Assembly: GCA_017434085.1 (NCBI GenBank)
Contig: JAFRFY010000100.1
Coordinates: forward strand, 1-35,707
Origin: Clostridia bacterium
GTDB taxonomy: Bacteria > Bacillota > Clostridia > Christensenellales > Aristaeellaceae
Direction of reading: 5' to 3'
DNA: 35,707 bases
Numbering within the stretch: the stretch's first letter is position 1; each line of letters opens with the position of its first letter. Below, piece by piece: positions 1-35,707 of the stretch. The position numbers and the translations under genes are program-made. The notes beneath the pieces are model-generated. The model saw only the letters and a program-made list of their open reading frames with translations. It was not told where the DNA came from and did not search any database.

Positions 1-410
<410 letters not shown>

Positions 411-455
411 CTATTATTACGAAGATGTTCGTTGTTGACTTATGTTAACTCAAAT

Positions 456-587
456 AATGAGGAATTAGGAATGAGGAATCAGGAATTGTGGTGCAAATCC
501 CTTGCGGGATTTGTTGGAATGGAATCGGAACGCGGCGAAAGGCTTTTTCATTCCTCATTCCTCATTCCTAATTCCTCATTCCTCATT
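456..587. repeat. Heptamer-built inverted repeat between grpE and dnaK
   Basis: The left arm (456-487) is a run of GAGGAAT-type 7-mers and the right arm (550-587) is a run of ATTCCTC 7-mers. About 31 bases of the two arms are reverse complements with a single mismatch. The 62-base core holds a second palindrome, CAAATCCC-TTGC-GGGATTTG (494-513). It lies inside the hrcA-grpE-dnaK transcript and would form a very long hairpin there. It does not look like an intrinsic terminator, because no clean T run follows. The 7-base periodicity also occurs in other repeats of this window (16263-16283, 16498-16528). Confidence 0.85.
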
Positions 588-596
588 GTGAGGATA

Positions 597-1211
597 CTAT
601 TCCTCGACTGCGACCTTGACCATCGCATAGCGTATGATCCGGTCCTTGACCTTATAGCCCTTCTGGAAGACCTCCAGCACCTTGCCGGGCTCCTCCCCCA
701 CCTCGCGCATGACCGCGTTGTGCTTTTCGGGGTCGAAGGCCTCGCCCAGGGCGGGGACCTCCTCGAACCCGAAGCGCTTGAGGGATTCCATCAGGCTGTT
801 GAGGGTCATCTTCACGCCCTCGGCCAATGCCTCGCCGCCCTCGTGCTTTTCGGCGGCGTCGATGGCGCGCTCCAGATTGTCGATGGCGGGCAGCATGGCC
901 GCGATGGTCTCGCGCACGCCGTCGTCATAGCCGTCCGAGCGGGCGGTCTGGTTGCGCCGCTTGAAGTTCTGGAAGTCCGCCTGGCTCCTCAAAAGCTGGT
1001 CCTTGAGCTCGTCGCGCTGCTTGACGGCCAGCTCCAGCGCCGCCTGCCATTCGGCAATGCTGGCGGTCGCCTCGGTGGCGGCCTCCTCCCGCCCCGCCTC
1101 GGACACCACCTGGGCGTCCATGGCGCCGTCGTCGATGTCAACGGCCTCCACGGTCCCGGGGTTCTCCGGGGTCACGGGCGTCTCCCGCTTATCTTTCTTA
1201 TCCTTCTTCAT
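597..1211 (-). CDS. grpE: Nucleotide exchange factor GrpE
   Basis: Cytoplasmic co-chaperone that releases ADP from DnaK. The protein is 204 residues: an acidic, poorly conserved N-terminus (about residues 1-50), a long coiled coil through LLRSQADFQNFKRR, then the C-terminal beta domain with GEAFDPEKHNAVM and GYKVKDRIIRYAMVKVA, the family signature. I prefer ATG at 1211, which has an AGGA site six bases upstream. An alternative ATG at 1229 overlaps the hrcA stop (ATGA) but has no SD of its own; it would add six residues. The gene lies directly behind hrcA and is probably translationally coupled to it. Identification is secure; only the start is in doubt. Confidence 0.96.
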   Translation of the reverse strand: MKKDKKDKRETPVTPENPGTVEAVDIDDGAMDAQVVSEAGREEAATEATASIAEWQAALELAVKQRDELKDQLLRSQADFQNFKRRNQTARSDGYDDGVRETIAAMLPAIDNLERAIDAAEKHEGGEALAEGVKMTLNSLMESLKRFGFEEVPALGEAFDPEKHNAVMREVGEEPGKVLEVFQKGYKVKDRIIRYAMVKVAVEE

Positions 1212-1225
1212 GTCAAGTCCTGCCC

Positions 1226-2251
1226 TCATTTATATTCTGACAATACGTCGCTCAGCGCCCGGCCCATGAAGTCCAATACCGAGATCACCCGGTTGTAGTT
1301 CATGCGCGTGGGGCCGATGATGCCCAGCGTCCCGTTGGAGTGGTCGCCCACCCGGTAGCTCGCGGTGACGATGGAGCAGTCATTCAGCGCCGGCACCTGG
1401 TTTTCCGGGCCGATGCGAATGGTGACCTCCATGCTGCCGTCCCGGGACAGCACCCTTCGGATGGTGTCCTTGGACTCCAGCACCGCCAGGAAGCTGCGGG
1501 CCTTGTTGACGTCGGAGTACTCCGGGTAGCCCAGCAGGTTCGCTGACCCGCCGATGACCACGTCGGCCTGGTCCTCCGACTCCAGCTTCTTCTCGATCAC
1601 CTGCAGCGCCTCGCCCAGCAGCCTGCGGTTCTCCGCGTTGTTGCGCAAGAGCTCCGCGAACTCCTGCCGCACGGCCTCCAGCGGCTTTTCGGCCAGCTTC
1701 TCGGTCAGCATGCGGGATATGGAGTACAGCTCGTCGGCACTCAATCCGCCCGGCACCCGGATCACCGCGTCCTTCACGATGCCCGCGTTGGTCACGATGA
1801 TCAAAAGCGCCGTCTTCTCCGCCACCGGCACCAGCTGCACGTGCTTGATGCGCAGCGTGCCCAGCTTCGGGGCGACGATCACCGAGGTGTACTTGGTGGC
1901 GTCCGACAGCACGTCCGCCGCCGAGCGGATCACGCCGTCGACCCGCTTGGATTTGTCCACCAGGTGCTCGTGCATGCGCTCCCGCTCGTCCGAGGTCAGC
2001 TTGACCGTCTTGAGCAGGTGATCCACGTACAACCGGTAGGCCTTGTTCGACGGCACGCGGCCCGCGGAGGTGTGCGGCTGGGCCAGATACCCCAGCTCCT
2101 CCAGGTCGGACATCTCGTTGCGGATCGTCGCCGGCGAGAAGCCCACGCCGGACTTGCGCGAAATCGTTCGGGAGCCCACGGGCATCGCCGTCACGATGTA
2201 GTCATCGATGATGGCCTGCAGTATCAGATACTTGCGTTCGTCCAACTGCAT
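1226..2251 (-). CDS. hrcA: Heat-inducible transcription repressor HrcA
   Basis: Repressor that binds CIRCE and shuts off the dnaK operon (and commonly groE) unless GroEL is titrated by unfolded protein. From ATG 2251 the protein has 341 residues, the usual HrcA length. It begins with a winged-helix domain (LDERKYLILQAIIDDYI, VGSRTISRKSGVGFSPATIRNEMSDLEELGYL), followed by the HTSAGRVPSNKAYRLYVD motif and the GAF-like dimerisation domain. An upstream in-frame ATG at 2296 lies inside the CIRCE operator, lacks an SD and would add 15 atypical residues. The 2251 start has AAGGGGG about 12 bases upstream and matches the family N-terminus better. It is the first gene of the operon and autoregulated through the operator at 2286-2312. 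Confidence 0.96.
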   Translation of the reverse strand: MQLDERKYLILQAIIDDYIVTAMPVGSRTISRKSGVGFSPATIRNEMSDLEELGYLAQPHTSAGRVPSNKAYRLYVDHLLKTVKLTSDERERMHEHLVDKSKRVDGVIRSAADVLSDATKYTSVIVAPKLGTLRIKHVQLVPVAEKTALLIIVTNAGIVKDAVIRVPGGLSADELYSISRMLTEKLAEKPLEAVRQEFAELLRNNAENRRLLGEALQVIEKKLESEDQADVVIGGSANLLGYPEYSDVNKARSFLAVLESKDTIRRVLSRDGSMEVTIRIGPENQVPALNDCSIVTASYRVGDHSNGTLGIIGPTRMNYNRVISVLDFMGRALSDVLSEYK

Positions 2252-2285
2252 TTCGATCAGCGCCCCCTTCGATCGTATCCGTCTG

Positions 2286-2312
2286 TTAGCACTCATCAGC
2301 TTCGAGTGCTAA
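2286..2312 (-). promoter_or_regulatory. CIRCE operator (HrcA binding site)
   Basis: Perfect inverted repeat TTAGCACTC-N9-GAGTGCTAA, identical to the CIRCE consensus. It begins about five bases downstream of the predicted transcription start of hrcA-grpE-dnaK, so bound HrcA would block initiation. Confidence 0.98.
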
Positions 2313-2323
2313 CGACTGAGGAT

Positions 2324-2352
2324 AATATACTCCCAACCCCCGGTTTTGTCAA
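2324..2352 (-). promoter_or_regulatory. Sigma-A promoter of hrcA-grpE-dnaK
   Basis: On the minus strand: -35 TTGACA (2352-2347), 17-base spacer, -10 TATATT (2329-2324). The CIRCE follows immediately downstream. Confidence 0.9.
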
Positions 2353-2421
2353 TGGGTTTTGGATTTGTTTTATTGTAAAGTTTTGGGAAACGCCGGTCTA
2401 TGTAAAAGTTTTCCGAACCCA

Positions 2422-2450
2422 TTGATGTATGATGGACAATATGCTATAAT
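2422..2450 (+). promoter_or_regulatory. Sigma-A promoter of rpmE
   Basis: -35 TTGATG (2422-2427), 17-base spacer, -10 TATAAT (2445-2450) with an extended TG motif at 2442-2443. It is divergent from the hrcA promoter, with a gap of about 70 bases. Confidence 0.88.
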
Positions 2451-2522
2451 AAGGTTTGTCTGATTCGTTGGATGCCGGTTCCGCCGGAGAGCCGACAGTC
2501 CAATTCGAGCGAGGTGAAACTC

Positions 2523-2720
2523 ATGAAGGAAAACATCCATCCGAAGTACGGCAAGGCCGTCGTGCGCTGCGTGTGCGGCGAGACCTTTGAAACCGGCTCC
2601 GTGAAGAAGGAAATGCGCGTGGATATCTGCTCCAAGTGCCATCCCTTCTACACCGGCAAGCAGAAGCTGGTCGACACTGGCGGACGTGTGGATCGCTTCA
2701 AGAAGCGCTACGGCATGTAG
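2523..2720 (+). CDS. rpmE: 50S ribosomal protein L31, zinc-binding type
   Basis: Small large-subunit ribosomal protein of 65 residues. It starts [10 protein letters not shown] and carries the four cysteines of the zinc-binding (C+) form: C16 and C18 in CVCG, and C36 and C39 in [10 protein letters not shown]. The end, [12 protein letters not shown], is typical of the family. The ATG at 2523 has GAGGTG eight bases upstream; in-frame upstream codons are not family-like. The stop is TAG. It has its own promoter and is followed by a terminator, so it is probably mostly monocistronic, although rpmE, a DUF1385 gene, prmC and prfA are common neighbours in clostridia. Confidence 0.98.
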
Positions 2721-2729
2721 TCGTCACAA

Positions 2730-2762
2730 AGCATCGGCGAGGGTTGCCCCGCCGGTGCTTTT
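2730..2762 (+). terminator. Intrinsic terminator after rpmE
   Basis: Ten-base stem AGCATCGGCG / CGCCGGTGCT (one G-T pair) followed by TTTT. Confidence 0.85.
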
Positions 2763-2794
2763 GACGTTTCATCCAAATAGCGCTGACCCCGACC

Positions 2795-2817
2795 CGGCGC
2801 TGTGAGCGCCGTTTTTT
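2795..2817 (+). terminator. Second hairpin plus T run upstream of the DUF1385 gene
   Basis: Stem CGGCGC / GCGCCG with a five-base loop followed by six T. It may back up the rpmE terminator or control read-through into the downstream prmC-prfA block. Confidence 0.7.
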
Positions 2818-2844
2818 CATATATATAATAATGGAGACGGTGAT

Positions 2845-3768
2845 ATGGCCAGAAAGAGCAGAACCCAGTTGAGCGCCGCGCCGGTGGCGGAGGGCGTGCG
2901 CTTCACCATCGGCACGGCCACGGCCTTCGCGGTGCGCCGCGAGAGCAAGGACATCGCCCTGCGCATCCGCCGGGAGCGCCGTCCCCTGCGCGCCATGATG
3001 GGCCGCACCCCCTTCGTGCGGGGCATGCTCCGGCTGACACGGTCGGTGTTCGGCCTGGTGGACGGCATCTCCGAGTCCGGGGAGCTCAAGCCCCAGCGCA
3101 TCGCCCGGGGCAACCGCCTGGAGCGCGGCATCGCGGAGCTTTTCCGGTTCCACCCGGAGAGCCTGGTGGGCTTTTTGAGCGGCGTGGCGTGCATACTGAT
3201 ACTCGTCACGGGCATCTGCGCCCTGCCGCTGGCGGTCAGGACCTGGATACTGCCCAACTTTGAGCTCACCGCGGGCTGGACCAACGCCATCATGTGCTTC
3301 TGCCGCCTCGTGGGCACGGTGCTGGGCGTGTTTCTGTGCACGCGGCTTCGCGTGGTCAACCGGCTGTGCATGTACCGGGGCGCGATCAACAAGGTGCTCA
3401 ACGCCTACGAGGCCCGCCGCCGCACCCCGGACATCGAGGAGACCCGCGCCGCCTCGAAGCTCTACCGCCGCAGCGACGCCGCCTTCCTGATGGTGGTGCT
3501 GACGGCCTCCCTCATCGCCTTTACGATGATCCGCACCTTCACGCTGCCCATACAGATACTGGTGCGCATACTGATCGTGTTCGTCGCCGCCGGGGTCGTG
3601 AACGAGCCCATCTACCTGGTGGAGCGCCTGGGCCCCGCCAATCCCCTGCGCTTTTTGCGCGCGCCGCTTCTGTGGCTTCAGCGCATGTTCGTTATGGAGC
3701 CCCACAGCCAGATGGTGGAGGTAGCCCTGTGCGCCTTCAACGCGGCGAAGGAAAACAATATGGAATAG
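2845..3768 (+). CDS. Divergent DUF1385 membrane protein
   Basis: Membrane protein of 307 residues with the architecture of DUF1385 proteins, which commonly sit between rpmE and prmC-prfA in clostridia, as here. Recognisable landmarks are an N-terminal PVAEGVRF (family: AVIEGVMM), PFVRGMLRL, a first membrane hairpin around residues 110-135 and 150-170, a second around 210-265, and the C-terminal LLWLQRMFVMEP..QMVEVAL. The segment that is normally HGAEHK reads RGAINK, and the usual HPRCGTSF reads YRRSDAAF, so the conserved His, Glu and Cys residues are gone. The molecular function of the family is not established. The start is ATG with GGAG upstream; the stop is TAG. It probably forms an operon with prmC 15 bases downstream. 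Family membership rests on pattern recognition and order of genes. Confidence 0.8.
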   Translation: MARKSRTQLSAAPVAEGVRFTIGTATAFAVRRESKDIALRIRRERRPLRAMMGRTPFVRGMLRLTRSVFGLVDGISESGELKPQRIARGNRLERGIAELFRFHPESLVGFLSGVACILILVTGICALPLAVRTWILPNFELTAGWTNAIMCFCRLVGTVLGVFLCTRLRVVNRLCMYRGAINKVLNAYEARRRTPDIEETRAASKLYRRSDAAFLMVVLTASLIAFTMIRTFTLPIQILVRILIVFVAAGVVNEPIYLVERLGPANPLRFLRAPLLWLQRMFVMEPHSQMVEVALCAFNAAKENNME

Positions 3769-3783
3769 AAAGCATGATATGAC

Positions 3784-4623
3784 ATGAACATCACCGACTG
3801 GCTGCGCCATGCGAACGCCGTGCTGACCGAAACCGGCTGTCCCGATCCGGAGATCGACGCCCGGTGGATGGCGGAGGACGTGCTGCGCATGACGCGGACC
3901 GATCTTAAATTCGAGGGCGAGCGCGAGGTCGTGCCGGAGGAGCTAAAGCGCTTGAACGCCATGCTCGCCCGCCGCGCCGCCGGGGAGCCGGTGCAGTACA
4001 TACTGCAGCGCGCCGATTTCATGGGCCTGCAGTTCTACGTGGACAATCGGGCGCTGATCCCCCGGCAGGACACCGAGACGCTGGTGGAGAACGCGCTGAT
4101 CGCCCTGTCCGGGATGGCCGACCCCGCGGTGCTGGACCTGTGCTGCGGCTCGGGCTGCATCGGGCTGAGCCTGAAGAGCCTGTGCCCCAGGGCGCAGGTG
4201 ACCCTGGCCGACGTGAGCCGGGACGCCCTGGAGGTGGCGAAGCGCAACGCCGAGCGCATGTCCACCGACGTGGACATCCGCCACGGCGACCTGTTCAAGG
4301 CCGTGGGCCGCGCGCGCTTCGACCTGATCGCCTGCAACCCGCCCTACATCCCCCACATCGACCTGGCGGCGCTGCAGCGGGAGGTCCGGCACGAGCCCAT
4401 GCTGGCGCTGGACGGCGGGCGCGACGGGCTGGATTTCTACCGCCGCATCGCCGCGGAGGCGCCCAGACACTTGAATCCCGGCGGGGCGATCTACCTGGAG
4501 GCGGGGTACGGCGAGGCCGGGGACATACTGGACATGCTCCGCCGGGGCATGCGCTGCGCCGATTCCGGCATCATCAAGGATTTGAACCACATCGACAGGG
4601 TCGTGTGGGCGAGGAGTGTTTGA
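3784..4623 (+). CDS. prmC: Peptide chain release factor N5-glutamine methyltransferase PrmC
   Basis: Methylates the glutamine of the GGQ motif in release factors RF1 and RF2, using S-adenosylmethionine. The 279-residue protein has the N-terminal helical RF-binding domain (about 1-85, with GEPVQYIL and the following DFMGLQFYVD), the RQDTETLVE segment, SAM motif I LDLCCGSGCIGLSL (117-130) and the catalytic NPPY (185-188). It lies directly upstream of its substrate gene prfA: the stop TGA is adjacent to the prfA ATG. The SD in front of ATG 3784 is weak, suggesting coupling with the upstream gene. Confidence 0.97.
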   Translation: MNITDWLRHANAVLTETGCPDPEIDARWMAEDVLRMTRTDLKFEGEREVVPEELKRLNAMLARRAAGEPVQYILQRADFMGLQFYVDNRALIPRQDTETLVENALIALSGMADPAVLDLCCGSGCIGLSLKSLCPRAQVTLADVSRDALEVAKRNAERMSTDVDIRHGDLFKAVGRARFDLIACNPPYIPHIDLAALQREVRHEPMLALDGGRDGLDFYRRIAAEAPRHLNPGGAIYLEAGYGEAGDILDMLRRGMRCADSGIIKDLNHIDRVVWARSV

Positions 4624-5718
4624 ATGCAGGCCAATCCAACCTTCAACGAACAGGAGCGCATCGCCCGGCAACTGGAGGCCGTCGAGGGCCGGTTTGAGGA
4701 GCTCTCCATACGCATCACGCTGCCGGAGGTCATCGCCGACACTGCGCTGTTTCAGAAGCTGATGCGGGAGCACAGCGAGCTTTCGGAGCTGAACGACATC
4801 GCCGTCGCCTATCGCAAACTGCTTGATGACATCGACGCCGCCCGGGAGATGCTGGACGACCCCGACATGGCCGAGCTGGCCCGGGAGGAGCTGCCGGCGC
4901 TGGAGGCCGAGCTGGACAGGCAGACCCAGGCGGCCCGCATCGCGCTTCTGCCCCACGACCCAGACGACCGCCGCAACGCGGTATTGGAGGTCCGCGCCGG
5001 GGCGGGCGGCGACGAGGCCGGGCTGTTCGCGGCCCAGCTTCTGCGCATGTACACCCACTACGCCGACTCCCGCGGCTGGAAGACCGAGCTCATCGAGGAC
5101 GGCTCCACCGAGCTGGGCGGCGTGAAGGAGAGCGTCATACTGATCTCCGGCAAGAACGTGTTCCAGCGGCTCAAGTACGAGTCCGGCGTGCACCGGGTGC
5201 AGCGCGTGCCGGTGACCGAGTCCTCCGGGCGCATCCACACCTCCACCGCCACCGTGGCCGTGCTGCCCGAGGCGGAGGACGTGGAGGTGGAGGTCAACCC
5301 CAACGACCTGCGCATCGACACCTACCGGGCCTCCGGCGCGGGTGGCCAGCACGTCAACCGCACCGATTCCGCCGTGCGCATCACCCACATCCCCACCGGG
5401 CTGGTGGTCACCTCCCAGGACCAGCGCAGCCAGATCCAGAACCGCGAAAAGGCCATGCGCGTGCTGAAATCCCGGCTGTACGACATGCAGCGGGCGCAGC
5501 AGGCCGGCGAGTACGCCGATCGCCGCCGCACCCAGGTGGGCACCGGGGACCGCAGCGAGCGCATCCGCACCTACAACTTCCCCCAGGGCCGCGTGACCGA
5601 TCACCGCATCGGGCTGACGCTGTACAAGATCGACGAGATCATCGAGGGCCGCCTCGACGAGATCATCGACGCCCTGATCCTGGCCGAACAGACCGCGCTG
5701 CTCAATGAGGAAAAGTGA
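4624..5718 (+). CDS. prfA: Peptide chain release factor 1 (RF1)
   Basis: Class I release factor that recognises UAA and UAG and triggers peptide hydrolysis on the ribosome. The 364-residue protein has the codon-recognition tripeptide PVT at 196-198 (RF1 type, not the SPF of RF2) and the catalytic GGQ at 240-242 within [17 protein letters not shown]. Length and the N-terminal coiled-coil domain are normal. The SD GAGGAG lies inside the end of prmC. A functional RF1 fits with TAG being an ordinary stop codon here (rpmE, the DUF1385 gene and the hydrolase gene all end in TAG), which matters for the interrupted ileS. Confidence 0.98.
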
Positions 5719-5719
5719 T

Positions 5720-6190
5720 ATGTATAATGTAAGGCGCGCCGAGGGGCGCGACATCCCCGCCATACTGGACCTGCTCATACAGGTGAACATGGTCCACCAC
5801 AACGGCCGGCCCGACCTGTTCAAAGGCCCCACCACCAAGTACACCGCCGCGGAGCTCGAGCAGATCCTGCATAACGACGACACCCTGGTGTTCGTCTGCG
5901 CGGACGGCGACGGCCGGGTGCTGGGCCACGGCTTCTGCGTGCTGCAGCACTTCGGCGGGCAGCTGATGGAGGAAGTGGACACCCTCTACATCGACGACAT
6001 CTGCGTGGACGAGGCCGCCCGGGGCCGCCGCGTGGGCGAGGCCATCTACCGGCACATCGTCGCATACGCCCGCTCCCTCGGCTGCCACAACGTCACGCTG
6101 AACGTCTGGACCTGCAACCCCGGCGCGATGAAATTCTACGAAAAGCTGGGCATGAAGCCCTACAAGATCGGCATGGAGCAGATACTATGA
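5720..6190 (+). CDS. GNAT-family N-acetyltransferase
   Basis: Acetyl-CoA dependent acyltransferase of 156 residues. It begins MYNVRRAEGRDIPAILDLL, has the acetyl-CoA binding RxxGxA (R103 to A108 in RRVGEA) after strand VDTLYIDDICVDEAARG, and ends with NVTLNVWTCNPGAMKFYEKLGMKP, the typical C-terminal GNAT signature. I chose ATG 5720, with GAGGA eight bases upstream; an ATG at 5705 lies inside prfA and has no SD. It overlaps the tsaC start by four bases (ATGA). The substrate is unknown. The position next to prmC, prfA and tsaC resembles loci holding rimI-type acetyltransferases, but the sequence is not clearly RimI. Confidence 0.88.
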   Translation: MYNVRRAEGRDIPAILDLLIQVNMVHHNGRPDLFKGPTTKYTAAELEQILHNDDTLVFVCADGDGRVLGHGFCVLQHFGGQLMEEVDTLYIDDICVDEAARGRRVGEAIYRHIVAYARSLGCHNVTLNVWTCNPGAMKFYEKLGMKPYKIGMEQIL

Positions 6191-7221
6191 CGTCCTATCA
6201 CACCGAGCTTTTCCCCGTCACCCTCGAAGCCCTCGCGCGCGCGGGGGCGTTGATACGTTCGGGACAGCTGGTGGCCTTCCCCACCGAGACGGTCTACGGC
6301 CTGGGCGCCGACGCGCTGAACGCCGACGCCGTCAGGCGCATCTTCGAGGCCAAGGGCCGCCCCGGCGACAACCCGCTGATCGCGCACATCAGCGCCGTCG
6401 AGCAGCTTGAACCCCTGATCGCCGCGGAGCCGTCCGCCATGGCCCGCGCCCTGATGGACGCCTACTGGCCCGGCCCCATGACGCTGATCTTCCCGAAGTC
6501 GGACATCGTGCCCCCGGCGGTGACCGCGGGGCTCGATACCGTGGCCGTCCGCTTCCCCGCGCACCCCGCGGCCCGGGCGCTGATCGACGCGGCGCGTCGG
6601 CCCATTGCCGCCCCCAGCGCCAACCGCTCCGGACGCCCCAGCCCCACCGCCGCGGCGCACGTGCTGGAGGACATGGACGGGCGCATCCCGATGATACTGG
6701 ACGGCGGGCCCTGCGCGGTGGGCCTGGAATCCACCGTCATCGACATGACGGGCGACACCCCCCGCGTGCTGCGCCCCGGCGGGATCACGCCGGAGATGAT
6801 CACAGCGGTGTGCGGCGCGGCCCGTGTGGACGATGCCGTGATGCGCCCCCTCAAAGATGGCGAGCGCCCCCGCTCCCCCGGCATGAAGTACCGCCACTAC
6901 GCCCCCCGGGGCAGCCTGACCGTGGTGCAGGGCGATGAAGCCGCGGTCATAGCGCGCATCCAACAGCTCTACGACGCCGCGGAGGGCACGCCCCTCATAC
7001 TGGCGCTGGAGGGCCACCTCCCCGCCTACGGCGACCGCCGCGCGCTGTCCCTCGGCGCGGACGCCGCCGGGATGGCCCGGGCGCTGTTCGACGCCCTCCG
7101 CCAGGCTGATAGCCTCGGCGCGGACGCCCTCTTCTCCGAAGCCGTGCCCCCCGATGGCCTCGGCCTCGCCGTCATGAACCGGCTGGGAAGGGCGGCGGCG
7201 TTTCATATCATAGAGGTATAA
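6187..7221 (+). CDS. tsaC: Threonylcarbamoyl-AMP synthase, Sua5 type (tRNA t6A synthesis)
   Basis: Makes threonylcarbamoyl-AMP from threonine, bicarbonate and ATP, the first step of t6A at position 37 of tRNAs reading ANN codons. The 344-residue length indicates the two-domain Sua5/YwlC form rather than short TsaC. The YrdC domain has PTETVYGLG (32-40) and KGRPGDNPL (56-64); the linker SPGMKYRHYAP (229-239) leads into the C-terminal Sua5 domain. The start ATG overlaps the stop of the upstream GNAT gene. It is the last gene of the plus-strand block and is followed by the shared terminator at 7234-7267. Confidence 0.95.
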   Translation: MTSYHTELFPVTLEALARAGALIRSGQLVAFPTETVYGLGADALNADAVRRIFEAKGRPGDNPLIAHISAVEQLEPLIAAEPSAMARALMDAYWPGPMTLIFPKSDIVPPAVTAGLDTVAVRFPAHPAARALIDAARRPIAAPSANRSGRPSPTAAAHVLEDMDGRIPMILDGGPCAVGLESTVIDMTGDTPRVLRPGGITPEMITAVCGAARVDDAVMRPLKDGERPRSPGMKYRHYAPRGSLTVVQGDEAAVIARIQQLYDAAEGTPLILALEGHLPAYGDRRALSLGADAAGMARALFDALRQADSLGADALFSEAVPPDGLGLAVMNRLGRAAAFHIIEV

Positions 7222-7233
7222 AAAACAAAACCC

Positions 7234-7267
7234 GGACGGGGAGACGTCACCGCGCGTCTCCCCGTCC
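7234..7267. terminator. Bidirectional terminator between tsaC and the SNF2 helicase gene
   Basis: Perfect 13-base stem GGACGGGGAGACG / CGTCTCCCCGTCC with an eight-base loop. Read on the minus strand it is followed by TTTTGTTTTTT, and on the plus strand by GTTTTG. The helicase stop codon (7247-7249) sits in the loop. Confidence 0.9.
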
Positions 7268-9052
7268 GTTTTGCTGTTCCTCCGCCAGCCGCTCCACCAG
7301 CTGCCGTATGCGCTCCCGCGCCTCGGTCTGCTGCATGAAGCGGTCCTCCCGGCTCTCGGGGGCGTCGCCCATAATGGCCACGAACTGGCTGACCTTGAGG
7401 CCCAGGGCGTCCTGCATATCCCGGTCGGAGCCGTTGGGCGACACGAGGTAGTAGCACAGCAGGCTGTCCTGCTGGCCGATGCGGTGGGCGCGGTCCTCGG
7501 CCTGCGAGTGCACCGCCGGGGACCAGTCCAGCTCCCCGAACACCACGCAGGTCGCCCGCTGCAGGTTCAGCCCGCTGGCGGAGCGCAGGGAGATGCACAG
7601 AAGGTCGGTCTTCCCCGCCATGAACGCCGCCGCGGCCTCGTCCTTTTGCCTGTCCGTCTCCCGCCCGGTGATGAATTTCGGATGGCAGCCCTTCAATTCC
7701 TTCTTATAGATGTCCATCACCGCGTGATGATGGCCCATCAGCAGCACCTTTTCCCCGGCCTCCACCAGCGCCTTGACGAACGCGCACACGAACGGGGCCT
7801 TGGCGATGCCCGTAGCCTGCCGCTCCTGCTGGGAGATGGCGTCCTCGATGATGGCCCGCCGGGACGGGTCGTCGGTGGCGCGCAGCAGCTTCAGGTTCTC
7901 CGCCACGGGCTTCATCAGCTCCCGGTAGACGGCGTCGTCCCAGTCGATCTCCTGCACCAGCCGCCGCTTGGCGGGCAGCTCTTTAAGCACGTCGGATTTT
8001 AAACGCCTCAGCATCAGCCCCTCGCGCCGCAAATGCTCGCCCAGCAGCTCCGGCTTGGCCACCACGGCGGTGTTGTAGCCGTAGCACCACTCCCGGGAAA
8101 AGCTCTCCCAGTCGCCCAAAAAGTGGAAGTCGATGATGTTGACCACGTTCCAGATCTCGCCGCCCTGGTTGTAGATGGGCGTGCCGGACAGCCCGATGCA
8201 GTTCTCGCACGCCTCCGACAGCAGCGACGCCGCCGAATACTTGCCCGTGCCGTTGTGCCGAAGCTCCTGCATCTCGTCGAATATCACGGTCTTGAAGCCC
8301 ATGCCGGGCAGCACGTCCTTCCACCCCCGCAAAAGCAGGTAGTGGATGATGTAAACGTCCGCCTCCGGCAGCGCGTAGGGCTTTAACCCCCTGATGACGT
8401 GCACCCGCAGCCGCCCGTCCGGGGACAGGAAGCGCTCCACCTCCCGCTGCCAGTTGCGGATCAGGTGGGGCGGCACCACCAGTATGGCAGGGTACGCCGC
8501 GGTGGTGGCCAAAAACGCCAGCGCCTGCACGGTCTTGCCCAGGCCCATCTCGTCCGCCAGCAGGCAGCGCCGGGTGGACAGCATAAACCCCAGCCCCTGC
8601 TTCTGGAACGGCAGCAGCTCTCCGGAGAAGGTCTCTTTGGGCGGCGTGGCGTTCTCGGGCATGCTGAGGGCCTGCTCCCGCCGCACGGCGTACTCCCGGG
8701 CCTCCTCCAGGGCGTTCTCCCAGCGCGCGCGGTCGGAGGCCTTCACCGTAAGCGGGTAGCGCAGCATCAGCCAGTTCAGTTCGCCGATGATGCGCCGATG
8801 CGCCGTGAAGCGCGCCACCCCCCGCCCCCGGCCGTCGCAGCCGGGAAACAGCCGCTTCGCAAGCTCCGTCACGCAGGGCTCGCCCTTGATGGTCCAGCAC
8901 CTCGACCTCCGGTTGTAGGACAGCGTGCCGTAGGTGCGCGACCCCTCGGGCACGTCCCTGAGGTACGCGGGAAAGTCGGGCCCGGGGGCGTAATCATCGT
9001 ATCCGTCCATCACGATGGCGCCCTCGCCGGTGTATTCGTACTCCTCCGTCAC
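7247..9052 (-). CDS. SNF2-family DNA helicase/translocase
   Basis: Double-stranded DNA translocase of superfamily 2, 601 residues. The N-terminal 140 residues are a private extension. The motor then shows LLPFQKQGLGFM (Q-motif-like), Walker A DEMGLGKT (167-174), Walker B DEMQ (259-262, where most relatives have DEAH or DEVH), motif III SGTP (289-292) and motif VI QAEDRAHRIGQ (517-527), the hallmark of Swi2/Snf2 proteins. The start is GTG at 9052, overlapping the stop of the upstream nuclease-like gene (GTGA), so the two are probably made together. Related compact SNF2 proteins occur in prophages and mobile islands next to nucleases; no phage genes are visible here. Role in repair, defence or replication cannot be decided. 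Confidence 0.9.
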   Translation of the reverse strand: MTEEYEYTGEGAIVMDGYDDYAPGPDFPAYLRDVPEGSRTYGTLSYNRRSRCWTIKGEPCVTELAKRLFPGCDGRGRGVARFTAHRRIIGELNWLMLRYPLTVKASDRARWENALEEAREYAVRREQALSMPENATPPKETFSGELLPFQKQGLGFMLSTRRCLLADEMGLGKTVQALAFLATTAAYPAILVVPPHLIRNWQREVERFLSPDGRLRVHVIRGLKPYALPEADVYIIHYLLLRGWKDVLPGMGFKTVIFDEMQELRHNGTGKYSAASLLSEACENCIGLSGTPIYNQGGEIWNVVNIIDFHFLGDWESFSREWCYGYNTAVVAKPELLGEHLRREGLMLRRLKSDVLKELPAKRRLVQEIDWDDAVYRELMKPVAENLKLLRATDDPSRRAIIEDAISQQERQATGIAKAPFVCAFVKALVEAGEKVLLMGHHHAVMDIYKKELKGCHPKFITGRETDRQKDEAAAAFMAGKTDLLCISLRSASGLNLQRATCVVFGELDWSPAVHSQAEDRAHRIGQQDSLLCYYLVSPNGSDRDMQDALGLKVSQFVAIMGDAPESREDRFMQQTEARERIRQLVERLAEEQQNGRGDAR

Positions 9053-9423
9053 GGCAGCGCCACCCCCCAGAGCCGATTGAGCGATATGATATACACGCCC
9101 TTGCCGTCGATGCTGTCCGGCAGCCGCGTCACGCGCTGGGTCACCACCACCACGGCGTCCAGCGCGTCGGACGCCAGGTACCGCCGAAGCTGCTTCGTCA
9201 GCTCGGCGGACGCGGGCCGCCCCTTCTTCACCTCGATGCCCACGCGCCCCACCTTGAAATCGATGCGGCAGCGGGGCGAGAGCCGGTATTCGTGCGCGTA
9301 TTGTATCCCCGCGGCCTCCAGCGCCCGGGCGATCTCCGCGTGGATGTCGTACTCCTCCGGCTGGGCGGGCATGCGCACGGCGGCGATGGCGTTCATGATG
9401 CGGGTGATCATGGCGTCGATCAT
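9049..9423 (-). CDS. Small PD-(D/E)XK nuclease-like protein
   Basis: A 124-residue protein. A helix with E30 is followed by E45, then the core CRIDFKVGRVGIEVKKG with D55, E64 and K66, which fits the D-x8-E-x-K metal-binding site of the PD-(D/E)XK superfamily. After it comes a helix (SAELTKQLRRYLAS) and a strand DAVVVVT, again as expected for the fold. The start ATG at 9423 overlaps the stop of the upstream GNAT gene (ATGA), and its own stop overlaps the GTG of the SNF2 gene. I infer a DNA nuclease acting with the helicase. Without a profile search the family cannot be named, and a non-catalytic DNA-binding role remains possible. Confidence 0.7.
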   Translation of the reverse strand: MIDAMITRIMNAIAAVRMPAQPEEYDIHAEIARALEAAGIQYAHEYRLSPRCRIDFKVGRVGIEVKKGRPASAELTKQLRRYLASDALDAVVVVTQRVTRLPDSIDGKGVYIISLNRLWGVALP

Positions 9424-9881
9424 GGCAGCTCCATCTCGCAGGTCATGGGGATGAACCCGTATTTTTCGTACAGCGGACGCCCCGCGTCCGTGGCCTCCAG
9501 GCTGATGCAGCCGATGCCCCGCGCCCGGGCGTCCGCCACCAGCAGGTCGAGCATGCCTGCGGCGATGCCCCGCCGCCGGTATTCCGGGCGCACGTACATG
9601 TTCATGATGTAGGCCTTCCACCCGGTCACGTTGTGGCAGGTGGGCATCACCCGGAAGTAGCTCACCCCGCCCGCGCCCACGAAGGCGTCGCCGTCGAAGG
9701 CCAGGAAGCCGGTGTGGGTATTGTCCCGAAGCGCCCGCAGGTAGTAGTCCCGGGACTGCGCCGCCACCTCCGACAGGTCCGCACTGTCGTCCAGCCGGTT
9801 AGCGGCGCGGAGCACCTCGACGCGGGTCTTTACCAGCAGCTCGATCTGATCGGCGGTCGCCCGCCGGTATTCGATGTTCAT
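9420..9881 (-). CDS. GNAT-family N-acetyltransferase
   Basis: Acetyltransferase of 153 residues. It shows the GNAT order: N-terminal ATADQIELLVKTRVEVL, then strands ending in YIMNMYVRPEYRRRGIAAGML with the acetyl-CoA loop RxxGxA (R102 to A107), and a C-terminal LEATDAGRPLYEKYGFIP. The ATG at 9881 has AGGAGG about six bases upstream and overlaps the stop of the rluD-like gene (ATGA). The substrate is unknown. It is unrelated to the GNAT at 5720-6190 beyond the fold. Confidence 0.9.
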   Translation of the reverse strand: MNIEYRRATADQIELLVKTRVEVLRAANRLDDSADLSEVAAQSRDYYLRALRDNTHTGFLAFDGDAFVGAGGVSYFRVMPTCHNVTGWKAYIMNMYVRPEYRRRGIAAGMLDLLVADARARGIGCISLEATDAGRPLYEKYGFIPMTCEMELP

Positions 9882-10744
9882 AGTAGCCTCCTCAGCGCCT
9901 CCGGCAGCGGAGACGCGCGCTCGATGATCTCCCCCGTGATGGGGTGTATGAGCCGGATATAGGTCGAATGCAGCGCGAACCGCCCGGGCAGGCGTTCATC
10001 CTCGTGGCCGTAGAGGAAATCCCCCACGACGGGGTGTCCCATGTACATAAGATGCACCCGGATCTGGTGGGTGCGGCCGGTCTCCAGCCGCAGGCGCACC
10101 AGCGAACAGCCGTCGCCGGCCGCCTCCACCCGATAATGCGTCACGGCGGGCCTGCCGTTTTCATGATCCACCGCCCGGCGCACGGTGGCGGCTTCTTCCT
10201 TGGCGATGGGCGCGTCGATCACCCCCGCGCCGTCCATGCGCCCCTCGACGACGGCCAGGTATTCCCGCACGAAGGCGTCGGTGTGCAGCTGCCTCTGCAG
10301 CGCCTGCGCGGCGTGGGCGTGCTTCGCCGCCGCCATCAGGCCGCTGGTGCCCCGGTCCAGACGGTTCAGCGGCCGGAACACCATGCCGGGAAAGCAGTAT
10401 GCCAGCCGGTTTTCAAGGGTCATGGCATCCTGCTTCGGGGAGCACTGGCACGCCAGCGGCGCGGGCTTGTCGATGATGAGCACGTCCTCATCCTCGTACA
10501 CCACGTCCACCGGCGTCGGGTCGGGGGCGACGCCCACCTGCCCGGGCTCATAAAGCCGCACCGCCACCACGTCGCCGGGGCGCAGCAGGTGATTCGCGCG
10601 GACCGGCGCGCCGTTGACCGTCACGGCGCCCTGCGTCTTGAGCGACGCGAACTGATGATACGACACGCCCATGTCGCCCCGGACGAAGTACTTCACCTTC
10701 CGCCCGGCGTCCTTCTCACCCGCGGCGCGCTCCAGCGTCCTCAT
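9878..10744 (-). CDS. RluD/RluA-family pseudouridine synthase
   Basis: Converts uridine to pseudouridine in RNA, most likely 23S rRNA or tRNA. The 288-residue protein has an S4-like RNA-binding region at about 10-60, then VVYEDEDVLIIDKPAPLACQ and the catalytic motif NRLDRGTSGL with Asp130 (relatives usually have HRLD), followed by EYLAVVEG and LETGRTHQIRVHLMYMGHPVVGD. I prefer ATG 10744, with AAAGGG upstream; a GTG at 10756 would sit too close to that SD. It is the first gene of a four-gene minus-strand chain in which every junction is a 4-base overlap. Specific target positions cannot be assigned. Confidence 0.92.
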   Translation of the reverse strand: MRTLERAAGEKDAGRKVKYFVRGDMGVSYHQFASLKTQGAVTVNGAPVRANHLLRPGDVVAVRLYEPGQVGVAPDPTPVDVVYEDEDVLIIDKPAPLACQCSPKQDAMTLENRLAYCFPGMVFRPLNRLDRGTSGLMAAAKHAHAAQALQRQLHTDAFVREYLAVVEGRMDGAGVIDAPIAKEEAATVRRAVDHENGRPAVTHYRVEAAGDGCSLVRLRLETGRTHQIRVHLMYMGHPVVGDFLYGHEDERLPGRFALHSTYIRLIHPITGEIIERASPLPEALRRLL

Positions 10745-10837
10745 TGGCAAAATCACCCTTTATCATTATAACAGGCGTGTCAAATCGCGCATAAACGCCG
10801 CGCGAACGGGGCACAATGATCCCAGGAGGTGAGCGAC

Positions 10838-11011
10838 ATGAGTCCCAAGGAGTTGCAGTATATCGAGGACGCGCTGGGTCACGAGCAGTTTTTGAAGGCC
10901 CAGTGCCAGGAGGCGCAGCAAAAGCTGACCGACCCGGACCTGAAAAACTGCGTCGGCCAGATGCTCTCGAAGCATCAGGAGATCTTCGACAGCTTCTTCC
11001 AGCTGGTGTGA
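10838..11011 (+). CDS. Small spore coat-associated protein
   Basis: A 57-residue helical protein starting MSPKELQYIEDALGHEQFLK and ending in KHQEIFDSFFQLV, a pattern I recognise from short clostridial proteins encoded next to CotF-type coat proteins. The ATG at 10838 has an excellent AGGAGGTG site; a GTG three codons earlier would overlap that SD. It contains two Cys and no signal peptide. The partner gene follows 33 bases downstream. Expression in the mother cell during sporulation is inferred from the family; no sigma-E or sigma-K promoter could be called with confidence. Confidence 0.82.
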   Translation: MSPKELQYIEDALGHEQFLKAQCQEAQQKLTDPDLKNCVGQMLSKHQEIFDSFFQLV

Positions 11012-11044
11012 GGATCAATATCTTTGAGGAAGGAGTGAAACGGC

Positions 11045-11290
11045 ATGAATGATCAGATGATTATGGAAAACCTGCTCTTGACCACCAAGGGCGTGTGCGA
11101 CCTGTACATGCACGGCACCATCGAGTCCGCCACCGGCAACGTGCAGCGGACCTTCGACAGCGCCCTCAGCGACAGCCTGTGCATGCAAGGCGACATCTAC
11201 CAGAAGATGGCCTCCAAGGGCTGGTATCCCGCCCAGCAGGCCCAGCAGCAGCAGATCGACCAGGTGCGCCAGAAGTACGCGGGGAAATGA
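11045..11290 (+). CDS. Spore coat protein, CotF family
   Basis: An 81-residue protein beginning MNDQMIMENLLLTTKGVCDLYMHGTIES and ending WYPAQQAQQQQIDQVRQKY. This matches the coat F domain: a ferritin-like helical bundle with a late QGDIYQKMASKGWYPA motif. GAAGGAG lies upstream of the ATG. Together with the preceding gene it forms a two-gene coat module; a stable hairpin lies just after the stop. It is one of the clearest signs that the organism makes endospores. Confidence 0.88.
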   Translation: MNDQMIMENLLLTTKGVCDLYMHGTIESATGNVQRTFDSALSDSLCMQGDIYQKMASKGWYPAQQAQQQQIDQVRQKYAGK

Positions 11291-11294
11291 GAAC

Positions 11295-11317
11295 CGCCCG
11301 GCACGGCTTGCCGGGCG
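11295..11317 (+). terminator. Hairpin after the coat-protein pair
   Basis: Nine-base stem CGCCCGGCA / TGCCGGGCG with a five-base loop, five bases after the stop codon. No T run follows on the plus strand, so it may be a weak terminator or an mRNA 3'-end stabiliser. Confidence 0.5.
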
Positions 11318-11336
11318 TACATAAAAGATTGAATTC

Positions 11337-12308
11337 CTAATTCTTTAAGAACTCCGCCACCTCATGCCACCACGGGAACAGCACCTCGTCTTCGGAGCGG
11401 TAGATCTCATGCTTCGCCCCCTTGACCACGCGGTGCACGCCGTTTTTGACCCGGGCGATGAAGTCCCTCTGCGGGCCGGGCAGCACCACGTCGTCCAGCC
11501 CGGCGGTGAACAGCAGGACCTTCGCGTCGATCTTCTCCACCGCGCCGGGGGTGAGTATGTCTTTGGTGACGTCGATGGCCTCCCGAAGCCAGCCGTAGGT
11601 CGGCCCGTTGTTCTGGAATTGGGGGGTGTTGAAGCGCAGGTCCTCGTACCACTCGAAGCGCGCCCGGCCGTTGGCGCAGGCCGTCTCGAACTGCTCCTTC
11701 TCCGCGTAGGGCCTGGAGACGAACACGCGCTTCCTGGCGTTTTTGAGCGCGCCCTCCACGGCGCACAGGGCCTGCGCCACCGGCTTGGGCATGCCGCTCA
11801 GGTTCGGGGCGATCATCGGGGCGCACATCGCCGCCCGGTCGAACACCCCGGGATGGCGCTCCAGGTACAGCGCCGTCACCGCGCCGCCCATGGAGTGACA
11901 GAACACGCGCCAGGGCTTGGGCATGCCGGCGAGCACCTCGCGGCGCACGATGTCCATATCGCGCACGTACTCGTCGAAGTCCCTGACGTGGGTCAGTGAC
12001 AGCCCGTCCAGCCCCTCCGCGCGCCCGGAGCGCCCGTGGCCGCGCTGGTCGTAGGCCGCCACGGAGAGGCCGCCCTTGAGCAGCGAATGGATGACCTCCG
12101 CGAACTTGTCCACGTTCTCGGTAAAGCCGTGGACGATCAGCACCGTGCCCCTCGGCCGGTCGGCGTCAAAGCGCGATGTGAACAGCGGCACGCCGCCGTC
12201 GCCGGGTATCGTCCGATCCGTCCGGCGGGCGTTGATGTAGGGCAGTATGACCCCTTTCATGGTCCCGGCGTAGCCCTCGGAGCGCGCCAGGCCGTCCTGA
12301 TTCAGCAT
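11337..12308 (-). CDS. Alpha/beta hydrolase, lysophospholipase (PldB) type
   Basis: Serine hydrolase of 323 residues. It shows VLIVHGFTEN (oxyanion region, about 56-65), the RGHGRS loop (89-94), the nucleophile elbow CHSMGG with Ser139, an acid Asp272 or Asp273 in AGLDDVVLP, and His300 in GAKHEIYRSEDEV. The cap region and EIYRSE ending are typical of the PldB/monoglyceride-lipase group. No signal peptide is visible. The ATG at 12308 has AAGGA eight bases upstream, better than the GTG at 12314. The stop is TAG. It lies 21 bases behind the symporter gene and is probably co-transcribed with it; the actual ester substrate is unknown. Confidence 0.9.
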   Translation of the reverse strand: MLNQDGLARSEGYAGTMKGVILPYINARRTDRTIPGDGGVPLFTSRFDADRPRGTVLIVHGFTENVDKFAEVIHSLLKGGLSVAAYDQRGHGRSGRAEGLDGLSLTHVRDFDEYVRDMDIVRREVLAGMPKPWRVFCHSMGGAVTALYLERHPGVFDRAAMCAPMIAPNLSGMPKPVAQALCAVEGALKNARKRVFVSRPYAEKEQFETACANGRARFEWYEDLRFNTPQFQNNGPTYGWLREAIDVTKDILTPGAVEKIDAKVLLFTAGLDDVVLPGPQRDFIARVKNGVHRVVKGAKHEIYRSEDEVLFPWWHEVAEFLKN

Positions 12309-12329
12309 CTCCACAATCCTTCCCCTCCC

Positions 12330-13691
12330 CTATTTGGCGATTCGGGCGTAGACCTTCTTTTCATCGTAGAGCATGAACAGCACCCCGCCCAGCACGCACA
12401 CCGCGGCGGCCGCCACGGCGGTGATGCGATAGCCCAGCCCGGTCTCCTGCCCGATGGTGGCGAAGGCCGTCACCAGCAGCATGGCGACGGACTGGCCCAG
12501 CTTGAAGGCGAAGGTGCGCGCGGCGTAGAACATGCCGCTGCGGTTCTCGCGGGTCTCCAGGGCGTCGTACTCGGCGATGTCGGCCACCACCGCCTGGGGC
12601 AGTATACCGAATATGGCCATGGCGGGCGCGGCGATGACGCACAGCAGGTAGCCCTGCACCGCCGGGGGGATCGGCAGGCGGCTGCCGAAGCAGGCGGTGT
12701 AGATGAAGCTCAGCGTGAACACCGTGAAGGCGCACAGTATCAGCTTCTTCTTGCCGAACCTCGGCGTCAGCCTGTTCACCGGCACATAGAACAGCACCGA
12801 CAGCGCCGTCATCAGCACGAAGTACACCGTGGACATGCCCTCGTCCAGCCTGAGCAGGCTGGTGACGAAGAAGGGCAGCGCCGTCTGGAACATGGTGATG
12901 CCCAGGAAGTAGGCGATGTCCGAGGCCACGAATACCCTAAAATCCCGGTTGCGGAAGGTGGCCGCCAGCGACTTCGCGGCGTTGGCCTGGCTGGGCGCGG
13001 CGGTCACGTAGTCCCGCTCGCGGATGGTGAACACCGGCACGAACATGCAGACCATGCCGATCAGCGACATCCCCGTGAAGGTCACCCGTATGGCCGTCAC
13101 CCGGGGCATCCAGTTCTCCAGCATGCCCCACACCACCGGGGCCACATACGCCATCGCCATGCCCGCGATGTAGGTAAAGGATATCGCGGTGGAGATCGCC
13201 ATGCGGGTCTTCTGGTCGGCCCCCAGTTCGGGGATCAGCGCGTTGTAGGGCGTGCAGTACATGGTCATGAACAGGTAAAACAGCATCAGCATCAAGAACA
13301 AAAAGCCCGCGTTGACCCAGCTCTCCCGGTTCACCGGCGACCAGAAGGTCAGCATGCAGCTTAACGCGAAGGGGATCGCCGCCACCCGCATGAACGGTAT
13401 GCGCCGCCCCGCCTTCGACTTGCACCTGTCGGACATGGACGCGATGATCGGGTCGGTGACGGCGTCGAACAGCCTGCCGAACGCCGTGATGGCCCCCAGC
13501 ACCGTCAGTATGCCCAGCACCACGCGGCCCTGCGGCACGAAGATCGGCTGGCCCGCCTGCTGGGTGGCCAGGTCGGGCTGGTAGTAGTTCACCAGCCAGC
13601 TGGAGATCAGCGCCGCGAGCACCGACCAGCCGAACTGGCCGACGGCAAAGCACCAGATCTTGCCGGTGGACAGCTTCTTCACCTGTTTCAT
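12330..13691 (-). CDS. GPH-family (MelB-like) sugar:cation symporter
   Basis: Integral membrane transporter of 453 residues with about 12 hydrophobic helices. The early motif FDAVTDP (75-81) followed by SDRCKSKAGRRIPFM is diagnostic for the glycoside-pentoside-hexuronide:cation symporter family, and YNALIPELGADQKTRM matches its second conserved loop (YxALxPELT). The central loop around IRERDYVT joins the two halves. The substrate is probably a glycoside or sugar taken up with sodium or protons; it cannot be specified. It has GGGGGAAGG upstream of the ATG and its own promoter (13728-13756). The co-transcribed hydrolase may act on a derivative of the imported compound. Confidence 0.9.
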   Translation of the reverse strand: MKQVKKLSTGKIWCFAVGQFGWSVLAALISSWLVNYYQPDLATQQAGQPIFVPQGRVVLGILTVLGAITAFGRLFDAVTDPIIASMSDRCKSKAGRRIPFMRVAAIPFALSCMLTFWSPVNRESWVNAGFLFLMLMLFYLFMTMYCTPYNALIPELGADQKTRMAISTAISFTYIAGMAMAYVAPVVWGMLENWMPRVTAIRVTFTGMSLIGMVCMFVPVFTIRERDYVTAAPSQANAAKSLAATFRNRDFRVFVASDIAYFLGITMFQTALPFFVTSLLRLDEGMSTVYFVLMTALSVLFYVPVNRLTPRFGKKKLILCAFTVFTLSFIYTACFGSRLPIPPAVQGYLLCVIAAPAMAIFGILPQAVVADIAEYDALETRENRSGMFYAARTFAFKLGQSVAMLLVTAFATIGQETGLGYRITAVAAAAVCVLGGVLFMLYDEKKVYARIAK

Positions 13692-13727
13692 GTGGTCCTT
13701 CCCCCCCGTATCTCATCAGATATCCCT

Positions 13728-13756
13728 ATTTTAGCATGAATCCCGCGGGGAGGCAA
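13728..13756 (-). promoter_or_regulatory. Promoter of the symporter-hydrolase operon
   Basis: On the minus strand: TTGCCT (13756-13751), 17-base spacer, extended -10 TGC-TAAAAT (13733-13728). It begins right after the terminator of the upstream unit. Confidence 0.65.
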
Positions 13757-13764
13757 GACATAAT

Positions 13765-13800
13765 AAACTCCCCGGCATCCTGTCGGATGCCGGGGAGTTT
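13765..13800. terminator. Terminator after the PstS-like gene
   Basis: Perfect 16-base stem AAACTCCCCGGCATCC / GGATGCCGGGGAGTTT with loop TGTC, four bases from the stop of the minus-strand gene at 13804. A TTATTA tract follows on the minus strand. Confidence 0.9.
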
Positions 13801-13803
13801 CAT

Positions 13804-14673
13804 TCATTCCGCCTCCGCGGCCACATACCCCGCGTCCTCGACGAGCTGCCGTCCCTCCGCGGTGGCGAGCCAGTTGTACAGCTGCCGGGCGGGGGCGTCC
13901 TCCGGGGCGTCAGCGCGTATGACGGCGTAGAAGGGCTGGCGGTAGGGGTATTCGCCGCCGGCGATGGTCGCGTTGGTGGGGGCCACGCCGTTGACCTTCA
14001 ACAGCTTGATGCCCTCCTTCATGTACATGTTGTCGATGTAGTAGTACACCGAATAGCCGATGGAGTTGGCGGTGTTGCGGTAGGAGGCGATGGCGTCCAC
14101 CAGCTCGCCCATCTCGCTGGTGCGGAACTCCTTGGGGGCGTCCACCATCTCCGCACCCTGCATCACCTGGGCGCGCATCATCACCTGGCTGCCGGAGTTT
14201 TCCACCCGCTGGTAGGCCACGATGTCCAGATCGTCGCCGCCCACGTCCTTCCAGTTGGTGATCTTCCCGGTATAGATGCCCACGATCTCATCATGGGTCA
14301 GCGATTCCACGGGGTTTCCGTCGTTGATGAGGAACACCGGAGCGTCGTAGCCGATGGCCTGCACCTCCAGCGCCACGCCCTGTTCTTTGGCGTAGTCCCA
14401 GGCGTCCTGCGAGGGCTCGTACACCAGCAGCAGGTCCGCCCGGCCGTCCACCAGGGCGTAGAAGGATTCGGTGGTCTTGTTGTGGCGTATGGCGATCTTC
14501 GCGGCGGCCTCGTCCACCCCGGTGGCGGCCTCCATCAGCCGGTAGCTCAGCGGCAGGGTAGCGGTGGAGCCGTCCACCTTGGGATATTCGTTCACGGCGA
14601 TCTCCGGGCACTCCGCCAGGGCGCACCCGGCCAGCAGCAGCGCCATCAGCAGTGCGACCATTTTCTTCAACAT
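13804..14673 (-). CDS. PstS-like phosphate-type substrate-binding protein
   Basis: Exported binding protein of 289 residues. The signal peptide runs to about residue 20, with a possible lipobox LLAGC (Cys17) or a signal peptidase I site at ALA-E. The mature part has VDGSTAT (33-39) and ENSGSQVM (158-165), the loops that hold phosphate in PstS, and IYTGKITNWKDVGG (133-146), a strong PstS-family signature. No pst permease or ATPase genes are nearby, so it may be a solitary sensor or cell-surface protein rather than the ABC-transporter subunit. AGGAGGG lies upstream of the ATG. It follows the WG-repeat gene by 28 bases and is probably in the same operon. Confidence 0.85.
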   Translation of the reverse strand: MLKKMVALLMALLLAGCALAECPEIAVNEYPKVDGSTATLPLSYRLMEAATGVDEAAAKIAIRHNKTTESFYALVDGRADLLLVYEPSQDAWDYAKEQGVALEVQAIGYDAPVFLINDGNPVESLTHDEIVGIYTGKITNWKDVGGDDLDIVAYQRVENSGSQVMMRAQVMQGAEMVDAPKEFRTSEMGELVDAIASYRNTANSIGYSVYYYIDNMYMKEGIKLLKVNGVAPTNATIAGGEYPYRQPFYAVIRADAPEDAPARQLYNWLATAEGRQLVEDAGYVAAEAE

Positions 14674-14701
14674 TTCCTCTTCCCTCCTGTAAACGTATTG
14701 A

Positions 14702-16147
14702 TCAGTCCATCAGCGACACGTAATCGCTGATGACGTAATACCAGTTGCCCTCGGCGTCGATCATGCCGCTTCTGTCCCCCTGCACCGCCCAGTAGCGATC
14801 GAAGGACAGCGCCCGCAGCTCGTCGTAGACCTGGGGCAGCAGCGTATGGCCGTCGCCGTCGATCAGGCCGTAGCGGTAGCTCGTCCAGTCCACCATCTCC
14901 TCGCCACCTACATCCTTGTAGATGCGGAAATCGCCGGTGATGAACCGCCCCTGTCCGTCCTCCCAGCACCCCACGGTGATCAGCCTGAACTCGCCGCTCG
15001 CCGCGTTGCCGTTTAAGTCGATCAGCCGGGACATGCCCCGGGGCCAGTCCCTGTCCTCCTGCACCAGCCGGTTGATGTCATCGCCCGTCAGGCAGTACAT
15101 CATCACGCTCTTGTCCTGGGGGACCTCCATCAGCACCTGCCCGCCGGTGGTGCGTATCCAGGTGCGCTCCCCGGTGGAAACGCCCAGCAACGTGGCGGTG
15201 ATGGGAGTGACGCTGACCGATTCCGCCGGGGTCAGGTCCTGCTCGGCCAGCAGCGCGAAGTCCTCCGGGTCGTAGGCGGCGTAGTACGCCTCCCTGACGG
15301 CGATGATGGGCTTGCCCGCCTCGCTGTTGATGTAATCGAACTCCGGGTACAGCACCGTCGCGCCCGTGGCGTCGATCACGCCGTACCTGCCGTTCTCCTC
15401 CTCCACCACGGCGTAACGGCCGACGAAGGGCTCCGCGTAGCGGTACTGGCGGCCAAACAGCACCTCGCCGTTTGAATCGATGTACACGCTCTTGCCGTCG
15501 TACTCGTCCACGTCGCCGAGCACCGCGATGTCCCCGCCCTGCAGGTTGATGTAGCGGCTGCCGGTGTGCAGGCCCAGGTCCCGGACCTCGCCCCCGGCGT
15601 CGATGTACGCCACGCCGCAGCGGGGATCGTCCGCGTCCGCGTCCTCCGGCAGCGTCAGCGCCAGCCACGCGCCGCCGGCCATGGGCCTGAGAGCGCCGTA
15701 CTCCGGCTGGATGACCACGTTGCCCGCCGCGTCCATCGCGCCGGTGTGCCGCAGCGCGTCCGGCAGCGCGAATATCACGTAGCCGTCGGCGTAATCGAGA
15801 TAGTCGTAATCAAAGCCGGTCAGCAGCCTGCCTTCGCCGTTCATCAGCGCCACGCGCACGCTGTTCATGTCGTACAGGAGCTCCTCCGCCGCTTCCGGCG
15901 TGTACGCGATGTCCACGTTCACCGGGGTGACGGAAAACAGCTTCTGCGCGTCGGGCGTGCCCGACGGGGTGAGCTGATAGATGCTGTTGCAGGTCTTGAT
16001 CGGGGTCAGCAGCGTGCCGTCGTCCCGCAGCAGTATGCTGTAGGCCGGGCTCTCCTCCGAGCCGTAGATGTCCACCGCGTAGGTCTCCGCCAGCGCCGGC
16101 GCGCACAGCAAAAGCAGGCATAGCGCCGACGCAAGGATCCTTTTCAT
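14702..16147 (-). CDS. Secreted WG-repeat protein
   Basis: Exported protein of 481 residues with a clear signal peptide (MKRILASALCLLLLCAPALA, cut near residue 20). It contains several WG-type repeats of the pattern G-x-IDxxG-xxxxPxYDxI: about 136-153 (AMDAAGNVVIQPEYGAL), 253-272 (RYGVIDATGATVLYPEFD), 425-442 (RYGLIDGDGHTLLPQVYD) and a degenerate last one near 461. No enzyme motif is visible. WG-repeat proteins are beta-rich surface or periplasm-like proteins with no general function known. GGAGGTGATC stands in front of the ATG. A nine-base hairpin (16176-16204) lies in its leader. Confidence 0.85.
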   Translation of the reverse strand: MKRILASALCLLLLCAPALAETYAVDIYGSEESPAYSILLRDDGTLLTPIKTCNSIYQLTPSGTPDAQKLFSVTPVNVDIAYTPEAAEELLYDMNSVRVALMNGEGRLLTGFDYDYLDYADGYVIFALPDALRHTGAMDAAGNVVIQPEYGALRPMAGGAWLALTLPEDADADDPRCGVAYIDAGGEVRDLGLHTGSRYINLQGGDIAVLGDVDEYDGKSVYIDSNGEVLFGRQYRYAEPFVGRYAVVEEENGRYGVIDATGATVLYPEFDYINSEAGKPIIAVREAYYAAYDPEDFALLAEQDLTPAESVSVTPITATLLGVSTGERTWIRTTGGQVLMEVPQDKSVMMYCLTGDDINRLVQEDRDWPRGMSRLIDLNGNAASGEFRLITVGCWEDGQGRFITGDFRIYKDVGGEEMVDWTSYRYGLIDGDGHTLLPQVYDELRALSFDRYWAVQGDRSGMIDAEGNWYYVISDYVSLMD

Positions 16148-16175
16148 TTACGATCACCTCCAGGGTATGTTTTCA

Positions 16176-16204
16176 GCCCTCCGTTATCCCGTTGGACGGA
16201 GGGC
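16176..16204. repeat. Hairpin in the leader of the WG-repeat gene
   Basis: Stem GCCCTCCGT / ACGGAGGGC with an 11-base loop, 29 bases upstream of the start codon. No T run follows, so it is not a standard terminator. Confidence 0.5.
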
Positions 16205-16262
16205 CGCCGTATTTTGTTGCAAAGATATAAAGAATTTGATTTTAGACGTCCTTCATGAGAGA

Positions 16263-16528
16263 GGGAACAGGGAACAGGGAACAGGAATAGCCTGGGCCCG
16301 TCGTAGGGGCGATGCCCTCATCGCCCGGATGAACAGACGCAACGCCATCGTAGGGGCGGCGATGCGCCGCCCGCCCGACAGGAACCACCGACTCGCATTG
16401 GGCGGGCGCCGCATCGGCGCCCCTACGAAGGAACCGCCGCACGCGGACGCCATGAATGGCGTCCCTACGGTTGCTTTTTGTACCGAAGCACTCTCAACTC
16501 CACACTCCACCCTCCACACTCCACGCTC
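16263..16528. repeat. Composite intergenic repeat: heptamers plus GTAGGGGCG palindromes
   Basis: The whole 16148-16538 gap has no gene. It holds: three tandem GGGAACA heptamers (16263-16283); a CGTAGGGGCGATGCCCTCAT unit (16302-16326); a 30-base-arm inverted repeat opening with CGTAGGGGCG at 16349-16378 and closing at 16398-16427; a 20-base palindrome GGACGCCAT-GA-ATGGCGTCC (16445-16464) followed by CTACGG; and a run of ACTCCAC-type heptamers (about 16498-16528). The CGTAGGGGCG unit recurs inverted at 35538-35562 with 24 of 25 bases identical. This looks like a dispersed, non-coding, mobilisable repeat family. Confidence 0.85.
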
Positions 16529-16538
16529 TTTTCCCTCT

Positions 16539-17777
16539 TCACTTTCCGACCGTCACCCGGCAGGTGTCGGTATGCCCCGCGCAGTCCGCGCACACGATGT
16601 CGCACGCGCCGGGGCCCATGGCGGTGACCAACCCGTTCTCGTCCACCGCGGCGACGGTCGCGTCCCCGCTGGACCAGCTCACGCGGAGGTCGTCGGCGTA
16701 GGATGGGATCACCTGCGCGGACAGCTTTAGCGTCTCCCCGGGCTTCATCGCCGCCTGCGTTTGGGATATCTCCACGTTCACCGCGTCCTCGGCGCGCAGG
16801 GCGACCATGTCCACGGTGTAATCCATCGTCGCCGCGTCCCCCGCCCGGGTCACCAGCCCGGCGACGCGCACCCGCCAGTGCTGGTTCTGCTGGTAGTCGG
16901 TGAAGTCCGTGCCGGTGAAGTCCGGGCGGAATATGATGCACCCGCCCGCGCCGTAGGGCTCCAGGCTCACCGCGCAGAAGCCGTCGCCCGTCTCCTCCGC
17001 GAGGTCGAAGTCGAAGCGCAGGCCGAGATGCTCCTCCGCCAGCGTCACCGCGGGAGCGGAGGCCTCCAGGTCGTACACCGCGGGGTTCAGCACCACCGTC
17101 CAGGCCAGGTGGTCGTGCATCAGCTCCGCGGGAAAGGCCCCCGCCGCGGGCCAGCGCACGCAGTCCCAGCGGGCGTCGGCGTTGCCCAGGTCGTGGGCGT
17201 ACATCACCACGTAGCTCATGCCGCTTTCGGCGTTGGCCAGGCCGAAGCCCGTGGCCCCCATCGCCGGGTTCAGCGCCCAGCGCCGGTGGCCCATGGTGGG
17301 CAGGTTCTGGTCCCCGTCGTCGCGCACGAAGTAGGCGATGCCCTCCCGTATGATGCTCTCCCGCATCCAGTTGAACCGCGCGATGTTGCCGGAGGTGGTG
17401 GCCAGGTGGGCGGAATCGTAGAAATTCCTGTCCATGTCGCCGGGGTTCGGGGCGTTGTGGTCCACGTAATCCAGCGCCGCCAGCAGCACCGCCCCGTGCT
17501 GGCACTGGTAGTTGTAGATCTCCGAGCCCTTCACCGGCTCAAGGTCCGCAAGCCACCTGATGAAGTTCAGATAGCCGAGCGCGTCCTTAAGCGCCGCGTC
17601 GGTCAGCGCCCCCGGGGCGTAGGGCGCGCTCACCGCGGGCTTTTCGAGGTAGGGCGAGCCCTCAGCCCAGTCCGAGATGTTGCGGTAGGCCATGCGGATG
17701 CCGTCCCGGGTGTGCTCCGCGCAGGCATTGGCCAGCATCAACAGCGCCACCAGCGCGGCGCAGATTATCCTTTTCAC
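16539..17777 (-). CDS. Secreted CAP-domain protein with C-terminal Ig-like domain
   Basis: Exported protein of 412 residues starting with GTG 17777 (AGGGG nine bases upstream). The signal peptide is KRIICAALVALLMLANACA. Residues of about 65-235 form a CAP/SCP-like (YkwD-type) domain: GYLNFIRWLADLEPV, CQHGAVLLAALDY, NIARFNWMRESI and MGHRRWALNPAMGATGFGLA, with the two His of the putative active cleft. Residues of about 325-410 form a Big2-type bacterial Ig-like domain (MKPGETLKLSAQVIP, VSWSSGDATVAAVDENGLVTA). It probably acts at the cell surface; no catalytic activity can be assigned. An upstream in-frame ATG at 17855 would place the signal peptide internally. Confidence 0.85.
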   Translation of the reverse strand: MKRIICAALVALLMLANACAEHTRDGIRMAYRNISDWAEGSPYLEKPAVSAPYAPGALTDAALKDALGYLNFIRWLADLEPVKGSEIYNYQCQHGAVLLAALDYVDHNAPNPGDMDRNFYDSAHLATTSGNIARFNWMRESIIREGIAYFVRDDGDQNLPTMGHRRWALNPAMGATGFGLANAESGMSYVVMYAHDLGNADARWDCVRWPAAGAFPAELMHDHLAWTVVLNPAVYDLEASAPAVTLAEEHLGLRFDFDLAEETGDGFCAVSLEPYGAGGCIIFRPDFTGTDFTDYQQNQHWRVRVAGLVTRAGDAATMDYTVDMVALRAEDAVNVEISQTQAAMKPGETLKLSAQVIPSYADDLRVSWSSGDATVAAVDENGLVTAMGPGACDIVCADCAGHTDTCRVTVGK

Positions 17778-17861
17778 GTCAAAAATCCCCTGATCGTCGG
17801 TTAAATCATTCCTATAAATAAAAAATTCCCCGCAAATCGCAAAAATCCTGCACAAAAGGTC

Positions 17862-17890
17862 TTTTCAAATCGACGAAATTCTGATAAAAT
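17862..17890 (+). promoter_or_regulatory. Probable promoter of the EF-G-2 gene
   Basis: TTTTCA (17862-17867), 17-base spacer, TAAAAT (17885-17890). Transcription would start about 80 bases before the start codon. Confidence 0.5.
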
Positions 17891-17978
17891 ATAAATACTA
17901 TGGCATATAAGCGCCTACCGGGTGTTCATCCGATGCGCTTGTGCGCGCAGTAAAACTATACTCACAGGGGGAATTCAT

Positions 17979-20069
17979 ATGAAAGATTATCAGGCCAAGA
18001 ATATCCGCAACCTGACCATCGTGGGTCACGGCAGCGTCGGCAAGACCACGCTGGCCGAGGCGCTGCTGTACACCGCCGGCGCGATCGACCGCCAGGGGCG
18101 CGTGGAGGACGGCCAGGCCACCATGGACTACGACCCGGAGGAGATCAAACGTCAGATTTCCATCTCCGCCGCCATGGCGCCGCTGGAGTGGAAGGACAGG
18201 AAGGTCAATCTGGTGGATATTCCCGGCTACTTTGATTTCGCCGGCGAGCAGGTGGGCCCGATGAACGTGTGCGAGGGCGCGCTGATCACCGTGGGCGCGG
18301 TCTCCGGGTTGGACGTGGGCGCGGAGAAGGCCTGGGCCATGTGCGACAAGACCCACTCCTCCCGCATGATCGTCATCAATAAAATGGACCAAGAGAACGC
18401 CAACTTCGAGCGCGCGCTGGGCACCATCACCGACAAGTACGGCAGCCACATCGCCCCCATCGAGGTGCCGATCGTCGAAAACGGCAAGTTCACCGGCGTG
18501 GTGTGCATCCTTGAGAAGAAGGCCTTCATCGGCGAGGGCAAGAGCCTCAAGACCATCGACATCCCCGCCAACCTGGCCGACGAGGTCGAGCGCTGCCGCG
18601 AGGCCATCGTCGAGGCCGCCGCCGGCGCCGACGAGGAACTGGAGATGAAGTACCTGGAGTTCCTCGAGGGCGGCGACGAGCTGACCGAGGAGGAGGTCAT
18701 GTACGGCCTGCGCAAGGGCATCGTGGACGGCACCGTGGTGCCCGTGGTGTGCTGCTCCAGCCTGACCCGCGTGGGCATGGCGAAGCTGCTGGACAACATC
18801 ATCGACCTGATGCCCTCCCCGGCGGGCACGGTCTTAAAGGGCGTCAACCCGAAGAGCGGCGAGGAGGTCGAGCGCGTGTGCGACGCCGCCCAGCCCTTCT
18901 CCGCCCACGTGTTCAAGACCATGGCCGACCCCTTCGTGGGCAAGCTGAGCCTTCTGAAGGTCACCTCCGGCGTGCTGGAGAACAGCACCGTGCTCTACAA
19001 CGCCAACGCCGAAAAGACCGAGAAGCCCGGCACCATCTACATCCTCAAGGGCAAGCAGCAGTCCACCACCTCCAAGGTGGTCGCGGGCGATCTGTGCGCC
19101 CTGGCGAAGCTGCAGTCCGTCGCCACCGGCAACACCCTGTGCGACCCCAACAACCCCATACAGTTCCCCGACATGGAGTTCCCGGCCCCCAACATCTCCA
19201 AGGCCGTCTACGCCAAGAAGGCCGGTGAGGAGGACAAGATCTTCTCCGGCCTGGCCCGCCTGATGGAGGAGGACCCCACCATCCGCGTGGAGAAGAACGT
19301 GGAGACCGCCGAGTCCGTGCTGAGCGGCATCGGCGAGGTGTCCATCGACGTGGTGGCCGCCAAGCTGGCCAGCAAGTTCAAGGTGGACTGCGTGCTGCAG
19401 GACCCCAAGATCCCCTACCGCGAGTCCATCCGCAAGCCCATCGACGTGCAGGGCCGCCACAAGAAGCAGTCCGGCGGCCACGGCCAGTTCGGCGACGTCA
19501 AGATCAAGTTCCGTCCCAACGAGGACCCGAACGACACCGAGTTCCACTTTGTGGATTCCGTCGTGGGCGGCACCGTCCCGCGGCAGTACATCCCGGCCGT
19601 TGAAAAGGGCCTGATCGAGAACATCCGCCACGGCGTGCTGGCGGGCTTCCCCGTGGTGGGCCTGACCGCCGAACTCTCCGACGGCGGCTACCAGCCGGTA
19701 GACTCCTCCGAAATGGCCTTCAAGACCGCCGCGCGTTTGGCCTTCAAGCAGCTCACCGGCGCCAACCCCGTGCTGCTCGAGCCCATCTATCACGTGGAAG
19801 TGGACGTGCCCGACGAGTACATGGGCGACATCTACGGCGACATGAGCAAGCGTCGCGGCCGCATCCTCGGCTCCGAGAAGATCGGCGAGCTGCAGCGCGT
19901 CATCGCCGAAGCGCCGCTGTCCGAGATGTTCAAGTACGCCACCGACCTCCGCTCCATGACCCAGGGCCGCGGCGCCTTCACCATGCGCTTCGAGCGCTAT
20001 GAGGAAGTGCCCGCCGCCTCCGCCAAGAAGGTCATCGAAGCCTATAAGGCCGAGGAAGAGGACGACTGA
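17979..20069 (+). CDS. Elongation factor G paralogue, EF-G-2 type
   Basis: Translational GTPase of 696 residues with the full EF-G domain order. G1 is GHGSVGKT (16-23) instead of the AHIDAGKT of housekeeping EF-G; G4 is NKMD (134-137). G3 reads DIPGYFDF with Tyr84 where canonical EF-G has the catalytic His (PGH). The switch I RGITI motif reads RQISI. Domain IV has DGGYQPVDSSEMAF in place of DGSYHDVDSSE, and domain V follows with GRILGSE. These features place it in the EF-G-2 subfamily, as in the second EF-G of Thermus; the role of that subfamily is not settled. AGGGGG precedes ATG 17979. It is not next to rpsL, rpsG or tuf, which also argues for a paralogue. Confidence 0.9.
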   Translation: MKDYQAKNIRNLTIVGHGSVGKTTLAEALLYTAGAIDRQGRVEDGQATMDYDPEEIKRQISISAAMAPLEWKDRKVNLVDIPGYFDFAGEQVGPMNVCEGALITVGAVSGLDVGAEKAWAMCDKTHSSRMIVINKMDQENANFERALGTITDKYGSHIAPIEVPIVENGKFTGVVCILEKKAFIGEGKSLKTIDIPANLADEVERCREAIVEAAAGADEELEMKYLEFLEGGDELTEEEVMYGLRKGIVDGTVVPVVCCSSLTRVGMAKLLDNIIDLMPSPAGTVLKGVNPKSGEEVERVCDAAQPFSAHVFKTMADPFVGKLSLLKVTSGVLENSTVLYNANAEKTEKPGTIYILKGKQQSTTSKVVAGDLCALAKLQSVATGNTLCDPNNPIQFPDMEFPAPNISKAVYAKKAGEEDKIFSGLARLMEEDPTIRVEKNVETAESVLSGIGEVSIDVVAAKLASKFKVDCVLQDPKIPYRESIRKPIDVQGRHKKQSGGHGQFGDVKIKFRPNEDPNDTEFHFVDSVVGGTVPRQYIPAVEKGLIENIRHGVLAGFPVVGLTAELSDGGYQPVDSSEMAFKTAARLAFKQLTGANPVLLEPIYHVEVDVPDEYMGDIYGDMSKRRGRILGSEKIGELQRVIAEAPLSEMFKYATDLRSMTQGRGAFTMRFERYEEVPAASAKKVIEAYKAEEEDD

Positions 20070-20080
20070 TCCATACTCGA

Positions 20081-20118
20081 AAAACGCGCGCCCCGCCTCC
20101 GCGGGACGCGCGTTTTTT
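20081..20118. terminator. Bidirectional terminator after the EF-G-2 gene
   Basis: Stem ACGCGCGcCCCGC / GCGGGaCGCGCGT with one mismatch; TTTTTT follows on the plus strand and TTTTT on the minus strand, serving both the EF-G-2 gene and the convergent ABC permease gene. Confidence 0.88.
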
Positions 20119-20124
20119 GTCTCA

Positions 20125-21270
20125 CTATCTCATCCTCCCGTACCCCTTCCCCGCCAGCCAGAACAACGCGAGCGTCGCCAGCGGGTAGGCGAGCGCGGCG
20201 ATCTGCAGCGGCGTCATGAAGCGCCCGAACAGCACAACCAGCCTGGGGTCCGCCATGGCGGAATTGACCATGATCTGCACCGGCGTCAGGTATCTCAGCT
20301 GCGACAGCGCCCGAAGCCGCGGGGGAACCGATATGAACAGGTCCGCCATCACGAGCGCCCCGACGACCCCCGTCACGGCCATGGTGTTTTGAAGCCACGC
20401 CGACAGCGCCATGACCACCGCCCCCGTCAGCAGGCAGATGAGGCCGTACAGCCCCAGGTACATAAGGAGCATCGTCCCGATATCATGGGGATACGCGGAG
20501 AACGGCACCACGAGCTGCCACGCCCCGTCCAGCCCTCGCAAGCCGTTGATGAGTATGTGCGGAAGCTGGGCCGCCGCCAGGAGCGCCGCCCCGGCGACGA
20601 GCGCCCAGAGCTCCCCGGCGCACAGCTTCACCCGCCAGAGCATGCGCCGCCCGTGCCTGGCGCACAGCACCATGGCGTCGGTCCGTCGCCTGCGCTCGTC
20701 GGCGAATGTGCCCGCCAGGCACACCCCGGCCAGCAGGCACAGAAGCGCGGTGACGGCGCTGAAATTGGCCTTCATGCCGGCGGCCGCGCGACTGTCTACC
20801 CAGATATATGGCCTTTCGATGTTGCGCTCCCGTGCCGCCCACCAGGCCTTCTCATCCTCCCGGAGGCGAAAAAACCCGTACAGATCATCCATGATGCCGT
20901 CCCGCGCGGCGTAGAGCGCCCCTGCGGTCAGCTTATCCGGCGGCAGACTGCGCGTAACGCCGGGGATGCTCATCGAGCTGCCGAGCATCCTGTCCATCCA
21001 CCGGGCGGCATGGTAATACGGGCTGTCCGCCGGAACCGCCGCGAGTCCTCCGGCCCGCGCCGCCGCCTCGGCCACCTCCGCGACAAACCCGTCGTCCACG
21101 CGCCGCCCCGCCATCGCCCGCGCATACCGTCCATCCGAGCGAACGTCCAGGTATTGCAGCATCGTCAGGCCGAACAGCAGCGCGGCGCACAGCGCGAGGC
21201 TGGCGAGGGTCCCCCTGCCCCGGGCGATCTTTTTGAGCTCAAAGCCCAGCAGCGTCGCAAACCGTCTCAT
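20125..21270 (-). CDS. ABC-2 type transporter permease
   Basis: Membrane protein of 381 residues. It has one N-terminal helix (about 20-40), a long outside loop of about 130 residues, and a cluster of five to six helices from about residue 165 to the end, the topology of ABC-2 exporters with a large first extracellular loop. ATG 21270 has GGAGGA eight bases upstream and overlaps the end of the ATPase gene by 32 bases, so the two are made together. The substrate is unknown; association with a sigma factor suggests a stress or antimicrobial-peptide response. Confidence 0.82.
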   Translation of the reverse strand: MRRFATLLGFELKKIARGRGTLASLALCAALLFGLTMLQYLDVRSDGRYARAMAGRRVDDGFVAEVAEAAARAGGLAAVPADSPYYHAARWMDRMLGSSMSIPGVTRSLPPDKLTAGALYAARDGIMDDLYGFFRLREDEKAWWAARERNIERPYIWVDSRAAAGMKANFSAVTALLCLLAGVCLAGTFADERRRRTDAMVLCARHGRRMLWRVKLCAGELWALVAGAALLAAAQLPHILINGLRGLDGAWQLVVPFSAYPHDIGTMLLMYLGLYGLICLLTGAVVMALSAWLQNTMAVTGVVGALVMADLFISVPPRLRALSQLRYLTPVQIMVNSAMADPRLVVLFGRFMTPLQIAALAYPLATLALFWLAGKGYGRMR

Positions 21271-21970
21271 GCCCCGCGTCCTCCCCAAACGCCTTCATAT
21301 AGAATTCCTCCAGGCTGCCGTTCGATGCGTCCCATTTCCCCCGCCAGATCAGCCGCCCCGCCTTCATCATCATCACATGATCAGCGATGTGCTCCACATC
21401 GGAGACGATGTGGGTGGAAAACAGCACGATGCTGCGCCCCCCGATCTCCCGGATCAGCTTGCGAAAGCGCACGCGCTCGCCGGGGTCCAGGCCCGCGGTG
21501 GGCTCGTCCAGTATCAGTATGCGCGGATCGTTGACGAGGGCCTGGGCGATGCCCGCGCGCTGCCGCATGCCGCCGGACAGCGTCTTCATGCGCCGCCCCG
21601 CCGCGCCGGACAGCCCCACCCGTTCGAGCAGCTCCTCCGTCCTGCGCCGGGCAGTCCGCCGGTCCAGCCCCTTCAGCGCGGCAAAGTACATCACGAAGTC
21701 CCGAACCGTGAATTCCGGGTAATACCCGAAATCCTGGGGCAGATAGCCCAGCAGCGCCCGGTAGGCCTCCGATGAAGCGGGGATGCCGTCGGCGTCGACC
21801 GCCCCGGACGTGGGCATAAGCACCCCGGTCAGCATCCGCATGAGCGTGGTCTTGCCCGCGCCGTTGGCCCCCAGCAGCCCGGTGACGCCCTCCCTAAGCT
21901 CAAAGGAAACCCGGTCCACCGCGATACCGTTCCCGTACTGTTTGGACAACCTGTCCGCCCGCAGTATCAT
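21239..21970 (-). CDS. ABC transporter ATP-binding protein
   Basis: ATPase of 243 residues: Walker A GANGAGKTT (34-42), Q-loop LPQDFG, signature TLSGGMRQRAGIAQAL, Walker B ILILDEPTAGLDP and H-loop STHIVSDVEHIADH. It resembles ATPases of the CcmA/ABC-2 exporter class. I chose ATG 21970, six bases after GGAGGA; the ATG at 21976 abuts the SD. The start overlaps the stop of the upstream membrane-protein gene (ATGA). It works with the permease encoded next. Confidence 0.95.
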   Translation of the reverse strand: MILRADRLSKQYGNGIAVDRVSFELREGVTGLLGANGAGKTTLMRMLTGVLMPTSGAVDADGIPASSEAYRALLGYLPQDFGYYPEFTVRDFVMYFAALKGLDRRTARRRTEELLERVGLSGAAGRRMKTLSGGMRQRAGIAQALVNDPRILILDEPTAGLDPGERVRFRKLIREIGGRSIVLFSTHIVSDVEHIADHVMMMKAGRLIWRGKWDASNGSLEEFYMKAFGEDAGHETVCDAAGL

Positions 21971-22668
21971 GCCCATTCCTCCGTCCTACTCAGTGTGATG
22001 CAGACCTCCCGCGCCGTCAGTACGGCCAGAGCCCCCGACGCCGCCATCCACGCGCCCGACGGCAGCGCGGACAGCGACAGCCCGACGTCCTCCCCGCCCA
22101 GCGCCAGCGCGGAGATCAGCGCCGACGCCGCCATGGAGAGATGCCCGTGCCTCCGCCCCAGCGGCGTGCGCTCGATGTACAGTCCCGCCCAGGCGGCGGC
22201 GAGGAACGGCGCGCTGATTTCAGCCGTCGTGCGCGGCACCGGCAGCCCCGAACGCGCGGACAGCGCGGCGGCGGACAGCAGTATCACCCCCAGGTCGACG
22301 GCGCCGATCGCCAGCATCCGCGCGAACACCACGCTGCGCAGCGAAAACCGGGTAGCCCGCTCCAGCTCCGCCATACTGTAGTCGCGGGAACGGCGGGTCT
22401 CCAGCACCGCGATCCCCGCGGAAAAGGGCAGCAGCGCCCCCATGAGCCGCGCCGCGTTTCCCGGAAGCCGAAACGCCCCCAGCAGCGCCGGTATAAGCGC
22501 GGCCCCGGCGGCGACCCACACGCGCCCTCGGATGTACGCCGCCTGCGTCAATACCATCTCTATCATGCCGACCCCGGGCGGGCGCAGCTTTCGCAAAAAC
22601 GCCCGCTTGCGCGTCGGCTCGGGATATGAAAACGCGGCCCTGATCTGTGCCCGCAGCGCCCTGTTCAA
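21967..22668 (-). CDS. Membrane protein of the sigma-ABC module, possible anti-sigma factor
   Basis: A 233-residue protein with an N-terminal soluble segment of about 45 residues (including YPEPTRKRAFLRKLRPP) and about six hydrophobic helices. The start is TTG at 22668, overlapping the sigma factor stop (TTGA), with GGAGG nine bases upstream. Membrane proteins with a similar charged N-terminal segment lie between small sigma factors and ABC exporters in other clostridia. By position it could be an anti-sigma factor or a transporter partner. No named domain is visible and the function is inferred from context only. Confidence 0.65.
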   Translation of the reverse strand: MNRALRAQIRAAFSYPEPTRKRAFLRKLRPPGVGMIEMVLTQAAYIRGRVWVAAGAALIPALLGAFRLPGNAARLMGALLPFSAGIAVLETRRSRDYSMAELERATRFSLRSVVFARMLAIGAVDLGVILLSAAALSARSGLPVPRTTAEISAPFLAAAWAGLYIERTPLGRRHGHLSMAASALISALALGGEDVGLSLSALPSGAWMAASGALAVLTAREVCITLSRTEEWA

Positions 22669-23126
22669 CCCTCATCGCCTCCCCACAACCGTCTGAATGC
22701 CGCCCGTGCCCGCTTGAGCCGCCGGTATATCGCAAACCGCGAGCACCCGTACAGCGCCGAGAGGGTGCCGATGGATTCCCCGTTCACATACCGAAGCAGC
22801 AACAGCTCCCGGTCCGCCTCCGCCATCTCCCCGAGCGCCGCGCGGACGGCGATGCCGTCGAGCGCCGCCTCCGTCGCGTCCGCCCCCGCGGCGTTTAAGA
22901 CCCCCTGCAGCGGCGCCCGCCTTCCCCTCCGCGACACATCCGCGCACAGGTTCCTGGCGATGGCGTACATGTACCGTATCTCATAGCCGCCCCCGGCTTT
23001 CCCGCTGTTCAGATACCGAAGGAAGGTCTCCTGCGTCACGTCCTCGGCCAGATGGCTGTCCCGCAGCCTGAAGCAGGCGTACCGGTATATCCTGTCGTAG
23101 ATCTGCTCCAAATCCGTCGATCCCAA
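22665..23126 (-). CDS. ECF-like sigma-70 family RNA polymerase sigma factor
   Basis: Small sigma factor of 153 residues with only region 2 (DLEQIYDRIYRYACFRLRDSHLAEDVTQETFLRYL, then the -10 recognition helix IRYMYAIARNLCADVSRR) and region 4 (LLLLRYVNGESIGTLSALYGCSRFAIYRRLKRARAAFRRLW, a helix-turn-helix). I prefer the TTG at 23126, seven bases after GGAGG; the GTG at 23144 would lie upstream of that SD and adds glycine-rich residues. It heads the operon with the membrane protein, ATPase and permease. I could not identify its own promoter or an autoregulatory site. Confidence 0.88.
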   Translation of the reverse strand: MGSTDLEQIYDRIYRYACFRLRDSHLAEDVTQETFLRYLNSGKAGGGYEIRYMYAIARNLCADVSRRGRRAPLQGVLNAAGADATEAALDGIAVRAALGEMAEADRELLLLRYVNGESIGTLSALYGCSRFAIYRRLKRARAAFRRLWGGDEG

Positions 23127-23213
23127 GCGCCCGCCTCCCCTCACCCTGTATGACGTTTTTCCCCCGCAAAATGTGCGCCCATGTTTTCTTTAAGAGAAAT
23201 TTTCTATAACCTA

Positions 23214-23242
23214 TTGACATGGTAGGCTGAATGCGGTATAAT
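23214..23242 (+). promoter_or_regulatory. Consensus sigma-A promoter of the cysK leader
   Basis: -35 TTGACA (23214-23219), 17-base spacer, -10 TATAAT (23237-23242): a perfect match to consensus. Such strength fits a gene controlled after initiation, by attenuation. Confidence 0.95.
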
Positions 23243-23263
23243 GCAGAAAACGAGGAGAGGAGC

Positions 23264-23377
23264 ATGAACATGATTCGCTTGATCAACGGCAAAACCTGCA
23301 TGTGTACGTCCTGCGTGATGCGCGGGCGCTGTTGTCGCGCGCGTCATACCGGGAATCTCCCGTCACCGCAGGCGTAG
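23264..23377 (+). CDS. Cysteine-rich leader peptide of cysK
   Basis: A 37-codon ORF starting at ATG 23264, six bases after GAGGAG (a second ATG at 23270 has AGGAG at a good distance too). It encodes Cys at positions 12, 14, 17, 23 and 24, including a tandem Cys-Cys (TGT TGT at 23330-23335), and ends with TAG 23375-23377. It lies between a consensus promoter and cysK, and its 3' part overlaps one arm of a predicted antiterminator. I infer a leader peptide whose translation senses charged tRNA-Cys. Cys-rich leader ORFs ahead of cysteine or sulfur genes are known in mycobacteria, but I know of no described clostridial cysK attenuator of this layout. Alternatives are a small metal-binding protein or a chance ORF. 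Confidence 0.75.
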   Translation: MNMIRLINGKTCMCTSCVMRGRCCRARHTGNLPSPQA

Positions 23378-23430
23378 GGCATTGTCTACGGCCGCGTCCT
23401 CGGGGATTCCCATTGGGGAATCCTCATTTT
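23350..23430 (+). promoter_or_regulatory. Predicted transcription attenuator of cysK
   Basis: Two mutually exclusive helices of ten base pairs each. Terminator: 23402-23411 pairs with 23416-23425 (core GGATTCCC / GGGAATCC, loop ATTG), followed by ATTTTATT. Antiterminator: GGGAATCTCC at 23351-23360 pairs with the same 5' arm, GGGGATTCCC at 23402-23411. Each helix contains one G-U pair. A small local hairpin (23350-23362) can also sequester the antiterminator arm. The arm lies 15 bases after the tandem Cys codons, so a ribosome stalled there would leave it free. Confidence 0.72.
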
Positions 23431-23458
23431 ATTGCCAATTAAAGAAAGGGGTATCATC

Positions 23459-24391
23459 ATGGCGAAGATTTTCAAAACTGCGGATCAGCTGATCGGAGGA
23501 ACGCCTCTCTTGGAGCTTGTGCATATCGAGGCGCAGGAGGGCTTAAAGGCTAGGGTACTGGCGAAGCTTGAGTATTTCAACCCGGCGGGCAGCGTGAAGG
23601 ACCGCATCGCAAAGGCGATGATCGACGATGCCGAGGCCCGCGGCGCGCTCAAGCCCGGCTCGGTGATCATCGAGCCCACCTCCGGCAACACCGGCATCGG
23701 CCTGGCGGCGGTGGCGGCAGCCCGGGGCTACCGGATCATCATCGTCATGCCGGAGACCATGTCCGTCGAGCGCCGGGTGCTGATGAAGGCCTACGGCGCG
23801 GAGCTGGTGCTCACCGAGGGCGCGAAGGGCATGAAGGGCGCCATCGCCAAGGCGGAGGAGCTGGCCAAAGAAATCGAAAACAGCTTCATCCCCGCCCAGT
23901 TCGACAACCCCGCCAACCCGAAGGCCCATTTTGACACCACCGGCCCCGAGATCTTCGAGGACACCGACGGCGAAGTGGACATCTTTGTGGCCGGCGTGGG
24001 CACCGGCGGCACCGTCACCGGCGTGGGCCAGTACCTCAAATCGAAGAAGCCCGGCGTCAAGGTGGTGGCCGTGGAGCCCGCCTCCTCGGCGGTGCTGTCC
24101 ACCGGCGTGGCCGGGGCGCACAAGATCCAGGGCATCGGCGCGGGCTTCGTGCCGAAGGTGCTGGACACCGGGGTGTATGACGAGATCATCCCCGTCGCCA
24201 ACGAGGACGCCTTCGCCACCGGCAAGCGCATCGGCCGCGCCGAGGGCGTGCTGGTGGGCATCTCCTCCGGCGCGGCGGTCTGGGCGGCCATCGAGCTGGC
24301 CAAGCGGCCCGAGAACGCCGGCAAGACCATCGTGGCGCTGCTGCCCGACACCGGCGACCGCTACCTGTCCACCCCGCTGTTCGCGGAATAA
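23459..24391 (+). CDS. cysK: Cysteine synthase (O-acetylserine sulfhydrylase) CysK
   Basis: PLP enzyme that makes L-cysteine from O-acetylserine and sulfide in the cytoplasm. The 310-residue protein has the PLP lysine K47 in [11 protein letters not shown], the substrate loop PTSGNTG (73-79), the phosphate-binding [10 protein letters not shown], and the C-terminal SSGAAVWAA and [18 protein letters not shown] 23459 has AAAGGGG eight bases upstream; an upstream in-frame ATG lies in the attenuator region and has no SD. It is the only structural gene behind the leader described above, and no cysE is adjacent. Confidence 0.97.
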
Positions 24392-24404
24392 TATCCATTT
24401 CATT

Positions 24405-24440
24405 AAAAAACGGGACGCCTCGCAACGCGCGGAGCGTCCC
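24405..24440 (-). terminator. Terminator of ileS (also behind cysK)
   Basis: Stem GGGACGC / GCGTCCC (24412-24418 with 24434-24440), extendable through mismatches. On the minus strand it is followed by TTTTTT, so it mainly ends ileS transcription; on the plus strand only CTTAATT follows. Confidence 0.8.
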
Positions 24441-24454
24441 CTTAATTATGCTTT

Positions 24455-26911
24455 TCAGTTCTTCCTGACCGCCAGCGCAGCCTTTTCGCCGTTGATGTTC
24501 CATTCCTTGGCGTAGGCGCCCTCGGGGGCGTCGCCCTCGCCGAAGGCGGTGGCCAGCACGGCGGCGGAGATGGCCTCGGCATTCCTCGCAAGCACCGGCG
24601 CGAGCGCGTCGGAGGCCCGGTAGCTGACGCTGATGCGGTCCACCACGTCGAAGCCCGCCTCCTTGCGCATGGTCTGCAGCTTGGAGATGACCTCGCGCAC
24701 GTAGCCCTTCTCGATCAGCTCGGGGGTCAGGTTGGTGTCGATGACCACGGTCATGTCGCCCTCGGTCTGGCTGACGAAGCCGGGCTTCTGGGCGGGAGAG
24801 ATCAGGCAGTCGTCCTTCTCCAGCGCGATCTCGGTGCCCTGGATGTCGAACTTCACCACGCCGTCTTTCTCGAGAGTATCCACAAAGGCGCTGCCGTCCA
24901 CGTTCTTGAGGTACTCGCCGATGGCGGGCACCAGCTTGCCGTAGCGCTTGCCCAGGGTCCTGAGCTGGGGCTTGATCTGATAGGTGGTGAAGGCGCGGGC
25001 GTCGTCGATGTACTCGACCTTCTCCACGTTCAGCTCGTCCCGGATCAGGTCAGCGCAGGCGTCGGACAGCTTCGCGCCCTTCACGTACAGCGTCGACAGG
25101 GCCTGGCGCACCTTGATGTTGGCGGTGGCGCGGCAGGCGCGGCCCAGCTGCACGGCGTCCATGACCTCCTCCATCTCGTCCTCGAGCTTTTTATTGATGA
25201 GGTTCTCGTCGGCCACCGGGTAGTCGCACAGGTGCACGGACTCCGGCGCGCCCTCGACGTTGCCCGCCACGAGGTTCTGATACATGCTCTCGGTCATGAA
25301 GGGGATGTAGGGCGCGGCCAGGCGGCACAGCGTGGTCAGCACGGTGTAGAGGGTCTGGTAGGCGGCCTTCTTGTCGGGGGTCCAGTCCTTGCCCCAGAAG
25401 CGGGACTTCGAGAGGCGCACGTACCAGTTGGACAGCTCCTCCACGAACGCCTGTATGGCGCGGGCGGTCTCGGTGATCCTGTACTGCTGCAGGCCCTCGT
25501 CCACGTATTTCACCAGCGTGTTCAGCTTGGACAACGCCCAGCGGTCCATCAGCGTAAAGTCGGCGGGTTCGGCGGCGTGCCCGGCGGGGCTGTAATCGTC
25601 GATGGCGGCGTACATCACGAAGAAGGCGTAGGTGTTCCACAGCGTGCCCATGAACTTGGACTGCATCTCGCTGACCAGCTCGTGGGAGAAGCGGGTGGGC
25701 AGCCACGGCGCGCCGTTGGCGTAGAAGTACCAGCGCACGGCGTCGGCGCCCTGCTTATCCAGCACGTCCCAGGGGTTGACCACGTTGCCCAGGTGCTTGG
25801 ACATCTTGCGGCCCTCGGCGTCCTGCACGTGGCCCATGACCACGCAGCTCTCAAAGGGGCTCTTGTCGAACAGCAGCGTGCCGATGGCCATCAACGTGTA
25901 GAACCAGCCGCGGGTCTGGTCGATGGCTTCGGAGATGAAGTTGGCCGGAAAGTTGGCCTCGAAGATCTCCCTGTTCTCGAAGGGATAGTGCCACTGGGCA
26001 CAGGGCATGGAGCCGGAATCGTACCCGCAGTCGATGACCTCCGGGGTGCGGCGCATCACGCCGCCGCAGTCGGGGCAGGTCATGGTCACGGCGTCGATGT
26101 AGGGCCGGTGCAGCTCGATGTCCTCCGGCACGGGCTTTCCGTCGATGCTTCCCAGTTCCCTGAGCTCCTGCCGGGAGCCGACCACGTGGATCTTGCCGCA
26201 CTTGCACACCCACACCGGCAGCGGAGTGCCCCAGTAGCGCTCACGGGACAGGCCCCAGTCGATCACGTTCTCCAGGAAGTTGCCGAAGCGGCCCTCCCGG
26301 ATGTTGTCGGGATACCAGTGCACGGTGTTGTTGTTTTTCAGGAGATTGTCCCGCAGCGCCGTCATGCGGATGAACCAGGTGGAGCGGGCGTAGTAGATCA
26401 GCGGGGTGTCGCAGCGCCAGCAGAAGGGGTAGTCGTGGGTGAAGTACGGCGCGGAGACCAGCTTGCCCTCCTTCTCCAGGTCCTCCAGGATCATCGGGTC
26501 GGCCTTTTTCACGAACACGCCGCTCCAGCGGGTGACCTCGGTCATCTCGCCCCTGGCGTTCACCAGCTGGAGGAAGGGGATGTGGTTCTCCCTGCCCACG
26601 CGGGCGTCGTCCTCGCCGAAGGCGGGGGCCTGGTGGACCACGCCGGTGCCGTCGGTCATGGTGACGTAGTCGTCGCACACCACGATCCAGGCGTTCTTCT
26701 CGTTGTCCACGCCCTTGATGGCCTCGTACTGGAAGTCGAACAGCGGCTCGTAGCGCAGGCCCTTCAACTCGATGCCGGGGAAGGTGATCTTATTTTGCAC
26801 CTGCACGCCCTCGCCCAGCACCTTCTCGATCAGCGCGTCGCCCATGATGATGGTGCGGCCGTCGTAGTCGAAGCGGGCGTAGGTCTCGGAGGGGTTCACG
26901 CACAGCGCCAC
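24455..26911 (-). CDS. ileS: Isoleucyl-tRNA synthetase, C-terminal part after an in-frame stop
   Basis: The downstream piece of ileS, in the same frame as the piece at 26954-27610. It carries the rest of the CP1 editing domain, the KMSK signature as GRKMSKHLGN, and the anticodon-binding domain with FVEELSNWYVRLSKSRFWGKDW and the long C-terminal region. The KMSKHLGN form and the total of about 1050 codons resemble IleS2-type enzymes. The first usable start is a GTG at 26911 with no SD, inside a conserved segment, so independent translation is unlikely. The reading frame is otherwise intact, with no second frameshift or stop, and with unchanged codon use, which suggests recent or artefactual disruption, or read-through. 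Confidence 0.9.
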   Translation of the reverse strand: MALCVNPSETYARFDYDGRTIIMGDALIEKVLGEGVQVQNKITFPGIELKGLRYEPLFDFQYEAIKGVDNEKNAWIVVCDDYVTMTDGTGVVHQAPAFGEDDARVGRENHIPFLQLVNARGEMTEVTRWSGVFVKKADPMILEDLEKEGKLVSAPYFTHDYPFCWRCDTPLIYYARSTWFIRMTALRDNLLKNNNTVHWYPDNIREGRFGNFLENVIDWGLSRERYWGTPLPVWVCKCGKIHVVGSRQELRELGSIDGKPVPEDIELHRPYIDAVTMTCPDCGGVMRRTPEVIDCGYDSGSMPCAQWHYPFENREIFEANFPANFISEAIDQTRGWFYTLMAIGTLLFDKSPFESCVVMGHVQDAEGRKMSKHLGNVVNPWDVLDKQGADAVRWYFYANGAPWLPTRFSHELVSEMQSKFMGTLWNTYAFFVMYAAIDDYSPAGHAAEPADFTLMDRWALSKLNTLVKYVDEGLQQYRITETARAIQAFVEELSNWYVRLSKSRFWGKDWTPDKKAAYQTLYTVLTTLCRLAAPYIPFMTESMYQNLVAGNVEGAPESVHLCDYPVADENLINKKLEDEMEEVMDAVQLGRACRATANIKVRQALSTLYVKGAKLSDACADLIRDELNVEKVEYIDDARAFTTYQIKPQLRTLGKRYGKLVPAIGEYLKNVDGSAFVDTLEKDGVVKFDIQGTEIALEKDDCLISPAQKPGFVSQTEGDMTVVIDTNLTPELIEKGYVREVISKLQTMRKEAGFDVVDRISVSYRASDALAPVLARNAEAISAAVLATAFGEGDAPEGAYAKEWNINGEKAALAVRKN

Positions 26912-26953
26912 GTTGCTGGGCAGGGTCCAGGGGGTGGTGGTCCAGGCATAGAT

Positions 26954-27610
26954 CTAAGTATTGTCCTGGTCCTTCACCTTGAAGCGCACCACGGCGGAGC
27001 GCTCCTTGACCTCCTTGTAGCCCTGGGACACCTCGTGGCTGGACAGCGCGGTGCCGCAGCGGGGGCAGTAGGGCACCACCTTGTGGCCCTTGTACAGAAG
27101 GCCCTTGTCGGCGATCCTTTTGAGGGACCACCATTCGGATTCGATGTAATCGTTGTCATAGGTGATGTAGGGGTTCTCCATGTCGGCCCAGTAGCCCACG
27201 CGCTCGGACATGCGCTCCCACTCGCCCTTGTACTTCCACACGGACTCCTTGCACTTTTTGATGAAGGGCTCGATGCCGTAGGCCTCGATCTGCTCCTTGC
27301 CGTCCAGGCCCAGCGCCTTTTCGACCTCCAGCTCCACCGGCAGGCCGTGGGTATCCCAGCCGGCCTTGCGGGTGACGGACTTGCCCTTCATGGTCCAGTA
27401 GCGCGGGAACAGGTCCTTGAGCGCCCGGGTCTCGATGTGGCCGATGTGGGGCTTGCCGTTGGCCGTCGGCGGGCCGTCAAAGAACGTCCACACGTCCGCG
27501 CCCGCGCGCTGATCCATGGACTTCTTGAAGATGTTGTTTTCGTTCCAGAATTTGATGACCTCCTGCTCGCGGGCCTGGAAGTCCAACGCCGTGGAAACCT
27601 TCTCAAACAT
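26954..27610 (-). CDS. ileS: Isoleucyl-tRNA synthetase, N-terminal part ending in in-frame TAG
   Basis: First 218 codons of ileS, which charges tRNA-Ile. It starts at ATG 27610 with GGAGG seven bases upstream and runs through [23 protein letters not shown] with the HIGH motif (55-58), [18 protein letters not shown] and the zinc-ribbon-like [13 protein letters not shown]. Codon 219 is TAG (26954-26956); the frame then continues directly as IYAWTTTPWTLPSN in the next piece. Relatives usually have Tyr there (NTY-I-x-A/x-WTTTPWTLPSN), so a TAC or TAT to TAG change explains it. The gene is preceded by a T-box. It could be a real nonsense mutation, a sequencing error or read-through; TAG ends several other genes here, so recoding is unlikely. 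Confidence 0.9.
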
Positions 27611-27624
27611 GTCCTTTCCTCCCA

Positions 27625-27665
27625 GAAAAAAATACGGGTCCTCATCCCCCGCTGGGACGAAGACC
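27625..27665 (-). terminator. T-box-controlled terminator of ileS
   Basis: On the minus strand, a 12-base fully paired stem (two G-U) between 27665-27654 (GGTCTTCGTCCC) and 27648-27637 (GGGATGAGGACC), loop of five, followed by seven T. It lies between the T-box sequence and the ileS SD. Confidence 0.9.
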
Positions 27666-27715
27666 TTCGCGGTACCACCCAAATTGACGCCGGTATCGGG
27701 CGCGCCCGGCGGGAT
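27637..27715 (-). promoter_or_regulatory. T-box leader of ileS with very short stem I
   Basis: The T-box sequence AATTTGGGTGGTACCGCG (minus strand, 27685-27668) matches the consensus that binds the CCA end of uncharged tRNA. It is followed by the terminator helix. Upstream only about 30 bases separate it from the predicted transcription start. They fold as CGCCGG-12-base loop-CCGGCG; the loop ends in GATA and so contains an AUA triplet. No canonical 100-base stem I with a specifier bulge is present. Uncharged tRNA-Ile should favour the antiterminator and ileS transcription. The T-box is certain; the stem I reading is tentative. Confidence 0.82.
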
Positions 27716-27724
27716 ATACTCTAT

Positions 27725-27752
27725 AATTATACCGCTTTTTCCTGATTTGTAA
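27725..27752 (-). promoter_or_regulatory. Promoter of the ileS T-box transcript
   Basis: On the minus strand: TTTACA, 16-base spacer, TATAAT, located immediately upstream of the T-box leader. This placement is what makes the leader so short. Confidence 0.7.
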
Positions 27753-27806
27753 ATGCCCCGCCCCACGATTCAACATCGAATTTACCATTGAGGGCGGGAA
27801 AATCCG

Positions 27807-27835
27807 TTCATATTTACGTGGCAGTATGATATAAT
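27807..27835 (+). promoter_or_regulatory. Promoter of the alpha-oxoamine synthase gene
   Basis: Weak -35 TTCATA (27807-27812), 17-base spacer, extended -10 TGA-TATAAT (27830-27835). Confidence 0.65.
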
Positions 27836-27864
27836 ATGAATATAACACCAAGGGGGACAAATCA

Positions 27865-29043
27865 TTGGATATTTTCAACAAGTGCTATCACTACACCCTG
27901 GCCAACGACCTGCGCGCGAAGGGGCTGTACCCCTACTTCCACGCGCTGGAGACCCGGCAGGATGCCGAGGTGGTCATGGAGGGCAAGCGCCGCATCATGC
28001 TGGGCTCCAACAACTACCTGGGGCTGACCACCTGCCCGGAGGTCCAGCGGGCGGGTCTTGAAGCCCTCGAGCAGTACGGCACCGGCTGCTCCGGCTCCCG
28101 CTTCTTGAACGGCACGCTGAAGCTGCACCTGGAGCTGGAGGCGGAGTTGGCGTCCTTCCTGCGCAAGGAGGCCTGCTGCACCTTCTCCACGGGCTTTCAG
28201 TCCAACCTGGGCATCATCTCCGCCATCGTGGGCCACGGGGACTACGTGATCTGCGACAAGGAGAACCACGCCTCCATCTACGATGGCTGCAAGCTGAGCT
28301 ACGGCAGGATGCTCACCTACGGCCACGCCAACATGGCGGATCTGGAGATACAGCTCAAAAAGGTGCCCGAGAGCGCGGGCTGCCTGATCGTCACCGACGG
28401 CGTGTTCAGCATGGGCGGCGACATCGCCAAACTGCCGGAGATCGTCGCGCTGGCGAAGAAGTACGGCGCCCGGGTCATGGTGGACGACGCCCACGGCCTG
28501 GGCGTCATCGGCGAGGGCGGCAGGGGCACGGCGTCCCACTTCGGCCTCGAGGACGAGGTCGACCTGATCATGGGCACCTTTTCCAAGTCGCTGGCCTCCC
28601 TGGGCGGCTTCCTGGTGGCCAAGGCGGAGGTGGTGGACTACGTGCGCCACAACTCCCGGCCCTTCATATTCTCCGCCTCCATCCCCCCGGCCTCCGCCGC
28701 CATCGCGCTGGCGTCGCTTCGCTACATCGAGGCGCACCCGGAGATCGTCGCGCGCTTAAGCTGCTTGAGCGCCTACATGCGCAAAGGTTTGAAAGCCCGG
28801 GGCATACCGATCATCGAGGCCGAGACCCCCATCATCCCCATCTACACCTACACCGCCGAGGCCACGCTGACGCGCGCCCGGCAGCTCTACGACGCGGGCA
28901 TCTACGTCAACCCCGTGCTGCCCCCCGCCACGCCGCCGGAGCAGTGCCTGCTGCGCACCAGCTACATGGCCTCCCTTAACGAAGCCCTGCTGGACGAGGC
29001 GCTGGACATCTTCGGGAGGGTGTTCGCCCAGCCGCTGGCATAA
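27865..29043 (+). CDS. Alpha-oxoamine synthase (glycine C-acetyltransferase / serine palmitoyltransferase type)
   Basis: PLP enzyme of fold type I, 392 residues, that joins an amino acid to an acyl-CoA with loss of CO2. It has SNNYLGL (48-54), GTGCSGSRFLNGTLKLHLELE (72-92), DDAHGLGVIG (207-216) and the PLP lysine K241 in GTFSKSLASLGG. The run VFSMGGDIAKLPEIVALAKKYGA and FSKSLASLGGF resemble both Kbl (glycine C-acetyltransferase) and bacterial serine palmitoyltransferases. No threonine dehydrogenase, biotin or sphingolipid gene is nearby to decide. The start is TTG 27865 with AGGGGG upstream. It stands alone between its own promoter and terminator. Confidence 0.88.
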   Translation: MDIFNKCYHYTLANDLRAKGLYPYFHALETRQDAEVVMEGKRRIMLGSNNYLGLTTCPEVQRAGLEALEQYGTGCSGSRFLNGTLKLHLELEAELASFLRKEACCTFSTGFQSNLGIISAIVGHGDYVICDKENHASIYDGCKLSYGRMLTYGHANMADLEIQLKKVPESAGCLIVTDGVFSMGGDIAKLPEIVALAKKYGARVMVDDAHGLGVIGEGGRGTASHFGLEDEVDLIMGTFSKSLASLGGFLVAKAEVVDYVRHNSRPFIFSASIPPASAAIALASLRYIEAHPEIVARLSCLSAYMRKGLKARGIPIIEAETPIIPIYTYTAEATLTRARQLYDAGIYVNPVLPPATPPEQCLLRTSYMASLNEALLDEALDIFGRVFAQPLA

Positions 29044-29055
29044 TAACGATCCTTC

Positions 29056-29078
29056 GCCGTCCGAAAGGGCGGCTTTTT
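29056..29078 (+). terminator. Intrinsic terminator after the oxoamine synthase gene
   Basis: Stem GCCGTCC / GGGCGGC with GAAA tetraloop, followed by TTTTT. Confidence 0.92.
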
Positions 29079-29176
29079 CATACATATTTTCCACCCACCC
29101 CGCATATATAATCCATATTGCCCGCCGATACCGCACACAGGGAAAATATAAAATCTTTATGTCCCGGGCGATTTCA

Positions 29177-29205
29177 GTATATTCCCGGCACACGATGCGC
29201 ATACT
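29177..29205 (+). promoter_or_regulatory. Possible forespore-sigma (sigma-G/F) promoter
   Basis: GTATA (29177-29181), 18-base spacer, CATACT (29200-29205), close to the sigma-G pattern GnATA-N17/18-CATnnTA. It lies 32 bases before the start of an RsfA-like gene, whose relatives are forespore-expressed. Confidence 0.45.
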
Positions 29206-29236
29206 CTGTATCATGAAGTTCTTGGGAGGTAAGCAT

Positions 29237-30019
29237 ATGGATCAGGCAGTATCCCACGAAAGCATACAACGCATGGCATTTCCCCGGGCGGGCAGGCGCT
29301 CCGGGTGGAGCGAATCGGAAAATCAACTGCTCTGGGAGACGGCGGACGAGGCCCAGCAGCAGGGGCTGCCGCTTAAAGCGGTGTTTGAACAGATCGCGTC
29401 CCAGACGGGGCGGCGTCCCAACAGCATCCGCAATTACTACTACGCCCAGGTGCGCCAGCACGAGGACGGCCAGCCCCACGCCGCGCGGTTCGTGCCCTTT
29501 ACACAGCAGGAGGTGGACTGGCTGATGGAGCAGGTGCTCACCGCCCGCGCAGAGGGACAGTCGGTGCGCTCCTGCCTGCAAAAGCTGTCGGGCGGCGACC
29601 ACAGCCTGATGCTGCGCTATCAGAACAAGTACCGTGCCGTCATCAAAAGCCGACCGGAATATGTTCGGGAGATGGTGGACCAGCTCAACGAAAAGGGCAT
29701 CAGCTGCGACGCGCCCCAGGTCAACCACCGCGCCCGGGCGGACCTGGGCGAATCCGCCGGCACGCTGGTGTCGGAGGCCCGCCGCTCCGGCGATTCGGAG
29801 CTGGCCCGGGCCTGCGACGTGCTGGCCCAATACCTTCGGGGACAGCGCGCCCCCGCCGCCGACCCCGCCCTGGCCGCCGCCGCGCAGGGGGTGATCGGCC
29901 CCGTCAAGGAGTTCATGGCCCTCTCCGGCCAGGCCCGCATGGAGGCCGCCGACGATTTCTGCGCCAACATCGCCGACCGCATCGGCGCGCTGGAGGCGCG
30001 GCTCTCGGACGCGACGTGA
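29237..30019 (+). CDS. RsfA-like Myb/SANT-domain regulator
   Basis: A 260-residue protein with an N-terminal Myb/SANT-like DNA-binding segment (about 22-72: RSGWSESENQLLWETADEAQQQGLPLKAVFEQIASQTGRRPNSIRNYYYAQVRQ). It resembles RsfA, the prespore-specific regulator of Bacillus and its clostridial relatives. A second related segment, PFTQQEVDWLMEQVLTARAEGQSVRSCLQKLSGGDHSLMLRYQNKYRAV, follows at about residues 88-137 and looks like a divergent repeat of the first. The C-terminal half is helical, without recognised motifs. ATG 29237 has GGGAGGT eight bases upstream. I infer a transcription regulator used in sporulation; direct evidence is limited to similarity and the possible sigma-G promoter. 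Confidence 0.75.
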   Translation: MDQAVSHESIQRMAFPRAGRRSGWSESENQLLWETADEAQQQGLPLKAVFEQIASQTGRRPNSIRNYYYAQVRQHEDGQPHAARFVPFTQQEVDWLMEQVLTARAEGQSVRSCLQKLSGGDHSLMLRYQNKYRAVIKSRPEYVREMVDQLNEKGISCDAPQVNHRARADLGESAGTLVSEARRSGDSELARACDVLAQYLRGQRAPAADPALAAAAQGVIGPVKEFMALSGQARMEAADDFCANIADRIGALEARLSDAT

Positions 30020-30035
30020 GGGATATTGATGAAAA

Positions 30036-30074
30036 AAAACAGACCGAAGTCTCTAAGAGACTTCGGTCTGTTTT
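30036..30074. terminator. Bidirectional terminator between the RsfA-like and Ig-like genes
   Basis: Perfect 18-base stem AAAACAGACCGAAGTCTC / GAGACTTCGGTCTGTTTT with a three-base loop. Its right arm overlaps the stop codon of the minus-strand gene. A long A tract at the left end gives a U run on the minus-strand transcript. Confidence 0.92.
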
Positions 30075-31596
30075 AGCGCCTGTTCACGGTGATTTTCAGC
30101 CGCGCGCGCTTGCCGTTGGTCGTGGTGACGGTGACGGTCGCCTCGCCCTTCTTGACGGCGGTCACCGTGCCCCTCTGGTCCACGGTAACCACGGCCTCGT
30201 TGGAGCTTTTCCAGGTCAGGCCGGTCACGGACTTGCCGGGCCAGAGCTTGAGCACCGCGCCCAGGTCCTGCTTCTGCCCCACCTTCATGTACTTTCTGGG
30301 CTTGTTGAGCCAGACCCGCTTGGGCGAGGGATCGACGGTGACCTTCACGCTCTTCCAGAGGCCGTTGTTGGCCAGCACGTAGATCTCGCAGCTGCCCCCG
30401 CTCACGCCGGTGACGTCGCCCTTCTTCGACACCGCGGCCACGCCGGGGTCGGTGGAGATGAACCGCAGCCGGGGCGCGTGCTTGAGCACCTTGCCCTTTC
30501 TCACGCCCTTCACGCTGCCGGAGATGCGGACGGTCCGGTCGATGCGCAGCGTGACCTCGGTGTAATCCACCTTGAGGGAACCGGGATTCACCACGCCCTT
30601 GAGTATGCCGCCGGTGATGGCGTGCGCCACGGGGCTTGTGTCCAGCACGTAGACCTTCTCATTCCCCTGCCGCACCCACGCCCGCACACAGGCCTTGTAG
30701 TTGGTCTTTTTCTTGAGCCCGTCGAGGGTCACCTCAGTCGCCCCCTCCACGGAGGCGGCCACCTTCCGGCTTGAGCTCTTGTCGCTGCACTCCTTTATAA
30801 ACACGTCGTAGCCGTCCACGTTGTGGGCCTCGGTCCAGCTGATCTTAAAGGCGTCCTCGCCCTCCGCCGTCATGGTGGCGATGATCAGGCCGTTGGGGGC
30901 TTCGTCGATGGTGGCGGTCATGTCCGGGCACGGCGCGTCGTTGTGGTTGCCGTCCCCCACGAACTTCGCCATCAGGGTGTAGGTGTTCGCGCTGACCGCG
31001 GCGGGGATAGCGTCGATCCACGTCGCGCCGCCGTCGGCGCTGTAGCGCAGGGCGACCGCCCCTTCGGGCAGGGTCAGTGGCGGCTTGACCAGCGCGTGCA
31101 GCTCGCCGTCATAGGAGGAATCGACGGGCTCGGGCCACTGGACGACGGGCAGGTCGGCCTTCTCTATGGTGAAGCGCACGCTCGCCCGGGGCACGTCCAT
31201 GTCCTGCGTCGGCCCGACGTAGGCGGTATAGGTCCCCGCGTTCACGGGCGCGGCGGTGGTATAGTTGTTCTCCGCGTCCACGTAGGTGATCGCGTGCTTC
31301 TTGCCGAACACCTTGGGGTTGTAGTCCTCGTTGAGCGTGGCGGGCTTTTCCTTTCCGGAATAGGACAGGCCCTCCGGCGGGCGGAGGGTGAGCGTCAGGC
31401 CCTCGGTGATGTCGCAGGCGCCCGCGCCGTCGCAGTGGGCCGTGATGGTGTCCCCCGCGGCGGTGAAGCGCCAGCTGTGGGAGTGGGAACCCTCGCCCGT
31501 GGCCGGGAACGCGCCGACGATACAGAGGGTCAGCGCCAAAATCAGCGCCGCCGCAGGGCCGGACCTTCGTATTTTATTAATCATTCGCGTTCCCAT
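30073..31596 (-). CDS. Secreted multi-domain Ig-like/fibronectin-like protein
   Basis: Exported protein of about 507 residues. The hydrophobic segment PAAALILALTLCIVGAFPATGEG is the signal peptide. Then follow MBG-like repeats (LSYSGKEKPATLN..., ITYVDAENNYTTAAPVNAGTYTAYV, and a second with YSADGGATWIDAIPAAVSANTYTLMAKFVGDGNH), a fibronectin type III-like domain (FKISWTEAHNVDGYDVFIKEC...TNYKACVRAWV), and two Big2-like domains at the C-terminus (STDPGVAAVSKKGDVTGVSGG; WKSSNEAVVTVDQRGTVTAVKKGEATVTV). There is no sortase motif or S-layer domain, so it is either secreted or held by other means. The start is uncertain: ATG 31596, ATG 31584 or GTG 31602, none with a strong SD. Confidence 0.82.
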   Translation of the reverse strand: MGTRMINKIRRSGPAAALILALTLCIVGAFPATGEGSHSHSWRFTAAGDTITAHCDGAGACDITEGLTLTLRPPEGLSYSGKEKPATLNEDYNPKVFGKKHAITYVDAENNYTTAAPVNAGTYTAYVGPTQDMDVPRASVRFTIEKADLPVVQWPEPVDSSYDGELHALVKPPLTLPEGAVALRYSADGGATWIDAIPAAVSANTYTLMAKFVGDGNHNDAPCPDMTATIDEAPNGLIIATMTAEGEDAFKISWTEAHNVDGYDVFIKECSDKSSSRKVAASVEGATEVTLDGLKKKTNYKACVRAWVRQGNEKVYVLDTSPVAHAITGGILKGVVNPGSLKVDYTEVTLRIDRTVRISGSVKGVRKGKVLKHAPRLRFISTDPGVAAVSKKGDVTGVSGGSCEIYVLANNGLWKSVKVTVDPSPKRVWLNKPRKYMKVGQKQDLGAVLKLWPGKSVTGLTWKSSNEAVVTVDQRGTVTAVKKGEATVTVTTTNGKRARLKITVNRR

Positions 31597-31661
31597 TGCC
31601 ACATCTCTACGGATTATTGAGCGATAATCGTCCTTTCGCGGTTTATTCTTACATTTCCCCC

Positions 31662-34667
<3,006 letters not shown>

Positions 34668-34684
34668 TTAGATTCCTCCGTCGG

Positions 34685-35320
34685 TCAGTTCTTCGCCGCC
34701 AGTCGGCAGCCGGAAAGCTCGATGTATTCTCCCGGATTCAGCGTGACGTCCGTGGCCTCACGGATCACCTCAAATTTGAGCAGCTGCTCGCCGGAGCCCA
34801 GCACGCCGTCGTAGATGCTGTAGCTGGACAGCGGCGCCTTGTCGTTGAGCAGCACGGTGTAGGTCCCGGCGGGAAGTGTGGCGCCCACCACGTAGCCGCC
34901 CTCGCCCGCGTTTCCGTCCTCCACCTTCGGCGCCAGCGAAAGCGGATAGGCCCGCGCCTCGGTGAGCGTCAGCCACTTGCCCTCGCCGAGCCGGACGGCG
35001 GCCTGCCGGTTGATCAGGTGGTGCGCCACCAGCCCGGAGTCCTCGGTGACGCCCTCGCGCACGATCACGCTGGCGAACACGGCGTCGTCGTCCTCCACCA
35101 GCACGTAGTCGCCGGCGGGGATGTCCTTGCCGATCAGGTAGCTCCCGGCGACGTATACCCTGTCGTCGGATGCCTCCAGCGCGTCGATGCGCCGCTCGAT
35201 CTCCTCCCGGGCGCGGTACAGCTCCTCCAGCGTCATGCCGTCGAGGTCCATCTCCGCCCGTGCGACCGTCGCCCCGCATAAAAGCGCGGCGCATACCAGC
35301 AGTATGATCCCTGCCTTCAT
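34685..35320 (-). CDS. Small exported protein with two IPAGTY-type repeats
   Basis: A 211-residue exported protein. The signal peptide is MKAGIILLVCAALLCGATVARA; a short charged helix follows (about 30-50, LEELYRAREEIERRIDALE), possibly a coiled coil. Two copies of a beta-strand repeat come next: about 58-75 (AGSYLIGKDIPAGDYVLV) and 142-157 (GYVVGATLPAGTYTVL). I recognise the G-x-DIPAGTY pattern from many Gram-positive lipoproteins and secreted proteins, but the function is unknown. ATG 35320 has AGGAGG upstream. It is the first gene of the unit leading into lacZ. Confidence 0.75.
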   Translation of the reverse strand: MKAGIILLVCAALLCGATVARAEMDLDGMTLEELYRAREEIERRIDALEASDDRVYVAGSYLIGKDIPAGDYVLVEDDDAVFASVIVREGVTEDSGLVAHHLINRQAAVRLGEGKWLTLTEARAYPLSLAPKVEDGNAGEGGYVVGATLPAGTYTVLLNDKAPLSSYSIYDGVLGSGEQLLKFEVIREATDVTLNPGEYIELSGCRLAAKN

Positions 35321-35350
35321 AGCGCTCCTCCTGTCTGATCGTTTACACTC

Positions 35351-35379
35351 AATATACACGAACGGGCGCAAAAAGTCAA
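35351..35379 (-). promoter_or_regulatory. Promoter of the exported protein-lacZ unit
   Basis: On the minus strand: TTGACT (35379-35374), 17-base spacer, TATATT (35356-35351). No obvious operator or catabolite-response element was recognised nearby. Confidence 0.82.
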
Positions 35380-35403
35380 CCACATGAGTCTCGAGCAGGG
35401 CCC

Positions 35404-35682
35404 GTTCCCTGTTCCCGGTTGGTTATTGTTTACCTATGAGGGAAGATGGCGTGGGAGACGACCTCTTCCGCCTCACTGCGTTCGGCAGGGGCTGTTGCAT
35501 TAACGTAAAGATGCACAAAACCATTAAGAAATAGTGCGGGCAATGAGGGCATCGCCCCTACGCTATGCACTGATTAAGGGACTTTTCACGTATGGCAGAG
35601 GCTAAAACGTCTGAAATCTCTGCCTGCTCGTAGGGGCGCTTCCGCGCTTGCGCCTGCCCTCATCGCCCGATTCCCGTCGGTT
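35404..35682. repeat. Intergenic repeats at the right end (inverted relative to 16263-16528)
   Basis: No gene is visible in 35384-35707. It contains GTTCCCTGTTCCC (35404-35416), the reverse complement of the GGGAACA heptamers at 16263; GGGCAATGAGGGCATCGCCC + CTACG (35538-35562), which matches 16302-16326 in inverse orientation at 24 of 25 positions; and another CGTAGGGGCG unit opening at 35629 and ending in CCCTCATCGCCCGA near 35670. The order and orientation suggest a second, partly degraded copy of the same composite element. It continues to the window edge. Confidence 0.8.
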
Positions 35683-35707
35683 CATTTGTGCAGATTGCCC
35701 TTAGCGC

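Follow-up and report, generated by a model that had tools for sequence, protein, structure and literature searches.

The question raised by this locus is how a clostridial cysK gene is controlled when a small cysteine-rich reading frame and a set of complementary sequences lie between the gene and its promoter. A sequence-only reading of the window, by which we mean the whole stretch of 35,707 nucleotides that was analysed, had proposed that this leader senses cysteine by attenuation. We followed up this proposal by profile searches, folding calculations, a ribosome-position model and a comparison with cysK upstream regions of relatives.

Promoter, leader frame and competing helices

All features of the leader and of cysK lie on the plus strand. 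The gene itself (23459..24391, ATG at 23459) encodes cysteine synthase A, with matches over the cut-offs of NCBIfam TIGR01139 (453.9 bits, cut-off 350.95) and PF00291. Upstream of it, an ECF-type sigma factor frame (22665-23144) is divergent, and ileS downstream is convergent, so that cysK is probably transcribed alone, as a single-gene transcript, from its own sigma-70-type promoter TTGACA-17-TATAAT (23214..23242). This promoter matches the consensus in 12 of 12 positions, and a looser promoter scan found 3 sites in 1601 bases compared with 0.3 in shuffled sequences. It is followed by the Shine-Dalgarno sequence GAGGAGAGGAG (23252..23262) and a leader frame of 37 codons (23264..23377) for the peptide MNMIRLINGKTCMCTSCVMRGRCCRARHTGNLPSPQA, which contains cysteines at codons 12, 14, 17, 23 and 24 and has orthologues in two genomes of the same genus, G005 and G003. 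The tandem cysteine codons 23 and 24 (TGT TGT, 23330..23335), the proposed sensing site, are invariant in all three. The Shine-Dalgarno sequence of cysK, AAAGGGG (23445..23451), is predicted to be open, with pairing probabilities below 0.2 at eight of nine positions and of 0.42 at the remaining one. Promoter, leader frame with its ribosome-binding site and separately initiated cysK had all been described in the sequence-only reading and proved correct. The leader element occurs once in the window genome, the assembly of which is 76% complete.

The helices put forward in the same reading are also there. A terminator-like helix joins 23402-23411 with 23416-23425 in ten pairs and is followed by ATTTTATT, the U-rich tract AUUUUAUU occupying 23426..23433. 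The alternative ten-pair helix between 23351-23360 and 23402-23411 exists as well and can be improved to eleven pairs with one bulged U (23351-23357 plus 23359-23362 with 23401-23411). In the following, we refer to the antiterminator 5′ arm as R1 (23351..23362), to the shared arm, partner of either of the others, as R2 (23401..23411) and to the terminator 3′ arm as R3 (23416..23425). By itself the terminator is not convincing because chance alone should produce 1.5 such sites in 1601 bases, in which 2 were found. Folding calculations, which the earlier reading had proposed as a check, are more telling for the central region: the minimum free energy of 23348-23435 is -38.4 (z -3.23) and none of 200 shuffled sequences was as stable, while the full leader (23247-23461) shows a modest extra stability (z -1.97; 6 of 200 shuffles as stable) and adopts the terminator form at minimum energy. 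The R1:R2 duplex is stronger than in shuffled leaders (p 0.004). Folding and duplex test thus predict an antiterminator and an intrinsic terminator that exclude each other. The gap of 15 bases noted earlier between the end of the tandem cysteine codons and the arm is exact, and R1 begins 17-18 nt past the start of the last tandem cysteine codon.

Modelled ribosome position and the proposed choice between the helices

Taken together, we consider it very probable that the leader attenuates transcription of cysK in a ribosome-mediated manner that responds to cysteine. When charged Cys-tRNA is ample, the translating ribosome would pass codons 23 and 24 and run over R1 while the polymerase makes R2 and R3; R2 would then pair with R3 and transcription would end at the U tract. 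When Cys-tRNA is scarce, the ribosome would halt when codon 24 occupies the A site, its leading edge lying about 3 nt before R1, and the free R1 would take R2 as soon as it is made, so that the terminator would be blocked and cysK transcribed.

We modelled this choice by removing the RNA behind the leading edge of the ribosome and folding the remainder, for A-site codons from 4 on. We placed the leading edge 15 nt past the point where the A-site codon starts, which is an approximate figure. With R2 made and R3 still to come, R2 in the window is predicted to be fully paired upstream (mean 1.0) for ribosomes at codons 4 to 25, and this pairing falls over the next four codons to 0.63, 0.37, 0.16 and 0.01. 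Once R3 is included, codons 23 and 24 give terminator probabilities of 0.33 and 0.32; the value reaches its minimum of 0.02 at codon 25 and jumps to 0.99 at codon 26, which places a sharp switch point at the tandem cysteine codons, give or take one codon. Codons 23 and 24 are not the sole dip, since values of about 0.33 are also obtained at codons 12-15 and 22. Under the assumed 15-nt edge, a stall at the sensing codons is therefore predicted to leave the antiterminator arm free, with the helix intact up to codon 25 and lost thereafter.

The sequence-only reading had further held that a ribosome at the stop codon (23375-23377) would cover part of the arm. This holds marginally: the stop codon lies beyond R1, and with a standard ribosome footprint, coverage would extend to the inner stem and, within R1, to its 3′ end, whereas the rest of R1 would stay clear. 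The model is blind to RNA behind the ribosome; for a ribosome on the stop codon, with R1 outside the modelled RNA, the upstream pairing of R2 climbs again, to 0.39.

Applied to leaders of relatives, the model yields a graded picture. In G015 (locus L041), the terminator probability dips at a run of three cysteine codons (0.64, 0.20, 0.18, then 0.99), and in L059 the last codon of such a run brings it down to 0.59. No equilibrium switch at the tandem cysteine run was obtained for G005, G003, G023 and L062, where the terminator stays at 0.92 or above, and the model therefore requires co-transcriptional folding there. Before R3 is made, the pairing of R2 in these four forms a plateau that extends to the last tandem cysteine codon or one codon past it, and in L059 to two codons past the cysteine run; L217, L225 and L227 gave no comparably clean loss of R2 pairing with R3 absent. 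In the model, the equilibrium switch is thus clear for the window and G015 and weak or absent for G005, G003, G023 and L062.

A probable promoter operator, orthologues and competing explanations

The promoter carries a second probable control element. The inverted repeat CCTA-N9-TAGG (23210..23226), a probable Rrf2/CymR-type operator, overlaps the -35 element. Of the 173 cysK upstream regions left after dereplication, 44 contain it as an exact match, while spacings of 5-8 and 10-13 occur 0-3 times each. Genes of the Rrf2 family lie beside cysK in six relatives (L041, L043, L052, L086, L117 and L119), loci that were chosen for visible parts of such a gene. The CymR-type name is tentative, since the Rrf2 proteins of L041 and L086 score over the cut-off for the Rrf2 superfamily profile and under those for CymR and IscR. 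The cysK promoter is probably also under the control of an Rrf2/CymR-type repressor, and the contrast drawn earlier between the leader and CymR-type control has to be softened: with a probable operator overlapping the -35 element, repressor and attenuator may act together. In the window genome, with its completeness of 76%, a single match to the Rrf2 family was found (L253, G000:C76). It scores over the superfamily cut-off and is assigned to neither CymR, for which its 119.5 bits fall short of the cut-off of 195, nor IscR, and it directly precedes a frame that by eye resembles a cysteine desulfurase.

Could this repressor be the sole cysteine control and the leader a relic or noise? The frequency of the repeat, the neighbouring Rrf2 genes and three genomes of the same genus, G011 (L037), G006 (L039) and G001 (L051), would fit such a view: these three have an operator-like promoter and a short 5′ region immediately before cysK, with no leader, and offer a natural comparison with and without it. 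We nevertheless regard this explanation as improbable because the arms and the cysteine codons are conserved above their surroundings, which is unexpected for a relic. Among the three orthologues, 1 of 12 columns is variable in R1, 0 of 11 in R2, 1 of 10 in R3 and 0 of 8 in the U tract, compared with 19 of 38 in the linker, 10 of 30 in codons 2-11 and 2 of 48 in the cysteine block (23297-23344). The sole variable column of R1 is its last base, and if R1 is taken as 23350-23361 the count is 0 of 12. Altogether, 2 of 33 arm columns vary. The N-terminal codons, linker, loop and spacer together have 41 variable columns out of 90 (p 1.5e-5 in Fisher's test), or 43 of 138 when the well-conserved cysteine block joins the comparison (p 0.0015).

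Both orthologues retain the tandem cysteine codons and both helices, as had been expected of relatives, although G005 has lost cysteine codon 12 and covariation is absent: 10 of the 11 antiterminator pairs are invariant in the three sequences, one is broken in one genome and none covaries. With three sequences and nearly invariant arms, covariation is uninformative here. In G003, a change after the cysteine block ends the leader nine codons earlier, as RARC, and R1 is kept except for its last base. Since the arms barely vary while the linker does, and since G003 stops early, the comparison points to a function of the RNA, and not to conservation of the end of the peptide, as the constraint on the leader. 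The same data bear on the possibility that the frame encodes a small functional cysteine-rich peptide, metal-binding or modified, next to incidental hairpins. Its five cysteines in a CxC..C..CC layout and the cysteine block as the best conserved part of the frame (the 2 of 48 columns set against the 10 of 30 in codons 2-11) are what one would look for in such a peptide; yet the N-terminal codons vary, G003 has lost the C-terminal tail and keeps the RNA arm, dissimilar cysteine peptides occupy the same place in other relatives, and the window leader has no match in NCBIfam or Pfam, all of which makes this explanation very unlikely.

The orthologues are narrowly distributed. Beyond the window genome, G005 and G003, no match to the window leader at E <0.001 was found among 60 relatives, and among the matches listed for 297 genomes of the order it occurs in the window genome only, with G005 and G003 outside those listed.

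Cysteine leaders before cysK in relatives and their relation to known systems

We therefore turned from homology to layout and surveyed 200 cysK upstream regions (40 loci, 80 titled loci and 80 further stretches), which are the closest matches of each search and not a random sample; 197 were long enough, and dereplication reduced them to 172 or 173, according to the length limit applied. Small frames preceded by a Shine-Dalgarno sequence and containing three of one residue in six codons were counted. Cysteine clusters of this kind are present in 15 of 172 regions (z 27), whereas shuffles average 0.35 and none of 60 exceeds 2, with 0 of 172 on the antisense strand and 6 and 8 in 1301 flank windows. 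Two of the 15 (L160 and L169) look accidental by eye, leaving 13 of 172. Cysteine is the strongest outlier among the residues clustered in small frames before cysK, ahead of arginine (26 vs 7.9, z 6.8) and aspartate (3 vs 0.48, z 3.8), the rest having z values of at most 2.5. With looser criteria, 29 of 197 regions were positive, compared with 5 on the antisense strand and a shuffle mean of 3.35 (maximum 8 in 20 shuffles). To judge from their sequences, relatives in other genera carry dissimilar cysteine-rich leaders before cysK far above chance.

Sixteen loci with leader and terminator were examined for an antiterminator. Six of them have an R1:R2 duplex with p 0.002-0.014, and the start of R1 lies at a similar distance past the start of the last tandem cysteine codon in each: 17 nt in the window genome (G000) and G005, 18 nt in G003, G015 and G023, and 14 nt in L062. 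Three leader groups thus place R1 14-18 nt after the tandem cysteine codons, and the arms of L041/L043 and L062 differ in sequence and still pair. This common spacing, the orthologues and the excess of cysteine leaders before cysK speak for the attenuation originally proposed. The duplex fell short of p 0.02 in the other ten loci, nine of them (L059, L102, L110, L175, L184, L186, L217, L225 and L227) at 0.35 or above and L058 at 0.03, which becomes 0.33 with another R1 region. Two loci with weak hairpins (L148 and L098) were left out of this test; L148 gave p 0.12 separately. An automatic terminator finder run on 26 loci returned nothing for the window and its two orthologues, probably because it demands a T directly after the stem, and the hairpins of these three were supplied by hand.

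Within the genus, the device is patchy, as cysteine leaders, of three kinds, were found in 6 of the 21 genomes that offer 150 or more bases ahead of cysK (second copies in G008 and G012 are excluded, and L050 was too short to be counted). Searches of 200 genomes of the family with leaders of the L041 and L062 kinds gave weak matches only (best E 0.0123 and 0.0118, respectively), and in about 520 bases around the weak matches L233, L248 and L250 and around L010 no cysK leader was seen by eye. The leaders of L041, L186 and L059 have no match in NCBIfam. Four cysteine leaders with terminators (L102, L110, L184 and L186) finish alike, with final residues resembling FAIPI or AMPM. In L102, L184 and L186 a second small frame containing RC lies beside cysK, and in L186 it is open to the gene; this gives the impression of two forms stacked on each other.

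A second and shorter form is widespread in the sample. Very short Arg-Cys frames ending 20-120 nt before cysK are found in 46 of 173 regions compared with 4 on the antisense strand, and the hexamer CGATGT is frequent in them (38 loci with such a frame). Examples are MRYDLLCLRCRRC and VRNAKTFFRC; cysteine mini-leaders, mostly 57-119 nt upstream of cysK, were seen in L053, L073, L076, L078, L086, L093, L105, L134, L198, L204 and others. In the 33 of 38 loci analysed (L089, L173, L175, L215 and L223 were excluded by eye), the stretch around CGATGT is predicted to pair with the Shine-Dalgarno sequence of cysK. The mean probability is 0.48, whereas shuffles give 0.135 (p 2.5e-5 in a Wilcoxon test), and individual values lie at or above 0.7 in 15 loci and at or below 0.2 in 12. 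A duplex test on the same loci points the same way, its mean of -8.1 being lower than that of other windows (-5.1, p 2.5e-5) and of shuffles (-5.9, p 1.2e-4). In part of the loci, the mini-leaders look like translational attenuators that would hide the ribosome-binding site of cysK. The extended motif CGATGT[TC]G[AC]CG occurs in 14 of 197 cysK upstream regions, never on the reverse strand and 8 times in 837412 flank bases (both strands), a count that is no independent test as the motif was derived from the same loci. The letters after the cysteine codon are similar whether they read as a TGA stop or a CGC arginine codon, which suggests a constraint on the nucleic acid beyond the peptide.

The mini-leaders raise the possibility that the window leader, too, governs access to the cysK ribosome-binding site and not termination. 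A link between both forms is suggested by the G003 leader, which terminates in CGATGTTGACG just as the mini-leaders do, and the Shine-Dalgarno region of cysK is partly predicted to be paired (0.8-1.0) in L041, L043 and L062. In the window, however, this region is predicted to be open, and a terminator-like hairpin with a conserved U tract intervenes before cysK, so that translational attenuation is hardly to be expected there. A known riboswitch or T-box can be dismissed, since no Rfam family, T-box included, was found in the window at the gathering score; the same search of 15 related loci returned one FMN riboswitch only, in L110.

The transcription attenuation proposed for the window leader follows a classical logic, and several known systems resemble it in part. 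The uORFC-8-2 motif upstream of cysS in Rhodobacterales, for which ribosome-mediated attenuation has been proposed, combines a short upstream frame that contains tandem cysteine codons with two stems and, at the end, a run of U; its target is a cysteinyl-tRNA synthetase in alpha-proteobacteria, whereas here it is cysK, most titled relatives are Clostridia, and an operator-like repeat overlaps the promoter (PMC8632094). In mycobacteria, the cysteine codons of polycysteine small ORFs sense cysteine for downstream genes, but these ORFs are described in the cited texts as leaderless and acting translationally, in contrast to the leader with Shine-Dalgarno sequence and terminator-type hairpin found here (Canestrari 2020, via PMC13236596, PMC9031893). 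Runs of cysteine codons likewise occur in leader peptides before cys operons and cbs of Actinobacteria (PMC1262725; also PMC9031893), where, unlike in the window, no conserved hairpin terminators were found (PMC1262725). Clostridium perfringens cysK-cysE is preceded by a cysteine T-box, which controls the same gene by premature termination in response to cysteine supply via tRNA-Cys but reads the tRNA without leader translation, and a T-box was not found in the window; the same source states for C. acetobutylicum, C. tetani and C. novyi that cysK lacks a T-box and that other mechanisms may exist (PMC2940859). Finally, histidine leader peptides precede hisS*/hisZ in bacilli, a case of a leader peptide in place of a T-box in Firmicutes, although with other codons, in other organisms and on other genes than here; leader-peptide attenuation of amino acid genes was presented there as new for Firmicutes in 2010, T-boxes being usual in this group (PMC2965389). 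In the open-licence papers searched, we found no report of cysteine-codon leaders before clostridial cysK.

Whether cysteine-codon leaders on cysK generally serve Clostridia as an alternative to the cysteine T-box, in two related forms (terminator and Shine-Dalgarno-hiding mini-leader) that repeatedly arose or were remodelled beneath an Rrf2/CymR-type operator, so that cysK would answer both to a repressor and to the charging of Cys-tRNA, is in our judgement an evenly balanced matter. If this is true, the main cysteine-making gene would carry a cysteine-specific attenuator with dissimilar leaders across lineages and an apparently translational sister form, RNA sensors would be seen to be swapped with ease on one gene, and Cys-tRNA charging in anaerobes would become directly testable.

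A minor observation concerns the downstream neighbour of cysK. The ileS gene (24455-27766, minus strand) consists of two frames split by an in-frame TAG stop, which may be an assembly error, a real break or something else, and both parts have their best scores, far under the cut-off, on models for MupA/MupB-type ileS.
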